DNA of 64,000 bases from a bacterium (lineage in GTDB: Bacteria > Bacteroidota > Ignavibacteria > Kapaibacteriales > UBA7675): positions 124,001 through 188,000 of the forward strand of contig JAUIKM010000001.1 of assembly GCA_030430495.1 (NCBI GenBank), in the 5' to 3' direction. The notes beneath the pieces were generated by a model. That model ran no database searches and was not told the DNA's origin. It saw only the letters and a list, made by a program, of their open reading frames with translations. A program made the translations under genes and the position numbers. Below, in pieces: positions 1 through 64,000 of this stretch (the first letter of the stretch is position 1; each line of letters opens with the position of its first letter).

Positions 1-1
1 G

Positions 2-829
2 ATTGGACCCAACCAGACTGTGAGCCTGACGCTTGTGTTTAACAGCGATGACCAGGGCGACTTCAGCGATACCTTACGTCTGGACGTGAGCGATCCTTGC
101 CCGCGCGACTTCAACATTCCGCTGACGGGGCGCGCCGTCTTCCCGCTTACGCTGTGGCTGCCGCAAATCGAGCTGGAGGACAACTTCCTCGATATTCAGG
201 TTCCTGTGACGATGCGCCTGGAGCCGATTATCGAATCGGGCGAGAATATCTCCGTTGAGTTTGAATTCCGCACTGATTTCCGCGCTTTCGATCCGACAGG
301 CGTTTCTGCCGGCGAGATTGTTAACGACCGCTTTGACGGAGACGACCGCGTGATTACGGTTCGCGTTGACTCGGTCGACATCCCGCTGGGCGAGGACTTT
401 GTATTAACAACGGTCACGGGCGACTTCCTCTTCGGCGGCCCGGACAGCACGGCAACGCGTTTAACAAATCTCGCGATTGATATTCCGGTCGAAGTGCAAC
501 AGGTTAACCTTATCGACGGCTATATCAAAGTCAAGGACAATTCGGGTTTTGTCGATGTCGACGAACTGGCGCTGGAGGCGCGTCCAATTCCGGCCGACGA
601 CCTGCTGGACGTGATTGCCACGGCGGCGGATTTTGGCAGCTATACAATTCAACTGATGGATATGAGCGGCCGCGTTGTTTATCTGGTTGAGTTTGAGCAC
701 GCGTCCGGCGCAGCATCCAGCGACTACGAGTTCCAGATTCCGTTAACGGAGTTTTCCTCCGGCAACTACTATCTGGTGCTGCGCGGTCCCAAGGAAATCG
801 AGGCGCGCCTGATCCTGATCGTGCATTGA
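2..829 (+). CDS. C-terminal part of a T9SS-secreted surface protein (partial, 5' end outside window)
   Basis: The frame is open to the left edge, so this is only the end of a larger gene; the GTG at 20 is not a convincing start. The visible 275 residues begin with the end of a choice-of-anchor-D-like beta-sandwich (a Cys-containing strand pattern around DVSDPCPRDF followed by PLTGRAV). A middle domain of about 130 residues (LPQIELEDNF onward) resembles the cohesin-like domain near the ends of the cargo genes at 44357 and 56214. The last ~85 residues have the type A sorting-domain pattern: a YTIQLMDMSGRVV strand, then SSGNYYLVLRG, and a short basic/hydrophobic end. This predicts export across the outer membrane by T9SS and anchoring or release at the cell surface. 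The original enzymatic or adhesive part, if any, lies outside the window. Confidence 0.75.
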   Translation: MGPNQTVSLTLVFNSDDQGDFSDTLRLDVSDPCPRDFNIPLTGRAVFPLTLWLPQIELEDNFLDIQVPVTMRLEPIIESGENISVEFEFRTDFRAFDPTGVSAGEIVNDRFDGDDRVITVRVDSVDIPLGEDFVLTTVTGDFLFGGPDSTATRLTNLAIDIPVEVQQVNLIDGYIKVKDNSGFVDVDELALEARPIPADDLLDVIATAADFGSYTIQLMDMSGRVVYLVEFEHASGAASSDYEFQIPLTEFSSGNYYLVLRGPKEIEARLILIVH

Positions 830-852
830 TGTTGGCGTTCATCGACAACACG

Positions 853-894
853 GCGGCGGAGGGGTTTACACTTCCGCCGCACCGACCGCTTTTT
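853..894 (+). terminator. Rho-independent terminator after the T9SS cargo gene
   Basis: Perfect 8-bp stem GCGGCGGA (853-860) / TCCGCCGC (873-880), 12-nt loop, then a short T-run at 890-894. It starts 23 bp after the stop of the preceding gene. Confidence 0.7.
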
Positions 895-1563
895 GACAAA
901 GCCCTTTTTGTTTGTCACGCAGATAGAAGCTGCAAGTAATTGAGCAGTCTTCCGGCCGGAGAGTTTCAAGCGCGGAGACGAGCAAAAAGAAAAAGAGCAA
1001 GCCGGAGAGAAACGAGGGCGAAGCGTTCAGTCATTCAGTCCGTTCAACCGCGTTTTAATGCCCGTTCAGTAGAGTAATCAGCCCGTTGACGTTTTTTCGG
1101 TGGCGCGGGATTGCGAAAGATCGCATGTTGCCTGTGTCGAAACCTCCGGAGGGATTGGCCGCGCCGCAGCAGGGGAGTTCCATGAGAAGGAATGTGCGCC
1201 CCGTGATAGTGACCACGCGAAACGCCGAAAATGGCGTGCGGGTGCGAGTGCCCGGAAGAATGAAAAATTGGAAAAATTCGGACGGTCGGTGGAGGGGGTG
1301 GGGGCCCCATGTTTAATGGGGCAAACTGCGCCCAAAAATCCCGAATTTGCCCCTGAACGCAGCGTTTAAGCCCGCAAACGTCCTCACGACCCTTTTTGTT
1401 CTCATTGAACGGCCGCAGCTCCGCCTGGTCTGTTGCGGCCGCAAAGCCCGCTTTTTCCACATATTACTTCGTCCCGGGCCCATTTGCACCAGGCGCCGTT
1501 TCTGCGCATTTTTGTAGCGCACTGCCTCTTGGCAGTGCATTTCCACACTTTGGAGAAATGACG
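895..1563. other. Intergenic region without a supported gene
   Basis: About 670 bp between the terminator and the OmpA-family start. It holds one copy of the recurrent motif CTTTTTGTTTGTCA (904-917) and a perfect 7-bp hairpin GCCCCAT/ATGGGGC with a 5-nt loop (1304-1322). Open frames on both strands are low-complexity (poly-Pro, His/Arg-rich) and look like chance frames in GC-rich DNA. The upstream extension of the OmpA frame to 1396 lacks a ribosome site. Confidence 0.5.
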
Positions 1564-3747
1564 ATGCGCATAACTCACAGTGCCGTTTACAGGTGGCTGA
1601 CGCCGGTTGTGATTCTGTTTATTGTCATGCCTTTTGTTTTGCCGCGGGCCTCCGCACAGCAGGCGTCCCGCCCCGGGCAGGAAGCGCCGCTTCTGTGGTT
1701 CGGTGGTTATGGCGGCTTCCACCTGAATTCACATTCGGTGGAATTTACAAACACGGCAATCGGCGAAAACTGCTGCCCCGACTTTCCGGATCAGGAAGGC
1801 AATGGCGTCGCTTTTGGGCTGCTGGTGGAAATGCCGCTGAGCGATGTGCTGCGCCTGCAACTGCGCGCCGGGCTACAGGGACTCGGCAGCGATTTCACCG
1901 CCACCGCCGAAGACGCGCGGCGAACCACGGTCATTTCTCCCAACGGCGACACATCCGTCGTGCCGATTATAGTTGAACAGCGCTTGAACGCGGACATTGC
2001 AACGATCGCGATTGAACCGACCGCATCGTACTATTTAATGCCGCGTTTGGCCGTTCTGGGCGGGCTGCGCGCTTCGCTGGTTTCCACGTTTGACGTGGCC
2101 TACGAAGAGGGTATTGCCGAGCCGACCAACGTGCGTTTTCTCGACGGATCCGATACGCGTGCAAACTTTTCCGGTGAACTGGCCACAAAGGAATCTTTTG
2201 CGCTCAGCGGCGTGATTGGACTCTCTTACGATCTGCCGATCGCCGAACAGAGCAGCATCAGTCCCGAGATTCGCTATGCCATCGGCCTGACCGATCTGGC
2301 TTCGGACGGCTGGAAGACCAATACCTTTCAGGCCGGGGTAGCCTTGAAAATTGCGCTGCCGAGCGTGGGCACGACTATCCTGCGCGACTCGACCTTCATT
2401 CGCGACACAAGCGACAATGTTGTCGCCGGTATTATCACGCCGACAACGCGCCTGGTAGATACGCAGGTTAAACAGGACACGCTTGAACGCAATTTCCGCG
2501 TGTTAATCGCCAGCACAATTACCGAGACCTACGTACGCGACGTCCCTTCGCGGAAGTTTAACATTTCAATCGGGGACATGCGTCTGCTCGACGCAAACCG
2601 CAATCCGCTGGATGCGGGCAAAGTTGCGATCAATCAGGTCGATTTTGTCGACAACCTGCCGCTGCTGCGCTATGTGTTTTTTGATGAAGGTTCAGGCGAC
2701 CTGGCCTCCACACAGTTGCGCCTGCTCAGCGCTGACGAGACCGCAGGTTTTGATCAGAACAGTTTGAATTCCCGCGATCCGCTGGCGGTGTATCCGCAGG
2801 TTCTGAATATTGTCGGCGCGCGCATGCGCAGCAATACATCCAGTCGCCTCACATTGACCGGCTGCAACAGCGACGAAGGGGCGGAGCAGGGTAACCGCGA
2901 TCTGTCGCGCCGCCGCGCCGAAGCCGTGCGCGAATACCTTGTTAACACCTGGGGAATATCAGCCGACCGCATCGACGTCCAGGCGCGCAATCTGCCGGCG
3001 CTGCCCTCCAACAACAGTACGGAAGACGGTCGCGAGGAGAACCGCCGCGTTGAACTGTCGTCCGGCGACCTGGAGTTGCTGCGCTCGGTGTCCAGTAAAA
3101 CATTTATCTACGAGTCCGACATCAATACTCTGGTCGGCTCGCTGACAGTTAATGCCGATGCCGGCATCGACAACTGGGTGATGGAACTCAAACTCAAAGG
3201 TGAACTCGTCGCCAATGTGATGGGAACAAAAGAATCGTTCGGGCGCATCGAATGGCAGATCGATCCGGCGAAGTTAATGGAGAGCGACGGTAAAATTGAT
3301 GTTGAACTGCGCGCGCGCGATCGTCTCGGGCAGGAACTGGTTGAAAATGCCATTTATGCCATCGACATCAATACGGTTCAACAGAAGCGCAGTAAACAGG
3401 AAGTCGACAAAGCCATTGAGCGCTATTTAATCGCCATGTTCGACTACGACCAGGCCGAGATTACCGAGATCAGCCGTCAGGAAATTGTTGAACTCGGCAA
3501 CAAGCTGCGCGGCCGTGAGTTCAGCGTGGCTGAAATCCTGGGTTATACCGACCGCACCGGCGCGACCGACTACAACGAACAACTGGCGATGCGCCGCGCC
3601 GAGCAAGTCCTGAAGCTGTTGAAGCTGCCTGAAGATAAAACGCGTCTGTTGCCGATCGGCAGCCGAGTGTTGCTGTTTGACAACAACCACCCGGTCGGGC
3701 GATTCTATTCCCGTACGGTGGAAGTGCGCGTTGAACTCGACATCTGA
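1564..3747 (+). CDS. Outer-membrane protein with beta-barrel-like N-terminus and two OmpA-like domains
   Basis: The predicted product is 727 aa. I chose the ATG at 1564 because GGAG (1552-1555) sits 8 bp upstream and the resulting N-terminus (MRITHSAVYRW, a hydrophobic core, then ASAQQ) is a good signal peptide; ATG 1558 is also in frame but too close to the GGAG. Residues ~40-270 have alternating strands like an outer-membrane porin domain with an unusual NCCPD pair of cysteines. Two OmpA-like peptidoglycan-binding modules follow. The first is around residues 415-505 (TLTGCNSDEGAEQGNRDLSRRRAE, NRRVEL). The second, C-terminal module is at ~625-727 (EILGYTDRTGATDYNEQLAMRRAE, R-TVEVRVEL). OmpA proteins of this group tether the outer membrane to peptidoglycan. 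Tandem OmpA modules are less common than a single one. The gene stands alone, with a long upstream gap. Confidence 0.8.
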   Translation: MRITHSAVYRWLTPVVILFIVMPFVLPRASAQQASRPGQEAPLLWFGGYGGFHLNSHSVEFTNTAIGENCCPDFPDQEGNGVAFGLLVEMPLSDVLRLQLRAGLQGLGSDFTATAEDARRTTVISPNGDTSVVPIIVEQRLNADIATIAIEPTASYYLMPRLAVLGGLRASLVSTFDVAYEEGIAEPTNVRFLDGSDTRANFSGELATKESFALSGVIGLSYDLPIAEQSSISPEIRYAIGLTDLASDGWKTNTFQAGVALKIALPSVGTTILRDSTFIRDTSDNVVAGIITPTTRLVDTQVKQDTLERNFRVLIASTITETYVRDVPSRKFNISIGDMRLLDANRNPLDAGKVAINQVDFVDNLPLLRYVFFDEGSGDLASTQLRLLSADETAGFDQNSLNSRDPLAVYPQVLNIVGARMRSNTSSRLTLTGCNSDEGAEQGNRDLSRRRAEAVREYLVNTWGISADRIDVQARNLPALPSNNSTEDGREENRRVELSSGDLELLRSVSSKTFIYESDINTLVGSLTVNADAGIDNWVMELKLKGELVANVMGTKESFGRIEWQIDPAKLMESDGKIDVELRARDRLGQELVENAIYAIDINTVQQKRSKQEVDKAIERYLIAMFDYDQAEITEISRQEIVELGNKLRGREFSVAEILGYTDRTGATDYNEQLAMRRAEQVLKLLKLPEDKTRLLPIGSRVLLFDNNHPVGRFYSRTVEVRVELDI

Positions 3748-3805
3748 GCCATGTGCTGCTGTTAAACGATCTCAAATCCACGATTAAACCTTCAGGGGAC
3801 AGCGT

Positions 3806-3912
3806 GATGAAGGTGAGTTGATTGTCGATTCTCGTCCGCGACCAACAGCGGGCGCTCGAATTCTACCGCGATCAACTCGGCTTTGTTTTCGCGTTTCTTG
3901 CTTTTGTTTGTC
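3806..3912 (+). pseudogene. N-terminal fragment of a VOC/glyoxalase-fold gene
   Basis: After an AGGGGACAG ribosome-site-like stretch, the frame beginning ATGAAGGTGAGT reads MKVS, a TGA stop, then LSILVRDQQRALEFYRDQLG. This closely matches the first beta-strand and helix of VOC (glyoxalase/dioxygenase) proteins. Similarity ends exactly where the sequence enters the motif CTTTTGTTTGTC (3901-3912); no later VOC strands or metal ligands follow. It therefore looks like a truncated remnant with an in-frame stop. The first part of the frame is convincing by family pattern; the mechanism of truncation is inference. Confidence 0.6.
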
Positions 3913-3937
3913 TGCGGGCCGGAAGAATTACACCCGT

Positions 3938-4205
3938 CGACAAACAAAAAAGGCTTGCAGAGCCAGGACCGCCGCAGAGCAAGGGCCTGAAGCGATCAGC
4001 ATCTGATGCCCGAATTATCAGCGCGTGTCAAACCAACACGTCCGAGATGATGTATCAGGATCCTAACGCCAGTGCGGATTACTTCAACTGCCGGAGGCTG
4101 CCCGACAATTTCATCGGGCAGGACGGTTATCTGTACATGGCCTGCGAGCCGCTGCAGAAATTCGGCCTGGAAGTTAAATGCGATTGTGTGCAGTCCGGCA
4201 GTTGA
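3938..4205 (+). other. Degenerate open frame with cysteines, related to 4357-4548
   Basis: The frame continues from the VOC remnant to a stop at 4203-4205. From about 3938 it matches a second stretch at 4357: both read (a/g)AACAAAAA(a/g)AGGCT, then ACCGCCGC, GCAAGGGC and AAGCG(a/c)TCAG in the same order and spacing, and both continue to a short Gln-Thr/Cys-containing tail. In this copy the tail has five Cys (ACQT, FNCRR, MACEP, KCDC). It could be a remnant of a small Cys-containing secreted peptide or simply a duplicated non-coding segment. There is no recognisable family. Confidence 0.3.
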
Positions 4206-4224
4206 GCAATGCAGCGAGATAACA

Positions 4225-4262
4225 AACAAAGCGGCGACGTATTAACACGTCGCCGCTTGTTA
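4225..4262 (+). terminator. Strong hairpin terminator
   Basis: Perfect 10-bp stem GCGGCGACGT (4231-4240) / ACGTCGCCGC (4247-4256) with loop ATTAAC, extended by AACAA/TTGTT pairing, then an A/T-rich tail. It is long enough to act in both directions. It closes the decayed region at 3.8-4.2 kb. Confidence 0.65.
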
Positions 4263-4356
4263 AATAAATTTGGTCCCTGATGACGTTTAGCCGGACTGAA
4301 GTTGTTGATTGAGGAGATTGAAGCAACTGAACAGAACGATACCGACACCTGCGTGA

Positions 4357-4548
4357 CGAACAAAAAGAGGCTGTTGAAGCTATGACCGCCGCCGCAGGCA
4401 AGGGCATAAAGCGCTCAGAAATCAAGCAGTGCCAAACACGTTCCGGCCGGCAGTCCGCATGCACACCTTGCGTGCACCGTATGTGTACATGCAGACTGCC
4501 GGGAAGAGAACTTCACTACCGGAACAATATTAAAAGATCGGATCGATA
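4357..4548 (+). other. Possible small Cys-containing peptide or repeat of the 3938 segment
   Basis: An ATG at 4381 opens a 55-codon frame (MTAAAGKGIKRSEIKQCQTR, then several Cys including CTPC and CTC) ending near 4548, just past the convergent gene at 4530. The first ~60 bp of the segment are a diverged duplicate of 3938-4020. No ribosome site is visible. Four or five cysteines in a short basic peptide are suggestive of an exported peptide, but this may equally be decayed sequence. Confidence 0.25.
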
Positions 4549-5021
4549 ACTACCACGTCGGTCGAACCGATAAGATTAACAGTTGTCTGCAATTGTGTGT
4601 CGAGCAGTCTGATATTCAGCGAACCACCGGGGGAAGTCGGCGGAGAAGCTGTAAATTGCAGGCTGTCCAGCGCCGTGGGAGTGCCGCTGGAATTGATGAC
4701 ATTGCTTTTAACAATAATGGGCAGTACAAGCGTGTCATATGTCACCGGCAGGGTCACGTTGGGAATGGCCGCGCTGGTATCCACGAGGGAGTTCTGCGTT
4801 TTAAACACACGCACGGTATCGTAGTTGCTCTGGAAGCCGTTGGGAATCGGCGTCACCGTTTCGCCGATGCGGCGTGCGAGACCCTGAAAGTTGACGTACC
4901 ACTGATTCGGGTTGCTGCTGCTTTGACCCGTAAAGGCCCAGATCTGAATTTCAAACGGGTAGTAACCCGAGGCTACTGTCGTAACCGCACCGCCAAATGT
5001 TATGCCGTGACTCGTGTTCAT
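4530..5021 (-). CDS. Hypothetical protein, beta-rich
   Basis: The predicted product is 163 aa. I chose the ATG at 5021 (MNTSHGITFG) because GGGAGA lies about 5 nt upstream on the minus strand; the longer frame to 5105 has no ribosome site. The protein has no signal peptide or TM segment and no cysteines. It is rich in Thr, Ser, Val and Asn in alternating strands (for example TVRVFKTQNS, TYDTLVLPIIVKSN, QLQTTVNLIGSTDVVVIDP), as expected for an all-beta fold. I do not recognise the family. It stands alone between a decayed region and a divergently transcribed helical-repeat gene at 5342, with about 320 bp of shared upstream DNA. Function unknown. Confidence 0.6.
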   Translation of the reverse strand: MNTSHGITFGGAVTTVASGYYPFEIQIWAFTGQSSSNPNQWYVNFQGLARRIGETVTPIPNGFQSNYDTVRVFKTQNSLVDTSAAIPNVTLPVTYDTLVLPIIVKSNVINSSGTPTALDSLQFTASPPTSPGGSLNIRLLDTQLQTTVNLIGSTDVVVIDPIF

Positions 5022-5341
5022 GGTATCTCCCGGAAAGAAAACGCTAAGGAAAACAGGAATGTGTGGCGGGAACTTACTGTTTCCTCGATACTTGTTCAGC
5101 GCCAAAGGTTTGCGCTGATTCGATTTTCAGCCCGTTTCAGGCGCTGCGGTCGCGGGTGGGGGACGGGCGCGGCACCGCACAAACACTGGCTGGAGGCCGA
5201 GCGGGAGCGCGGGCGGAATTTCGTTTTTCAAATGTCGTTTGCTTTGCTGAAATTTGCGCGATTCTTTTGGATGCCGGACGGGCTTGCCGCTGCGAATGCC
5301 GGCGACGAGACTTCCGGGCAGAGTTTAATCGGTGAACGTGC
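5022..5341. other. Divergent intergenic region
   Basis: 320 bp separating the starts at 5021 (minus) and 5342 (plus); both promoters should lie here. No clear -35/-10 pair or operator palindrome was seen. Confidence 0.35.
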
Positions 5342-6862
5342 ATGGATCCGAGCGGACGGCTTTTTGAGCTTATCGGCGCGATGTCAAAACAGGAAAAGCG
5401 CTACTTCAAACTGTACTCATCTTTCTACGCCAAAAAGAGCGGCAAAAAATGTGAGCAATTGTTCGACATTTACAATCGCTACGATTCCGCGGACGATCCG
5501 AAGCTGCAGAAAAGCCTGGACAAACAGTTCTCGAGCAGCAGTCTTTCGCGTCTGCGCAATGAGTTAACAAGTCTTGTGCTGGACAGTCTCGTCTCGTTCC
5601 GCGCGCAACACATGATGGACACGGAGGCGCGTTCGGCGCTCCAGCAGGTGGAGGTGCTGTTGGAAAAGGGGCTGCACCTGCACGCGGCCCGGCTGCTGGA
5701 AAAGGCCAAGAAAAAGGCGGCCGAAGTGGAAAACCACGCGCTGCAGATGCAGACGCTGTTCTGGGAGCGATCGCTGCTGCTGAGTCGCTACGACAAAAAC
5801 ATCGAACAGCAGTTGACCGATTTTTACGCGGAGGCGGAGACGGTGATGGCGCAGCAGAAAACGCACTACGCCTACTCGCATCTGCAGGACTTTGCGCTGC
5901 TGGCCTGGGGCAGCTACAAACGCCAGGCGGACGAGGACACCGCGGCGCAGCTGCAGTCGCTGCCGCAGCACACGCTGATCGCCGACGAGAGCAACGCCAC
6001 GACGGTAAAATCGCAGGTTGCCAGGCTGCACATCCTGGGCATCGTGGCACAGAGCCGCAATCGGATGGAGGAAGCCTCGCGCCTGTACGAGGAGATCATC
6101 GCGCTTATGGAGGCGCATCCGGCTCTGCTGCGCAAAAACGGCAACCAATATGTGCGTTTCATGTGGCAGCACCTGGGAATTCTGGTTGAGCTGCGCAACG
6201 ATGCAGACGCGGCGCGCGTGGCGAAACGGATCAAGGAGTTTGACGAAGTGCCGGAGCACCTGCGCGTCGTCTTCAGCCTGGCGGCGCTGGGGCAGGAGCT
6301 GAATCTCTTTCTCAATCTGCGCAAGACGGAACAGGCCGCCCGCGCCGTCGGCGAGATAGAAGAGATCATGGAGAACAAACAGCACTCCATCCACCCGCAG
6401 TCCTATCTGAACCTGTGCCACAACTGCATGGCCTTTTATTTTCTGGTGGGCGACAACGCCGCCGCGCTGGAATACGTGAACAGGATTCTGGCCGAAAACA
6501 GGGTGGTGGTGCGCAAGGACATTCAGGACTGCGCGCGGGCCTACAACCTGGTGCTGCACTACGAGCTGGGCCACACCGAGACGCTGGAGCATCTGTTCCG
6601 CTCGACCTACCGCTACCTGAAACAGCACGACAAACTCGACTCGATCGAGAAGGTGATACTCAACTGGGTCCGCAAGCTGCTGAACGCCGTGAGCCGCGGT
6701 GAGCGCGCCGAAATTTTCGGCGGGCTCTTTGCCGAACTGCATACCATGCGCAGTTCACAATCACAGCACGTCCTCGGTCTGGACGAGCTGTTTTTCTGGG
6801 CGCAGAGCAAAGTGGACAACCGTTCGATTGAAGAAGTCTGGGTCCAGAGTCCGGTAGAATAA
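5342..6862 (+). CDS. Large all-alpha helical-repeat protein, paralogue of the gene at 51299-52828
   Basis: The predicted product is 506 aa, without signal peptide or TM segments, and almost entirely helical (Leu, Gln, Glu, Ala and Arg-rich with TPR-like spacing). The N-terminus MDPSGRLFELIGAMSKQEKR matches the paralogue's MSTGDILFQLVSSMRRDEKR in position, and both continue with F-K/S...LF...L.......LR.EL/LLKVLR. The two therefore form a family. The helical part carries repeated motifs of the type ARLHILGIVAQSRNRMEEASRLYEEI, consistent with a solenoid used for protein contacts. No DNA-binding or catalytic motif is visible. The conserved N-terminal ~90 residues could be a separate domain. The start is an ATG without a good ribosome site. 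The gene is monocistronic and followed by two hairpins (6887-6925, 6960-6991). Function unknown; a regulatory scaffold is a guess. Confidence 0.65.
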   Translation: MDPSGRLFELIGAMSKQEKRYFKLYSSFYAKKSGKKCEQLFDIYNRYDSADDPKLQKSLDKQFSSSSLSRLRNELTSLVLDSLVSFRAQHMMDTEARSALQQVEVLLEKGLHLHAARLLEKAKKKAAEVENHALQMQTLFWERSLLLSRYDKNIEQQLTDFYAEAETVMAQQKTHYAYSHLQDFALLAWGSYKRQADEDTAAQLQSLPQHTLIADESNATTVKSQVARLHILGIVAQSRNRMEEASRLYEEIIALMEAHPALLRKNGNQYVRFMWQHLGILVELRNDADAARVAKRIKEFDEVPEHLRVVFSLAALGQELNLFLNLRKTEQAARAVGEIEEIMENKQHSIHPQSYLNLCHNCMAFYFLVGDNAAALEYVNRILAENRVVVRKDIQDCARAYNLVLHYELGHTETLEHLFRSTYRYLKQHDKLDSIEKVILNWVRKLLNAVSRGERAEIFGGLFAELHTMRSSQSQHVLGLDELFFWAQSKVDNRSIEEVWVQSPVE

Positions 6863-6886
6863 TCTACGTTCAACAGTGCAGAGGGG

Positions 6887-6991
6887 GCGCCGTAAACAGC
6901 CGTGGAAACGGCCGGGGTGCGGCGCATAAGTCTATATATCCCAACCACTTGCAATCAGGATGCGCGTCTTGAAAGCCGAAAGGACGCGCAT
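6887..6991 (+). terminator. Two consecutive hairpins downstream of the helical-repeat gene
   Basis: First hairpin: GCGCCG (6887-6892) / CGGCGC (6920-6925), enclosing an inner GCCGT/ACGGC stem. Second hairpin: perfect 9-bp stem ATGCGCGTC (6960-6968) / GACGCGCAT (6983-6991). Neither has a full T-run, so termination is likely but not certain. Confidence 0.5.
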
Positions 6992-7783
6992 TAATGGTAG
7001 TGCGGACCGCCACCCGCGCACGTAACATTGCCATCGAACAACGAGGAGGGGAGACTCTCCGGCACGGCGCGAGCCGGACGACTCCCCGGTTTTGGGTACG
7101 ATGACTTTTGGAATTTGGGAAATCACAGCAATGGCACGATCAATTCTTACTCAGGAGCGTCAGGCGGCCCATCTACCGGCCGCAGTCAAGGAAGGAAACA
7201 CACAGGTTCGGAACGGCACGGATCTCACTGCGCGGCGCAGTCGTACGACGCAGCTCTCAGGCAAACTGCACAGCGACAAAACCAGCGGCTGGAGCGCATA
7301 TGACACGTTTCAGATTCCGCGCAACGGCGTGGGCGCTCTGTTTCCGGGCAAGGCGCGTCGCGACGAAAATGAACGACCGTACGACGACGAGGCGGCACAA
7401 AACGGTCGTGCGGTTGAGCCGGGCAGGAATATCTCGCACAACTACACCTGGTACGCAGCCTGTCTTTGCCTGGTGACGCATACGGCTGCGGCGTGAATGG
7501 CAGGTTGAGATTTGGTGGATCAGCAGAAGGATTCCGGACATGACCACTCCGCGGCTCATTAAACACGAACAGGCCGTGGAACACGAAATGTTAACAGGAA
7601 TGATCACCACGCGGGAGCCGGGGGTATGCCAATTTGGCCCCCGGCTTTCTCCGTTTTTGGCGGGCATGAATTTTCTGTTTGTTGAAAACCGGACGAGCGG
7701 TGTTTGCGCTCGGCCTGCCGCGGCAGGAGTCTTGATTTGAGCCGCGGGTAGCTGGATTTCTGCCAGCGGTCTGATTTCTGTGT
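6992..7783. other. Gene-poor stretch with structured DNA
   Basis: About 790 bp with no convincing gene. It holds a nested stem, GGGGAG (7048-7053)/CTCCCC (7082-7087) around CCGGC (7059-7063)/GCCGG (7073-7077). At 7670-7690, on the opposite strand, is a close match to the CAAACAAGAAATTCATG part of the 118-bp tandem unit at 15.8 kb. An open frame from about 7101 to 7496 has no ribosome site, no recognisable domain and overlapping frames of similar length, so I do not call it. Confidence 0.4.
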
Positions 7784-8160
7784 CCGTTCAGCAGGCAAAA
7801 AGGCGCGTTCACCTATGATCTGTGGTGCGTTCAGTTTTAAACGCGTGCATGAAGCGTGAGAATGTGTTAAGCTTGTGGATGACGAAGCGCAGCATGCGGC
7901 GCGGAGAATGGCGGTTGATTCACTCGGAAAAAACTTGCATACGGTGCAGGGTGGGAGGAGTGTGTTGAACGCTGAAAACGTCGTCTCGAGGAGGAGGCGG
8001 GGTGGGCCCCTGATCTAGCGAAGAGTACGGCCAAAAAGTAACGCCCCACCGCCGCGACACCCGCAATCCCTTGCAAATCAACACCTTACGGGGTTGTCTG
8101 CGCCGATTGCCCGGCAGCTCCGCGAATCAAAACGCGCATCTTTTTTACCGAAGAATCTAA
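7784..8160. repeat. Dispersed element, copy 1 (matches 16217-16593)
   Basis: This segment is co-linear with 16217-16593 at a constant offset of 8433 bp: CCGTTCAGC, TTAAGCTTG, GCGCAGCATGCGGCGCGGA, ATTCACTC, CTTGC, CCTGATCTAGCG, TTAC and ATCTTTTTT all align without net insertion or deletion over ~300 bp. Positions 7945-8020 (76 bp) are identical to 16378-16453, while both sides are clearly diverged. The right end of each copy carries what looks like the 3' end of a VOC gene on the minus strand. No transposase, terminal inverted repeats or target duplications were seen. It may be a duplicated gene tail with a conserved downstream element, or a non-autonomous element. Confidence 0.7.
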
Positions 8161-8175
8161 CGGCGCCTGGAATTT
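8078..8175 (-). pseudogene. Possible C-terminal remnant of a VOC gene (frame broken)
   Basis: In the frame ending at the TGA 8078-8080, the minus strand reads VRFFGKKDARFDSR then CRAIG. This aligns with the better-preserved remnant at 16519 (VFWKKDPDGVRV then SRAI). The TTA at 8086-8088 that should be the stop is now out of frame. Similarity is short, so the assignment is tentative. Confidence 0.35.
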
Positions 8176-8249
8176 TCCATCCCGGCGCGTCACACGATTG
8201 CGTAGATGTCTCACTTAAACTCTGTTGCAAGACAGGTCAGACCCGACGC

Positions 8250-8693
8250 TCAACCACCCGGCCACTCCGTCGACTGCGGCCGCTCATCCGGAACGATCCA
8301 CAGCTCCAGTGTCATGCCCGTCGGATCGTTGATCGTCAGTCCCCAATAGCTGTCCTGACGCCACTCCGGCCGCTCGTTAAACCGCGCAATGTCCGTCCCG
8401 CGCAAACGCTCCGTCAGTGCGGCAAAATCTTCCTGTGCAATCTTGACCGAAAAGGAGGGACGCAGGCCCGTGCCGCCTTCCCAACCCGGTTGCCAGGCGT
8501 AATCCGCATGCGCCGGCACAGTCTCGTCCACCTTGATAAACATCACTATCAGTCCGGCTGTTTTAACATTGACATATTGCCCCGCCGCGTACTGGTATTC
8601 TTCCATGCCGAGCAGGTCGACATAAAACGATCGCATGGCTTCGACATCGTTGCAGGGGACAAAAAAGTGGGCCAGTTCGGCGGCGTGTTTCAT
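8250..8693 (-). CDS. VOC family protein (glyoxalase/bleomycin-resistance/dioxygenase fold)
   Basis: The predicted product is 147 aa, the normal size for one VOC chain of two beta-alpha-beta-beta-beta units. The start at ATG 8693 (MKHAAELAHFFVPCNDVEAM) has AGG/GGAG-like bases upstream on the minus strand. The first unit shows HFFVPCNDVEAMRSFYVDLL and GQYVNVKTAGL. The second shows FSVKIAQEDFAALTERL and ends with the typical INDPTGMTLELW strand. Candidate metal ligands are the His near residue 8 and the C-terminal Glu of LELW. VOC proteins bind a divalent metal and act on diverse small molecules, so the substrate cannot be read from sequence. The gene is intact, whereas three other VOC fragments lie nearby (3806, 8078, 16519). 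It is divergent from the DUF1579 gene at 8896. Confidence 0.8.
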   Translation of the reverse strand: MKHAAELAHFFVPCNDVEAMRSFYVDLLGMEEYQYAAGQYVNVKTAGLIVMFIKVDETVPAHADYAWQPGWEGGTGLRPSFSVKIAQEDFAALTERLRGTDIARFNERPEWRQDSYWGLTINDPTGMTLELWIVPDERPQSTEWPGG

Positions 8694-8895
8694 CCTGGTA
8701 GTCTCCGCATTTGTTCTTGGAATTATTACACTCGCTGCGTTAAGATAGGAATGTGCGCCCGACAATCCGCCCGAAGGGTTCACAAAAGTGCCGGAAATGT
8801 GTAACTTGAGTCCGGTGATGACGGAATCCGCCCGAACCATACCCTCCGTTATCTCCAACCACATTTTTCCGAATACAACACTTCCGGAGACTTTG

Positions 8896-9354
8896 ATGTC
8901 CAATCTTTCCGCTCTTCTGGCATGCGCGGGCAACTGGCGCGGCTCAAACAAAGTTATGGACCCCACGGAACAAATCAACGACGAATCTGCCGCCGAGGCG
9001 CAGATTGAGTCCGTATTTAACGGCAAATTCGTCGCCATTAACACTTCCTGGAGTTACAAAGGTCAGTCGGCCGAGGGCCGTATGCTCGTCGGTTTTAACC
9101 CGCACACAAACGTCGCCACGATCAACTGGGTCGACTCCTGGCACATGCAGCCGGACATGATGCACTCCAGCGGCACGATCGATCCCAACGGCGTCATCAA
9201 TGTTCTTGGCTCGTATGCCGCGCCTCCGGGACCGGACTGGGGCTGGCGTACAATTCTGACGCCGGGCCCTGATTCCTTCAGGATCGACATGGCCAACATC
9301 ACGCCCGACGGTCAGGAAGCGCCCGGAGTTGAAATGATATTTGAGCGCGCCTGA
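8896..9354 (+). CDS. DUF1579-type protein
   Basis: The predicted product is 152 aa. I chose the ATG at 8896 (MSNLSALLACAGNWRGSNKV) because GGAGA lies at 8886-8890; the longer frame from 8788 has no ribosome site and would extend into the promoter region of the divergent VOC gene. The pattern GNWRGSNKV, then SWSYKGQSAEGRMLVGFNPHTNV, then WVDSWHM and SGTIDPNGVINVLGSY is that of DUF1579 and related lipocalin-like proteins of unknown role. No signal peptide is visible, so it is probably cytoplasmic. It shares a ~200-bp upstream region with the VOC gene, and the two could be co-regulated. Confidence 0.65.
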   Translation: MSNLSALLACAGNWRGSNKVMDPTEQINDESAAEAQIESVFNGKFVAINTSWSYKGQSAEGRMLVGFNPHTNVATINWVDSWHMQPDMMHSSGTIDPNGVINVLGSYAAPPGPDWGWRTILTPGPDSFRIDMANITPDGQEAPGVEMIFERA

Positions 9355-9391
9355 TCCTGTTCGCGACGTTGAACAACACTCCAGAAAATTG

Positions 9392-9461
9392 ACACGGAGA
9401 ACCGGGATGCCCGGCCGTTTTGCGGCCGTCTTCCACCCTTTGGTATTCTTGTTCTCCGTGT
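9392..9461. terminator. Branched hairpin structure downstream of the DUF1579 gene
   Basis: An outer 11-bp inverted repeat ACACGGAGAAC (9392-9402) / GTTCTCCGTGT (9451-9461) encloses two smaller hairpins: CCGGG/CCCGG and CGGCCG (9412-9417)/CGGCCG (9423-9428, loop TTTTG). It is followed by a T-rich tract around 9463-9480. It could be a terminator or a structured RNA. Confidence 0.5.
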
Positions 9462-9800
9462 TGTTTCCTCTTTTTTATCTCCTGCGCCGCAAAAATTGAA
9501 ATTGACTTCCACCAATTTTCACAATTGAATTTGTTACGCCAGGTCCACGGCGATTCAGCCAAAGTTTCGTAACATCACACGCCGGCGTGCAGCACGCGTC
9601 ACATAACTCTCTGCTTTATCTGTTTACAGGATTTGGCTCATAGCGACTTGCACCGTTGTCCTGACGCTTCTGCATTTTTTAACTTGCATGATTTTTCTGG
9701 TTTGTCCCGCTGCGAAGGCGCGGAGCGCGCCTGTGTCTCCGGCATTGCCGACCTGACAATTGAACGCCTTCGTCTCGGCGCGTAAATTAATATTCCGGGT
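9462..9800. other. Intergenic region, no gene seen
   Basis: About 340 bp between the branched hairpin and the decayed T9SS gene. No supported frame, promoter or repeat was found. Confidence 0.4.
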
Positions 9801-10207
9801 TCACTGGGCGAAGGTTTTCCCGCCAGGCCGGGCGCTTATACCTAAAAGATGTTAATCGATTTCCTGCACGATTTCACCTCCGTCACCGAGCTGAACGTCG
9901 GCAGCGATCCGCGCACGCGCGTCTATCGATTAGAGCGGCCCCTGCCGCGCGGACCTGTGATTGCCGCCTGGAGCGAAACCGGCGCAGCGCCGGAGAATCT
10001 CGATTACTCCATTGCCAACGGGGAAGAGGTCGGTTTCGGCGTGGATGCGGATGCGCTCAAAATTACGCGTACGCCGCTGTGCATGGACCAGACGGAAGGC
10101 GACGTGGAGTTCGTCGGGGCGGCGGAGCCGTTCCGTCCGGCGTCTATATCTGCCGCCTGCGCGGCGCGCAGTTTGAAGCCGCGGCGCAGATCAGCGTGAT
10201 GCGATGA
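9801..10207 (+). pseudogene. Decayed secreted-protein gene ending in a T9SS sorting-domain tail
   Basis: The frame through 9849-10150 reads MLIDFLHDFTSVTELNVG and then RTRVYRLERPLPRGPVIAAW, which looks like the C-terminal part of a secreted enzyme. Upstream, the same frame continues as GEGFPARPGAYT, interrupted by TAA immediately before KMLIDF, where TAC or TAT would restore Tyr. Near 10115-10130 the frame shifts. The other frame then gives VPSGVYICRLRG...AAQISVMR and stops at 10205-10207, the classic end of a T9SS type A sorting domain. Most of the ~80-residue domain is missing between the two parts, so at least a stop, a frameshift and a deletion are implied. Confidence 0.6.
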
Positions 10208-10219
10208 GACCGGGGCCGT

Positions 10220-10540
10220 TTAACCGGCCTGCTGCTGCACTTCTTCCGCCGCAAAAATCTTCGCGTCCGCCCAGAACGTGCCGAAGGGAATCACCGAGGC
10301 CAGCAGCGCCAGCAGCAGCGTTTTTGCGCTCCAGTCGTGCTCGATCTTTACCTGCACCACGAACAGGCAGCAGAGCACAAAAAGCAGGCCGTGCACCATG
10401 CCGACGACCATGTTCGGCCCCGGCATGTCGAATCCGTATTTGAGCGGCATTGTGACGAATAATATCGCCAACAGCGACGTCCCCTCGGCAAAAGCCAGGA
10501 TGCGCAGGCGTCCGATGCGGGTTTTCAGCAAATGTGTCAT
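10220..10540 (-). CDS. DUF3817-type small membrane protein
   Basis: The predicted product is 106 aa. The ATG at 10540 (MTHLLKTRIGRLRILAFAEG) has ACGGA about 6 nt upstream; an in-frame TTG at 10564 is less likely. Three hydrophobic segments (LAFAEGTSLLAILFVTMPL, MVHGLLFVLCCLFVV, LLLALLASVIPFGTFWA) and the conserved AEG...LKY...G..H pattern fit DUF3817 inner-membrane proteins of unknown function. The next gene (10590) lies 50 bp upstream on the same strand and encodes another small membrane protein, so the two probably form an operon. It converges with the T9SS remnant. Confidence 0.75.
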   Translation of the reverse strand: MTHLLKTRIGRLRILAFAEGTSLLAILFVTMPLKYGFDMPGPNMVVGMVHGLLFVLCCLFVVQVKIEHDWSAKTLLLALLASVIPFGTFWADAKIFAAEEVQQQAG

Positions 10541-10589
10541 AAGTATCCGTGTCTCAGTGTTCAAGTCGTGATGTCCGGCGGTCGCGCCG

Positions 10590-11051
10590 TCAGAACTGCG
10601 CCGGCAGCGGCCGGAACCAGGGAATCGCCGCGAGTACCAGCAGCAGCGCGATCCCGTAAAAGCGCGCGATGATGTTGAACTTCTGCGCGTCTTCCGTCGC
10701 CCGCCGCGCCAGCGAGCCGCCGATGCTCATAACCACGACGGAGACGAACATCATCACGGAATGGTACAGCGCAAAAAAGAGCATCTGATTCTCAAAAATG
10801 CCCGCGAGACTGACGTCGACGCCGCTGCCGAAAAATTGCAGCGTCAGCGGACTGAAAGCGAAGTACAGCACCAGTCCCAGCAGGAGCTGTGTGTGCGTAA
10901 AACCGTTGGCCAGTTTGAGCAGCAGCGCGTCGACGCGGCCGAAGCTGCGCTTGCCGATGCGTCCCTGAATGGATGCCAGAATCGGAGCCAGCAGTCCCAG
11001 CAGCACCATCCAGCGCATGACGTTGTGCAGGCCCAGGAAAAAAAAGTACAT
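10590..11051 (-). CDS. Four-TM membrane protein, 'cytochrome b-like' family of Bacteroidota
   Basis: The predicted product is 153 aa, beginning MYFFFLGLHNVMRWMVLLGL. Four hydrophobic segments are visible (residues ~5-28, 50-68, 85-112 and 130-147). Conserved His residues near the membrane faces (LHN, FTHTQ, YHSVMM) could bind haem, which is why similar proteins are often labelled cytochrome B; haem binding is not established from sequence. It lies 72 bp downstream of the P-type ATPase gene and 50 bp upstream of the DUF3817 gene, all on the minus strand, suggesting a three-gene unit of inner-membrane proteins. Confidence 0.6.
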   Translation of the reverse strand: MYFFFLGLHNVMRWMVLLGLLAPILASIQGRIGKRSFGRVDALLLKLANGFTHTQLLLGLVLYFAFSPLTLQFFGSGVDVSLAGIFENQMLFFALYHSVMMFVSVVVMSIGGSLARRATEDAQKFNIIARFYGIALLLVLAAIPWFRPLPAQF

Positions 11052-11122
11052 GCGGCTTCTCCCGCGTTGCAGTTAAACAGTCGCGTCGCCGCCTTTGCCC
11101 CGCGGCGACCGCTCGAACATTT

Positions 11123-13645
11123 TCAGCTGATCGGCTCTGCGATTCCCTCGCGCCTTTGCACCCTCCGCAACCAGCGAAGTCTGAGCTGGTGCAGGCCAAA
11201 CAAAAGAAGCGCGCCCAAGGCGGAAGCCTGCAAAATCGCCGGCCAGTGCGCCGCCGGAATCTGTTCCACCTCGTAAAAGGTCGTGACAATCCGGAACAGG
11301 ATGAAGTCGAACTCGAAGGAAACCAGAAAAAGATACAGGCCAAAAATCCCCAGCGCCGAGAAGACGTAAGGTTTCCATTGTTCGCGGTTTTCCGCCAGTG
11401 TCAACTGCAAATATGTTAACAACGCCAGAATGATTAACACCGACAGCATGATCATTTGTCGCTGCGCGTGGTCCATGCCCGGCAACATGTCGGCCAGGTA
11501 AAGGCTGAAGTATCCGCCCGCCAGGAATGCCGTCACCGACGCCGCCAGGAAACTGAACAGACGGCGGAAAAACAGGCGAATGCTGCGCGTGCGTTTGTCG
11601 TAGCGCGTCAGAAACACAACAGGCATGGCCACGCCGATGACGCTGATGAGCGCGGCGCGGCGCGGTGTCAACGGAAACTCCGTCGCAAACAGGAGCGTGA
11701 TAATTCCCAGCAGCAGAATCATCAGATTTTTGGTGAGGTAGAGCTCGGAGATGCCGCCCACGAGGTTGATGACGCGTTTGCCCTCCTCGAAAATTTTGGG
11801 CAGCGTTTCGAAGCGCATGTTTAACATGACGATGTCCGACACCTCGCGCGTTATTGAACTGCCGCTTTGCATGGCTATGCCCAGGTCGGCTTCCTTGATC
11901 GCCGGCAGGTCGTTGACGCCGTCGCCGATCATTGCTGTCCGGTACCGTTTTTTCAGCGACCTGATCAGATCGAGTTTTTGCTCGGGTTGTAAACGCGAAA
12001 ACACCTGCGTGTCCGCTGCGGCTGCGACGCTTTCCTGATTGGATAACGCGGCCAGCTGTGGGCCGGAGATGTGGCGTTCCGTCAAATCGTGCAGTCCGGC
12101 GCGTTCCAGCGTGCTGTTAACCGAGTCGGTCGAATCGCCCGACATGATTTTCAGCGCGATGCCTTCGCGCTGAAACAGTTTAAATGCTTCGTTGACATCA
12201 GGGCGCAGACTGTCGACCAGTGAGATGATTCCGACGGCTCGTGCGTCCGCGGGCAATTTGTCCGCGCGCAGTTCATCCAGGTCGGTCCGCGCCGACAGCT
12301 CGATCAGCAGGAGGGAGCGTCCGCCGGCCAGCTGTTCGCGCTCAAACGTCGTTTCCAATTCGCGGCGCTGATCCGCCGGCAGCCGCTGTGACAGCACGTC
12401 GAATGCGCCGAGCAGAAGAGTGACAAGCGTTCCGTTTTCGAGCCGCAGTCGCAGTGCGCTGAATTTGCGCGCCGAGTTAAACGGCAGCGCGTCCAGCCGT
12501 TCCGCGTTCTGTCCGTTCGGCAGCGCCCGCAGCGCTTCGACGGTGGCGTTGCTGTCAGGTGTGTGATGCGCAAACAGGCCCGTCAGGTCGTGCGCCCGCT
12601 CGGCGTTGTCCACGGCCGCGATGCGTTGCAGCGTCATGCGGTTTTCCGTGATTGTGCCCGTTTTGTCCATGCAGACGCAGTCGATGCCGCTGAAGGACTC
12701 AATCGCGTTTAACTTCTGCACCAGCGCGCCGATTTTACCGACGCGCACCACGCCGACGGCGAATATCACTGTGCTCAGCAGCACCAGGCCCTCCGGCACC
12801 AGCGCCGTCACGACCGTCGCCACGCGCCGGATAAATTCAATGTCGTCCAGATTGGACGTGCCGCGCAGGAAAATCTCTGTGGCCACAACCACGAGGGCGA
12901 TCACAAAGGAGAGCTCAAAGATGCGGTTGATATTGCGCTGCAGCGGCGTGGCGTCGAATTTGTAGCGCCGCGCCATCGAAGTCACGCGCGCGGCGTAGGA
13001 GTCGCTGCCGACCTTGTCGGCGCGGAAGCGCGCGCGTCCGGCCAGCACAAAACTGCCCGATAGCAGCTCGTCGCCTGGCTGTTTGGCAATGGAGAGCGAT
13101 TCGCCCGTGAGCAGCGACTCGTCAATTTCGAGGCCTTCGGCCTGCAGGACCGGGCCGTCGACGACAATCTGATCGCCGCGTTCAATCTCGATGACGTCGC
13201 CGCGCACGACCTCGCTCTGCGGAATCGACTGCCGGCCGCCGTCGCGGATCACGTGCACACTGCGCGTCAGCATCAGGCGCGCTTTGTTGAGCAGCGCCCG
13301 CGCGCGGAACTCCTGCAGGATGGAGATCAGCGTGTTGACGATGACGACGGAGACGATGCCCAGGCTGTCGAGCGCCAGTTGACGGTTCTCGAACACCACG
13401 TAAAGCAGCGCCAGGCCGCCAATGATTAAAAAGTTTATGATGTTAAATACGGTAAAGGTATTTTCAAGGAAGATTTCGAGAGCGGGTTTGGAGTGGCGGT
13501 TTTCGTCGCGGTTGACCTCTCCGGCGCGCTGTCGATCTCGCACCTGCTCACTGCTTAAACCATCGCGAATGTCGCGGCCTGTTTCGGCGCCGTTTTGCTG
13601 CGTCGGCTGATCGAATTGTCGGGGCATGGCTTCGTCGATTTTCAC
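11123..13645 (-). CDS. Cation-transporting P-type ATPase (HAD-IC type, CtpE-like)
   Basis: The predicted product is 840 aa. All signature motifs are present: actuator-domain TGES at 180-183, PEGL in the fourth TM helix at 284-287, phosphorylation site DKTGT at 327-331 and the hinge GDGVND at 574-579. TM helices are visible at ~65-85, 92-112, 243-262 and 270-300, with about six more after residue 620. There is no N-terminal metal-binding CxxC domain and no CPC motif, which argues against a copper/zinc P1B pump. PEGL in place of the PEGLP of Ca/Mg pumps resembles the CtpE group, for which Ca2+ transport has been proposed; the ion here is inference. The start could be GTG 13645 or ATG 13627; neither has a clear ribosome site. 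It probably heads an operon with the genes at 10590 and 10220. Confidence 0.85.
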   Translation of the reverse strand: MKIDEAMPRQFDQPTQQNGAETGRDIRDGLSSEQVRDRQRAGEVNRDENRHSKPALEIFLENTFTVFNIINFLIIGGLALLYVVFENRQLALDSLGIVSVVIVNTLISILQEFRARALLNKARLMLTRSVHVIRDGGRQSIPQSEVVRGDVIEIERGDQIVVDGPVLQAEGLEIDESLLTGESLSIAKQPGDELLSGSFVLAGRARFRADKVGSDSYAARVTSMARRYKFDATPLQRNINRIFELSFVIALVVVATEIFLRGTSNLDDIEFIRRVATVVTALVPEGLVLLSTVIFAVGVVRVGKIGALVQKLNAIESFSGIDCVCMDKTGTITENRMTLQRIAAVDNAERAHDLTGLFAHHTPDSNATVEALRALPNGQNAERLDALPFNSARKFSALRLRLENGTLVTLLLGAFDVLSQRLPADQRRELETTFEREQLAGGRSLLLIELSARTDLDELRADKLPADARAVGIISLVDSLRPDVNEAFKLFQREGIALKIMSGDSTDSVNSTLERAGLHDLTERHISGPQLAALSNQESVAAAADTQVFSRLQPEQKLDLIRSLKKRYRTAMIGDGVNDLPAIKEADLGIAMQSGSSITREVSDIVMLNMRFETLPKIFEEGKRVINLVGGISELYLTKNLMILLLGIITLLFATEFPLTPRRAALISVIGVAMPVVFLTRYDKRTRSIRLFFRRLFSFLAASVTAFLAGGYFSLYLADMLPGMDHAQRQMIMLSVLIILALLTYLQLTLAENREQWKPYVFSALGIFGLYLFLVSFEFDFILFRIVTTFYEVEQIPAAHWPAILQASALGALLLFGLHQLRLRWLRRVQRREGIAEPIS

Positions 13646-13765
13646 GCTGCAAAATTAGCGAATTCGCTCTATGGGGCCGAATAAATTATTGTAATGATTA
13701 TTTAACGCATACATAAAGACTCAACCGTATTTTCGTAGAACGTTACATTGTCATATGGAGCATGT

Positions 13766-14362
13766 ATGACTACGACATTCGAAGTACTCGTCTGGGCTTT
13801 AACACTCATCATCTTCTACCGCCTCGGCCGATACTTCACAACCCCGCTTTTCATCAGACTCGGTTGGTACCAGTACATCACGCGCATGTTTTTTATCCAG
13901 GCGATGCCCGGCGACATTGTGGAGCTGCATCTGGGCACGACCTACGACTTTTTCAAGCTTAAAAATGTTAACTCAAAAATCCTGTTCGCGCACCTGGTTG
14001 ACGGCATGCAGCACCTCTGCGAACAGATTGCCGACGGACGCATTGCCCGCACAACCACGTTAAAAGCCACGACCTATTTTCTCGACGCGCAGACGCTGCA
14101 TCGCTTTGGTTTCAAAACGCGCAAACTCAACCCGCTGGAGCACTTTATGTTTGCGCTCAACTACCTGGAACTGATTCTGCTGCTCAGCCTGTCCAAGGGC
14201 GCACTGCGCCGCCCCAAAATGCGCGATGTTAAAATTGCCTACTGTCAGGCCGGCGACCTGCTGGCGTATCGCGAGCTCTATCTGCGCCTGCACCAAAACA
14301 CCGTCCTTTCGCTGCGGCACACGGCCCGTCTGCCGGTTGACGAGGGCCCGGCAGTTTCCTGA
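13766..14362 (+). CDS. Membrane-anchored hypothetical protein
   Basis: The predicted product is 198 aa. The ATG at 13766 (MTTTFEVLVWALTLIIFYRL) has GGAG at 13757-13760; the earlier in-frame codon at 13748 lacks one. One N-terminal TM helix (residues 6-22) precedes a soluble part with two amphipathic stretches and a second hydrophobic segment (HFMFALNYLELILLLSLSKG, ~residues 130-150). I do not recognise a family. The gene is divergent from the P-type ATPase gene across ~120 bp of comparatively AT-rich DNA and is closed by the terminator at 14366-14388. A membrane role is likely; the function is unknown. Confidence 0.6.
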   Translation: MTTTFEVLVWALTLIIFYRLGRYFTTPLFIRLGWYQYITRMFFIQAMPGDIVELHLGTTYDFFKLKNVNSKILFAHLVDGMQHLCEQIADGRIARTTTLKATTYFLDAQTLHRFGFKTRKLNPLEHFMFALNYLELILLLSLSKGALRRPKMRDVKIAYCQAGDLLAYRELYLRLHQNTVLSLRHTARLPVDEGPAVS

Positions 14363-14365
14363 TGC

Positions 14366-14388
14366 GCTCACACTTCGTGTGGCTTTTT
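14366..14388 (+). terminator. Rho-independent terminator
   Basis: Short stem CACAC/GTGTG with loop TTC, extended by GC/GC pairing, followed by TTTTT at 14384-14388. It starts 4 bp after the preceding stop. One copy of CTTTTGTTTGTCA follows at 14396-14408. Confidence 0.65.
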
Positions 14389-14478
14389 CAATCCGCTTTT
14401 GTTTGTCATCGAGACCAAAACGGCACATCATTTGTCCTGTGACCATTGCACGCGCAACCAGGTCACGAGGGAGTTCAT

Positions 14479-15831
14479 ATGTTTTGCATGTTTTGTGTCC
14501 GGTCGGCAATCGTTGTCATTGCAGCCCGTTGCGCCGCGGCGTCGCGTTTACTTTTGGTAGTTGTTGCGTTTATAGTCGCCGCGACATCGCTCCGCGCCGG
14601 GGAAACAGACAATCCACCGAACCGCACCTGGTTCGGCAACCTCGAAAAACTGACGGCCGAAGAATACTCGCTTTTGTATGCCGCCCTGGGCGGCGCCGGG
14701 ATTTCCTATGACAACGGCGAGCTGTTTGCCGTTCAGCAAAACCCGGCGCACGTCGGCATGTCCGGCCTGGAGGGCGGTCGTGTGGACTTTGCTTATCTGT
14801 CGCCGCAAACCTGGCGCGACGACATCGAACTCCCGAAGCGTTCGGGCTACGGCGGTCGTGTGGCGTTTGACGGCGCGCTTGCCGGTGTTCATCTCGGCTT
14901 TGGACTTGTTTATACCGAACTCGACACCGACACGGAAGACCCGCTGTTTGATATTGAGTGGAACGGTATGGCGGTTCCCAATCTCACGAGCGAAAAAGTC
15001 CGCAGTCTGTCCGCAGGTTTTGCCGCGGAGTACTATCTGCGGGCCGCCGTGGGAGTCTCCGCGCGCAACGTCTCTACGTTGCAGCCCGCATTTGCGGAGC
15101 AACCGGCATTTGCTCCCGCGCGCGGCACACTCTACGACGTCGGTTTTACGGCCGTTCTGAACAGCCGCGATCTGCAGCGCCGTCTGACGGAATCTGAGTG
15201 GGAGATATTCGGCATTCGTCCCCAGCTGGAGCTGGGCGGCGGCGCGGTCTGGGCCAACCAGGGGCGCGTGATGGTGCCGGCGATGGGCCTTGCCGTGTTT
15301 GCGCCTCGCAACTTCTCAGTCGGCGCACACGCCGGCATTGTTTTCAGCGCAGACCTCGGCGCAACGGAAATCGAGTTGTTCCGCGCAGTTATCAGCGCCG
15401 CCGCACTCGAAGATCGGCGCGAATTTGACTGGTGGAGAGAGACGCTTTGTTATCGCGACGGCGGCGTCAGGCTGCAATTCTGGAACGACGTGGTAATGGG
15501 CGAGCTGCACCCGGGCATTGAGCAGCGCCGCGGCGCGATGTTGGAAGTATTTGAGACATTTACATTCGGCAGCGGTCTCGTGCGCCCGAGTCTTGCCACT
15601 GAGCGTTTCTGGACGAACAACCGTCAGCACGCCTGGGGTCTCCGCGCGGACGGGATGTTCAAGCTCGGCGCCGCTCTGTGGGACAACTCCGTGACGCGAT
15701 TCTGCGCGCGGCACATATCTGTTTCCTGGAGCACGAGCACTATCGGCGAGCTGCATTTCTTTCGCGGCGTACTGGACATCAAACGCGAGCACCACGGATT
15801 TTCGATCGGCCTGCAACACCTCACCCTGTGA
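14479..15831 (+). CDS. Outer-membrane beta-barrel protein, PorV/PorQ-like
   Basis: The predicted product is 450 aa. The ATG at 14479 (MFCMFCVRSAIVVIA) has GAGGGAG at 14467-14473; the GTG at 14446 is less likely. A signal peptide ends around TSLRAG. The mature start then contains LLYAALGGAGISYDNGELFAVQQNPAHVG, the N-terminal pattern of PorV/PorQ/FadL-like barrels in which ALGGA is followed by a NPA turn. The rest is alternating aromatic/Gly strands (YGGRVAFDG, GFGLVYTEL, ELGGGAVWANQGRV). PorV and PorQ act in release and processing of T9SS cargo, so a T9SS link is possible but not proven. The last 11 codons (HHGFSIGLQHLTL) and the stop lie inside the first unit of the 118-bp tandem array, so the gene's 3' end has been amplified. 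Confidence 0.6.
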   Translation: MFCMFCVRSAIVVIAARCAAASRLLLVVVAFIVAATSLRAGETDNPPNRTWFGNLEKLTAEEYSLLYAALGGAGISYDNGELFAVQQNPAHVGMSGLEGGRVDFAYLSPQTWRDDIELPKRSGYGGRVAFDGALAGVHLGFGLVYTELDTDTEDPLFDIEWNGMAVPNLTSEKVRSLSAGFAAEYYLRAAVGVSARNVSTLQPAFAEQPAFAPARGTLYDVGFTAVLNSRDLQRRLTESEWEIFGIRPQLELGGGAVWANQGRVMVPAMGLAVFAPRNFSVGAHAGIVFSADLGATEIELFRAVISAAALEDRREFDWWRETLCYRDGGVRLQFWNDVVMGELHPGIEQRRGAMLEVFETFTFGSGLVRPSLATERFWTNNRQHAWGLRADGMFKLGAALWDNSVTRFCARHISVSWSTSTIGELHFFRGVLDIKREHHGFSIGLQHLTL

Positions 15832-16254
15832 CAAACAAGAAATTCATGGGGGAGTTCGGCATCCGTTCAGCGGTGAAAACGGCACGCTGAACCACGTAGA
15901 GCGCGTGCACCGCGGACTTTCGATCGGCCTGCAACACCTCACGCCGTGGCAAACAAGAAATTCATGGGGGAGTTCGGCATCCGTTCAGCGGTGAAAACGG
16001 CACGCTGAACCACGTAGAGCGCGTGCACCGCGGACTTTCGATCGGCCAGAAACACCTCACCCTGTGACAAACAAGAAATTCATGGGGGAATTCGGCATCC
16101 GTTCAGCGGTGAAAACGGCACGTTGAACCACGTAGAGCACGAGCACCGCGGATTTTCGATCGGCCTGCAACACCTCACCCTGTGGCAAACAAGAAATTCA
16201 TGGGGGAATTCGGCATCCGTTCAGCGGTGAAAACGGCACGTTGAACCACGTAGA
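15784..16254. repeat. Four-copy 118-bp tandem repeat covering the end of the 14479 gene
   Basis: The string TTCGATCGGCC recurs at 15801, 15919, 16037 and 16155, an exact period of 118 bp. TG(A/G)CAAACAAGAAATTCATGG recurs at 15829, 15947, 16065 and 16183. Each unit holds the terminal codons of the gene, its stop region, and a hairpin GTTCAGCGGTG...CACG(C/T)TGAAC. The stop TGA is intact in units 1 and 3 but TGG in units 2 and 4. Since 118 is not a multiple of 3, later units cannot extend the same frame. The last unit runs directly into dispersed-element copy 2. Confidence 0.9.
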
Positions 16255-16593
16255 ATGCACCGTTCAGTTTTTTCGACATAGAAGTGCGCTGTGTGTTTGT
16301 TAAGCTTGCTGTTGACGACGCGCAGCATGCGGCGCGGATCATGGCGAGAAGATTCACTCAAAAAAACTTGCGAATATTGCAGGGTGGGAGGAGTGTGTTG
16401 AACGCTGAAAACGTCGTCTCGAGGAGGAGGCGGGGTGGGCCCCTGATCTAGCGAGGAGTACACCCTCGCAGGAACGGCATCTTCCATTCAACGCCGCAAG
16501 CCCTTTAACATCAACAACTTACCGCATGGGCGCGATCGCCCGGCTCACGCAAACCCTCACTCCATCCGGATCTTTTTTCCAAAACACCTCAAA
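16217..16593. repeat. Dispersed element, copy 2 (matches 7784-8160)
   Basis: Co-linear with copy 1 at a constant 8433-bp offset; 16378-16453 is identical to 7945-8020. Its left end (CCGTTCAGCGGTGAAAACGG) is also the segment amplified in the 118-bp array, which ties the two repeat systems together. Its right end overlaps the minus-strand VOC remnant. Confidence 0.7.
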
Positions 16594-16660
16594 AAAATAC
16601 ATCGACCAGGTCGACATGTTTCACGTTGGGAGCAGAAACGAGCACCGCGTCAAAACCCTT
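16519..16660 (-). pseudogene. C-terminal remnant of a VOC-like gene
   Basis: Reading the minus strand to the TAA at 16519-16521 gives FFEVFWKKDPDGVRVCVSRA, with the DPDG turn and hydrophobic strand typical of the last strand of VOC proteins. Further upstream GFDAVLVSAPNVKHVDLVDV lies in another frame; the shift falls in the A/T run at about 16589-16598. No intact N-terminal half was found up to the E1 gene. Confidence 0.45.
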
Positions 16661-16925
16661 CCTCCAAGATGCTTTTCGCGACCGCATTGGCCGGTCCAAT
16701 ATTTGCGCCCGAATTCCGTTTTGGCTCTTGTTTGCGAGTACAGGTTTGTTCGGTCGGCGCCGGACAATTTTCTCCCCTCTACACCGACTTTACAGACTTT
16801 TACAGATCGAGCGCCGTGCACAGACCGGGCCTCTGCCGACTGGTGCGACTGAACCCAGGTTCGCTGCTCCGCATCATTCCGCGCCGAAAGAACTTTGAAC
16901 ACGTTGAGAAAGGGTGGTGGTGACT
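16661..16925. other. Upstream region of the E1 gene
   Basis: Non-coding as far as I can tell. It contains the near-repeat CGACTTTACAGACTTTTACAG at about 16784-16805, which may belong to the E1 promoter. No clear -35/-10 pair. Confidence 0.3.
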
Positions 16926-19334
16926 ATGCCGGCTTTAAGCATTCAGACCGACAATTTTCAGGTGTCGATCAGCAGTGAAGAGATTCTGCACGACTACCGC
17001 ATTGCCTGGCTGAGCCGCCAGACAAGTCTGCTGGGACGTCGCGAAGTGCTCACGGGCAAAGCGAAGTTTGGAATCTTTGGCGATGGCAAAGAAGTTGCCC
17101 AGTTGGCAATGGCTAAAGCTTTCCGCAAGGGCGATATCCGCTCCGGCTACTATCGCGACCAGACCTTTATGTTCTCGCTCGGCATGAGCAATGTGCGCGA
17201 ATTTTTTGCGCAGTTGTACGCCAACACCAACGTCGAGCAGGAACCCGCCTCCGCCGGCCGCCAGATGAATTCACACTTTGCCACGCGCAGTCTGCATGGC
17301 GACGGTTCGTGGAAAACCTTGACGGACATGTATAATTCCAGCGCCGACGTTTCGCCGACGGCGTCGCAGATGCCGCGCATGGTTGGCCTGGCCTATGCGT
17401 CCAAACTCTACCGCGAAATCGAAGATCTGCAGCAGTTCACGCAGTTCTCGCAGAACGGCGATGAAATCTGTTTCGGCACAATCGGCAATGCTTCCTGCGC
17501 GGAAGGCATGTTCTGGGAGTCCGTCAATGCTGTCGGCGTGCTCGGCGCTCCGCTGCTGCTTTCGATCTGGGATGACAACTACGGTATTTCCGTACCGAAC
17601 AAATACCAGATCACCAAAGAAGATTTGACCTCGCTCCTGAGCGGATTCCGCCGCGAGGACGGCAGTGAGGCCGGTTACGATTTGTATACGGTCAAGGGCT
17701 GGGACTATCCGGCGCTGGTGGACACCTACCTTCGCGCGGCCGATTCGATTCGCCGCACTCACGTACCGGCGATCATTCACGTGATCGAAGTCACGCAGCC
17801 GCAAGGTCACTCGACCTCGGGCTCCCACGAGCGCTACAAATCAAAAGAGCGCCTGGAGTGGGAACAGGAGCACGACTGTGTGACGCGTATGCGCGCCTGG
17901 ATTCTCGAACAGGGTATCGCCACCGAAGAAGAACTGGCCGAACTGGAAAAACGCGAGATCAGTCAGGTCCGCAAAATGAAGGACGAGGCCTGGAAAGAGT
18001 ACAGCGAACCCATTCGCGCCGAAGTCAATAAAACGATTGACCTGATCGAAAAGCTGGCCGCAGTCGCTCCCGATGGGGCCGCCGTCCGCGCCGCCGCCGG
18101 TGGACTGAAGGCGATCCGCGAGCCCTTCCGCCGCGATATCGACAAGGCCATGATGGAAGCCCTGCTGCCGGTGTTCAGACACCCTTCCAACGAACGCTCC
18201 GCGCTGGCGGAATGGCGCAAACAGTACAATGCCGAAAACAACGAGCGCTACGACTCGCATCTGCATTCGGCCACGGCGTTGGCGGTTCGCGAAGTGAAAC
18301 CGAAGTACCCGCAGAACGTCGATCGCCTGACAGGTGCGGAAATCATCAACCAGTTTTTTGAATCGGCATTTGCGCGCGATCCGCGCGTAATTGCCTTCGG
18401 CGAAGACGTCGGTAAACTGGGCGACGTCGACCAGGGCATGAAAGGTATGCAGGAGAAATTCGGCGAACTGCGCGTGTCGGACACGGGCATTCGCGAGTGC
18501 AGCATCATCGGTCAGGCAATCGGCATGGCGATGCGCGGTCTGCGTCCCATCGCCGAAATCCAGTATCTGGATTACCTGCTCTATGCGCTGCAAATTGTTT
18601 CCGACGATCTTGCCACGGTGCTTTATCGCACGCGCGGCGGTCAGAAAGCGCCGGTGATTATCCGCACGCGCGGTCACAGGCTCGAAGGCATCTGGCACAG
18701 CGGCTCGCCGATGGCCGGCGTGATCAACCTTGTGCGCGGCGTCTATGTCTGTGTGCCGCGCGACTACGTGCGCGCCGCCGGATTCTACAACACCCTCCTG
18801 CAGGCCGACGAGCCGGGTATCGTGGTGGAAGTGCTCAACGGTCCTCGCAAAAAAGAAGACGTTCCGACGAATATCGGCGACGTATCGGTGCCGCTGGGAC
18901 AGGTCGAAGTTATCCGCGAAGGTTCGGACGTCACGCTCGTCACGTACGGCGCCTGCTGCCACCTGGCGCTCGAAGCGGCCGACAGACTGGCGGGCATGGG
19001 CATAGAAGTTGAAGTAATCGACGTTCAGTCTCTGATCCCCTTCGACCGCAATCACGACATTCTCACGTCGGTCAAAAAGACCAACCGCGTGTTGTTCGTC
19101 GACGAAGACGTTCCGGGCGGCACAACGGCGTACATGATGCAGAAAGTCATGGAGCAGGGCGCTTTTGAGTGGCTTGATGCGGAGCCCCGCGTGCTCTCGG
19201 CCAAAGAACATCGCCCGGCCTACGGCTCGGACGGCAACCACTGGTCCAAGCCCGACAGCGATCACATGATCGAGGCGGTCTACGCCATCATGCACGAAGC
19301 CAATCCGCAGCAGTTTCCGCAATTCCTGGCCTGA
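16926..19334 (+). CDS. 2-oxoacid dehydrogenase E1, fused alpha and beta subunits
   Basis: The predicted product is 802 aa. The ATG at 16926 (MPALSIQTDNFQVSIS) follows AAGGGTGGTG; the GTG at 16914 is in frame but lies in that stretch. Residues ~20-380 form the thiamine-diphosphate-binding alpha part (YYRDQTFMFSLGMS, GTIGNASCAEGMFWE, DDNYGIS). Residues ~380-460 are a charged linker. Residues ~465-802 form the beta part (AFGEDVGKLGDVDQG, GIRECSIIGQAIGMAMRGLRP, RTRGHRLEGIWHSGSP, VDEDVPGGT). The enzyme would decarboxylate a 2-oxoacid (branched-chain or pyruvate) and pass the acyl group to a lipoyl E2; no E2 or E3 gene is in the window. Fused E1s of this size are known in Bacteroidota. The Asp usual in the GDG/GDA cofactor motif appears as Asn (GNAS). 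A terminator follows. Confidence 0.88.
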   Translation: MPALSIQTDNFQVSISSEEILHDYRIAWLSRQTSLLGRREVLTGKAKFGIFGDGKEVAQLAMAKAFRKGDIRSGYYRDQTFMFSLGMSNVREFFAQLYANTNVEQEPASAGRQMNSHFATRSLHGDGSWKTLTDMYNSSADVSPTASQMPRMVGLAYASKLYREIEDLQQFTQFSQNGDEICFGTIGNASCAEGMFWESVNAVGVLGAPLLLSIWDDNYGISVPNKYQITKEDLTSLLSGFRREDGSEAGYDLYTVKGWDYPALVDTYLRAADSIRRTHVPAIIHVIEVTQPQGHSTSGSHERYKSKERLEWEQEHDCVTRMRAWILEQGIATEEELAELEKREISQVRKMKDEAWKEYSEPIRAEVNKTIDLIEKLAAVAPDGAAVRAAAGGLKAIREPFRRDIDKAMMEALLPVFRHPSNERSALAEWRKQYNAENNERYDSHLHSATALAVREVKPKYPQNVDRLTGAEIINQFFESAFARDPRVIAFGEDVGKLGDVDQGMKGMQEKFGELRVSDTGIRECSIIGQAIGMAMRGLRPIAEIQYLDYLLYALQIVSDDLATVLYRTRGGQKAPVIIRTRGHRLEGIWHSGSPMAGVINLVRGVYVCVPRDYVRAAGFYNTLLQADEPGIVVEVLNGPRKKEDVPTNIGDVSVPLGQVEVIREGSDVTLVTYGACCHLALEAADRLAGMGIEVEVIDVQSLIPFDRNHDILTSVKKTNRVLFVDEDVPGGTTAYMMQKVMEQGAFEWLDAEPRVLSAKEHRPAYGSDGNHWSKPDSDHMIEAVYAIMHEANPQQFPQFLA

Positions 19335-19368
19335 GTGATCTGCCCGGTTTCTGCTATTTAACATTTGT

Positions 19369-19408
19369 ACGGCCGTCGGACCTCAAGTCTGGCGGCCGTT
19401 TGTGTTTT
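19369..19408 (+). terminator. Rho-independent terminator of the E1 gene
   Basis: Stem ACGGCCG (19369-19375) / CGGCCGT (19393-19399), then TTGTGTTTT. It begins 35 bp after the E1 stop. Confidence 0.75.
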
Positions 19409-19440
19409 GGAGAGACTGAAGACCTTGAGTCTGGCGATCA

Positions 19441-19560
19441 ACTACGTAGAACGACCTATGAGCTGTGTGCCCTTGGGGTTCACAGCTCTAAAATCGTGCT
19501 TGCCAAAAACTGTTAAACCCGCAATCTTTAATCGTTTTCACGCCAACCGTCGACTTTGAA
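19441..19560. repeat. Hairpin-bearing dispersed element (related to 41447-41540)
   Basis: ACTACGTAG is followed by a stem AGCTGTG.../...CACAGCT, then AAAATCGTGC and GCCAAAAAC and a GC-AT-TT tract. The same order (ACTATGTAG, GTGTGCC-GG-GGCACAC hairpin, AAAACTTATCGTGCCAAAAA, GCGATTTTC) occurs at 41447. No coding frame is supported. Confidence 0.5.
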
Positions 19561-19635
19561 CTCGCGCACGGTGCTCTATTACTGTTAAATGGGAAGCAGA
19601 ACGACGTGAACTCACTTGACACCGCTGAAAACACC

Positions 19636-19678
19636 AAACTCCGCTCCCGGCCGCGTTTGCGGTTCAGGAACGGAGTTT
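19636..19678 (-). terminator. Hairpin terminator of the 19752 gene
   Basis: AAACTCCGCTCC (19636-19647) pairs with GGAACGGAGTTT (19667-19678). The single non-matching position becomes a U-G pair only in the minus-strand RNA, consistent with service to the minus-strand gene. A second small stem CCGC/GCGG lies in the loop. Confidence 0.6.
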
Positions 19679-19751
19679 CATATGTTCTCGCAGCTCGTGG
19701 CAGACCGCCCGGTCGCGAACCCGGACGGATCTGCTGCAAGCGTTGCGTCGA

Positions 19752-20111
19752 TCAAACCAGAGACACCGTCACCGTGTAAGCATTGCCGCCGTCGTCGGTT
19801 TTGTCGTAGTGAAACACCGCCTGGTTGCCGTAGTTAAACGTCGGCGTGCCCACCGCCGGATCGCTGAAGTACACCTGCCCGGCTTCAAAATTGCTCTGGC
19901 ACATGAACTTGCAATCCGCTCCGACTCCTTTGGGTGCAAAAAAGACGGAGGAGTTGCCCATTGCGATCTGAACGGAACCGCCGTTGGCGATGTTGGTGTT
20001 GACCGGCGGGTTAATGGAAAACGTTGCATCGTCATTGACCTTGTCGATCGAAAGAAACTTGATGATGCTGCCGGTGTTGTTTTTGATCGTGAGAGATGCT
20101 GACATTGCCAT
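19752..20111 (-). CDS. Small beta-sandwich protein, possibly aegerolysin-like
   Basis: The predicted product is 119 aa. The ATG at 20111 (MAMSASLTIKNNTG) has CAGGAG about 7 nt upstream on the minus strand. There is no signal peptide. The composition is beta-rich. An N-terminal SLTIKNNTGSIIKFLSID is followed by a Gly/Asn-rich middle (NIANGGSVQIAMGNSSVFF) and a C-terminal YTVTVSLV strand. Two Cys occur in DCKFMC. This layout, with a hydrophobic start strand ending in NNTG and a terminal V-V-V strand, is reminiscent of aegerolysins and of other short beta-sandwich lectin-like proteins, but I see no diagnostic motif. It is monocistronic with its own terminator. Confidence 0.6.
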   Translation of the reverse strand: MAMSASLTIKNNTGSIIKFLSIDKVNDDATFSINPPVNTNIANGGSVQIAMGNSSVFFAPKGVGADCKFMCQSNFEAGQVYFSDPAVGTPTFNYGNQAVFHYDKTDDGGNAYTVTVSLV

Positions 20112-20427
20112 ATCAAGACTCCTGATTTAACAAAATCCTACTCGTAAGGCTTTTCGGAATACGCCCCGTTTGTTAACGTGGGTTCTGGTCTCCACGTGGT
20201 TGAAAGGTGCTGACATGCCGGCGATGCCATGTTTAACACGGCGAGTCGCAATACTTCCGGAGCAACGGGCAGTCAGCTTTTGTGTGTTCTTTTTTAACAC
20301 AAGGACAATCTACATCGGGCGGAACGCGGGCGCACTACCAGAGTAGTCGGAATTCCCGGTTTTCAGAGTGTGCCCTGTTAAACCATTTGACAAGTGATTG
20401 ACAGATGAAATCGCGCAAAATATGCAG
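20112..20427. other. Upstream region of the 19752 gene
   Basis: About 315 bp, non-coding in all frames I examined. It contains repeated TTAAC/GTTAA strings but no recognisable operator. The promoter of the 20111 start should be here. Confidence 0.35.
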
Positions 20428-20459
20428 AAAACGCCGTTTTTTGCCACGGCGGGTTTTTA
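20428..20459. terminator. Bidirectional terminator below the MscS gene
   Basis: CGCCG (20432-20436) / CGGCG (20447-20451) with A-runs on one side and T-runs on both (AAAACGCCG... and ...CGGCGGGTTTTT). It lies 29 bp after the minus-strand MscS stop. Confidence 0.65.
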
Positions 20460-20487
20460 GCTTTTCAGTCGATTCTACGATGTGAAA

Positions 20488-21654
20488 TTACTTGTTTGCG
20501 GTGGGCAACTCCGCAGGCGCCGGCATGTGGTTCAGTTCCTGCGGCGTGACCATGCCGCGCGCCAGCAGTTCGGTTATGATGGTTTCGGTTAACTGACTGG
20601 AAAACGGGAATTCGTAGCGAATGTCCAATACATATGCTTTGACGCGGAACTTCAGTACGGAATGCCCCATACTGTTTTCGTTCTTGACAATAATCGCAAT
20701 CGGTTTCTTTAAATAAACATAACGCGAAACCACGGCCGCACGATGTGCCAGCGCTTTTGCCGCCGCAATGTTAATATGCGCGGGCAGGTACAACTCCGCC
20801 ACCACCTGGCAATTTGTCTCGCCCGAATTGGCGTTCGACACCGACTGGTTCATGATCTCGCCGTTCGGCACCGACACCACGGAATCATCCGGCGTCACAA
20901 GCCGCACCGTGCGCAGGCCGATCTGCAGCACTTCGCCGTAGTGTCCACCGACTTCAATTTTATCGCCCACCTGAAACGGTCGGTCGAACAGGATCATGAT
21001 CCCGCCGAAAATATTCTTCAGGATATCCTGCGATGCAAAACCGAGTGCAATGCCGGCCGAAGCCGTAAACGCAATCACAGTTTCAAACGGTGGTTGAAGA
21101 ATAATCGCAATAACCGAGTACAGGCAGATTGTCCAGCCCAGGATTCCAACAATTGGCACAATGCGTTTAATGGTAAAACGCCAGTGCGTGCGCGACTCTG
21201 CCAACGCCCCGAGCCCTCGCTGCAAAAAGCGCATACACAGCCAAAACAGGAAAAGCGCCAGAATCGATAGAGCAATGTCATTAGCCGTGACCGACCAATC
21301 TTCCTTCTCGCTCTTTTTGGAAATTCCATCCAGCAGTCCGCCGCTTTTTTCACTTTCAACACTGTCCGACTTGGCGGCCAGGGCGCTGTCCTGGACCGCT
21401 GATGTCTGATCGTCGTTTTTCGCCTGATTTAAAAGGCCGCTTTTGTTCGTCGCGCCGCTGGAATTCGCCGCATCGACAGAGTCGTTGGCGACGACCTGAG
21501 TACTGTCGGCGGGCGCGCTGTCGGACTGCCCATCGCCACAGGACGTTAAACACAGTGACAAACAAAAAATCAGGCAAGGGAGAAGTACAGCGATAAATCG
21601 CCGCAACGCAAGTCCGCCGGTCTGTTTAATGTCGTTAGGTGTTGTCTGTTGCAT
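20488..21654 (-). CDS. MscS-type mechanosensitive channel with lipoprotein-like signal
   Basis: The predicted product is 388 aa. Residues 19-40 look like a lipoprotein signal (FIAVLLPCLIFCLSLCLTSC followed by GDG), then ~85 Ser/Asp/Ala-rich low-complexity residues. TM helices follow at ~127-145, ~163-185 and ~190-215. The pore-lining helix TM3 is recognisable as TASAGIALGFASQDILKNIFGG, and the MscS beta domain as RPFQVGDKIEVGGHYGEVLQIGLRTVRL and SVPNGEIMNQ. MscS channels release solutes on hypo-osmotic shock; some are gated by partners. An added lipobox plus spacer is unusual. The start ATG lies 5 bp after the stop of the 1068-aa ATPase gene, so the two are almost certainly co-transcribed. 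Confidence 0.85.
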   Translation of the reverse strand: MQQTTPNDIKQTGGLALRRFIAVLLPCLIFCLSLCLTSCGDGQSDSAPADSTQVVANDSVDAANSSGATNKSGLLNQAKNDDQTSAVQDSALAAKSDSVESEKSGGLLDGISKKSEKEDWSVTANDIALSILALFLFWLCMRFLQRGLGALAESRTHWRFTIKRIVPIVGILGWTICLYSVIAIILQPPFETVIAFTASAGIALGFASQDILKNIFGGIMILFDRPFQVGDKIEVGGHYGEVLQIGLRTVRLVTPDDSVVSVPNGEIMNQSVSNANSGETNCQVVAELYLPAHINIAAAKALAHRAAVVSRYVYLKKPIAIIVKNENSMGHSVLKFRVKAYVLDIRYEFPFSSQLTETIITELLARGMVTPQELNHMPAPAELPTANK

Positions 21655-21659
21655 GCCTG

Positions 21660-24600
21660 TTACTGAATAATGTTGCGACGGATCAACATGCGCACGACCT
21701 GTCTGTACAGCAGCAGGCGCACTTCGTAGCCTTCGTCCGCTTTGAAAAGCACGCCTTTGTTGGCCAGATAGCCCAGCGTCTGCCGACAGGTTTCGCGCGG
21801 CAGTTTAAGTATCCGGGATATTTGCTCAACGTCCACGGCGCCGTGCTGCAGAATTGTCGCGAGTACAAAAAAATCGTCCTCGCCCAGAATCTCCGCCAGC
21901 GAAACTTCTTTGTCGCTGAGTGGTTCGATTGTTAACATTTCGCTTTGTTGGCCGTTGATGGACTGTAGCCAGATGCGCATTATCACGGCGATATTGCCCG
22001 CGGCGATGCTGTGCAGGGTGTCGAAGTACAGGTTGCGTCGATAGCGGGCCTGCTCTTCTACCGTTTTGAGATTGCGATACTTGCGCGATTCCGCCTGGCG
22101 CTCCGAAATCTCAAATTCCACCCGATACCCGCTGAAGCGGTGGCGCTGCATGACGACCTGCTCCGTATCCTTGCGCGAGAGTTTGCCCAGGAAAATTGTC
22201 AACGGAAAACTGCGCGCAATGCCGATCGAGAGATCCAGGAACTGCCAGGCGTATTGTTTGCACGACACCAGCCAGAAACAATTGCGCGAACTCTCGCCGA
22301 CAAACAGCAGGAATTCCTCCAGCGCCGCAAAGCCGTCCATCGTGCGCATGAACATGCGGTGGATGTCTTCAACGATCATGACAACCGGGCGTTCGATTGC
22401 CGCGAGCGCCTCCTGCAGCGCCGGCAGATCGGAAATTGTTTTGTCGCCGAGCGCTTCGCCCAGGACGGCGGCGACTGGACGGGCGTCGGGTCCGTAGCGC
22501 TGCGCCGATACGCGGAAAATCGCGGCGTCGCCAAAGCAGGACTTCTCGGCAAAGTTGATCAGTGAACTTTTACCGCCGCCGCTTTCGCCGACAATGGCCG
22601 CACACTGAAACTGGCCGGTCCGCCAGGCGCTGTAGGCGTCGCTGAGCTGAGCAAGTTCCTTGCCGCGGCCTATCAGAAAGCGCCGGTCGGTCAGCGATTC
22701 CGGGGCAAAGAGGCGCTGGTAGACGTAGGGGAGCGTGGTGATGCGCTTTTCGGCGTCAATCACCATCCGTTGCAGCGTCTCGTGTTGATCGACCGTCGGC
22801 GGAATCAAACCCATCAGCGCGCGGCCGCGTTGGTAGAGGCTGCGTCCGCCGCCCGCCACGGTGCGCAGTATGCGGCGCAATTTGGGGCGCAGCCAACGAC
22901 GGTAGAGCGTGACTTTTTTGCGCGCGTCCTGGAATCCGGCGCGAACCTTGGTGCGGGTAGCCTGCAGGCGCAGCGCGGTCAACTGCTCGGTGTTGTACAG
23001 CGTGCGAATCTTGTCGAGGAAACTGTTCGCGGCGCTTTTGATGTCGGCTTCGGCATGCGTTTCCAGTTTGTGCATGCGTTGCGCGAGCGCGGTGACGGAG
23101 CTGCGTGCGCGCTGGACGCCTTCCTGCACGATCCTGCGCGCCTCGCCGTTGACTTCTTTGCCGTCGGGCCGGTCGTGCAGCATTGTGACGGCGGCGGCCA
23201 CCGCGTAAAAAATCACATCGTCCACATCGGAGATGCCGCGCATGATCTCTTCGCGCTCGGCAATCAGGGTCTCGCGCACCGTCTGCAGGCCTTTCTGCAG
23301 GTCGCGCATAAAACCGTCGTTGATGATCGTGCGCAGCGGAATTTCGCCCGTCTCTGAACGCGGTGGATTGCCCTTGGGATCGCGATTGATAAAAAAGAGC
23401 TGCGAAGCCGGCAGGCGATTGCAGATCTCGACAAATTCCGAGGAGCTGCTGCGCACGACGACCTCAAACTCGATCGCCAGCACAGCCTCTATCAGCGCGG
23501 GCAGAATCTTTTGGCCGCACTGCGCAAGCACGTTGTCGCCCAGACGCTGTACCGCATGTTCAAAACGGTGCGCGGACTGAGAGGTCGAAATTTTTTCGAT
23601 GTCCCGGTCGACCGATTCCAGGAAAGCGGCGGTGGCGTCGAACGCCGCCTCAACCGACGCGCCGCGCTTTTGTTTTTCAATTTCTGCGGCGGCGCTGTGG
23701 AAGGCCGCGGCGGAGTCGAATTCCAGGCGGCTGAACAGCAGCAATTTGTACCAGTCGTCAACCTCCGCGTGCATGTGGCGCGTCCAGGCCTGCTGGAGTT
23801 TTTCCGCACCGCGCCGGCCGCGGTTCAGTCGCCGTTTGTACGCGCCGTCGCTGTAGCGGAAAGCGGGGTAGAGCACGGTGCCCGCAGCGCTCCAGGCTCG
23901 CACGGCGTCGGAGACGGCGGTCTGCGCGAATTCATCTGTGCGCCCGCCATGGCCATCTGCGGCACCGTGAACCTGCTGCCGCAGATCATCAATCCGCGTG
24001 CGCGCCGCCGCCAGCATTTCAAGCGTTTCGTCCACGTGCAGGATGACGTCGCTGCTGTCCGGTTCAAACAGATCGCCCGCCAGAATGCTGTTGTAAAACT
24101 GTCCGGAAATGGAACTGATGGCGTCCGTCTGTGCGCGCAACAGATCCATGTGCCGCATCCATTCGCGCTGCGGAAAAACAGCCAGCGCCGGAAACAGATG
24201 AAATCGCAGAAAGTCGTGCAGATTAAAACTGCGGGTGGGCGGCGGCGGCCCGGCCTCGCGTTGCTCGCGGTGGGCCGCGCGGAAATGGCGCAGACGCCAG
24301 GTAATGCGCCGCAAGGCTGCGCGCGTGCGCCAGGTCGCCTTCCACAGTCGCGTCGGCAAGCTGTCGCCGGCGGCGGGCGCCCAGTCCTCGGCGGTCATCG
24401 GCAGGGAGATGGTCGTGGGCAGGCCGTCGAGAAAGTGTTCAAACTGTTCGCGCCAGGTTTCCTGCAGGTTGGCGGGCGTAAAATCGCCCTGCTCGCGGTG
24501 TCTTTGCAGCCATTCCGCCATTGCGATAATGTGGGCCGTTATACCGCTGAGAATGTTTGCAGAATCGGACCTGTCGGCGCTGAGAATGTTTTGCAGCTCG

Positions 24601-24866
24601 TCCACCTGTGCGGCAAATTCCCGCAAAATATCGGCCTGGGCGTCGGTCCAGGCGGCGGACTTGATCTCGCAGGTTTCGCGCAGGGTGCGCTGAGCGTTCT
24701 GCAGCATCTGCCGCAGGCTCGGAGCGGTCCGTCCATCGGTCGGTGGCATGTGGTTGACAGCGTCGGGCTGAAGATTCATGGAGCGATGATCGGCTGATGC
24801 ATGGGTCGGCAGTGCGGCGTACTGCCCAGCAGAAAGCGCCGCAAGAGCGAAAATAGTATTTTCCAC
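21660..24866 (-). CDS. 1068-aa P-loop ATPase with long unknown N-terminal region
   Basis: Residues ~1-720 are helical and charged without a recognised domain. An AAA/STAND-like NTPase module follows. Its Walker A is GESGGGKSS at 760-768, its Walker B VVMIVEDIH at 828-836, and a sensor-like LVSCKQYAWQF comes near 863. The last ~100 residues (DDFFVLATILQHGAVDVEQISRIL, CRQTLGYLANKGVLF) look like a winged-helix domain. No TM segment is clear. The architecture (long sensor or scaffold, ATPase, winged helix) resembles regulatory ATPases, but the N-terminal region matches nothing I know. The start is GTG 24866 or ATG 24779; neither has a good ribosome site. The gene lies between an MscS channel (5 bp downstream) and a hybrid histidine kinase (57 bp upstream), all on one strand. 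Confidence 0.7.
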   Translation of the reverse strand: MENTIFALAALSAGQYAALPTHASADHRSMNLQPDAVNHMPPTDGRTAPSLRQMLQNAQRTLRETCEIKSAAWTDAQADILREFAAQVDELQNILSADRSDSANILSGITAHIIAMAEWLQRHREQGDFTPANLQETWREQFEHFLDGLPTTISLPMTAEDWAPAAGDSLPTRLWKATWRTRAALRRITWRLRHFRAAHREQREAGPPPPTRSFNLHDFLRFHLFPALAVFPQREWMRHMDLLRAQTDAISSISGQFYNSILAGDLFEPDSSDVILHVDETLEMLAAARTRIDDLRQQVHGAADGHGGRTDEFAQTAVSDAVRAWSAAGTVLYPAFRYSDGAYKRRLNRGRRGAEKLQQAWTRHMHAEVDDWYKLLLFSRLEFDSAAAFHSAAAEIEKQKRGASVEAAFDATAAFLESVDRDIEKISTSQSAHRFEHAVQRLGDNVLAQCGQKILPALIEAVLAIEFEVVVRSSSSEFVEICNRLPASQLFFINRDPKGNPPRSETGEIPLRTIINDGFMRDLQKGLQTVRETLIAEREEIMRGISDVDDVIFYAVAAAVTMLHDRPDGKEVNGEARRIVQEGVQRARSSVTALAQRMHKLETHAEADIKSAANSFLDKIRTLYNTEQLTALRLQATRTKVRAGFQDARKKVTLYRRWLRPKLRRILRTVAGGGRSLYQRGRALMGLIPPTVDQHETLQRMVIDAEKRITTLPYVYQRLFAPESLTDRRFLIGRGKELAQLSDAYSAWRTGQFQCAAIVGESGGGKSSLINFAEKSCFGDAAIFRVSAQRYGPDARPVAAVLGEALGDKTISDLPALQEALAAIERPVVMIVEDIHRMFMRTMDGFAALEEFLLFVGESSRNCFWLVSCKQYAWQFLDLSIGIARSFPLTIFLGKLSRKDTEQVVMQRHRFSGYRVEFEISERQAESRKYRNLKTVEEQARYRRNLYFDTLHSIAAGNIAVIMRIWLQSINGQQSEMLTIEPLSDKEVSLAEILGEDDFFVLATILQHGAVDVEQISRILKLPRETCRQTLGYLANKGVLFKADEGYEVRLLLYRQVVRMLIRRNIIQ

Positions 24867-24923
24867 GAAATCCGGACGAGCCAGGTTTTTTTGACCACTT
24901 CGGTGTGTCCGCCTGTCGGCGCT

Positions 24924-27900
24924 TTATTCTGCGTTGGGTTTTGCGTCGCCCGTCCACCGTCTGAGCGCTGTGCGCAGGTCGTTGAGGCGCATCGGTTTAC
25001 TGATGTAATCGTCCATGCCGACCGCCAGACAGCGCTCGCGATCGCCGCGCATGGCATTTGCCGTCATGGCAATAATGGCATGGCGTTCGGTCTGATTTTC
25101 AGCTTCCAGCTTGCGAATGGCGCGCGTCGCGTCAAACCCGTCCATAACCGGCATCTGGCAATCCATCAGGATGATGTCGTATCGATTGCGCTGCAATTCC
25201 TCCAGGGCCTCCTCGCCGTTCTGACTGCACTCAGGTTCGAAACCAAGTTTGGCCAGCATCTTGATTGCCAGCTTGCGGTTGACGGGATTGTCTTCCACCA
25301 CCAGTATGCGCGTGGAATCGGGAATCTCCCGCACGTCGTTGACCTGGTCTTCAATCCGTTCAAATCGATCACCGAACAGCAGCATGACCGAGTCGAGCAA
25401 ACGGGAGAGTTTAACCGGCTTTGGAATGCAGGTGGCATGCGGAAACGACCGCCGGAAAATGGAAAGCTCACTTTTGTTGGTCAGAATCAGCAGACGTGCG
25501 CCCTCATGCCAGCCAAAGTGTCGCATGGCGCTGTCGATCTGGCTTGTGTCAATCGATTCGCTGTTCACTACAATCAGATCGACCGGTTTCACCTGCTGCG
25601 TCTGGGCATCGAGAAAGGACGTGAAATCATTCAGATTGTCGAGAATATCGACCGACGCGCCCCAGCGTCTGAAATGTTCGGCCAGACTGGAGCCTTCCGC
25701 CTCGTTGCTGTCCACCAGCAGGACGCGGTTGTTCTGGAAGGTATTCGAAAGGCGCGAATCGACGTCCGTGTTGCTGTCGTCGCTGCTCAAGTCAAACGGA
25801 ATGACAAACCAGAAATGGGAGCCTTCGCCAGGTGTGCTTGCGAAGTCCAATTCGCCGCCCATCAGTTCGACGAGTTCCTTTGAAATGGAAAGCCCGAGGC
25901 CCGTGCCGCCGTATTTGCGCGTCGTCGTGGCGTTCACCTGGGAGAATGACTCAAAAATGCGGGAGCGCGCTTCTTCGGGAATACCGATTCCCGTGTCAAT
26001 AACGTTGAAACGAACCGACAGTTTGTTGGGGGATCCGCTTTTGATGAGCTCACAGGACAATTCCACCGAACCGCTTTCCGTGAACTTGATCGCATTGCTC
26101 ACCAGATTCGTCAGGACCTGACGCAGGCGCACGGGGTCGCCTTTGACCATGCGCATGGCATTGGGCGGCATAATGGTTCTGAATTCGATGTTTTTGTCCG
26201 CTGCGCGCAAGGAAAGCAGGTCCACGACGCCTTCGATCACGCGCTGCAGATGAAACTCGGTGTTTTCAACCGACAACTTGCCCGCCTCGATTTTCGAGAA
26301 GTCCAGGATGTCGTTGATAATTTTTAACAGGGCTTCCGCCGACTGACTGACCGTCAAAGCCAGATCTTTTTGTTCGGCATTGAGTTGGCTGTCAAGGAGC
26401 AGAGCGCTCATGCCAATGATGGCGTTCATCGGGGTGCGGATCTCGTGGCTCATCGAAGCCAGAAACTCCGACTTGATGCGCGTTGCGCTCTCGGCTTCCA
26501 TCCGCGCCTGCACCAGCGCGCGCTGAGTCTTTTTGTCTTCCGTAATGTCGCGTGCCACAGCAAAGACAAGGTTGAGTTTGGCATCGACGCGGGCGCGCCA
26601 GGAGAGCCAGCGCCAGGAGCCGTCTTTGCAGCGGTAGCGGTTTTCAAAGCGCATGATCGGCTGCATCTCCCCGAGCTGTTTCTCGGCGTCGTGGGTGGCC
26701 TGCAGATCGTCGGGGTGCACCAGATCCGTGTAGGGGCGCGATAGCAATTCCTGCTGCGACCAGCCGAGTACCTCCGTCCAGGTCGGGCTCAACTGGCGGA
26801 AATATCCGTCCAACGTGGATATGGAGATCATGTCGAGCGAGACGTCGAAAAAGAATTCCTGCTCGTGTTTGAGCTGGTGTATATCCGTCACGTCCTGGAA
26901 TGCGCCGAAGACTCTGACCATTTTGCCATCTTCGTAGACCGCTTTGCCCATGGCGCGGACATTGATTTCGCGTCCTGTCGCAGTCGTCATACGCATTTCG
27001 ATGTCGTAGGACTTGCCCGTCCGCAGCAGCGTCTGAAAGTGGTCCATTATGGTCCGGCGATCTTCCGGATGGTAAAAGTTGATTGCATCCTCCAGCGGAG
27101 GCGGCTCGCCGATCGGGTAATCGTGAATGCGAAAAACTTCTTCAGTCCAGACGAGTTTGCCGCTGTTGATATCAAATTCCCAGCCACCGACCTTTGCAAT
27201 GGAGCCCATGGCGTTGAGCAGGCGCTCGCGCCATTTGATTTTTTCTTCAGCTTCCCAGCGTGCGGTTGAGTCTCGCACAATGCCGCTGAACATGCGTTTG
27301 CTGTTGATCCAGAGTTCGGTCACGGACAGTTCCATGTGGAAAGTTGTACCGTCACTGCGCAGTCCAGTCATTTCGCGACTTTTACCGAGAACCGTGGAGA
27401 TTCCAGTTTTGAGATAGTCAGAGATGTAGCGGTCGTGGTTCCGGCCCATTTCTTCCGGCATCAGAACGGCGACATTCTGTCCGATGACGTCCGCTGCGCT
27501 GTACCCGAACAGGCGCTCGGCCGCCGGATTGAAATCGCGGATGATGCCTCGTTCATCGATGGTTATTTGCCCGTCGACCATTGAATCAACGATGGACTTG
27601 TGTTTGGCCTGACTGCCGATCAACTCGTGTTCGGCGTTGCGGCGTTCGCGGATTTCCTGTTCCAGGCGGCGCACATTGGTGAATGTGTCGATCATCAGGC
27701 CGACAAAAACACTGGTGTTGCTGAGCAAGACCATGAAGTAAGCGGCGACGGGCGCGCCGAACATCGAATCCGACAGCGAAAACGTCAGCGCAAATCCTAC
27801 GGCCACATTGATAATCATGGCAATCATCAGCCAGTGGTGGAAGGCGTCCCGTCGCCACAGTCCTCCGCGCAGCATCAGGGCGATGCAGAGCACAAACAAG

Positions 27901-28487
27901 GCGGTCGGAATAGCTTCGATGAAATTCAGATTCCAGATCTGCGCCGCTACAAATCCGTGGGCGGTCAGCCACGAAACAGATTTCAATGCAATGGACAGGA
28001 TACCGGCAACGACGAAGACGCGAATTTCGAGCGAGATCGTTCCATTGTCCCGTTCGGTGGGCGAGTTGGGCCAGCGCAGCGACAGGATCAGCATCAGGGC
28101 GAGAAAGATGCGGGACGAGGTCCAGGTCCAGAGCATGATGAACGGTTCGGTCGTCAGAGGCGCACTCATGCCGCCCGCCAGCACGATCGCATGCTGGGTC
28201 TCCAGCAGTCCCGAAAAAACAAACGCCGCGCCGACGAACAGGAAAATCGGCTTGCGCAGGCTGTAGTAACGCACAAGCGTCATGATGCCGATAACGATCG
28301 ACGTCATGACGCTCAAAGATTCAACCAGAACGAGGACGCCCGGACCGGCGTCGCCAAACATATTGACCGTAAGGAAACCGAGTCCGGTAAAAATAACGGT
28401 CAATGCCAGGTACAGCAGAAGGCGCAGACGCGCGCGCGCATCGTCCCAGACTGTTCCGAATTGCAGGGTTTCGTCGGATTCACTCAT
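24924..28487 (-). CDS. Hybrid sensor histidine kinase: 8-TM input, three PAS, HisKA-HATPase, two receiver domains
   Basis: The predicted product is 1187 aa. Residues ~20-270 hold about eight TM helices (a MASE-like integral sensor). PAS domains lie at ~290-410, ~425-535 and ~545-655. HisKA has MSHEIRTPMNAIIG with His681; the ATPase has NLVSNAIKF, DTGIGIP and GTGLGLSIS to ~900. The first receiver (~920-1040) is degenerate: where the phospho-Asp is expected the sequence reads LIVVNSES (Asn975). The second receiver (~1060-1187) is canonical, with VVEDN, Asp1109 in LMDCQMP, MTAN and SKP. It would sense a membrane or small-molecule signal and phosphorylate its own receiver; no separate response regulator is adjacent, so output may go to a distant partner. 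It heads the minus-strand group with the ATPase and MscS genes. Confidence 0.88.
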   Translation of the reverse strand: MSESDETLQFGTVWDDARARLRLLLYLALTVIFTGLGFLTVNMFGDAGPGVLVLVESLSVMTSIVIGIMTLVRYYSLRKPIFLFVGAAFVFSGLLETQHAIVLAGGMSAPLTTEPFIMLWTWTSSRIFLALMLILSLRWPNSPTERDNGTISLEIRVFVVAGILSIALKSVSWLTAHGFVAAQIWNLNFIEAIPTALFVLCIALMLRGGLWRRDAFHHWLMIAMIINVAVGFALTFSLSDSMFGAPVAAYFMVLLSNTSVFVGLMIDTFTNVRRLEQEIRERRNAEHELIGSQAKHKSIVDSMVDGQITIDERGIIRDFNPAAERLFGYSAADVIGQNVAVLMPEEMGRNHDRYISDYLKTGISTVLGKSREMTGLRSDGTTFHMELSVTELWINSKRMFSGIVRDSTARWEAEEKIKWRERLLNAMGSIAKVGGWEFDINSGKLVWTEEVFRIHDYPIGEPPPLEDAINFYHPEDRRTIMDHFQTLLRTGKSYDIEMRMTTATGREINVRAMGKAVYEDGKMVRVFGAFQDVTDIHQLKHEQEFFFDVSLDMISISTLDGYFRQLSPTWTEVLGWSQQELLSRPYTDLVHPDDLQATHDAEKQLGEMQPIMRFENRYRCKDGSWRWLSWRARVDAKLNLVFAVARDITEDKKTQRALVQARMEAESATRIKSEFLASMSHEIRTPMNAIIGMSALLLDSQLNAEQKDLALTVSQSAEALLKIINDILDFSKIEAGKLSVENTEFHLQRVIEGVVDLLSLRAADKNIEFRTIMPPNAMRMVKGDPVRLRQVLTNLVSNAIKFTESGSVELSCELIKSGSPNKLSVRFNVIDTGIGIPEEARSRIFESFSQVNATTTRKYGGTGLGLSISKELVELMGGELDFASTPGEGSHFWFVIPFDLSSDDSNTDVDSRLSNTFQNNRVLLVDSNEAEGSSLAEHFRRWGASVDILDNLNDFTSFLDAQTQQVKPVDLIVVNSESIDTSQIDSAMRHFGWHEGARLLILTNKSELSIFRRSFPHATCIPKPVKLSRLLDSVMLLFGDRFERIEDQVNDVREIPDSTRILVVEDNPVNRKLAIKMLAKLGFEPECSQNGEEALEELQRNRYDIILMDCQMPVMDGFDATRAIRKLEAENQTERHAIIAMTANAMRGDRERCLAVGMDDYISKPMRLNDLRTALRRWTGDAKPNAE

Positions 28488-28958
28488 TCACGTTCCCGGT
28501 TTCAGGTCGCCGACCGTTCAGCAGACCAACATATGCAACAAGCTGAAAACGCGGCAAAGCGCACTTTCTCGGCATGTTGTCAGTTGAAGCGGTTCAAACA
28601 TCTATGTGTGCCAACATAAAGTTTTCTCGTCCGGGGTCTTTGACCATCGTGCCGCCGTGTCTGTCCCGGGGCGGGAACATTCGTTATCCGGCGGCGGCAG
28701 GTCAACAGGAAGGTCTTTCATTGCCACTGCTGCAAGCCGCGCGGTCGAATGAGATTGCGATTTCGAAGCGACAATATCCATATTTACCGGAATTAATCAA
28801 ATGACCTCGGTAATTCAGCTGCCGCTTTTCGATTTGTGCAACTTCTGCAAGGTGTGGAAGTATGTGCTGCCGGAATTCAACAGGGGGGAGATTCTGGCGG
28901 TTTGCAGCGGCACTCTTCAGTGAAGTGAGCAGGGCGGCCGCCACATTTTCCGTAGATT
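28488..28958. other. Divergent regulatory region between the kinase and an M3 peptidase
   Basis: 470 bp that must hold promoters for both directions. A modestly AT-rich part is at about 28740-28805 (GAAGCGACAATATCCATATTTACC). No clear operator was recognised. Confidence 0.35.
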
Positions 28959-31070
28959 ATGCGCTTTGAAATGCGATTTTCCGCTAGCATGTTACTTGGG
29001 AGCGACAGGGTATTGCACGAACAATTTGATTCAAACTATCTGCTGGAAGTCGTCAGAAGCGATGAGCCCATCGACTTTCCCAGAATTGAAGCCGGGCACT
29101 TCATTCCGACGCTTGAACACTTTATCAGGGTTGTAAAGGAACTCACGGAGTTTGCCAAAGCCGAAACAGGCACTTTGAGTTTTGAGGATATCTTTCTGCC
29201 GATTGAACACCTCGAAAACGATTCGACGACGCTGGCGTCCATGTTTCACACCATGATGAGCTGCGGCGTGATGCCGGATCTGCGCGAAGTTGCGGGCAAG
29301 TTTTTTGCCTCTCTGTCCGGCCTGTACAACGATCTGATGTTAAACCCCGATTTATTCAGACACATTGAATACCTGCACGAGCGGTCGGCCGCCGACAAGG
29401 CTGAAGGTCATCAGCTGCGCGCGCGTCTGGCGAAGCACTGGTTCGGCCGTTTTCAGCGCGATGGAGCCGCTCTCGATGACAAACAAAAAGGGCGTTTAAG
29501 AGAAATCGATTCCCGTTTGTCCGAGCTGTGGCCGCAATTTCAGCAGAACGTACAGGGCGCCATGGACACGTGGTTCCTGGATATTAACGACGGCGAGTTG
29601 TTAAAGGATCTGCCGGAAAACATTGTTAAGTCGGCGCAGGTGACCGCGCAGGAAGCGGGGCTGGAAAACACCTGGCGCTTTACGCTGTCCGTGGCATCGT
29701 ACGTGCCATTCATGAAATTCGTGCCGGACGGCGAGCTGCGCAAAAAGTTAAATCTGGCCTGGGATACGCTTGGTTCCAACGGCGATGAGTACGACAACCG
29801 CGCGATCATTCGCGAGGTGATCCAGCTGCGCCACGAACGCGCGCAACTACTGGGATTTGAGACGCATGCGCACTACGAGTTGCCGGATCGCATGTTAAAC
29901 TCTCCAGAGAAAGTGGCCGACTTTTTGCGCCCGATGCTGGAACGACTTAAACCGGCCGGCAGGAAACTGCACGACAAGCTGGCGGATTTTGCGCCGGAGT
30001 ATCTTGAAGACGGGCGGCTGAACAACTGGGATCGCGCGCTCCTGCTGGAGCAATACCGCCGCGCCACGATTCAGTTCAACGAAGACGACTTACGGCCCTA
30101 TTTTGAGCTGGACGCCACGGTGAAAGCGACATTTGATCTGGCGAGCGAACTCTTTGGCCTGCGTTTTACTCCGGTGGATTTGCCGCGCATGCACGAAACC
30201 GTGCGCTCGTATTCCGTCAGCAACACGGACGGGAGTTTTGCAGGATACCTCTATCTGGATTTGTTCCTGCGGCGCGGCAAACAGGAGGGAGCGTGGTGCA
30301 ATTGTTTCCGCCTGCAGCACCGTCTGAACGGTCAGGACCGCCGACCGCACGTCATGTTCATCTGCAATTTCCAGGCGCCGACCGAAGATAGTCCGACCCT
30401 GCTGAGTTTTAAAGAAGCGCGCACGCTGCTGCACGAGTTCGGCCATGCACTGCACAGCCTGTGCGCGGAGTGCGCGTATCCTTCACTCTCCGGAACAAAT
30501 GTGGCGCTGGACTTTGTCGAACTTCCCAGCCAGTTGATGGAGAATTTCATGCTGCACCACGAGAGTCTGGCGAAGATCGGGCGACACTACAAAACGGGCG
30601 ATGCGATTCCGCGGGAAATGATTGACAAGATCAACCTGAACCGCACGATCAATTCCGGCCATGCCGTCCTCTACGATGCGCTGGCGGCCTGGCTGGACCA
30701 GCGCTGGCATTCGCGCGACGGACTTGAAGCCGAAGATCCGGTGGAATTTGAGAACAATATTTTTGACGAGTACCTGTACTGGCGTCAGAATCCGGGTTCA
30801 AACCTCAGTTGCAGTTTCTCGCACATTTTTGCTTCGGGATACGCGGCGGGGTACTACAGCTACCTCTGGTCCAAAATTCTGGATGCGGACGCTTTTGAGG
30901 AGTTTCTGCGCGACGGAATTTTGAACCCCAAAACGGCGGGCCGCTACCGCCGCGAGGTGCTTGCACGCGGCAGCGAAGATGAACCGCTGGAACTGTTCCG
31001 CAATTTCTGTGGACGCGATCCCGAATTCACGCCATTTCTGCGGCGCGAGGGATTGCTGGAAGGCAGTTGA
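28959..31070 (+). CDS. M3 family metallopeptidase (oligopeptidase A/Dcp type)
   Basis: The product is 703 aa from ATG 28959; ATG 28989 (MLLGSDRVLHEQF) is an alternative, and neither has a strong ribosome site. The zinc site is intact: LLHEFGHALHS, with the third ligand Glu in DFVELPSQLMENF about 25 residues later. The conserved C-terminal SFSHIFASGYAAGYYSYLW...LDADAFEEF is also present. There is no signal peptide, so it should be cytoplasmic, cutting short peptides such as those released from signal peptides or proteolysis. It is a paralogue of the enzyme at 33128; the two share the whole fold but differ in the catalytic-neighbour sequence. It is followed by a strong hairpin and a TPR-LuxR regulator. 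Confidence 0.85.
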   Translation: MRFEMRFSASMLLGSDRVLHEQFDSNYLLEVVRSDEPIDFPRIEAGHFIPTLEHFIRVVKELTEFAKAETGTLSFEDIFLPIEHLENDSTTLASMFHTMMSCGVMPDLREVAGKFFASLSGLYNDLMLNPDLFRHIEYLHERSAADKAEGHQLRARLAKHWFGRFQRDGAALDDKQKGRLREIDSRLSELWPQFQQNVQGAMDTWFLDINDGELLKDLPENIVKSAQVTAQEAGLENTWRFTLSVASYVPFMKFVPDGELRKKLNLAWDTLGSNGDEYDNRAIIREVIQLRHERAQLLGFETHAHYELPDRMLNSPEKVADFLRPMLERLKPAGRKLHDKLADFAPEYLEDGRLNNWDRALLLEQYRRATIQFNEDDLRPYFELDATVKATFDLASELFGLRFTPVDLPRMHETVRSYSVSNTDGSFAGYLYLDLFLRRGKQEGAWCNCFRLQHRLNGQDRRPHVMFICNFQAPTEDSPTLLSFKEARTLLHEFGHALHSLCAECAYPSLSGTNVALDFVELPSQLMENFMLHHESLAKIGRHYKTGDAIPREMIDKINLNRTINSGHAVLYDALAAWLDQRWHSRDGLEAEDPVEFENNIFDEYLYWRQNPGSNLSCSFSHIFASGYAAGYYSYLWSKILDADAFEEFLRDGILNPKTAGRYRREVLARGSEDEPLELFRNFCGRDPEFTPFLRREGLLEGS

Positions 31071-31078
31071 GTTTTATC

Positions 31079-31116
31079 GGACGGATACGGCACTGGAAAC
31101 GGTGCGGTATCCGTCC
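31079..31116 (+). terminator. Hairpin between the M3 peptidase and the TPR-LuxR gene
   Basis: Perfect 10-bp stem GGACGGATAC (31079-31088) / GTATCCGTCC (31107-31116) with a further GCAC/GGTGC stem inside. It ends 11 bp before the ATG of the next gene and occupies its expected ribosome-site region, so it may act as an attenuator as well as a terminator. Confidence 0.6.
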
Positions 31117-31127
31117 TGTTCCGTCGG

Positions 31128-32801
31128 ATGGAAAAAGAGTTTCAATACGAAGAACAGCTGCTCGAACGGCTCAAACGCACGAGCGACCAGCTGAACCTGA
31201 TACGCGAACTGGTCGACGACGAGCAGAATTTCAGCTCGCCGCGGACCTTTATCGCAATCATCGACCGCGGGCTGGACCTGGCGCGGCGTGCGCGCAAAAA
31301 GTGGTATGCGGCGTATTTTTCAGTGGCCAAGGCGCGCTGCTATTTTGAACATTGGCAGGAGCATCTGGCCTACGACCTGCTCAGCGATGCGCTGCGCTGG
31401 TTCCGCAAACTGCGCGACCGCAGCAATATCGTCCGCACGCTGCTGCTGCTGGCCGAGTATCACCGCGTGGCCGGCGATTCCGAAAAGTCGATCGATTACT
31501 GCCTGGAGTTGAAACAGTTGCTGCAGGGGGACGACGACGTCCACTCGCTGATTTATCTGCAGTCTATTATCATCCGCAGCGACGTGCTCACGGATGTCGG
31601 CGATTTTGTGTCGGCTTTTGATCTGTTGTACACAGCCCTGCAGTTGAGCGAAGGCAATCGCGAGCCCGGATTTGAGCGCGAACACGCGCGCGTCATCATG
31701 CATCTGGGCATCGGCTACCTGCGGATGGAGCGCCACGACAAAGCGACGGAATACCTGAGCGCCGCGCGCGAGCTGGAAGACGGACTTTCCACGCGCGACC
31801 TGGTGCGGTTGTACATGAATATCGCCAACGCGCGCAGCTCGGGCCCCAATGCCAACGTGGAGGAAGCGCTGACGCTGTACCAGCGCGCGCGCGACATCGC
31901 CAACACGATTCTGGGCGCGCGTTATACATTGCCCTCGCTGCTCGTGAACATCGGCGCTTCCTACACCAACCTGAAGAAACACGAGACGGCGCTGGAGCAC
32001 TACCGGCGCGCGGACGATCTGGCGCGCAAGATGACCTATCGCCCCTCGCTGTTTGCGATTATTCACCTCAACCGCGCGGCTACCTTTATTCAGATGGAGC
32101 GCTATGAAGAAGCGGATGCCGAGCTGGACGAAACAGCCTCGCTGGCGAAGCGCGGCAACGACGTCCGCGTCATGGAGCGCCTGCACCGCAACCGCTCCCA
32201 GCTCTATGAACAACAAGGGAAATTCAAGGAAGCTCTGGAGGAGTTCAAGAAATGCGCCGAGCTGCGTTCCGAGCTGTACAGTCAGGAAAAGGAAAACGCG
32301 GTGCAGACCATCACGCGGCGCATCGAGTGGGAACGGCAGCAGCGCAAAATCATGAAACTGGAGCAGGAACACGACAGCCGTGCGCGCGAGCTACAGGCCC
32401 GCAACCTGCAATTGACCCGCAATTCGGCTCTCCTCAAAAAACTGCGCAGCTACCTGGAGTCGCTTGAGCGCGAGGGCGACGACACGCGCTCACAACAAAT
32501 CTCGCTGATGCTGCGGCAGGTACAGGAGGGCATCGACGCCAAGGAATCATGGGCCATTTTTGAGCGCGAATTCGACCGCACCCACCAGGACTTTGTGACC
32601 AAACTGCTGCGGAAACTGCCGGACCTGACGCGCATGGAAGTCAAGATCTGCATCCTGACGCGCATGAACCTGCCGGCCAGGTCGATCGCCGATATTCTGT
32701 TTGTCTCGGTTCATACGGTGTACACGCATACGCGCAACATCCGCAAGAAAATCAATCCCGCTCCGCGCGGCGGACTTGCATCGTATCTGGCTCAGGTGTA
32801 G
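31128..32801 (+). CDS. TPR-repeat regulator with C-terminal LuxR-type HTH
   Basis: The predicted product is 557 aa, starting at ATG 31128 with no clear ribosome site. About nine TPR units fill residues 30-390 (for example RVIMHLGIGYLRMERHDKAT, LVNIGASYTNLKKHETALEHY, LHRNRSQLYEQQGKFKEALEE). A coiled coil rich in Arg/Gln/Glu spans ~395-470. A LuxR/GerE-type helix-turn-helix follows at ~500-555 (LTRMEVKICILTRMNLPARSIADILFVS, TVYTHTRNIRKKI). It has no TM or signal peptide. The likely role is a DNA-binding regulator whose TPR region binds a protein or peptide; this layout is common in Bacteroidota. It lies between two M3 peptidases, so control of peptide turnover is a plausible guess. Confidence 0.75.
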   Translation: MEKEFQYEEQLLERLKRTSDQLNLIRELVDDEQNFSSPRTFIAIIDRGLDLARRARKKWYAAYFSVAKARCYFEHWQEHLAYDLLSDALRWFRKLRDRSNIVRTLLLLAEYHRVAGDSEKSIDYCLELKQLLQGDDDVHSLIYLQSIIIRSDVLTDVGDFVSAFDLLYTALQLSEGNREPGFEREHARVIMHLGIGYLRMERHDKATEYLSAARELEDGLSTRDLVRLYMNIANARSSGPNANVEEALTLYQRARDIANTILGARYTLPSLLVNIGASYTNLKKHETALEHYRRADDLARKMTYRPSLFAIIHLNRAATFIQMERYEEADAELDETASLAKRGNDVRVMERLHRNRSQLYEQQGKFKEALEEFKKCAELRSELYSQEKENAVQTITRRIEWERQQRKIMKLEQEHDSRARELQARNLQLTRNSALLKKLRSYLESLEREGDDTRSQQISLMLRQVQEGIDAKESWAIFEREFDRTHQDFVTKLLRKLPDLTRMEVKICILTRMNLPARSIADILFVSVHTVYTHTRNIRKKINPAPRGGLASYLAQV

Positions 32802-33127
32802 ATTAAGCCCGGAGCAAACATCAATCCCCCCGTTTCTACCCGTGTTGCGAAGCGTTTCCGACTTCAGCAAATTATTCGAGATAACTACCAAAAAAATACC
32901 AAATCAGTTTGCGGCATCGGGGCCGTTCATGCCGTAAATTTCCTTATCACGAAGTGAACGAATTGCTATAACAATTTCAGGGTACTAGCTATCGCCGCCA
33001 ATTTTTCTGCCGCTTGTGCCACGCGGAACTAATCGACAGGCGGGCTGGTCCCGCCGACGGCCCCTGGGGAGGGGAATCCGAATCGAGAGGAAAAAAGGCG
33101 TCGAGATTTCTGGGGAAAAGATTGAAT
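32802..33127. other. Upstream region of the second M3 peptidase
   Basis: About 325 bp without a gene. An A/T-rich stretch at 32880-32970 (ATAACTACCAAAAAAATACC, AATTTCCTTATC) is the best place for a promoter. GGGGAAAAG just before 33128 is the ribosome site. Confidence 0.4.
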
Positions 33128-35161
33128 ATGAACAAACTACTGCAGCACTTCCAGACACCGTTCCAAACGATTCCGTTTAACGAAGTACAGGTTGAAGATT
33201 ATCTGCCGGCGCTGACGCAGGCGATGGAAAGCGCGCGACTCGCCGTTGCCGAGCTTGTTTCATCGAAGCAGGCGCCGAGCTTTGCGAACACGATTGAAAC
33301 ACTCGACGTCCTGACCGACCAGATCGACTTTGTTGCAAACGTGTTTTACAATTTGCACTCCGCAGAAACCAACGACTCCATGCAGGCGATCGCCGAGGAG
33401 TTTGGCCGTCATCTGACGGAATTTTACAGCGACTTGTACCTGAATCAGCTGTTGTTTGAACGCATCCGCAGCGTGTACGAGGCCGCCGGAGAACTGGAGC
33501 TGGACGACGAAGCCCGTCACCTGCTGGAATCGACCTTCAAATCCTTTACGCGCAACGGCGCGCTGCTCAACGACGAGGACAAAAAGACGCTGCGGGAGCT
33601 GGACACGGAGCTGAGCCGTCTCTCGCTTCAGTTCGGCGACAACGTTCTGGAGGAGCTCAATTCCTTTGAACTTGTTATCGAAGACAAGGCCGACCTGGAA
33701 GGCCTGCCCGACAATGTGGTGGCGGCCGCTGCCGAAGCCGCCGCTGAGCGCGGCAAAGAAGGCGTCTGGCTGTTCACTCTGGATGCGCCCAGCATGCAGC
33801 CCTTCCTCAAGTTCGCCGACCGTCGCGATCTGCGCGAACAACTCATGAAAGCTTTTTCCACGGTGGCAAGTCGCAGCAACGAACACGACAACCGTGGAAT
33901 CGTCAAAGACATAGCGCATCTGCGCTACCGCCGCGCCCGCCTGCTTGGGTTTGAATCACACGCGCACTTTGTCCTGGCCGAACGCATGGCGCGCACGCCG
34001 GAGAACGTTTCGACCTTCCTGGACGAACTGTTTGAAAAAGCCAAGGACAAAGCCGCCGGGGAAGTGGCCGAGCTGGAGAATATCCAGCACGAATTTGACG
34101 GACGCCGCGATCTGCAGCGTTGGGACTACGCCTATTTTGCCGAGAAACATCGCAAACGCGTTCTCGACATCGACGAAAATGCGCTGCGCCCCTACTTTCA
34201 GCTGGAGCGCTGCATTGAGGGCATGTTTACCGTCGCAAACAAACTCTACGGCCTGGCCTTTGAGCGCCGCATGGACATCGAAGTGTACCACCGCGATGTG
34301 CACGTGTACAAAGTCAGCAACGAAGCCGACGGTTCGCTGGTGGGCATTCTCTACGCCGACTTTTTCCCGCGTGCCGGCAAACGCAACGGCGCCTGGATGA
34401 CGACCTATCGCTCGCAGTGTCTGCGCAACGGACAGGACCAGCGCCCGCACATCTCGATCGTGTGCAATTTTACGCCTCCGTCGTCCGGCAAACCGGCTTT
34501 GCTCTCCTTTGACGAGGTCAATACGCTCTTCCACGAATTTGGACACGCGCTGCACGGCCTGTTGTCCAACTGCCGCTACCGCCAGCATTCCGGCGTCAGC
34601 GTCTACCGCGATTTCGTGGAACTGCCTTCGCAGGTGATGGAGTGCTGGCTGACGGAGCGCGAGTGCCTGGATCTGTTTGCCGCGCACTATGAGTCGGGCG
34701 AAAAACTGCCGGCGGAGCTGGTGGAGAAGATTCAGAAATCGGAAAAAATGAATCAGGGTTATGCCATCCTGCGACAGATCAGTTTGGGAGTTCTGGATCT
34801 GTCCTGGCACACGCGCAGCTCGGACGAGGTACACGACGTTGAGCAGTTTGAGCGCGATGTGACGCGCAAGCTGGAGGTCCTGCCGCACATTGCGCACAGC
34901 AATCTCAGTTGTCGTTTTTCTCACATCTTCCGCGGCGGGTACTCAGCCGGTTACTACGGCTATAAATGGGCTGAAGTCCTGGCCGCCGACGCCTTTGAGT
35001 TCTTCAAGGAAGCCGGAATTTTTAACCGTGAAATAGCGGCCAAATTCCGCGAGCACATCCTTTCAAAGGGCGGCAGCGTGGATCCGATGGTGCTGTACAA
35101 GCGCTTCCGCGGACGCGAAGCCAACATGGACGCTCTGCTGCGCCGTGCGGGACTGAGCTGA
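33128..35161 (+). CDS. M3 family oligopeptidase
   Basis: The predicted product is 677 aa. I chose the ATG at 33128 (MNKLLQHFQTPFQTIPFNEV) because GGGGAAAAG ends 8 bp before it; the frame to 33014 has no ribosome site. The zinc motif is LFHEFGHALHG with downstream Glu in DFVELPSQVMECW. The conserved RFSHIFRGGYSAGYYGYKW...LAADAFEFF is at the end. It has the normal size of oligopeptidase A/Dcp and no signal peptide, so it should be cytoplasmic and degrade oligopeptides. It ends in a strong terminator at 35234-35270. It is a paralogue of 28959-31070, with the TPR-LuxR regulator between them. Confidence 0.88.
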   Translation: MNKLLQHFQTPFQTIPFNEVQVEDYLPALTQAMESARLAVAELVSSKQAPSFANTIETLDVLTDQIDFVANVFYNLHSAETNDSMQAIAEEFGRHLTEFYSDLYLNQLLFERIRSVYEAAGELELDDEARHLLESTFKSFTRNGALLNDEDKKTLRELDTELSRLSLQFGDNVLEELNSFELVIEDKADLEGLPDNVVAAAAEAAAERGKEGVWLFTLDAPSMQPFLKFADRRDLREQLMKAFSTVASRSNEHDNRGIVKDIAHLRYRRARLLGFESHAHFVLAERMARTPENVSTFLDELFEKAKDKAAGEVAELENIQHEFDGRRDLQRWDYAYFAEKHRKRVLDIDENALRPYFQLERCIEGMFTVANKLYGLAFERRMDIEVYHRDVHVYKVSNEADGSLVGILYADFFPRAGKRNGAWMTTYRSQCLRNGQDQRPHISIVCNFTPPSSGKPALLSFDEVNTLFHEFGHALHGLLSNCRYRQHSGVSVYRDFVELPSQVMECWLTERECLDLFAAHYESGEKLPAELVEKIQKSEKMNQGYAILRQISLGVLDLSWHTRSSDEVHDVEQFERDVTRKLEVLPHIAHSNLSCRFSHIFRGGYSAGYYGYKWAEVLAADAFEFFKEAGIFNREIAAKFREHILSKGGSVDPMVLYKRFRGREANMDALLRRAGLS

Positions 35162-35233
35162 GTTGGTAATGCCTTCTCTGCAAAACCCTTTTTGCTTGCC
35201 ATCGAGTTTCGGGTTTGTTAAACAAGTCAATCC

Positions 35234-35270
35234 AAGAGCCGGCCGCCGCGGTGCGGCTCTTGTTGTTTTT
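35234..35270 (+). terminator. Rho-independent terminator
   Basis: Perfect stem AAGAGCCG (35234-35241) / CGGCTCTT (35254-35261), then GTTGTTTTT. Confidence 0.85.
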
Positions 35271-35317
35271 GTGTCGAAAGATGCACGATTACATCACGTC
35301 AATCAGGTAAAGTACGA

Positions 35318-36385
35318 ATGAACGCAGACAGTCAGAAATTTCTGGAAGCATACTTAAACAATGCTTCACCTACCGGGTACGAGTCTTCCGGTCAACAAAT
35401 GTGGCTCGAGTATCTGCAGCCGTATTGCGACGAGCATTTCAGCGATGTCTATGGTACGGCTGTCGCCGTTGTTAACCCCGGCGCGGACTACAAGGTTGTT
35501 ATTGAGGCGCATGCAGACGAGATCTCCTGGTATGTTAATCATATCACGGATGAAGGCTATATCTACGTGATTCGCAACGGCGGGTCCGATCATCAGATTG
35601 CGCCGTCCAAACGCGTTAACTTCCACACGGAAAAAGGTCTGGTAAAAGGCGTGTTCGGCTGGCCTGCAATTCACGTGCGCAGTCGTGAAAAAGAAGAAAC
35701 GCCGACGTTGAAGAACATTTTCATCGACATCGGCTGCTCGTCGCGCAAGGAAGTGGAAGAAGCCGGCGTGCGCGTCGGTACCGTAGCGACCTTTGACGAC
35801 GAAATGATGATGTTAAACAATCGCTACGTCGTGGGCCGCGCTCTGGACAACCGCATCGGCGGCTTCATGATTGCCGAGACGGCGCGCCGTCTGAAAGAAG
35901 AGAACATCAAACTGCCCTACAGTTTGTACGTGGTCAACGCCGTGCAGGAAGAAGTCGGCCTGCGCGGAGCCGAAATGATTTCGCGTCGCATCAAACCGGA
36001 CGTCGCCGTTGTTACGGACGTCTGCCACGACACCCAGTCGCCGATGTACGACAAAATCACGCAGGGCGACCTTAGCTCGGGCAAGGGGCCGGTTCTGACC
36101 TGGGGCCCGGCGGTGCAGAACAACCTGCTGAAAATGCTGTGCGACACGGCCGACAACAACTCGATCAAGTATCAGCGTGCCGCTGCGTCCCGCGTTACCG
36201 GCACTGATACGGACGCCTTTGCCTACTCCGCGGAAGGCGTTGCTTCGGCCCTGATCTCTCTGCCGCTGAAATACATGCACACGACGGTTGAAATGGCGCA
36301 TGTGGACGACATCGAAAGCGTGATTAATCTCATGAAGGAATTCCTGGTTGCGCTGCCGGCCGGCCACGATTTCCGCTATTTCTGA
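35318..36385 (+). CDS. M42 family aminopeptidase
   Basis: The predicted product is 355 aa, beginning MNADSQKFLEAYLNNASPTG after AGGTAAAG. Metal ligands and surrounding motifs are present: AHADEISWYV, the GRALDNRIGG bridging Asp, VQEEVGLRGAEM with the catalytic Glu pair, VTDVCHD, TGTDTDAFAYS and a final HTTVEMAH. These enzymes form large cytoplasmic tetrahedral assemblies that remove N-terminal residues (glutamyl, leucyl or broad) from short peptides. Placement beside M3 oligopeptidases suggests shared peptide recycling. A textbook terminator (36408-36431) follows. Confidence 0.88.
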   Translation: MNADSQKFLEAYLNNASPTGYESSGQQMWLEYLQPYCDEHFSDVYGTAVAVVNPGADYKVVIEAHADEISWYVNHITDEGYIYVIRNGGSDHQIAPSKRVNFHTEKGLVKGVFGWPAIHVRSREKEETPTLKNIFIDIGCSSRKEVEEAGVRVGTVATFDDEMMMLNNRYVVGRALDNRIGGFMIAETARRLKEENIKLPYSLYVVNAVQEEVGLRGAEMISRRIKPDVAVVTDVCHDTQSPMYDKITQGDLSSGKGPVLTWGPAVQNNLLKMLCDTADNNSIKYQRAAASRVTGTDTDAFAYSAEGVASALISLPLKYMHTTVEMAHVDDIESVINLMKEFLVALPAGHDFRYF

Positions 36386-36407
36386 GCGTGAAATTCGATT
36401 GAACCGG

Positions 36408-36431
36408 GGCCGTGAAAACATTTTCACGGCC
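36408..36431 (+). terminator. Rho-independent terminator of the M42 gene
   Basis: Perfect 11-bp inverted repeat GGCCGTGAAAA (36408-36418) / TTTTCACGGCC (36421-36431), loop of two bases. It works equally well on either strand. A GTG at 36412 that could start a long frame lies inside this stem and is therefore not used. Confidence 0.85.
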
Positions 36432-36543
36432 TTGTGCGTCTATCGGCCGGTCCGGGGCAGACAGACGGGAAAGCGGCGCACAGTCGGGCACAGGCTGCGG
36501 CGCGCCAATCAGCAGCAGTTCAGACTTTACAGGCATTGTACGA

Positions 36544-37005
36544 GTGATTGAGGAAGCGCGGGACCAACGCACAATCGTAAGTTTTCAGGCGCACTTTGGA
36601 TACGCGTCGCCGGAGGGGCTTCCCCCCGGTGCGGCGATGTCCGATTTCCTGGAATCGGAGTTGAATGCCCGCGGCTTGCTGGTGGACGCCCGTCGGAACA
36701 CGGAAGACTCACACGTTTTCCACGTCATTTCCGGTTCGCGGCGTTTTGGGTTGCTGCTCGGTTTGATCGAAGACGATGAACGAGAGTGGCTGGTTCTGAC
36801 CTATTCGCGGCTTGGCCGCGTACGGCGTATGTTCGGCGCCCGCGACAACGATGAATACAGAGCCATGCTGGCCGCGATTCACGAAGTTCTGCTGGCGGAC
36901 GAACGCTTCTCCAATGTGCGCTGGTACACGGAGCAGGGCTGGCATGATGACCCGCTCGACGCCTGGAAAAGTCTGCCATTCGAAACAAATTCCGATTATA
37001 ATTAG
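36544..37005 (+). CDS. Hypothetical YbjN-sized protein
   Basis: The product is 153 aa from GTG 36544 (first residues VIEEARDQRTIV); ATG 36637 is an alternative. The longer frame to 36412 starts inside a terminator and is rejected. The middle has a beta-rich pattern (SHVFHVISGSRRFGLLLGLIEDDEREWLVLTYS) followed by two helices (DEYRAMLAAIHEVLLADERF). There is no TM or signal peptide. I do not recognise a family with confidence; the size and the W..L..S core are loosely like small single-domain proteins of unknown role. The gene is upstream of the tandem GNAT gene in the same direction. Confidence 0.5.
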   Translation: MIEEARDQRTIVSFQAHFGYASPEGLPPGAAMSDFLESELNARGLLVDARRNTEDSHVFHVISGSRRFGLLLGLIEDDEREWLVLTYSRLGRVRRMFGARDNDEYRAMLAAIHEVLLADERFSNVRWYTEQGWHDDPLDAWKSLPFETNSDYN

Positions 37006-37118
37006 CATAGCGCGGAAAATGTGTTGGCCATATTGGAAAATCGATTATTTTGGCCGGAATTGCGCGGCGGGACAGCGCGTCGCACCTCACATTGAGCGTT
37101 TAGGGAGTTGGGCTTACT

Positions 37119-38126
37119 ATGGCGAGGATGGAACTCGACGAGCTTGTAGAACTTGAAACCATGCCGGAAATCGACGGCCTGGTGTTTCGCCGTTATCGCG
37201 GAGCGGAAGATGCCACCGCGCTGGCCCAGGTAAAAGAATCCGGAGCAAAGAAGGACCGAATCGATCCGCTTTCCTCCGTGGAATCCCTGCCGGATGCGGA
37301 AACCATCAAGGAAGCCTTGCGCTACAAGGATCCGCTCGACACCCTGCTGGCGGAAGTCAACGGACAGATCGTTGCCTTTGCCTATATGCTGTGGTGGACG
37401 GAAGATACCGGAGTCTGGGTCTACCAGGTTAACTTCTCAATCATGCCCGACTGGCGCGGACACAAGATCGGTGAAGCTCTGCTGGACTGGGCCGAGAATC
37501 GCTCCCGCGAACTGGCCGAAGTTCACCCGACGGGCGGCCGCGTGCTTGTGGCGGCCAACGCCACCAACGCCGAAAAAGACGCCGTCAAACTGCTTAAACA
37601 ACAAGGTTATACGCCGCGTTTTCGCCTCGACGAATACCGCTTTGACCGCTTCCGCAGTCTAAACGACCGCGAAGTGCCCGTTCCGGAATCGTTTACCATT
37701 AAACCGATTGAAGTCGAGCACTACCAGGAAATCTGGAAAGCTCATACAGACGCTTTCGGTCACGACAGTTCCGGCGACATTCGCACCAAAGAAGACTACC
37801 GCAAACTGTTTGAATCGCCGGACTTTGACCAGGATCTCTGGCGCGTAGCCTGGGTGGGAAAACAGGTGGCCGGCATCATCGAGTGCACCGTAAATGAACG
37901 CCGCGGCGAACTGGCCGACCTCTGCGTGCGTCCTTCCTGGCGTCGCAACGGCCTGGCAAAAGCGCTGGTAAACGAAGCGCTGAAAGCCCTGCGTGAGAAG
38001 GGAATTAAACACCTGTATGTCAACACGCGCTCGGACAACAGATTCGGTGCCGGAGAGATGTACAAGAATCTTGGCTTCAAACTCCGCAAGGTATTTACTC
38101 GATTCGTCAAGCCGCTCCAGAACTGA
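37119..38126 (+). CDS. Tandem GNAT-fold acetyltransferase
   Basis: The predicted product is 335 aa, starting MARMELDELVELETMPEIDG, with TAGGGAG upstream. Two GNAT domains are visible. The first (~residues 20-185) has the acetyl-CoA loop in NFSIMPDWRGHKIGEALLDW. The second (~190-330) has LCVRPSWRRNGLAKALVNEAL followed by LYVNTRSDNRFGAGEMYKNLGF. Both loops keep the R/Q-x-x-G-x-G/A pattern (RGHKIG, RRNGLA), so both may bind CoA. Such proteins acetylate amines, antibiotics, peptides or protein N-termini; the substrate cannot be inferred. It is probably co-transcribed with the small membrane protein at 38152. Confidence 0.82.
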   Translation: MARMELDELVELETMPEIDGLVFRRYRGAEDATALAQVKESGAKKDRIDPLSSVESLPDAETIKEALRYKDPLDTLLAEVNGQIVAFAYMLWWTEDTGVWVYQVNFSIMPDWRGHKIGEALLDWAENRSRELAEVHPTGGRVLVAANATNAEKDAVKLLKQQGYTPRFRLDEYRFDRFRSLNDREVPVPESFTIKPIEVEHYQEIWKAHTDAFGHDSSGDIRTKEDYRKLFESPDFDQDLWRVAWVGKQVAGIIECTVNERRGELADLCVRPSWRRNGLAKALVNEALKALREKGIKHLYVNTRSDNRFGAGEMYKNLGFKLRKVFTRFVKPLQN

Positions 38127-38151
38127 CGAAACGCATCGGTCGGGGATTTAC

Positions 38152-38520
38152 GTGAACAGCCAGCAGCGTCTGAGTTCCATCAAGACGGCATGGGTCGCCG
38201 GCTATCTGTATGCCGGTTTTCGCATCCTCGAAGTACTGGTATCGTTCCTGCGCTACGGCAGTCCCGGTTATGCGTTCGACCAGTCGCAGCACAACATTAT
38301 CAATGCGGTTGTGATCTTTGTGCTGTGCACAATGTTTCGCCACGGACATCGGTTTGCGATGCTACTCTTGCCGCTTGCCGCTGCATTCGGTATCGTGATG
38401 AACTACATGCGCGGCGCGTCGCTGCTGCGGCTCGGCATTGACGGGATTTTACTGGGACTTTTTATCGCCGGTGCAGTTGCCGTGTTCACGGATAAAAGCA
38501 AACGCAAAACGGATTCGTAA
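38152..38520 (+). CDS. Small multi-pass membrane protein
   Basis: The predicted product is 122 aa, with GTG start at 38152 preceded by GGGGAT; the longer frame inside the GNAT gene is a shadow. It has four hydrophobic segments (WVAGYLYAGFRILEVLVSFL, NIINAVVIFVLCTMF, AMLLLPLAAAFGIVMNYM, LGIDGILLGLFIAGAVAVF). It ends in a basic tail. No family recognised. The start lies 25 bp after the GNAT stop, which suggests an operon. Confidence 0.6.
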   Translation: MNSQQRLSSIKTAWVAGYLYAGFRILEVLVSFLRYGSPGYAFDQSQHNIINAVVIFVLCTMFRHGHRFAMLLLPLAAAFGIVMNYMRGASLLRLGIDGILLGLFIAGAVAVFTDKSKRKTDS

Positions 38521-38817
38521 CTCAGCGGTGGATGTTGCATCGTCGCGGTCAACCTTCCGTCGGCGAACCTCAGCCGGGTGGAGAAGCGAAGGGAGTCAAA
38601 GTCGCGGAACGTCCAGGTCGTCAATCCGCGCATCCCGCTGGTACAACGGAAAGGCACGTTCGCCACGTTAGCTGTAACGTTCAACCGATCCTTCTTGATC
38701 GCAACAACGTGTTTGATGTAGTATTCCGGTCTTCATTGCCCAAACGGTCCTGCAGATTCCGTCGTGTAAAACGCATGGCGTGCCGCGAACGTACAGGCGC
38801 AACTGATGAGGACCGCC
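38521..38817. other. Intergenic, no gene seen
   Basis: Nearly 300 bp of GC-rich sequence between two small membrane protein genes. No supported frame or hairpin. Confidence 0.35.
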
Positions 38818-39027
38818 ATGAAAAACAACGGCAGCCGAGAGCGCGGCGTCAGCGTACGGGTCGCTCTCTTTGAATCTTCTATCATGTTTTTGATACAGGT
38901 TTTGCTGTATTCAACTTTTGAATTGGTCCTGTACGGCCTGAGCGAAATCCGCCTGAGCGTCTCCATTCCCACGGCCGTATTTTTTGCTGTGTGGCAATAC
39001 CTCGGTATGCGTCGCGGTCTGGATTGA
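38818..39027 (+). CDS. Very small membrane protein
   Basis: The predicted product is 69 aa. The ATG at 38818 (MKNNGSRERGVSVRVALFES) has GAGGA at 38808-38812. A charged N-terminus is followed by two hydrophobic stretches (SIMFLIQVLLYSTFELVLYGL and VSIPTAVFFAVWQYLGM) and RRGLD at the end. It reads as a two-TM hairpin protein. It is short, so only the ribosome site and clean hydrophobic pattern support it. Confidence 0.45.
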   Translation: MKNNGSRERGVSVRVALFESSIMFLIQVLLYSTFELVLYGLSEIRLSVSIPTAVFFAVWQYLGMRRGLD

Positions 39028-39193
39028 CAGCGTTGTGATAATCGAGAGTTTGCAAGAGATGACGACGGCGGAGTTTGCAATCAGACCACGCAATTCCGGA
39101 CCTTGTTGCGGACCGGCGGCCCGGTGGTTCGCTGTTTAACATCAGATTGCCTGCAAGTACTTTCGGCAGTCGTTCCTCATTTGGAGTGTAAGA

Positions 39194-40342
39194 GTGGAAG
39201 AGACCTGGGAATTCAACGATAAAAGTTTTGTCCTGCAGCGCCGGCCCGGCGAGACCAGCCTGCAGACACTGCGCGCCTGGAACAGCTCGGATGAATATCT
39301 GCTGCAGCAATTTGCCGAAAGCAAAGTCGCGCCCGACGCATCGGTGCTCGTTGTCCAGGATCACTTTGGAGCGCTTGCGCTGCACACCTGGGAACACAAA
39401 CCGTTATTGTTGACCGACTCGCTGATGGCCGAGCAGGTGACCAAAAGCAATCTGCAGGCCAACGGCATCGACCCCGCCGGTCTGCAATTCACCGACCCGC
39501 TGACGTTTGCCGCTGAAAAACGCGAGCGGCCGTTTGACGTTGTCCTGCTAAAAATTCCGCGGCAACGCGAGTATCTGCGCATGCTGCTGCACATTATTCG
39601 GCCGCATTTGAACGAAAACACGCTTTTTCTGGCGGCGGGCATGGTTAAACACGTTGCGCCCGACGCGCGCAAGGACATGGCAGATATCATCGGCGCGAGT
39701 GAAGTCATGCGCGTCTGGAAAAAAGCAATTGTCATTCGCTGTACGTTTGAGCCAAACCGCATCATTCCCGAAGCGCAGTTCCGCGAGAGTTTTAAACTGC
39801 CTGAGCTGGACCGCACGCTCTGCGCCTGGCCGTCGGTTTTTGCCGCGGGCAAACTGGATATGGGCACGCGTCTGTTGATGGAATTCATGCCCTCGTCCAA
39901 TGACGTCAAAACCATTGCCGATCTGGGCTGCGGCAGCGGGGTGCTGTCCATAGCGGCGGCGCGAACCTATCCCGCCGCCAAGATTATTGCTGTGGATGAG
40001 TCGGCTCTGGCTGTTGCTTCGCTGCGCGCCGGCCTGGAACAAAACAGCGACCTGGAAATTGCCGTTCACCGCGCCGACGGGCTGGGAGAATTCGAAGACA
40101 GCACTTTTGACCTGGTCATCTGCAATCCGCCGTTTCACGCCGAAGCCGCGCTCAGTCTCAGCGAAACGACGCGCCTGCTGCCGGACGTGGCCCGCGCGTT
40201 GACCGACGAAGGCGAGTTCCGCATGGTCGGCCGCACGAGCATGCCGTATGTGCGCCATCTGAGCGAGTATTTCAACGAAGTCGAAACAGTAACCAAGCGC
40301 AGCGGCTTCAGCATCATTTCCGCCCGTAAACCGCGCCGTTGA
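39194..40342 (+). CDS. rlmG: RlmG/RsmC-like rRNA methyltransferase
   Basis: The predicted product is 382 aa, with GTG start at 39194 after TTGGAG. The length matches RlmG (about 380 aa), which consists of a degenerate N-terminal and an active C-terminal methyltransferase domain. The C-terminal half has the SAM-binding IADLGCGSGVLSIAAA, the acidic strand AKIIAVDESALAV and the diagnostic VICNPPFHAE. NPPFH is characteristic of the RlmG/RsmC N2-guanine methyltransferases. The product should modify a guanine in 23S or 16S rRNA; which one needs a phylogeny, so the symbol is provisional. The stop at 40342 lies 3 bp before the next start, so the two genes are probably translated from one message. Confidence 0.75.
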   Translation: MEETWEFNDKSFVLQRRPGETSLQTLRAWNSSDEYLLQQFAESKVAPDASVLVVQDHFGALALHTWEHKPLLLTDSLMAEQVTKSNLQANGIDPAGLQFTDPLTFAAEKRERPFDVVLLKIPRQREYLRMLLHIIRPHLNENTLFLAAGMVKHVAPDARKDMADIIGASEVMRVWKKAIVIRCTFEPNRIIPEAQFRESFKLPELDRTLCAWPSVFAAGKLDMGTRLLMEFMPSSNDVKTIADLGCGSGVLSIAAARTYPAAKIIAVDESALAVASLRAGLEQNSDLEIAVHRADGLGEFEDSTFDLVICNPPFHAEAALSLSETTRLLPDVARALTDEGEFRMVGRTSMPYVRHLSEYFNEVETVTKRSGFSIISARKPRR

Positions 40343-40345
40343 GCC

Positions 40346-41326
40346 ATGCGGTCGGCAATCGAATACCGTTGCGGACTGCAACATTGGAACGCACAATTCG
40401 TTGTTCGGCTCGTGATCCGCAATTCAACCATACTATGCCTTGTGCTGCTGCTGGCCGTGTCAGCGCCGATCGGCGCCGCGGCGCAACAGTTCGACACGTC
40501 GTTCAGCTCCGTCAGACACATCCGCATCGACCGCCCGTTTGAAGGGCTGACCATTCGACGACTGGACGCGCGATCCGCGGCGACGAGTAGCCTGAATCTG
40601 CGAGAAACCGGCTCGCGGAGCGTGATCGAACATCTCGGCGATACCCTGTTCATCAGTCTGCCGCAAGCACAAAACGACAATCCGGACCCCGGTTCGCTGC
40701 GACTGCTGTGCGCCGATGGTCTGAACATTGAAGTGCACGCCGGCAGCGGCGACCTGGACGTCTCCGGCTGGAACGGCAACATCAGCGCGGACATAGAAGC
40801 GGGGACTGCACAGTTAAGCGGCATTCAGGGAAATTTCAGTCTGAGCGGCGAGACACTGGATGTCATCATGACCAACGTCGATCACTCCAACGTCTCTGTG
40901 CGCACGCAGTACGGCACGGTCGTGCACTGCAAAACACCTTTGCGCGCGGGCAATTACAGTCTGCACAGCGTCCACGGCGACGTGCAGGTTTTTCACTATT
41001 CATCCGCCTCGTACAATCTGAACGCAGTTTCAAACGAAGGCATGGTGGACGTCTACATTGACGGCATGCAGGCGCAAACAAACCCTGCGACCTCGGCTTC
41101 CACAGCACAGGGCGTCGTCGGAACGGGAGCCGCCGCCCTTGATCTTCAGTCGACCGACGGGTTCATCACGATAGCGCTGGACGTAGCTCCTTCGGTCAAT
41201 CTCCAGTTGCCGCAGCACGGCATGCAGCAAGGTCCGGCGCGCCGCGGCGCATATTTCCAGGCGCCGCACTTTTTTGGCTGTCCCTGCCATTCCGGCCCTC
41301 CGATTGTCCCTTCACTCGAAAACTGA
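40346..41326 (+). CDS. Secreted DUF4097-like beta-solenoid protein
   Basis: The product is 326 aa from ATG 40346; GTG 40412 gives a cleaner signal peptide (IRNSTILCLVLLLAVSAPIG, then AAAQQ). The mature part is a repetitive beta structure of the kind seen in DUF4097/DUF2807 proteins: LNIEVHAGSGDLDVSGWNG, then ISADIEAGTAQLSGIQGN, DVIMTNVDHSNVSVRTQYG and YSLHSVHGDVQVFHY, where each rung steps by ~20 residues. The C-terminus is Pro/His/Cys-rich (FFGCPCHSGPP). Such proteins are periplasmic or surface-exposed; the role is unknown. It overlaps no other gene and follows rlmG directly. Confidence 0.65.
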   Translation: MRSAIEYRCGLQHWNAQFVVRLVIRNSTILCLVLLLAVSAPIGAAAQQFDTSFSSVRHIRIDRPFEGLTIRRLDARSAATSSLNLRETGSRSVIEHLGDTLFISLPQAQNDNPDPGSLRLLCADGLNIEVHAGSGDLDVSGWNGNISADIEAGTAQLSGIQGNFSLSGETLDVIMTNVDHSNVSVRTQYGTVVHCKTPLRAGNYSLHSVHGDVQVFHYSSASYNLNAVSNEGMVDVYIDGMQAQTNPATSASTAQGVVGTGAAALDLQSTDGFITIALDVAPSVNLQLPQHGMQQGPARRGAYFQAPHFFGCPCHSGPPIVPSLEN

Positions 41327-42181
41327 CCTGCTGCGCGCCGACCTGGCGCTTGTGCACTTCTGACTCTTTTGTTTGTCAGCGGGTGAGATGTGCCATTTCT
41401 GCGGGAGGGAGTAAAGGAGAGTTGTGTTCTCAGCCGGATTACGTATAACTATGTAGGAGTTGTGTGCCGGGGCACACCGCTCCAAAACTTATCGTGCCAA
41501 AAATCTCAAATCTGCGATTTTCTGTCAATCTTCAAGCTCTGGAGACCTCAACGCGGCGCAAAACTCAAAGAACGTGCGTTGATAGATGCTGAACGTCCTC
41601 AACCCCAAACCACCGAGTCAGAAGTCTGTCTGAAATATCACTGTCGCGCCGCGCGCCGCGGCGGCTTCAGCGGCAAGCGACGCAAGTCTCAAATATCTGC
41701 TGCCGAAGACTGACGTGTAACGCGCGCCATCTCACAAAAATCTCGACCGTTTCAGCTTGAAATCCGTGTGATTTGCGACAAAGACGAACAAAATTTTCTT
41801 GAGTGGATTTGAAAGGGAACTGTACGGGCCTTCAGTTTGTCCAGCCTGCATCGAGAGCGCGCCGCGAGTTGAAATCGAACGACGGGCGGAAGTGCGGTCG
41901 GCGCCGTGCGAACAACAAATGAGGAATGGCTCCAACCTTGCGTCCGTCGCGATGTACTTGGCGTATCCAATCCGAAAAATTTTGCCGTGGGATGCAACAA
42001 AATTGAAATCGCAGGATTATGTTTTTGTGAATTCCGCCAACTGCGGTTGTCTTACTGCATCCATTTGTCCATGTTGACGTTCCGGAGATTCGGGTGCCGT
42101 TGTTCCGCTCAAAAACGGGGCTTACCACGGCGTCCGGGTTGAACCACGGCGCATCGCACACACACACAGACCTTGAAATTC
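41327..42181. other. Long non-coding stretch with motif and hairpin element
   Basis: About 855 bp. It contains CTTTTGTTTGTCA (41366-41378) and the second copy of the hairpin element. Frames in this region are short, start without ribosome sites and show no domain. The promoter of the TPR kinase at 42182 probably lies in its right part; the start there is preceded by a CACACACACA run (42158-42167). Confidence 0.4.
41447..41540. repeat. Hairpin-bearing dispersed element (related to 19441-19560)
   Basis: ACTATGTAG, then a perfect GTGTGCC-GG-GGCACAC hairpin, CTCCAAAAC, TCGTGCCAAAAA and GCGATTTTC. The order and spacing match the element at 19441. Confidence 0.5.
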
Positions 42182-44233
42182 ATGAATGCAGGCGTTCATC
42201 TTGAGGAATTGCATCAGGAACTGCAGGCAGCCGACGGCGGACGTCGTATTGTCCTGCTAAACCAGATTGCACGCGAAACGATGGCGGTCGATGCCAAACG
42301 CGGTGCTGAACTGGCGCAGGAAGCCGTGCTCCTGGCCCGCAAAATGATCAACGAGGGCGAATCCGGTGGAGCGCAGGGCATGACCACCGCCCTCATGTTA
42401 AAAGCCATCTGCCAGAACAAACAGGGCCACACTTCCGAAGCGCTCGAAACGCTGGATGAAGCCATGGTGCAGTTTGCCGAGATGGACGACCGCGAAGGCG
42501 AGGCCGGCGCGTTAAACAATTTCGGCAACGTTTACCTCTCCATTGGCGACTACCCACGCGCCCTCGAACATTATCTGCGCAGCCTGGCAATCAAAACCGA
42601 GCTGGGGAAACGCCACGCCGGCACCTTGCGCAATATCGGCATTGTCTACCAGCACCTGGGCGACTATTCCAATGCCCTTGACCACCACGTTTCCAGCTGT
42701 GAACTCCTGCGTGAAAACGGCGACCGCCGCGGTGAAGCGCGCGCCCTGATTTCCGTCGGCCATGTATACGAACTGCTCGACAATCACGGCGCCGCCCTGG
42801 AACACTACTACAATGCATATGAAATTATCCGCGAAGCGGATTTGCTGGACGAAGAAGCGCGCGTGCTGGGAAATATCGGCAGTATTCACGCCAAGGGGCG
42901 GCGCTATGACGAAGCACTGCAGTTTTTCCAACGCAGCCTCGCGATTAAACGCCGCGTCGGCGATGTTCACAGTCAGGCCAACCTTCTGTTAAACATCGGA
43001 CTGGTCTATGTGCATCGCGGCGAACTGGACCGCGCCCTGCCGCAGTTTGGCCAGAGCCTGGCGATTAAACGCCGGACGGGCAACCGACTGGGCGAAGCTG
43101 AAGCGCTGCACGCGCTGGGTGTCTTAAACGGTCGTCGCGATTTTTCCGGTTACGATCCAAAACTGGCGCTGGAGCAACTGCAACAAGCGCTGGACATCGC
43201 CGAGAAACTTCAGGCCAAACGCCTGGTCTACGATGTTAAACACTCGCTGGCCGAACTCTACGAGCAGCGCGGCGAGTTCGAACAGGCGCTGGCCGAATAC
43301 CGCAGTTTCCACCTGCTAAAAGAAGAGTTGCACGGCAGCGACCGCGATAAAAAACTGCGCGACTTGCAGACGGTGCATCAGGTTGAATCGGCGCGCAAAG
43401 AAGCGGAAATTTATCGGCTGCGCAATGTGGAGCTCGCCTCCCTGAACGAAGACCTGCGCAGAGAAAAGTCGCGGGCGGACATGCTTAACGCCCACCTGCA
43501 GGATGTTAACAGCAATCTGGAAAAGATTGTTAACGAAAAGAATGAATTTCTGGGCATCGTGGCGCACGACCTGCGCAATCCGCTGGCCAACATCGTGCTT
43601 TCCGCTTCCATGGTTAACAATTATCGCGGTCGCATGACTTCCGCCGATATAGGGCGGGAGATGGACAAGATTGAACTCACCGCCACGCACCTGAAAGACA
43701 TCGTGGCCAACCTGCTGGACCTCAATAAACTGGACAGCGGCGCACGCGCCATGGAGCAATCGCAGATTGACGTGCACAAGTTGATGCTCACGCTGGTGAC
43801 GCTGCATCGCGATCGCGCGGCGGTTAAACACATTCGGCTGGATTATGAGCCGGGCGACATTCGCCACGCCGTGGCCCGCGCGGACAAACAGGCTTTCCAG
43901 CAGTCGATTGAAAACATCATTTCAAACGCCATCAAGTACTCGCCGCCGGGCAAACGCGTGAGTATTCGGCTGAGCCGGAGCGAGCCCGCGCCGGGCGAGG
44001 CCCGCTATAACATTCACGTGCGCGATGAAGGGCCGGGAATTCCGGCGGACGAACGCCAGCGTCTGTTTGAGAAATTTGCGCGCCTCTCCAGCAAACCAAC
44101 CGGCGGCGAACACTCGGTCGGGCTGGGGCTGTACATCACCAAACGCCTGATGAACGAAATGCGGGGCGACGTAAGTTTTCTGGCTCCGTCGGGCGGCGGC
44201 GCTGAGTTTGTGCTTTCGATTCCCGCTTGTTAA
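42182..44233 (+). CDS. Soluble TPR-sensor histidine kinase
   Basis: The product is 683 aa from ATG 42182 (MNAGVHLEELHQELQ); TTG 42173 is the other option. About eight TPR repeats fill residues 40-370 (for example GALNNFGNVYLSIGDYPRALEHY, LRNIGIVYQHLGDYSNALDHH, LLNIGLVYVHRGELDRAL). A coiled coil spans ~375-445, then HisKA with IVAHDLRNPLANIVLSASMV (phospho-acceptor His in AHDLRNP) and an HATPase domain with NIISNAIKYS, DEGPGIP and GLGLYITK. There is no TM segment or receiver domain, so signal input is probably a cytoplasmic protein or peptide bound by the TPRs. No response regulator is adjacent. Typical of TPR kinases widespread in Bacteroidota. Confidence 0.85.
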   Translation: MNAGVHLEELHQELQAADGGRRIVLLNQIARETMAVDAKRGAELAQEAVLLARKMINEGESGGAQGMTTALMLKAICQNKQGHTSEALETLDEAMVQFAEMDDREGEAGALNNFGNVYLSIGDYPRALEHYLRSLAIKTELGKRHAGTLRNIGIVYQHLGDYSNALDHHVSSCELLRENGDRRGEARALISVGHVYELLDNHGAALEHYYNAYEIIREADLLDEEARVLGNIGSIHAKGRRYDEALQFFQRSLAIKRRVGDVHSQANLLLNIGLVYVHRGELDRALPQFGQSLAIKRRTGNRLGEAEALHALGVLNGRRDFSGYDPKLALEQLQQALDIAEKLQAKRLVYDVKHSLAELYEQRGEFEQALAEYRSFHLLKEELHGSDRDKKLRDLQTVHQVESARKEAEIYRLRNVELASLNEDLRREKSRADMLNAHLQDVNSNLEKIVNEKNEFLGIVAHDLRNPLANIVLSASMVNNYRGRMTSADIGREMDKIELTATHLKDIVANLLDLNKLDSGARAMEQSQIDVHKLMLTLVTLHRDRAAVKHIRLDYEPGDIRHAVARADKQAFQQSIENIISNAIKYSPPGKRVSIRLSRSEPAPGEARYNIHVRDEGPGIPADERQRLFEKFARLSSKPTGGEHSVGLGLYITKRLMNEMRGDVSFLAPSGGGAEFVLSIPAC

Positions 44234-44356
44234 TCTTCCGGCGATTCCCGGGGTTGGTCTGACAAAATCGGCATGGGAACCGGCGTCCTGCAACCGGCCT
44301 CGTTCTGTCGTGTCTTAAACGGCATCGAATTCTGTTAGACCGATTCGGGAGACCTC

Positions 44357-47300
44357 GTGCATTCTGACCTGCGTCACTCCATTCGCCTCCTCCTGTTTGT
44401 TTCTTCTGTTTTGTTAGTGGGTGCGGCATCTCTGCGCGCTCAGGTGCTGCGCGTCTACGATGTGGACGCCTCCAATTTTCCCATGGTGAGCGCGGAATTC
44501 GACTACTACGCCACCGGAGGCGCGCGCATCGAAGTGCCGCGGGATTCCTTCCTCGTACGCGAATTTGTCGATGCTCTGCCGATTGAAGTTTTTGACTGTC
44601 CGCAACAAATCGAACCGGAAGTCTTGTCGGCCGTCCTGATGATCGACGCTTCCTCATCGATGAACCAGGCCGGCAAACTGCAAATGGCGCAGTCCGCTGC
44701 GCGCGCCTGGATAGACGCCATGCCGCTCGGTCCCGGCGAATGTGCGCTGGGCGTCTTTTCCGAATCCAACACAATTCTGCAGGACTTCACGACGAACCGC
44801 GCTGCGCTGTTGAGCGCCGTCGACGGCATTACAACCCAGGGCGGAACCCAGTTTGACGCGGCGTTTACGGCGCAACCCGGCGGCGCGCTGGTTGTGGCCG
44901 AAAGCGGCATCAATAAACGCGTTGTGGTGCTGATCACCGACGGCGACGCCGACGGCAACCGCGACGAGATTATCGCGGCCGCGCAGAGCGCCGGTGCAAC
45001 TGTTTTCTGCGTGTCGATCGGCATCGATATTCCACCGATCCTGTTCGACATCGCCGATGCCACCGGCGGGGAGGTGTTTGACAACGTGACCTCGCTGGAC
45101 GAGGCGTCCGACACTTTTGTGCGCATTCTGCGTCTGGCGCAGGAAGTCGAGCCCTGTAAAATCACCTGGCGCAGCGGTCCGGCCTGCGAGACGGTGCGCG
45201 AGCCTCTGATTTCGATTCCGACGCTCGGCGCGGTGGCGTTTGGACACTACAACGCGCCGCCCGAATCCATTCCACTTCTGCTTGTGAACCCGGCGCGCCT
45301 CGACTTCGGCCCTGTGCCGCCGCCGCAGTTTGATCAGAAGCAGGTGGAACTGCGCGCCCAGGCGCAAGAAATGACGATCAACTCAATCAACGTTTTTCAC
45401 CCGGACTATTCCATCGTCGACTGGGGCGGCACTGCGCCGCCCTTTACCCTGGCGCCGGACGAGAGCCGGATACTGACGGTTGAATTCAGACCGGCGGATT
45501 CGTCCTTCAGCGGTCATGAGTTTGAGCTTGAAGCGGAAGGTCCGTGCAATGTCTCGGGTATTACCGTGTTCGGCGGTTTTCCAGGTATAAAACCGAAAAT
45601 CCCGACACTCAAAGTGACTGTCCCCAACGGCGGCGAAATGTTTGCCGCAGGCGAAACCATTGAAGTGTCGTGGACCGGCGTTCCGCGCCGCGACTCGCTT
45701 CGGCTGGAGCTGAGCACCAACAACGGCGACGACTGGACGCGCATCACGGAGTATGCATCCGGCCTCTCGCACGAACTCAAACTGCCCAATACGGTCAGCG
45801 ACGAATGCCTTGTCCGCCTGAGCCAGGGCGCTGTGCCCGAGGATATTTACAACGGCTGGGCCTGGGCGCGCCGCGGCGGCGGTTTCTCGTCCTTTGCCGA
45901 AGAAATGCGCGATATCTGTCTGGACAGCACCGGCAATATCTACGCCGTCGGCAGCTTTTTTGGCGACGGCGACTTTGCGGGCACGGACATCTCCGCGAGC
46001 GGTTCTTCCGACATATTTCTGGTCAAGCTGCGGCCCGACGGCAGTCTGGCCTGGGTGCGCAATTTCGGCAGTCGCGAAGGCGATGACGGCATCGCGGTAG
46101 GCTGCGACGCCGAGGGCAATGTCTATGTGGGCGGCGAGCAGCGGCTCAGTTTTTTGCTGGACGGCAAGGCCTTCGGTGGTCCCGGCGGCATTGATCTGTT
46201 TCTGGCCAAGTTCAACAGCAGCGGCACGGCCCAGTGGATCAGCGGCGGCGGCGGGCCGCTGAGCGACGATTTCGGCGACATGGTGGTAACGCCGGACGGG
46301 CGCGTCTACATGTGCGGCAGCGTGGTTGGCGAGGCGACATTTGGCGAGGCGACGATCGGTTCGGCCGGCAGCGGTGCGATCTTTGTGGCGCAGTACGCCA
46401 CCGACGGTTCGCTGAACTGGATCAATGCCAACGAAGGCAATTTCAGTTTTCACGCGCGCAAAATGGACCTCGGTACGGACGGCGAACTCGTCATGGCGGG
46501 TTCTCTGCTCTCGAATGAAATGCTCGACGGCATCGCTCTCGATGTGCGCGGCGGGGCGGACATCTTTATGGCGCGGCTCAATCCGGACAACGGCAAGGCG
46601 CAGAGCGCCATGGTTCTGGGCGGGACGGGCAACGAGTTTATTGCTGCCATTGCCGTTGATCCGGCGGGCAATGTGAGCGTCGCCGGAAATTTTGACGCCC
46701 CCCTCGACCTGGGAACGGGCGCGCTGGTCAGCCGCGGCGGGACCGACTTTTTTGTGGCGCAGTTCGACGCCGCGGACCAGCCGCGCTGGAGTATGCGCGG
46801 CGGCGGCGCGATGGATGACGGCGCCGATGATCTGCGCGCCTCGCCAGACGGAACGCTGCACATGGTGGGAACTGCGGAAGAGACGTTTGACCTGAACGGC
46901 GAAGCGGGGCAGGCCGAAGGACGCGATATTTTGGTCGCCGAGCTGACGCCCGACGGCGAGCTTGAGTGGCTGCGCAGCGTGGGCGGCCGGTTTACACAGC
47001 GCGCACGCGGCGTGGTCTACGACCAGAGCGATCGGCTGTACTTTGCCGGCGAATTCGTGTTTTCAACGGCGATCGGCGCGGACAGCCTGCGAGCCCTGGG
47101 CAACGGCGACGCCATGGTGGCGGCGATGCGCATCAACCTGAAAGCCGCGCAGACGGATGTCTCCGACAATCTCTGGTCCATCGTCGCGCCGCGGTTCGTC
47201 GCCAAAGTGATTGACATGGGCGTGCTTTCGCTCGGAACGCGGCGCGACTCTACGGTTGCAGACTGGCTTGAAAATGTGGGCGTTTTCGGCATGATCATCG

Positions 47301-48505
47301 ATTCGATCAGGATTGAGGGTCCGAATGCCGAGGACTTTGCACTGCTTTCGGACGTGCCGGCCGAGCTTTCGGCATCGGCCTCACTGGATATTCAACTGGA
47401 ATTTGTTCCGTCGGCGGTCGGCCTGCGGCGCGCCGAGATCGCCGTGTATGCCGCCGGACTTGAGCGCCATTTTGAGCTGATCGGCCGGGCGGTGCAGGCC
47501 AAACTGGGTCTGGTTTTCGACGATGATGTCATAGACTTCGGCGCAGTGGCGCTTAGCCGCACGCGAACACTGGTGCAGCGCTCGACGGTTGTCAACGTGA
47601 GCAGCGATGTCATAGAGTTTGATGCCATTCTGATCGAAGAAGCCGGCGGCGGTCAGTTCAGCGTGGAGCTGCCCGACCCGCCCGTGCGGCTGGCGCCGGG
47701 CGAATCGCTGGAGCTCGATCTGAGTTTTACGCCGACGCGCCGCGGCCGCGGCAGCGCCGATCTTCTGTTTTATTGCGGCGGTCTGGCCGGGCCCGTGCGC
47801 CTGCCGATGGCCGGCGTCGGGCTGGACGACATTGTGCTGATTCCCGATTTCAGCGCGGCGGCGGGTGAAGAACGCACGCTCGAACTGCGCCTGGGGCGGC
47901 CTCTGTCGGCGGTGGAAGCCGCGAGCATCGCGTCGTTCCGCGCCCGCATCGAATTCAGCAGCGATCTGCTCGTGCCGCGCAACGGCGTCGGCAGTGTCTC
48001 CGCGGGCGTCCGCAGCATCGAAGTAAGCGGCAGCCCGGCTGAGGGCGACGTCGTGCTGGCGCAGATCACAGTTGTGGCGGCGCTGGGCGCGGCGGCACAG
48101 ACGCCGCTGGTAATTGCCGAGCTGGAGTGGCTCGACGACGAAGGCGAAGTTTTCGATCCGGGATTTGCCGAAGTGGACGGCGTCTTTGAGCTGGTCGGCA
48201 TGTGCGAGGTCGGCGGTACCCGGCTGTTCAGCAGCGGCGCGGGTGCGGCGGCGCTGACGGTTCCGCAGCCGAATCCCGCGGCCCACAGCACGACACTGCG
48301 CGTGCATCTGATCGAAGCCGGTGAACACAGGCTGGAAATCTATTCGATACGCGGCGAACTTGAGCGCCGCCGACGGCTGGCGACGGACGGGCCGGGCGCG
48401 TATGATCTGACGCTCGACTGCTCCGGGCTGCCCAATGGTCGTTACATCGTTGTGGTGCGCACGCCGACGCAGGTCCTGCAACGGCAACTGGACGTGCGGC
48501 GTTGA
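44357..48505 (+). CDS. Giant T9SS cargo: von Willebrand A domain, beta-propeller repeats, anchor-D-like and cohesin-like domains
   Basis: The predicted product is 1382 aa, with GTG start at 44357 after CGGGAG. Signal peptide to ~residue 29 (LRAQ). A vWA domain lies at ~90-270 with the MIDAS metal motif DASSSM and ITDGDADGN. Two anchor-D-like Ig modules follow, then a five- or six-fold repeat of SBBP type at ~500-900 (GNIYAVGSFFGDGDF, GNVYVGGEQRLSF, GRVYMCGSVVGEATF, GNVSVAGNFDAPLDL). More Ig modules occupy ~940-1150, a cohesin-like domain ~1165-1290, and the T9SS sorting domain the last ~80 residues (PQPNPAAHSTTLRVHL, GRYIVVVRTP). vWA domains usually bind protein partners or collagen-like surfaces, so adhesion is the likely role. 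It is closely related in its C-terminal half to 56214-61628 and to the partial gene at position 2. Confidence 0.85.
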   Translation: MHSDLRHSIRLLLFVSSVLLVGAASLRAQVLRVYDVDASNFPMVSAEFDYYATGGARIEVPRDSFLVREFVDALPIEVFDCPQQIEPEVLSAVLMIDASSSMNQAGKLQMAQSAARAWIDAMPLGPGECALGVFSESNTILQDFTTNRAALLSAVDGITTQGGTQFDAAFTAQPGGALVVAESGINKRVVVLITDGDADGNRDEIIAAAQSAGATVFCVSIGIDIPPILFDIADATGGEVFDNVTSLDEASDTFVRILRLAQEVEPCKITWRSGPACETVREPLISIPTLGAVAFGHYNAPPESIPLLLVNPARLDFGPVPPPQFDQKQVELRAQAQEMTINSINVFHPDYSIVDWGGTAPPFTLAPDESRILTVEFRPADSSFSGHEFELEAEGPCNVSGITVFGGFPGIKPKIPTLKVTVPNGGEMFAAGETIEVSWTGVPRRDSLRLELSTNNGDDWTRITEYASGLSHELKLPNTVSDECLVRLSQGAVPEDIYNGWAWARRGGGFSSFAEEMRDICLDSTGNIYAVGSFFGDGDFAGTDISASGSSDIFLVKLRPDGSLAWVRNFGSREGDDGIAVGCDAEGNVYVGGEQRLSFLLDGKAFGGPGGIDLFLAKFNSSGTAQWISGGGGPLSDDFGDMVVTPDGRVYMCGSVVGEATFGEATIGSAGSGAIFVAQYATDGSLNWINANEGNFSFHARKMDLGTDGELVMAGSLLSNEMLDGIALDVRGGADIFMARLNPDNGKAQSAMVLGGTGNEFIAAIAVDPAGNVSVAGNFDAPLDLGTGALVSRGGTDFFVAQFDAADQPRWSMRGGGAMDDGADDLRASPDGTLHMVGTAEETFDLNGEAGQAEGRDILVAELTPDGELEWLRSVGGRFTQRARGVVYDQSDRLYFAGEFVFSTAIGADSLRALGNGDAMVAAMRINLKAAQTDVSDNLWSIVAPRFVAKVIDMGVLSLGTRRDSTVADWLENVGVFGMIIDSIRIEGPNAEDFALLSDVPAELSASASLDIQLEFVPSAVGLRRAEIAVYAAGLERHFELIGRAVQAKLGLVFDDDVIDFGAVALSRTRTLVQRSTVVNVSSDVIEFDAILIEEAGGGQFSVELPDPPVRLAPGESLELDLSFTPTRRGRGSADLLFYCGGLAGPVRLPMAGVGLDDIVLIPDFSAAAGEERTLELRLGRPLSAVEAASIASFRARIEFSSDLLVPRNGVGSVSAGVRSIEVSGSPAEGDVVLAQITVVAALGAAAQTPLVIAELEWLDDEGEVFDPGFAEVDGVFELVGMCEVGGTRLFSSGAGAAALTVPQPNPAAHSTTLRVHLIEAGEHRLEIYSIRGELERRRRLATDGPGAYDLTLDCSGLPNGRYIVVVRTPTQVLQRQLDVRR

Positions 48506-48732
48506 GCCTCGGCGCCGACACGGCGGCTGTGTACCGACACCTGCGGGACTAACAAGAAAATCATGTCAGGGGAAAGGTTGCATCGGTAAAATCACCAAAA
48601 GCGGAGAAGGCGGCAGCGCATGTCCGGCGTTGTTGACTGATTGGTCGTCCGCACGAAAAAGCGTAAATTCGCCGCGTTTATATTCAGGCAAGCTAAGATC
48701 TCTCCGCTTAACTTGTTGATCTGGCACAGGAG

Positions 48733-48769
48733 CGGGACCGTGACCCGCCGGAGCATTCCGGGAATACAA
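48733..48769 (+). promoter_or_regulatory. Paired hairpins over the metF ribosome-site region
   Basis: GCGGG.../...CCCGC, then CCGGA-GCAT-TCCGG, ending 9 bp before the metF ATG and touching the GGGAA ribosome site. They could lower translation until opened. I see no match to known SAM or cobalamin riboswitch cores. Confidence 0.3.
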
Positions 48770-49722
48770 TGAAAGTTATCGATCAGCTGGCGAAAGCTAA
48801 GAGCACGCTGTTTTCCTTTGAAGTGATACCGCCGCTGAAAGGCGAGAGCATTCAGTCGATTTACGACGGCATTGATCCGCTGATTGAATTCAACCCGATG
48901 TCGATCAATGTGACGTATCACCGCGAGGAGTTCAGCTACCGCAAAATGCCGGACGGATTGTTAAAACGCATGACGGTGCGCAAACGGCCGGGGACGGTCG
49001 GCATTTCCGCCGCATTAAAATTCCGCTACGGCGTAGAGCCTGTGCCGCACCTGATTTGCGGTGGATTTACGCGGGAGGAAACGGAAAACGCCCTGATTGA
49101 CCTGGACTTCCTGGGCATCAAAAACGTTCTGGCGCTGCGCGGCGATCCGCAGAAAAATGAGCGGGTGTTTGTGCCCGAAACGGAAGGTCACACTTATGCG
49201 CTGGACCTGATTAAACAAATCGACGCCTTAAACAAAGGCATCTACCTGCACGAGGATATGAAGAACGCCAACCCGACGGACTTCTGTATCGGTGTGGCGG
49301 GTTACCCGGAAAAGCACTTTGAATCGCCCAATGTCGAGTTCGATCTGCTTAATCTGAAGAAAAAAATCGACGCCGGCGCCGACTACATCGTAACCCAGCT
49401 TTTTTACGATAATCAGCGCTTTTTTGAGTTTGAGCGCCGTTGTCGCGACCTGGGAATCGGTGTTCCAATTATTCCCGGCATCAAGATTCTTTCGACAAAA
49501 CGACATTTGAATTTTTTGCCAAGTTATTTTCACACTACATTGCCGGAAGATTTGTCGCGGGCGGTACTGGCCTGCAAGGACAACAAAGAGGTTCGGGAGG
49601 TGGGAATTGAGTGGGCGACAGCGCAATGCCGCGAGCTGCGCGAGCATGGCGTTCCATGTATCCATTTTTACACCATGGGTCGGTCCCATGCCACACGGCG
49701 CGTAGCCGAGGCAATTTATTGA
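48769..49722 (+). CDS. metF: Methylenetetrahydrofolate reductase
   Basis: The predicted product is 317 aa, beginning MKVIDQLAKAKSTLFSFEVI with GGGAA upstream. Conserved motifs are FSFEVIPP with the catalytic Glu, ITVTYH-like NVTYHREEFS, HLICGGFTREETENALIDL, NVLALRGDPQ (FAD loop), GVAGYPEKH and QLFYDNQRFFEF, followed by IIPGIKIL. It makes an FAD-bound TIM barrel that reduces 5,10-methylene-THF to 5-methyl-THF for methionine synthesis. The length equals the usual short bacterial MetF. The gene appears monocistronic. Confidence 0.93.
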   Translation: MKVIDQLAKAKSTLFSFEVIPPLKGESIQSIYDGIDPLIEFNPMSINVTYHREEFSYRKMPDGLLKRMTVRKRPGTVGISAALKFRYGVEPVPHLICGGFTREETENALIDLDFLGIKNVLALRGDPQKNERVFVPETEGHTYALDLIKQIDALNKGIYLHEDMKNANPTDFCIGVAGYPEKHFESPNVEFDLLNLKKKIDAGADYIVTQLFYDNQRFFEFERRCRDLGIGVPIIPGIKILSTKRHLNFLPSYFHTTLPEDLSRAVLACKDNKEVREVGIEWATAQCRELREHGVPCIHFYTMGRSHATRRVAEAIY

Positions 49723-49869
49723 CCCGATGATTCGCCTGCACGGGTAACACGGTTCGGCCGATCCCGGAAGAAAATCCACACACCGGCGCGGCGTCGTACT
49801 GCGAGCCCACGATGCCGATCTTTCACTGCATTCCTTGTCCTGCAATGGATACAGAGGACGGAACTACCT

Positions 49870-51192
49870 ATGAAAGTCGAGAACAAACGGGGCAGTTTGC
49901 TGAAGCGACCCGGCGGCGAAAACACCGGCGGCGACGATTTCCGATTTGCGGAGGAGTTATTGAACGTATCACCGGAGGAAGCGCGCGAGGAGTTTGACAG
50001 GCTCTACACTTCCGCGCGGCAGTCCCGCAACCCGGCCGATCAGGCGCGCGCCGCTCTCGGCATCGCCCGCGCCGCATCACTTTCCGACAAAATAGACGTG
50101 GCCATCCGCCATGGGCGCGAAGCCGCACAGCTGTATCAGATGCTCGGCGACCACGCCGGGGAAGGCCGCGCCGCGATAGAAATTGGCGTCATTCACCTGC
50201 GCCACCAACAGATGAGCCAGGCCCTGATGGAGTTTGAGCGCGGTCTGCGTCTCTACGAACAGGCCGACCAGGCGCGCGGCATCGCCAATGCCCACGGCAA
50301 CCTGGGGCTGGTGCATTACGAACTGCACAGCTTTGACAAGGCGCTGCACCACTACGTGCAGGCGGCGCGCATATTTGCCGAAACCGAATCGACCTACCCG
50401 CTCTCTTCGATTTATTCCAACATCGCTTTGTTGTTCAAGGACGTGCGTCAGTACGACAGCGCCCTGCGCTACATCGACAAGGCGATCGAAATCCTGCCGA
50501 AGGACAGCGATCCCGACGACCGCTCGCGTCTGATCGGCAACCGCGGCGCCATCCTGCTGGATATGGACCGGCTGGACGAAGCGATGGCTGCTTTTCTGGA
50601 ATCGCTCAAGTACATTCGCGTGGTCGGCAACTTCTACATTGAAGGCCGCATGAATGAGAACATCGGGGAGGTGCACCTCAAGCGCAAGGACTATGACGCG
50701 GCGCTCGAATCTTATCGCACCTACCTGAGTCTGGTCCGCAAAATGGAGAACGGCAGGGATGCGGAGGCGGAAGCGCTGCACAGCCTGGCGTCGATGTTGA
50801 GCGTGGCGGGCAAGATTGATGAAGCCGAGCAGGCGCTGCGGAAAGCCTGGCGCATCTGGGCCGGACTGGACTCGGATAGCGGTCAGGCCAAAGCCTGCTA
50901 CGCGCTGGCGAAATTGTTTGAGGATCAGCAGAAGCTTGAACAGGCCGAGGAGTTTGTGCGTTCGGCCAAAGTCTTTGTTTCCACCGCGCTCGACCCGATG
51001 TTGAGCGCCGATATATGTCTCATGCTGACTCGTTTTGCCGAGCGCAGCGGCGACTACGAGCGCGCCTACCGCGAATACCGCGAGCATCACGACGCCCTCA
51101 AAGGCACGCAGAAGCGCCTGCAACGCTCGATCGAAGCGCTGTTGAAAATGCAACTGGCGCTCAACCCGCTGATTGAAGATAAGCGCGGCTGA
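49870..51192 (+). CDS. TPR-repeat protein without output domain
   Basis: The predicted product is 440 aa, starting MKVENKRGSLLKRPGGENTG at ATG 49870, with GGACGGA at 49858. About nine TPRs cover residues 45-420 (for example AAIEIGVIHLRHQQMSQALME, NAHGNLGLVHYELHSFDKAL, NENIGEVHLKRKDYDAALESY). No signal peptide, TM, kinase or HTH domain is visible. The repeats are close to those of the kinase at 42182, which suggests a shared origin. It may be a partner or adaptor of one of the TPR regulators. It converges with the helical-repeat gene at 51299. Confidence 0.7.
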   Translation: MKVENKRGSLLKRPGGENTGGDDFRFAEELLNVSPEEAREEFDRLYTSARQSRNPADQARAALGIARAASLSDKIDVAIRHGREAAQLYQMLGDHAGEGRAAIEIGVIHLRHQQMSQALMEFERGLRLYEQADQARGIANAHGNLGLVHYELHSFDKALHHYVQAARIFAETESTYPLSSIYSNIALLFKDVRQYDSALRYIDKAIEILPKDSDPDDRSRLIGNRGAILLDMDRLDEAMAAFLESLKYIRVVGNFYIEGRMNENIGEVHLKRKDYDAALESYRTYLSLVRKMENGRDAEAEALHSLASMLSVAGKIDEAEQALRKAWRIWAGLDSDSGQAKACYALAKLFEDQQKLEQAEEFVRSAKVFVSTALDPMLSADICLMLTRFAERSGDYERAYREYREHHDALKGTQKRLQRSIEALLKMQLALNPLIEDKRG

Positions 51193-51298
51193 TTTTACCC
51201 TGGCGCGGCAGATTTTACCTGCGGCAGCATGATTTTCCTGTTCGTCGGCGAGTGGGAAACTGAAGGTCATTGCACCCGCCGGAAGTCCATGCGGCGCA

Positions 51299-52828
51299 CT
51301 ACACCAGGCCGCGGGCGTGCCACTCCGTGTAAATGGAATTCATCGGATTTTTGGTGATTTTATGCTCCAGCCAGATGCGCAATTCCACGATGCCCAGCGG
51401 TCCGTCGGGCCGCCCCACCTGGGGATAGATCTCGTCGATGGTCGCTCTGATTTCCAGGTAGCGTTTCTGTCGTTCCTCACCCTGCTGCGTCTTGCCCAGA
51501 TCGCATAGTTTCTTGATCAGCTCGGCTTCGCCGTCGTGCAGCAGTCTGGACTTGCGCAGCGCGCGTTTGATGCTGCGGTAGAGGTTGTCGGGCATCTCGC
51601 TGTCAAACAGTTCAAAGTAGATCACCGGCTGGATCAGGAAGGCAAACTTGATGATGTCCTGGCGGTAGTTGCTGTTGTTTTCCCGCAGAATGCGGTTCAT
51701 CCATTCCAGCGTCTGGTCGTAGCGCTCGCACATGAACATCAGCATGGCCAGGTTGTGATAGATCGTCAGAAGGCGCGCCGAGGTAAAGTGCTCGGCGTAG
51801 TGTTCCATCAGATCTTCAAAGGCGGGCACCAGCTTGAGCGCCTCGTCCAGATGCGGGATGTTCATCTGCAGCTGTAGCCGCAGGTTGAGCAATGTGTGCT
51901 CCTTGACGAAGGCTTCGTCGGCCGTGCGTGTTTTGACTTTTTCCAGTTTGGCCAGGATTCCGGCCAGCTCCTCCAGCTCGCCGCGGCGGATCAGCAGGCC
52001 CGCGTAATTGTAGAGCAAGGTAACAAAACGGCGCGGGTATTCGCGCGCCATGAAGTTGTGTTCCTCCCACAGGCTGATCTGATGCAGGTAGTGTTCCGAG
52101 GCCGTGATCATGTCGCCTTTGCTGAAAGCGTCGAGCACGCGAATCTGATGAAACAGCCGCTTGGCCTCAAATGTCATGGCCTGCTCCGGCGTACTCATTT
52201 TCTCGGATGAGAGGCCTTCCACCAGGCGTTCAATCTTTTCATCGCTGTTGCTGAAGTTGGCGTTGACCAGCTGGAACATCTGGTCGTAGAGATTGCGGTA
52301 GAAATTCAGGTTGGCCAGTTTCTCGACAATCTCATGTGCGTCGCTGTTGATGTCTTCCAGACAGCGCGTCAGGTTCTGGCGCGGCGCATTCTGGATGCAG
52401 GTGCGCTCCACTTCCAGAATGCGAAGCATTTCCGGCAGCAGCTCGTAGCTGCGCGCGATCTTGGTGGCTTTCTCCAGGCGTTTGATCGCCTGGGCGTAGA
52501 GCGATTTTTCCAGCAGGATGCGCGCCTCCTCTTCGTAGGCAATGACCAGATTGCGCGCGCCCTGGTCGTAGCGCGTCATGCGCAGGACTTTCAACAGGGT
52601 GGTGTAGAGGTAGCGCTTTTCCGACGGCAGGTTCCGCAGCAGTTTGGTGCCCTTGAATTGCTCGCGCAGTTCATCCTCGTCGTACTCTTCCATTGAACTG
52701 ATGCTGCGGAAGAGTTTGACGTAGTTGGTCGGGCCGTCGCGATGGCCGGCGGCGTGTTTGCTGAAGTGCCGTTTTTCATCGCGGCGCATGGAGGAAACAA
52801 GTTGAAAGAGAATATCTCCGGTACTCAT
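51299..52828 (-). CDS. Large helical-repeat protein, paralogue of 5342-6862
   Basis: The predicted product is 509 aa. I chose ATG 52828 (MSTGDILFQLVSSMRRDEKR) because AGGGG lies upstream on the minus strand and the paralogue starts at the same place; the frame to 52939 adds only Pro/Ser-rich sequence. The family N-terminus (LFxLxxxMxxxEKRxF) is followed by a long alpha solenoid (ILLEKSLYAQAIKRLEKATKIARSYEL, NYAGLLIRRGELEELAGILAKLEKV, YHNLAMLMFMCERYDQTLEWMNRIL). There is no TM segment or known domain. Both family members are alone and flanked by long intergenic DNA. Function unknown. Confidence 0.65.
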   Translation of the reverse strand: MSTGDILFQLVSSMRRDEKRHFSKHAAGHRDGPTNYVKLFRSISSMEEYDEDELREQFKGTKLLRNLPSEKRYLYTTLLKVLRMTRYDQGARNLVIAYEEEARILLEKSLYAQAIKRLEKATKIARSYELLPEMLRILEVERTCIQNAPRQNLTRCLEDINSDAHEIVEKLANLNFYRNLYDQMFQLVNANFSNSDEKIERLVEGLSSEKMSTPEQAMTFEAKRLFHQIRVLDAFSKGDMITASEHYLHQISLWEEHNFMAREYPRRFVTLLYNYAGLLIRRGELEELAGILAKLEKVKTRTADEAFVKEHTLLNLRLQLQMNIPHLDEALKLVPAFEDLMEHYAEHFTSARLLTIYHNLAMLMFMCERYDQTLEWMNRILRENNSNYRQDIIKFAFLIQPVIYFELFDSEMPDNLYRSIKRALRKSRLLHDGEAELIKKLCDLGKTQQGEERQKRYLEIRATIDEIYPQVGRPDGPLGIVELRIWLEHKITKNPMNSIYTEWHARGLV

Positions 52829-53666
52829 ACAGGGGCCCTGACTGAGAGATCGTATAGCCGCCGACTGCACTGTGCTCAGCAGTTGAAACGGCGGCGGGGT
52901 CGGGGGCACAAAGATAGAAGATGAAAACTCCACGGACAATTGAATTTATCACTCGTTTGCATTTTACATTTTCCATAAATTTGACTTTTCCATGACGCTC
53001 TTATCGGTCGTTCCCTGGCCGACGATACCAATCTGCCACTGCCGGTGTCGCCGCCCATAAAGATTACACAAACCGACATCAGACATGGAATGAACCATAA
53101 AGCGCCGTTTTTGGCTCAAAAAAGGCGCATTTGTGCTCCGCTCGTTCACGGCGGACACAGCAATGCCGTGCCGATTCCGGATTCGCGGACGGCGCCGGCA
53201 CGGCGGTCAGGCAGGTACAATCAGTCGTGTTCTTCCTTCTTTGTTTTCCCATTTTTACGGCAATCTTGTTTTGACGCAGGTTGCCGCGCCGCTTATCTTC
53301 AAGCGTGAATGTAAGGGCATAAGTGGTGTTGCAACGATTGATGATGGTACATGCCTGGAGTAAACGCAAGGAGAAATGGTAGTTCAGGCATAACCGAGGT
53401 CACAATCGCTGCCTGTCGACGGTGCATGGCCTGATGTACACGAGCATGTGAAACTCGGCCTGGTTGAGCCGCCCGGCTGGTCTGCGGAGCGTATCGCTTT
53501 ACTCCCGAACCAGATCCGATCCTGGATTCGGGATGTCGGTTGAGCGTAATTCACTGTCGTAGTGCACAGCGGAGCTTATGCTGCTGTACCCGGAGTCCGG
53601 AACATCCGGAAAAGTGGATCGGAGGCAACAAACCTTACCTTCACATTAAATGGAGATGGCAACGTT
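52829..53666. other. Long intergenic region with a strong hairpin
   Basis: About 840 bp between divergent genes. The left part (52920-52990) is AT-rich and likely carries the promoter of the minus-strand gene. At 53102-53128 is an 11-bp hairpin with one mismatch (GCGCCGTTTTT/AAAAAAGGCGC). No gene is supported. Confidence 0.45.
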
Positions 53667-54194
53667 ATGTCCATCAATTGCAGTTCGTTAAGCGATGTTT
53701 TGACCCTTGCGGTCGAGAACCATACGATTGTACTGGAAAACAACAAAGACCTGGTAATCACAGATTGTCAGGGAGTGGAAGTGTTTCGCTGCGATCTGGC
53801 CTTAAACCAAATCAATATGGAAGTGCGCGAAACAGCACAGAATTTCCACGAGATCGTTCTTGGATCGCCGCAGGCCCTCCCGATTGACGGTTCCGTATTT
53901 ACGCGGGAAATCAATCTCGATGAGCCCGGCGCTTCAGTCGTGTTTGGCAAGGAAATCAGATTCACGGACATAGAGTATATCGGAACACATGAGATCCTTT
54001 ATGACTGTGTTGTTGCTGCTCCGCCGCCGCCGTCAAACGGCATCATGGAGTATCGCTATCGCTTGAGCGAAGTCCGCCTCGGACTTCACGTCAACGGGGG
54101 CGTCATCGAGATGATTGCTCCCTGTTCAAAAACGCCCTGCGATCCGTCCGGTAACTCCGGCTTTCGCGAGAGCATGTGGCTCAAGCCAACCTGA
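53667..54194 (+). CDS. Hypothetical protein with paired cysteines
   Basis: The predicted product is 175 aa, from ATG 53667 (MSINCSSLSDVLTLAVENHT) with GGAG at 53652-53655 (11 bp spacing). The protein is beta-rich with no signal peptide. Seven cysteines occur (INCSS, ITDCQ, FRCDL, LYDCV and two in PCSKTPCD). A Pro-rich hinge (APPPPSN) near residue 122 separates two parts. I do not recognise a family. It stands alone and is followed by the hairpin at 54216-54260. Confidence 0.55.
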   Translation: MSINCSSLSDVLTLAVENHTIVLENNKDLVITDCQGVEVFRCDLALNQINMEVRETAQNFHEIVLGSPQALPIDGSVFTREINLDEPGASVVFGKEIRFTDIEYIGTHEILYDCVVAAPPPPSNGIMEYRYRLSEVRLGLHVNGGVIEMIAPCSKTPCDPSGNSGFRESMWLKPT

Positions 54195-54215
54195 GGAGGC
54201 ATAGAAAACTGACCT

Positions 54216-54260
54216 GGCGGAAACGGCTTTTTTCGCCGACCTGAAAAGCCGACTTCCGCC
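54216..54260 (+). terminator. Hairpin terminator after the 53667 gene
   Basis: GGCGGAA...GGCTTTT pairs with AAAAGCC...TTCCGCC across 54216-54260, two stems of 7 bp each separated by short unpaired bases. It lies 21 bp after the stop. Confidence 0.65.
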
Positions 54261-54669
54261 GATCCCTGCGGGTCGCCCGTCATGAAAACTGATCTGTCGT
54301 AGATGCATTTTTCCGTATGCGGAGTTGATCAGTCGCGTTTTGGTGCTATGTCCAAGCGGAACGGGCTTCGGTGTTAACGCGCATGGCGGGCGCCGCAGAT
54401 TTTTATCAGTTTTAACAGTGCGCTGTGAACTTCAGCTGTTGGCTCTGCTTCCTTTCACCCGGTGGCGGCAGTCGTTTAACGCTTCAAACCGGCCTTTCCC
54501 GGCCGTTGACACCTTCCGACTCAACAATTTTCTTCCCGGCCGCAATTGCCATAATCTGTCGGCTGCGACTGCGTCACTAGTCCGGGCGCGGGCATAAAGG
54601 CGCGATCGCCGCGTATGCCGCACTTGAATGTGCGCTCCTGGTTGAACAGTATCAGACGGGACTTTAACC
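54261..54669. other. Upstream region of the M50 peptidase
   Basis: About 400 bp with no supported gene. A T-rich part near 54395-54420 could carry a promoter. Confidence 0.35.
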
Positions 54670-55749
54670 ATGTCTTCCAAACTGGTCCTTGGACGGATCG
54701 CGGGCATCAAAGTGGCTTTGCACTGGAGTTTTTTCCTGCTCTTGCCCTACCTGGCGTTCTCCTCGATTTCTAGTGACGGCTCCTTCTTCAGCTTTCTGAT
54801 TTTGACAGCTTCCATGTTGTTGGTGTTTTTGTGTGTCTTGCTGCACGAATTTGGACACGCTTTGGCGGCGCGTCGCTACGGCATCGGCACGCGCGACATT
54901 ACACTGACGCCAATCGGCGGGATAGCGCAGATTGAAAGAATGCCGGACAAACCCATGCAGGAATTTTTCGTGGCCATTGCCGGGCCGCTTGTCAACGTCG
55001 CGATTGCGCTCGTTCTGACGCCGATTATCCTGCTGACCGACGACGTTTTTGTCTGGCCGTGGACGGGTCTAAGCGGCCAGACGGGCCTGGCCGGATTCTT
55101 TTTTTACATCAACGTCATGCTCGTTCTGTTTAACATGCTGCCGGCTTTTCCGATGGACGGCGGCCGCATTCTGCGTTCGCTTCTCAGTCTGGGGCTCCGG
55201 GATTTCACCGCTTCCCGCATAGCGTCCGTCCTGGGCATTATCATTGGACTCGGGATGATCGCCTACGGCTTCATCGACAACACCTTCCTCATATTTATCG
55301 GATTGTTTGTCCTCATCCAGGCCTACTCCGAGCAGCAGGAGAGCGCACTCGTCAAGGAATTTTCCGAATCTCTCGCCGCCGAATACGCCGATGACGAATT
55401 TCACTACTACGGCGATCCGCCCGCGGAACTGACGCCCGAACTCCTCGACTCCTTCAACAACGCGCGTTACCTGCTGTTTAACCGGCCGCAGCAAAATGAA
55501 GCCGACGATCCTCTGGTGTTGATTGACCTCAATCTGTGGCGCAAACAAAATCCGCCCGGCAAACGACAATCCGGTTACCGCTTCAATCATTTTTCGGCTC
55601 CAATTGTCGCGCCGGATCAGGCCATGGACCAGGTTTTCAGAGATATGCGCAAACGGCGTCGCAATTTTGCCGTGGTCGCTTCGGAGACGGCGATTCGCGG
55701 CGTGATTGATCTTCCGGATATTTTTCTCGAACACAGCCGGCAGCGCTGA
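54670..55749 (+). CDS. Site-2 protease-like M50 membrane metallopeptidase
   Basis: The predicted product is 359 aa, from ATG 54670 (MSSKLVLGRIAGIKVALHWS). Membrane helices are visible at ~15-30, 38-62, 93-115, 135-152 and 180-212. The zinc motif LLHEFGHALAARRYG lies in the second helix and the third ligand in NMLPAFPMDGGRILRS, so the active site is intact. After ~residue 215 a soluble tail of ~145 residues ends in SAPIVAPDQAMDQVFRDMRKRRRNF and GVIDLPDIF, which reads like a single degenerate CBS domain. Related peptidases with CBS tails cleave transmembrane regulators such as anti-sigma factors; no partner is adjacent. Confidence 0.85.
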   Translation: MSSKLVLGRIAGIKVALHWSFFLLLPYLAFSSISSDGSFFSFLILTASMLLVFLCVLLHEFGHALAARRYGIGTRDITLTPIGGIAQIERMPDKPMQEFFVAIAGPLVNVAIALVLTPIILLTDDVFVWPWTGLSGQTGLAGFFFYINVMLVLFNMLPAFPMDGGRILRSLLSLGLRDFTASRIASVLGIIIGLGMIAYGFIDNTFLIFIGLFVLIQAYSEQQESALVKEFSESLAAEYADDEFHYYGDPPAELTPELLDSFNNARYLLFNRPQQNEADDPLVLIDLNLWRKQNPPGKRQSGYRFNHFSAPIVAPDQAMDQVFRDMRKRRRNFAVVASETAIRGVIDLPDIFLEHSRQR

Positions 55750-56213
55750 CCGCGTTCACCTGCGGTGCGCTCTTACATGCCTTCTTGTTTGTCATGGTGT
55801 TGCAAACGCACATTCGACAGCGCGCCCGGTTGCTGCGCCCTGATGGTTGTGTGTGTCTGAACTGAGATGTTCGTGTGAACTCCGCGTTTGAAGACTCGAG
55901 TTTTGCCGCCGTCCTGCGGCATCGATACCCGAATATTCATCTCCGACATGGGACCCGCCGGTGCGGCGACGCCTCACAAAAAGGCTTCTCACTCCGGGGT
56001 TGGGGGTTTATCGCCCGGCGACGAACAAAATTTTTCAGAAAAACAGGCGAAAACGACCGAAATCAGCGGGGAGGCGCAATAGTTGCAGCGCCGGCGGGGA
56101 TTTTACAGAATGCGCCAAAGGACGTATTTTCAGCCCGAAACGGCGATGTGCGACGAAGTGGCGACTTGAGTTTCACTTTGGCGTACTGAATTTCTGGCTT
56201 GCGGGGCATCGAA
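55750..56213. other. Intergenic region before the giant cargo gene
   Basis: About 465 bp. It holds a small stem ACCGC/GCGGT (55749-55766) and one motif copy, CTTGTTTGTCA (55784-55794). It also shows TTTTTCAGAAAAACAGGCGAAAA near 56030-56052. No gene supported. Confidence 0.4.
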
Positions 56214-59200
56214 GTGACAAAACCATCCCTGAGAAACGTCGGGACAAGTGCATATCCCGGAATGATCCTGCTGCTGTGCCTGCTGTGCACGACGGCGGCG
56301 CGCTCACAATCCGTGACGACGGCCGGTTTTACGGCCAATGTCGGCCAGTGGCCCGCGGAAGTCAGGTATTGTGTGCGGACGGGCGGAATGAATGCCTGGA
56401 TCACCGCGGACGGGATCGTATACGACTTTTACCGCATCAAACGGCAGGGAGTCGCAGCCACCGACTTTGAGTCCGCATCGCACAGCACGCTCGACGACGA
56501 AGAGACCAGAACGGCCGTGATCGAAGGCCACGTCCTGGAAATGCACCTGCCGCAATCGGTTGCGGAAACAGAGGGCGTCGGCAAACGCAGTGAATACCAG
56601 AACTTTTTCTATGGCAATGATCCGGCGGGGCATTTCAGCCGTGTGCCGGTCTACGATCGCGTGATACAGCGGGGCGCCGCTCCCGGCGTTGATCTGCACT
56701 ACATGCTGCGCGACGGGCGGGTGCGCTACGACATTCATGCGCAGCCCTTTGCCGATGTGCGCGGCCTGCGTTTTCGGCTGGTCGGCGCGCAGGACCACCA
56801 GTTGGACGAAGACGGCAACCTCTTGCTACATACGAGTTTGGGGGAAATAGCTCACACGAATTTGTATGCATTTCAGCAGATTGGCGGCGTTCAACATGAA
56901 GTTGAATGCCGTTTTGTGTTGCAGCCCGGCGGCATCCTGGGATTTGAGGTCGGCGCCTACAATCCGGCCCACGAGCTGGTGATAGATCCGATAGTGTATT
57001 CGACGATTGTCGGCGGCAGCGCGACCGACGACCCGAACGACATTTTTGTGGACGACGACGGTGCGGCCTATGTGACCGGCGCAACGGCTTCCAACGATTT
57101 CCCGGTAACGGCGGGAGCGTATCAGACGGGGCTGATCGGGACGGAGCAGGACGTTTTTGTCTTTAAACTCGATCCCACCGGCACATCGCGCATCTGGGCG
57201 ACGTTTATCGGCCACGAGTTTGAAGAATCGGGCCTGGGGGTGGCGGTTGATCCCGATGACAATGTTATCGTAGCGGGCTGGACGCAGTCGGACCGATTCC
57301 CGACGACCACGGGCGCGTACGACATGACGCAAAACGGCTCGCGCGATGCATTTGTCGTCAAGTTGAATTCGAGCTCGACGGCGCTGCTGGCCGGAACGGT
57401 CATCGGCTCGGCGGCGGCGGAAGAGTGCCGCGCGCTCGACGTGGACAGACTGGGCAACATTTACATCACCGGTTTTACCGATTCGCGCTTTTTTCCGTCG
57501 AGCGGCGACTTCCGCGGACTGCGCGAGGTGTTTGTGTGCAAATTCACGCCCGACCTGGCCAATCTGACCTGGTCGACCTTTCTGGGCGGATCCAATGTCG
57601 ACATCGGGCTGGCAATCCAGGCCGACGCCGATCAGAGCGTCTTTGTCGGCGGCCGCACGGAATCGAACGACTTTGTGATGGTGAACGCCTGGGACGGCAG
57701 TCACAACGGCGGACAGGACGCTTTTCTGGCGCGCGTTGCGCCCGACGGTCAGTCGCAGATTTTTGCGACGTATATCGGCGGCACGCGTGAGGAATCGCTG
57801 GGCGGCATCGCGCTGGACGACATCGGCGACGTCTACATCGCCGGTCGTACGACTTCGCTCGACTTTCCGGTGACGCCCGGCACGTTTGACGAAAATTACA
57901 AAGGCGCGGGCGACGGCTACTACGTCAAGATGCTGCGCGACGGCAGCGACGCGGTGTACGTGAGTTACCTCGGCGCGGAGGGTGCGGAGGAGGTGCACGA
58001 CGTCGCGGTAACGGCCAATCGCGAGCCGGTAATCTACGGCATCACGCGTTCGCTTGCTTTTCCGGTTACCGACCGCGCCTGCGCTGTTGAGCGCGCCGGC
58101 GATTCCGATCTGTTTATCTCAATGATGAATCGCGACGGCAATCGCATTCTATGCAGCTCCTATCTGGGCGGGGAGGGCCAGAACGAATTCAGCCGCGCCA
58201 TGACCATTGGACCGAACGGCGATTTCTTTTTAACCGGCCGCACGGTAGACGACAAATTTCCCGTAACGGATCTGAGCGAAGGCCAGGGCGGCGCGGACGT
58301 GTTTGTTGTCAAATTCAACTGCAACCAGACCAGTCTGGATGTGGATGCCGGCCCGGACATCACGATTTGTTATGACCAGCCGCAGCGCATCGGCAATGCG
58401 GCGGTGGGCGGCACGGGCCCGTACAAATACACCTGGGAGCCGGAGGAAGGCCTGAGCGACCCGGATATCGCACAGCCGCAGGCCAATCCGACCGAGGATA
58501 CGGAATACACGTTGATCGTCACCGATGCGACGGGCTGCCGCGTGCAGGACCGCGTGATAGTGCGCGTGCGCGAGCGGCTGTTCGCCGACGCGGGCGAAGA
58601 CATCGAAGTCTGTTTTGGTGAAAACGTCGAGCTTGGGGGCGTACCCACCGGCCGCGGCGGCGTAGGCCGGCTGACGTATGTCTGGACGCCGACTTTTGGG
58701 CTGGACAACCCGACGATCGCAAATCCGATGGTGACCAAGTCGACGATCAGTCCCGTCACCTACAAAGTCACCATTACCGACGCACAGGGCTGCACGGCGA
58801 CAGACGAAATGACGCTGACGGCGCATCAATTCCCGCTGGTGGACGCCGGACAGGACCGCCTGCTCTGCGCCGGAGCAATCAGTCGGCTTGGCGGCGCACC
58901 GACGGCCCAGGGACCAAACGGCGACTTCACGTACGAGTGGAAACCGGCGCTGGGCCTCGACGATCCAACAGCGCCGAATCCATTTCTGGAGCTCGTTACA
59001 AACGCAAATATTGAAATAGAATACCTGCTGACCGTATCGGATCAGAAAGGGTGCACGACGACGGATCGGGTAAAGGTGATGTTTAATGCCATGCGCCTGG
59101 CGGAGATACCCGATATCACGGTATGTCCCGACGAGGAAGCCGTGCTCAATGTCGACATTCTCGGTTTTGAAGGCGACGAGTCGCGCCTGCAGTTTAACTG

Positions 59201-61628
59201 GTCGGGACCGACCGGCCTGACCGGACGCGACACGCGCAATCCGACGTTTAAGCAGACGCTGCCGGGCAGCTACACGTACAACGTGATTGTCAGCGATCCG
59301 GTTGTTGGCTGCCAGGTGCGCGGCCGCGTCGAGGTTCGAATCCTGTCCAAACCGCGCACGGAAACGCTGCCGCTGATCGTGAATTTTCCGACCCTGGGCG
59401 GCTGCGACAATTCAGCCACACAGAAGGTGACGATCAGGAATACGGACACGCGTCAGTTTGATATTGTCGGGGTTGAGTTTACCGGTCCATTTAGCCTGGC
59501 GCAGCCGTTCAGTCGCTCGACGCTGGTGGCAAACCAGCTGGTGGAATACACGGTTGTGTACAATCCGCCGGGGCAGGGCGATCACAACGGCGCAGTGAGA
59601 TTTATTCTGACCGACTGTGAATATATCGAGGAAATCCCGCTGCACGGCCGCAAGACGCAAGCTGATATCGCCATCTCGTCCGCAGTCGTCGACCTGGGCG
59701 AATTTGTCCTGTGCCGCGACGCCGCCGGAATCGAGTCGATCAGGGTCTACAACCTCGGCGAGGACGAGGTGCGGCTGGAGGAGGGCTCGGCGACACCCCC
59801 CTTTGACATCGTGACGTCGCTGCCGCGTCGTCTTCCGGCGGGCGATTCGATTGAAGTATTTGTTCGATTCACTCCCGGCCCGAGCGGCAGCGGTGAGTTC
59901 GAAGACGAAATTCTGATACCCTATGTCTCGGAGGCTTGTTCCGACACGCTGCGTGTGCGCGTCTTCGGCAAGGTGCTGGCAGCCGAGGTGTCCGCATCCC
60001 CGGCGGATGTTGACTTTCCGGCGCTGACGGGCTGTGAACAGCAGCGCGACACAACGATTGTGCTGCGCAACGAATCGGACATCGACGTCGAAGTTCGCAG
60101 ACTGGACTCCGAGAATCAATTGATTGTCGACCCCGCGCTTCCGCTTGTCATTCCGGTGGGCGAAGAGCGCGAAGTGCGCATTCGTTTCCGACCGACCGGC
60201 GAAGGCGATTTCAGCGGTGAGTTGCAGCTGGAGTACGGCGATTGCGACTCCACCATCAACATTAACATGACCGGCGCCAAACGAGGCGTGACCTTTTCGG
60301 CCGACGCGGAAGTGGATCTTGGTGCGGTCGTCGATTGTGCCGATGACGAGCCGGAGGCGCTGTTTAACCTGCGCTACACGGGCGACGCCAACCTCGACGG
60401 CGAAGTCGTTGCCGTTCGCATCGACGGGCCCTTTGTGCACGATCTGGCATCCGGCAGCACGCTGCCGCGCGACGGCAGCCCGGTCAGCGGGCGCGTCAGG
60501 CTGGACCGCACAGCTCTGGGCGACGCGCAGGGCACGGTGCGGGGAACAATTTTTGTGCAGGTAGCGCCCTGCGACATCGAACTTGAGATCGACGTGCGCG
60601 TTGAAATCCTGACCGCGGAACTTGCGCTCACGGCTGCTTCCGTCGCGGATCAGGCACAGGCGCTGAACGGCGGCGAACTGCGTACGATTGAATTCGTGAA
60701 CAGCGGCAGCGCCGACCTGGTGCTCGGCACGGCGGGGCTGGATTTGCCCGGCCTGTTCAGCATTGTACAAAGCGATCCGCCGGCGGGATCGACCCTGGCT
60801 CCGGGCGACACGGCGCGGGTAACGGTCCGTTTTGAAGGCGATACAAGTGACCGCCTTACGACGCTGCAACTCATCAGTAATGAGCCCTGCGGCGGCGTGA
60901 CGGCGACGGCGACAATTCGCGGCCTCGGCGAGGACATCATCGATCCGCGCACCGGCAGAGTGAGGATCAAAGTTGAGCGCACGCGCCGCGCCGTGGGAGA
61001 AGAATTTGAACTGTTAATCACGCTCGAAGACGATACGGACCTTGCCGCCAGCGGCGCGACGTCCTATGAATTTGATTTGCACTACCACGCATCGATGATG
61101 CTTCCGCTGGCAGCGAACCAGCTGGGAACTTTTGCGGGCGACGAACGCGTGATTCGCCTCAGCGGACCGCGGCCGGATGCGCCGGGTGTTTTGCACCGCG
61201 TGCCGTTCCGCAGCTTGTGGGGTTTTGATTCCTGTGCCGCCGTATACATCGACACTGTCATCTGGAGCGGCGGGGATGTCGTCACCACGATTGAAAACGG
61301 CGAGATTTGTCTGACCGATTTATGTGAAGCCGGCGGTCACACGCGCCTGTTCCGCAGCGGAGCGCCCACCGCAATTACTATTCGTTCCGCCTTGCCGCTG
61401 CGAGCGCAGCAACTTGAGTTTGCCGTCGAGAGCCTGGAAACGGGTCACCACACCATCTACCTGATGGACCTGACCGGCCGCCGTGTGGCATCGATTCTGG
61501 AGCAATTCCTGGACAGCGAGAGTGTGGAAGTACAGACAACGCTGGACGGAATGCCCAATGGCGCTTATATGTTGGTTGTCGAGACGCCGCGTTTCCGACT
61601 GGTTAAAATGGTAAGCCTGCTGCGCTGA
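56214..61628 (+). CDS. Giant T9SS cargo: DUF7948-like N-terminus, SBBP beta-propeller, PKD-like and anchor-D-like modules
   Basis: The predicted product is 1804 aa. I chose GTG 56214 (GGGG 8 bp upstream) because it yields a basic start and the hydrophobic core MILLLCLLCTTAARSQ. The mature N-terminus GFTANVGQWPAEVRY...GGMNAWITADGIVYDFY matches the DUF7948 domain that precedes SBBP propellers. Seven or more SBBP repeats fill ~260-700 (GAAYVTGATASNDFPVTAGAY, GNIYITGFTDSRFFPS, GDVYIAGRTTSLDFPV). Three PKD-like modules with AGxD.. and GCTATD-type Cys motifs follow to ~1030. Anchor-D-like modules run to ~1580, a cohesin-like domain to ~1700, and the sorting domain ends in GMPNGAYMLVVETPRFRLVKM. A surface adhesin or scaffold is the likely role. 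The middle includes cysteine pairs typical of exported proteins. Confidence 0.88.
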   Translation: MTKPSLRNVGTSAYPGMILLLCLLCTTAARSQSVTTAGFTANVGQWPAEVRYCVRTGGMNAWITADGIVYDFYRIKRQGVAATDFESASHSTLDDEETRTAVIEGHVLEMHLPQSVAETEGVGKRSEYQNFFYGNDPAGHFSRVPVYDRVIQRGAAPGVDLHYMLRDGRVRYDIHAQPFADVRGLRFRLVGAQDHQLDEDGNLLLHTSLGEIAHTNLYAFQQIGGVQHEVECRFVLQPGGILGFEVGAYNPAHELVIDPIVYSTIVGGSATDDPNDIFVDDDGAAYVTGATASNDFPVTAGAYQTGLIGTEQDVFVFKLDPTGTSRIWATFIGHEFEESGLGVAVDPDDNVIVAGWTQSDRFPTTTGAYDMTQNGSRDAFVVKLNSSSTALLAGTVIGSAAAEECRALDVDRLGNIYITGFTDSRFFPSSGDFRGLREVFVCKFTPDLANLTWSTFLGGSNVDIGLAIQADADQSVFVGGRTESNDFVMVNAWDGSHNGGQDAFLARVAPDGQSQIFATYIGGTREESLGGIALDDIGDVYIAGRTTSLDFPVTPGTFDENYKGAGDGYYVKMLRDGSDAVYVSYLGAEGAEEVHDVAVTANREPVIYGITRSLAFPVTDRACAVERAGDSDLFISMMNRDGNRILCSSYLGGEGQNEFSRAMTIGPNGDFFLTGRTVDDKFPVTDLSEGQGGADVFVVKFNCNQTSLDVDAGPDITICYDQPQRIGNAAVGGTGPYKYTWEPEEGLSDPDIAQPQANPTEDTEYTLIVTDATGCRVQDRVIVRVRERLFADAGEDIEVCFGENVELGGVPTGRGGVGRLTYVWTPTFGLDNPTIANPMVTKSTISPVTYKVTITDAQGCTATDEMTLTAHQFPLVDAGQDRLLCAGAISRLGGAPTAQGPNGDFTYEWKPALGLDDPTAPNPFLELVTNANIEIEYLLTVSDQKGCTTTDRVKVMFNAMRLAEIPDITVCPDEEAVLNVDILGFEGDESRLQFNWSGPTGLTGRDTRNPTFKQTLPGSYTYNVIVSDPVVGCQVRGRVEVRILSKPRTETLPLIVNFPTLGGCDNSATQKVTIRNTDTRQFDIVGVEFTGPFSLAQPFSRSTLVANQLVEYTVVYNPPGQGDHNGAVRFILTDCEYIEEIPLHGRKTQADIAISSAVVDLGEFVLCRDAAGIESIRVYNLGEDEVRLEEGSATPPFDIVTSLPRRLPAGDSIEVFVRFTPGPSGSGEFEDEILIPYVSEACSDTLRVRVFGKVLAAEVSASPADVDFPALTGCEQQRDTTIVLRNESDIDVEVRRLDSENQLIVDPALPLVIPVGEEREVRIRFRPTGEGDFSGELQLEYGDCDSTININMTGAKRGVTFSADAEVDLGAVVDCADDEPEALFNLRYTGDANLDGEVVAVRIDGPFVHDLASGSTLPRDGSPVSGRVRLDRTALGDAQGTVRGTIFVQVAPCDIELEIDVRVEILTAELALTAASVADQAQALNGGELRTIEFVNSGSADLVLGTAGLDLPGLFSIVQSDPPAGSTLAPGDTARVTVRFEGDTSDRLTTLQLISNEPCGGVTATATIRGLGEDIIDPRTGRVRIKVERTRRAVGEEFELLITLEDDTDLAASGATSYEFDLHYHASMMLPLAANQLGTFAGDERVIRLSGPRPDAPGVLHRVPFRSLWGFDSCAAVYIDTVIWSGGDVVTTIENGEICLTDLCEAGGHTRLFRSGAPTAITIRSALPLRAQQLEFAVESLETGHHTIYLMDLTGRRVASILEQFLDSESVEVQTTLDGMPNGAYMLVVETPRFRLVKMVSLLR

Positions 61629-61689
61629 CAAATTCACAATGTTACGCACTGTCCACTGTCCCGGTTTTGCGGTACAGGGCCTGTCCGTG

Positions 61690-61890
61690 CAATGGTTGAA
61701 AGGATAATGGAGATCTTGTAAGAGTCACATAATACTATGAATAGCAAAATATAATTTTAATCAGCATTTTGACTATCAAAGAAAATTTAATAATATTGGC
61801 GCTATTCCTGGTAACTTCAGCACGCAAACCAGCAACACAAATTCAGAAATTCCGGATTATCCCAAGCACGCGAGGTAGAATCAGGAGCAC
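61690..61890. promoter_or_regulatory. AT-rich island with a sigma70-like promoter
   Basis: This 200-bp stretch is far more AT-rich than the rest of the window. It contains TTGACT (61769-61774), a 16-bp spacer and TAATAT (61791-61796), close to a consensus housekeeping promoter. The next start on the plus strand is at 62298, leaving a ~500-nt leader. Nothing coding was found between. Confidence 0.35.
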
Positions 61891-62297
61891 GAGCTGAAGT
61901 TATCACCAAACAATTGTCCTGATATATATATCTGCCATAATTCGTTCTGACTGCGCCGCGGTAGACAGGGTTGTCCGCTTTGCATTCCGACGTTCGGGAC
62001 GTTTACACCTCTGATCATGCCACGATCCTACGGTCGCCGACCACCTGCGATTGTGCATTCGATGACAAACAAGAATGGCTTTGTGGGAAGTAGTGGAATC
62101 CAAGGTTCGGATTCCGGACTTGCTGTAAGGTCTGTTGTTTGCGTCGCATGGGATTTTTACGTCATGTAAAGAAGGTGGAACTCCGCGAACTGCCTGCAGA
62201 GCGCACCACAACACCGACTGAATTGCCGCGGCCGAATAAAACATGTTCAGCACGTTGCATCGCCTTGCGGCGTTGCAACATATCAGTGGAAAAAACT
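61891..62297. other. Leader region before the final gene
   Basis: About 400 bp, no supported gene. It includes the motif TGACAAACAAGAA (62063-62075). An opposing 116-codon frame is Arg/Ser-rich and overlaps the motif; it looks accidental. Confidence 0.4.
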
Positions 62298-64000
62298 ATG
62301 TCTTTGTCTACGCAAATTGCATTCAGTGATTGGGGAAAACCTGTTTCATTGCATGCATATCTCAAATCACATCGGCTTAAAAACATGCCGGCGCATTCAT
62401 ATTACAAGATTGCAGGCACGCTGTACCAGCAGGCCAATCTCGGCTCGGCCCTCAATGCAATCCAGATAGCTGAGGAAACTCCTGCGGCCGATCCGGACGC
62501 TCAATGGGGCCTGCAACAACGCATCCGCACACTGCGCGCGGACATCCTGCTTGCACAAGGCAAACCCGAACCGGCCTGGGCTGAATTTGCGGCATTGGGC
62601 GAGCGCCGCCTGAACAAACTTACACCGCAGGAATTGCACCGTCATTTTCTGAGCGGATGCCGCATCGCCCTGGAGCTGGACCGGCTGGACGACGTATCGG
62701 TGTTGTTGATGCGTGCGCGCAGCCAGATGGACCACGTGGACCAATGTGTGTCGGCTTCGCTCAGACTTGTTGAAGCGCGACTGTTGATGCGCCGCGGCGA
62801 CCTTTCGCGGAGTTTCAGTCAGCTGGTGCATGCCGCGAGTGAATGCCTTGAGCCCGAAGTTCTGACGGAAATCCGGCTGCTGATGGCGGAGGTCAATCTG
62901 TTGGCCGGGGACTGTACTGAAGCATTTGTGCAATTGCTGCACGCCGGGCGGCTGGCGATGCGCAGCCATTCGCTGTACGGCATGCTGAACGTCATGATGC
63001 TGCGCGCCGAGGCGATGTTGCACTGCGGGCACATACGCGATGCACGCCGCGTTATCCGGAATCTGAACGACAACCTCGTTCTGTGCGACGTACCGAAGCT
63101 GGAAGCCAAAGTAAAATCGCTGATGGCGCTGATTGCGCTGGAAGATGGACGGGACAAATTCGCCGATCAACATCTGGAGTCGGCGCGGAAACTCATGCAC
63201 GACATTCGATCGGCCTCCGTGCGCCGCTTTGTCATGTTCTGCACGGCTATGCACCAGAGACTCATACCGGCGACGGCAGATGAGAACGGACGCAATGTTG
63301 CGCCCGCAACTCTCTCGCAACTGTGGCGGGAAGCTCAGCAGTCGCGCAACCAGGTAAACATGTTGTTTAGCGGCATTTTTATCGTGCGATTTGCGGAAGC
63401 CGAGGAAGGGATGTTGGAAGGGGAGCTGTGTAAGAATGTTAAACGCTGGTTGCGCGAAGAATTGCCGCTCGAATTGCGGCCCTGGTTAATCCGCCTGGAA
63501 AATGAGGGCGATACGCTGTATGCGCAGTTGTTGCGCCGCGGCGGCCGGATCAATGCGCTGGCGTGTTTCAATCTGCCGATGAACGTATCGTGCAACACGC
63601 TGGAACACACCTTGGAACTGCGTCTGCTGCATGCGCGCACCGACATTGAACATCTGAACGGGGAGTTGGGCAATGTGCGCCGCAAGTGCGCAAAATTGGA
63701 AGACCTGATACGCGACGCCGCCAATGGGATGGTTCACTACGCGTCGGAGTCCTGCTTCGACGTGAAAACAGGTGAACCGGAAGAAGAAAATGAAAACGGC
63801 AGTCGCAGCCGCGCCAACTACGAGGACAATATGCACCATTCCCTGGTTGAAACCCTGGAGTTGTACTACCCGGATTTAACCATGGCGGAGCTGTCGATCG
63901 CCGTGGATATTTACCACAACCTGACAACCAAAGAAATCGCCGCGAAGCGCGGCCTGGCGACGAGAACAGTAGAAAAACACCGGGCGAACATTCGTCGCAA
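62298..64000 (+). CDS. TPR-like regulator with LuxR-type HTH (partial, 3' end outside window)
   Basis: A frame opens at ATG 62298 (MSLSTQIAFSDWGKPVSLHA) after GTGGA and runs without a stop to the window edge, 567 codons so far. Residues ~30-330 are helical repeats (for example YYKIAGTLYQQANLGSALNAI, GCRIALELDRLDDVSVLLMRA, EVLTEIRLLMAEVNLLAGD). A coiled coil follows. The last ~40 visible residues, LTMAELSIAVDIYHNLTTKE then IAAKRGLATRTVEKHRANIR, are the recognition part of a LuxR-type helix-turn-helix. The layout parallels the regulator at 31128, with little repeat sequence in common. It should be a cytoplasmic DNA-binding regulator; only a few residues are probably missing. Confidence 0.7.
   Translation, partial: MSLSTQIAFSDWGKPVSLHAYLKSHRLKNMPAHSYYKIAGTLYQQANLGSALNAIQIAEETPAADPDAQWGLQQRIRTLRADILLAQGKPEPAWAEFAALGERRLNKLTPQELHRHFLSGCRIALELDRLDDVSVLLMRARSQMDHVDQCVSASLRLVEARLLMRRGDLSRSFSQLVHAASECLEPEVLTEIRLLMAEVNLLAGDCTEAFVQLLHAGRLAMRSHSLYGMLNVMMLRAEAMLHCGHIRDARRVIRNLNDNLVLCDVPKLEAKVKSLMALIALEDGRDKFADQHLESARKLMHDIRSASVRRFVMFCTAMHQRLIPATADENGRNVAPATLSQLWREAQQSRNQVNMLFSGIFIVRFAEAEEGMLEGELCKNVKRWLREELPLELRPWLIRLENEGDTLYAQLLRRGGRINALACFNLPMNVSCNTLEHTLELRLLHARTDIEHLNGELGNVRRKCAKLEDLIRDAANGMVHYASESCFDVKTGEPEEENENGSRSRANYEDNMHHSLVETLELYYPDLTMAELSIAVDIYHNLTTKEIAAKRGLATRTVEKHRANIRR

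What the first reader, a model, noticed from the sequence alone, without database searches (positions are those of the whole stretch)
7784..8160. Dispersed element with a 76-bp island of perfect identity
7784-8160 and 16217-16593 align over ~300 bp at a constant offset of 8433 bp with no net indels. Only 7945-8020/16378-16453 is identical; the flanks are clearly diverged. Identity confined to one block in otherwise decayed DNA points to constraint on that block (an RNA, a protein-binding site, or a recombination site) or to local gene conversion.
Basis: seen in the sequence. Interest (0 to 1): 0.63.

Follow-up and report, generated by a model that had tools for sequence, protein, structure and literature searches.

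The report
Hundred-copy family of structured RNA genes
The two matching stretches are copies of a large, previously unlisted family of roughly 100 structured RNA-like elements scattered between genes and found, among the genomes searched, only in this bacterium; one mobile DNA element inserts into them at a single fixed spot.

Summary
7945-8020 and 16378-16453 are identical (0 of 76 differ) at a constant offset of 8433, inside diverged flanks (20 of 78 differ on the 5' side). It is not a two-copy curiosity. The whole element (about 7784-8095 and 16217-16523) belongs to a family of about 100 or more intergenic copies in this 5.6-Mb genome. None was found in two same-family genomes or in about 390 genomes each of its class and phylum. 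Each copy has three CGTTCA units spaced 21-22 bp, a -10-like TAnnCTTG exactly 40 bp from the third unit (58 of 58), a body of variable sequence whose stems covary, and a conserved G-rich 3' module. Best reading: a promoter-bearing structured non-coding RNA gene spread as a non-autonomous repeat. Its transcribed core is under RNA-level constraint and is also homogenised between copies; the 76-bp identity needs both. A multicopy insertion sequence sits at one exact position of the 3' module in 16 of 16 left and 9 of 9 right ends. No Rfam family, reverse transcriptase, IS200-type or IS110-type transposase was found. Transcription is inferred and function is unknown. Closest known kind: pneumococcal BOX elements and multicopy structured RNAs.

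The parts
7784..7840 (+). copy 1: three phased CGTTCA units (7785, 7806, 7828), the third followed by a T-run (CGTTCAGTTTTAA)
   Evidence: units at -43, -22 and 0 in most of 75 copies; no conservation upstream of about -46
7868..7875 (+). copy 1: -10-like TAAGCTTG, exactly 40 bp from the start of the third unit
   Evidence: spacing identical in 58/58 copies although body length varies (151-195); promoter role inferred; no classical sigma-70 match
7880..8032 (+). copy 1: predicted structured RNA body (start inferred)
   Evidence: covariation; covariance model R1 hit C58:131883-132032 = window 7883-8032
7887..7903 (+). copy 1: 5' hairpin P0 (GCGCAGCATGCGGCGCG)
   Evidence: helix 1: 96.5% of cells paired, 4 of 6 pairs with changes on both sides
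7910..7973 (+). copy 1: long-range stem P1 (about 7910-7913 with 7970-7973) enclosing P2 and P3
   Evidence: helix 2: all 6 pairs change on both sides; 0/1000 permutations
7921..7962 (+). copy 1: P2 (CACTC 7921-7925 with GAGTG 7958-7962) enclosing P3 (7934-7939 with 7945-7950)
   Evidence: helices 3 and 4; one copy (L044) has the compensatory AAACC/GGTTT
7945..8020 (+). the 76-bp identical island in copy 1
7990..8032 (+). copy 1: conserved G-rich 3' module (GGnGGnGGCGGGG..GGnCCCC..GATC..GTaCGnCC); the IS target of other copies corresponds to the point between 7992 and 7993
8077..8090 (+). copy 1: tail motif ATCAACAcCTTACg of the type A tail, after a spacer of near-constant length and variable sequence
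   Evidence: 19 copies, start offset 60 in 15 of 19
16217..16273 (+). copy 2: three phased units (16218, 16239, 16261), the third being CGTTCAGTTTTTT
16301..16308 (+). copy 2: -10-like TAAGCTTG
16313..16465 (+). copy 2: predicted structured RNA body with its 3' module
   Evidence: R1 hit C58:140316-140465 = window 16316-16465
16378..16453 (+). the 76-bp identical island in copy 2
16510..16523 (+). copy 2: tail motif ATCAACAACTTACc
15784..16254 (+). 118-bp tandem array, 4 copies, each carrying the first two upstream units of copy 2; only the last runs on into the third unit
   Evidence: sequence

Best explanation
Each copy is a small stand-alone gene for a structured non-coding RNA of about 150-200 nt, present about 100 or more times between genes. 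Shown: three 21-22-bp-phased CGTTCA units, a T-run, a TAnnCTTG box at a fixed 40 bp, a body whose stems are kept by compensatory changes while its sequence varies widely, and a constant G-rich 3' module. Inferred: the units bind an activator that recruits RNA polymerase (two helical turns apart, all on one face), the RNA starts about 5-7 nt after TAnnCTTG, and the constant 3' module is bound by a common partner protein while the 5' hairpins are free to vary. The family spreads as a non-autonomous repeat by an unidentified route and by local tandem duplication, and is homogenised by gene conversion inside the transcribed core, which is what made the 76-bp island. An insertion sequence uses one point of the 3' module as a safe landing site.
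For: About 80-95 model hits in this genome and 48 exact CGTTCARTTTTTT, equally on both strands, against 0 and 1 in the two same-family genomes. Covariation: 42 doubly changed cells against 10.1 in shuffles, 12 pairs changed on both sides against 5.9, 0/500 shuffles; slid controls far lower. Alignment-free permutation 0/1000 for P0 and P1. Unit-to-TAnnCTTG spacing fixed in 58/58 while body length varies. Sharp 5' boundary of conservation at about -46. None of 57 copies overlaps a called gene; 20 lie in convergent and 4 in divergent gaps. Exact runs shared by unlinked copies start at 52-55, the predicted RNA start, in several pairs. IS junctions 16/16 and 9/9 at one site.
Against: No expression data. 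Folding energy is not better than that of shuffled sequence (mean z -0.23; complement +0.11), so structure rests on covariation alone. The covariation count was made on an alignment fitted to the structure; the alignment-free test mitigates this but does not remove relatedness. No classical sigma-70 match and no terminator at the predicted 3' end. TAnnCTTG is not enriched upstream of the window's other genes. No mobilising protein was identified, and target-site duplications were not seen.
Confidence: 0.6

Rival explanations
1. The element works as DNA: a repeated protein-binding or recombination site (phased units on one or both sides of a structure-forming core), and the RNA, if any, is a by-product.
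For: Phased units also occur downstream in a subset of copies (+16, +37, +58), duplication breakpoints fall among the units (sequences), and an IS targets the core as DNA.
Against: The core evolves with compensatory changes that include many G-U pairs on one strand, hairpins are replaced wholesale between subfamilies with topology kept, and the fixed unit-to-box spacing looks like a promoter.
Confidence: 0.2
2. A species-specific regulon of host sRNAs (trans-acting regulators) amplified by duplication and serving the cell, rather than a parasitic repeat.
For: Common promoter architecture, RNA-level constraint, divergence of bodies into subfamilies.
Against: About 100 or more copies in one genome and none in relatives, tandem runs at 336-340 bp, at least 16 copies split by an IS. 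No constant unpaired seed was recognised.
Confidence: 0.15
3. The 76-bp island alone: a recent gene conversion between two neighbouring repeats with no functional constraint.
For: Identity of this pair exceeds the family-wide constraint.
Against: The same block is conserved and covaries across tens of copies on many contigs.
Confidence: 0.05

Closest known systems
BOX elements of Streptococcus pneumoniae (PMC3049150)
   Same: Many intergenic copies, modular, predicted RNA structure, local expansion of modules, proposed parasitic and non-autonomous, sometimes transcribed.
   Different: BOX elements have terminal inverted repeats resembling those of a resident IS; here no terminal inverted repeat was found and the outer units are direct. 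This family is GC-rich and has promoter-like phased units. No sequence relation was tested.
REP/BIME sequences and IS that insert into them (PMC1525189, PMC8450116)
   Same: Dispersed extragenic element that is the specific target of a multicopy IS.
   Different: REPs are short palindromes tied to a Y1 (RAYT) transposase; here the unit is about 300 bp with promoter-like features and no PF01797 protein was found.
IS1111/IS110 insertion sequences with seekRNA or bridge RNA (PMC11187229, PMC11208160)
   Same: For the inserted IS only: one exact target, near-matching subterminal repeats (GTATGTTTAAAA / GTATGTTAAAAA, 11 of 12), non-coding ends.
   Different: Its transposase gene is not assembled and no PF01548 match was found, so family membership is open. 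The IS is an inhabitant, not the element itself.
Multicopy structured RNAs such as HEARO (IscB omega RNA; from my own knowledge)
   Same: A structured RNA in tens of copies in one genome.
   Different: No Rfam family matched the element; no IscB or TnpB search was run.

Membership tests
Known Rfam RNA family | covariance-model match above the gathering score, or at a meaningful E-value | tested here: not met
   only DUF805 RNA elsewhere in the window; no relevant match at E up to 5 over the element
MITE | terminal inverted repeats | tested here: not met
   no inverted repeat joining the ends of either window copy; outer units are direct
MITE | target-site duplication | tested here: inconclusive
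   none seen by eye in aligned flanks; no empty site available because relatives lack the element
REP/RAYT system | a Y1 transposase (PF01797) in the genome | tested here: not met
   no match in the assembly; controls ring
Retroelement or group II intron derivative | a reverse transcriptase (PF00078) in the genome | tested here: not met
   no match in the assembly, 95.6% complete; controls ring
Structured non-coding RNA gene | compensatory base changes in helices | tested here: met
Structured non-coding RNA gene | a discrete transcript | not testable with these tools
   no expression data
IS1111 group (the inserted IS) | subterminal inverted repeats of 11-13 bp with short asymmetric extensions | tested here: inconclusive
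   11 of 12 match between ends, but extension lengths cannot be fixed because the target is a GGN repeat
IS1111 group (the inserted IS) | DEDD transposase (PF01548) | tested here: inconclusive
   not found in the assembly, but the IS interior is itself unassembled

The most novel reading that the evidence does not exclude
A new class of multicopy RNA-protein system: one lineage carries about 100 or more diversified RNA genes that share an activator-type promoter and a common 3' protein-binding module, and sequence is copied between unlinked genes over the transcribed interval, possibly through the RNA itself.
Probability: 0.13. Interest if true: 0.87.

Novelty: new variant of a known kind. Interest (0 to 1): 0.6.

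Why it matters
A genome-private family of about 100 structured RNA genes with a shared promoter design is a natural experiment in how selfish or regulatory RNAs multiply in bacteria. Its alignment, drawn from one genome, already carries covariation, so structure and function can be tested directly. The insertion sequence that reads one point of this element gives a clean case of repeat-targeted transposition.

Tried and rejected
Protein coding: the GGC-rich 3' region opens short frames, but body lengths fall in all frames across copies and spacers between conserved blocks differ by single bases between subfamilies; the excess of 33- and 30-nt spacers reflects two subfamilies, with 29, 32 and 34 also present. 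Folding energy as evidence of structure: negative. Replication-strand bias: none (34 same, 23 opposite neighbours, p 0.18; flank GC skew 0.008). Orientation bias to the 5' gene (37 of 48) is largely explained by avoidance of divergent gaps, since any insertion in a convergent gap scores as codirectional. A guide-RNA idea (variable tail segment of near-constant length in type A copies) was dropped: only part of the family has it, and weak conservation runs through it. Tn7- or Mu-like ends: the units on both sides are in direct, not inverted, orientation. Phage or plasmid origin: no match in phages, plasmids or viral contigs. One hit in a Burkholderiales contig matches 27 of 63 module positions only and is taken as chance; its surroundings were not examined for a promoter.

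Full report
Observation. The pair is as described: 76 identical bases at 7945-8020 and 16378-16453, offset 8433, diverged flanks. Block 0/76, 5' flank 20/78, 3' tail 31/75.

Family. The window is C58:124001-188000 of a 5.6-Mb assembly in 80 contigs. The 377-bp query alone finds 44 places. A covariance model built from 32 copies (R1) finds 80 at E up to 0.1. A sequence model of the 3' module (R2) finds about 95. Merging these with promoter-pattern hits and IS-split halves gives 122 places, which I take as about 100 or more elements, since some halves belong to one element. R1 finds nothing in 60 relatives, in the two same-family genomes at relaxed filters or in 394 other genomes of the phylum. 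R2 gives only two chance-level hits in one same-family genome and none in 390 others of the class. The large scans used stricter filters and could miss weak relatives. Two pattern scans of 84,980 species genomes gave one chance-like hit; copies of the window's own genome may be left out of those scans.

Anatomy. From 5' to 3': CGTTCA units at -43, -22 and 0, the third running into a T-run; a box TAnnCTTG whose start is 40 bp from the start of the third unit in 58 of 58 copies; a body of variable length (module found 151-195 bp after the third unit's T-run); the module GGnGGnGGCGGGG..GGnCCC..GATC or GATTCA, ending in GTnCGnCC; then one of two tails. Type A has a spacer of near-constant length and the motif ATCAACAACTTACG (19 copies). 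Type B has three further direct units CCCGYTCA at +16, +37 and +58 (seven strict cases, more by eye). Conservation stops sharply upstream of the first unit.

Subfamilies. The window copies belong to the largest, with P0, P1, P2 and P3 as listed. A second has a longer P0 (CATGCCACGG..CCGTGGCATG) with compensatory variants. Others share only promoter design and 3' module and have different hairpins between.

RNA evidence. On 35 copies, 93.6% of cells pair, 12 of 27 pairs change on both sides, 42 cells are doubly changed against 10.1 expected, 0 of 500 shuffles reach any measure, and sliding by 1-3 columns drops pairing to 37-62%. As that alignment is fitted to the structure, I also compared the raw 5' and 3' arms of each copy with arms swapped between copies: own arms pair better than in all 1000 permutations for P0 and for P1. 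Relatedness among copies is not removed by either control. Minimum free energy is not below shuffled sequence.

Identity of the island. Only 40 of its 76 positions are at least 90% conserved in the family. Pairs with a similar 5'-flank distance have a median block distance of 0.205, this pair 0. Other pairs on different contigs share exact runs inside the predicted transcript: 130 nt from position 52 (L021/L022), 127 nt from 55 (L086/L098), 107 nt from 52 (L095/L111). Conversion tracts limited by homology explain this; RNA-templated copying would too, but no reverse transcriptase was found.

Setting. None of 57 copies overlaps a called gene; 20 lie between convergent genes and 4 between divergent ones (gene calls are from my own simple caller). 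Copy 1 lies between a gene at 5342-6862 (+) and a glyoxalase-like gene at 8250-9044 (-); copy 2 lies upstream of a 2-oxoacid dehydrogenase E1 gene at 16914-19334. Tandem copies at 336-340 bp occur at three places.

Inserted IS. 120 bases of its left end occur 16 times, each at a contig end. All 16 left ends follow GGN of the 3' module and all 9 right ends precede GGYGGCGGG. For 11 of the 16 the promoter unit was found by pattern at the expected distance; the other five are more diverged members whose units I read by eye. The ends share GTATGTTTAAAA / GTATGTTAAAAA. IS1111 elements have such subterminal repeats (PMC11187229), but the transposase is unassembled and untested. IS that insert into repeated extragenic elements are known (PMC1525189).

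What it works like. It resembles BOX elements (PMC3049150): modular, transcribable, structured, probably parasitic. It is not a MITE by the test that could be run and not a REP/RAYT system. The promoter role of the units, the transcript, the partner protein and the mode of spread are inferences.

Noticed in passing
window 20131-20200 (-): DUF805 RNA (RF03081), 67.7 bits, just upstream of a 119-aa gene called at 19752-20111 (-).
   Followed up: no
window 15784-16254: 118-bp tandem array (4 copies, 94% matches) that repeats the first two upstream units of copy 2.
   Followed up: partly
16 contig ends, e.g. L105, L114, L115, L116: A multicopy IS with two sequence variants breaks the assembly; its left end holds an inverted repeat that covaries between variants (GCGATTaCCG/CGGcAATCGC and CGATTTCCG/CGGAAATCG) just before a start codon.
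   Followed up: partly
L045, downstream of C30:55902-56070: Near-perfect 21-bp tandem repeat (CAAAAACACCTGAACGCC) directly after an element, same period as the downstream units.
   Followed up: no
L103 (C23:19354-19882): Two near-identical copies 377 bp apart near a contig end; other local duplications at C34 and C70.
   Followed up: no
L091 (C70:513-1355): Element copies followed by a minisatellite-like run (CACAGTACTCAGTTATTGAA).
   Followed up: no
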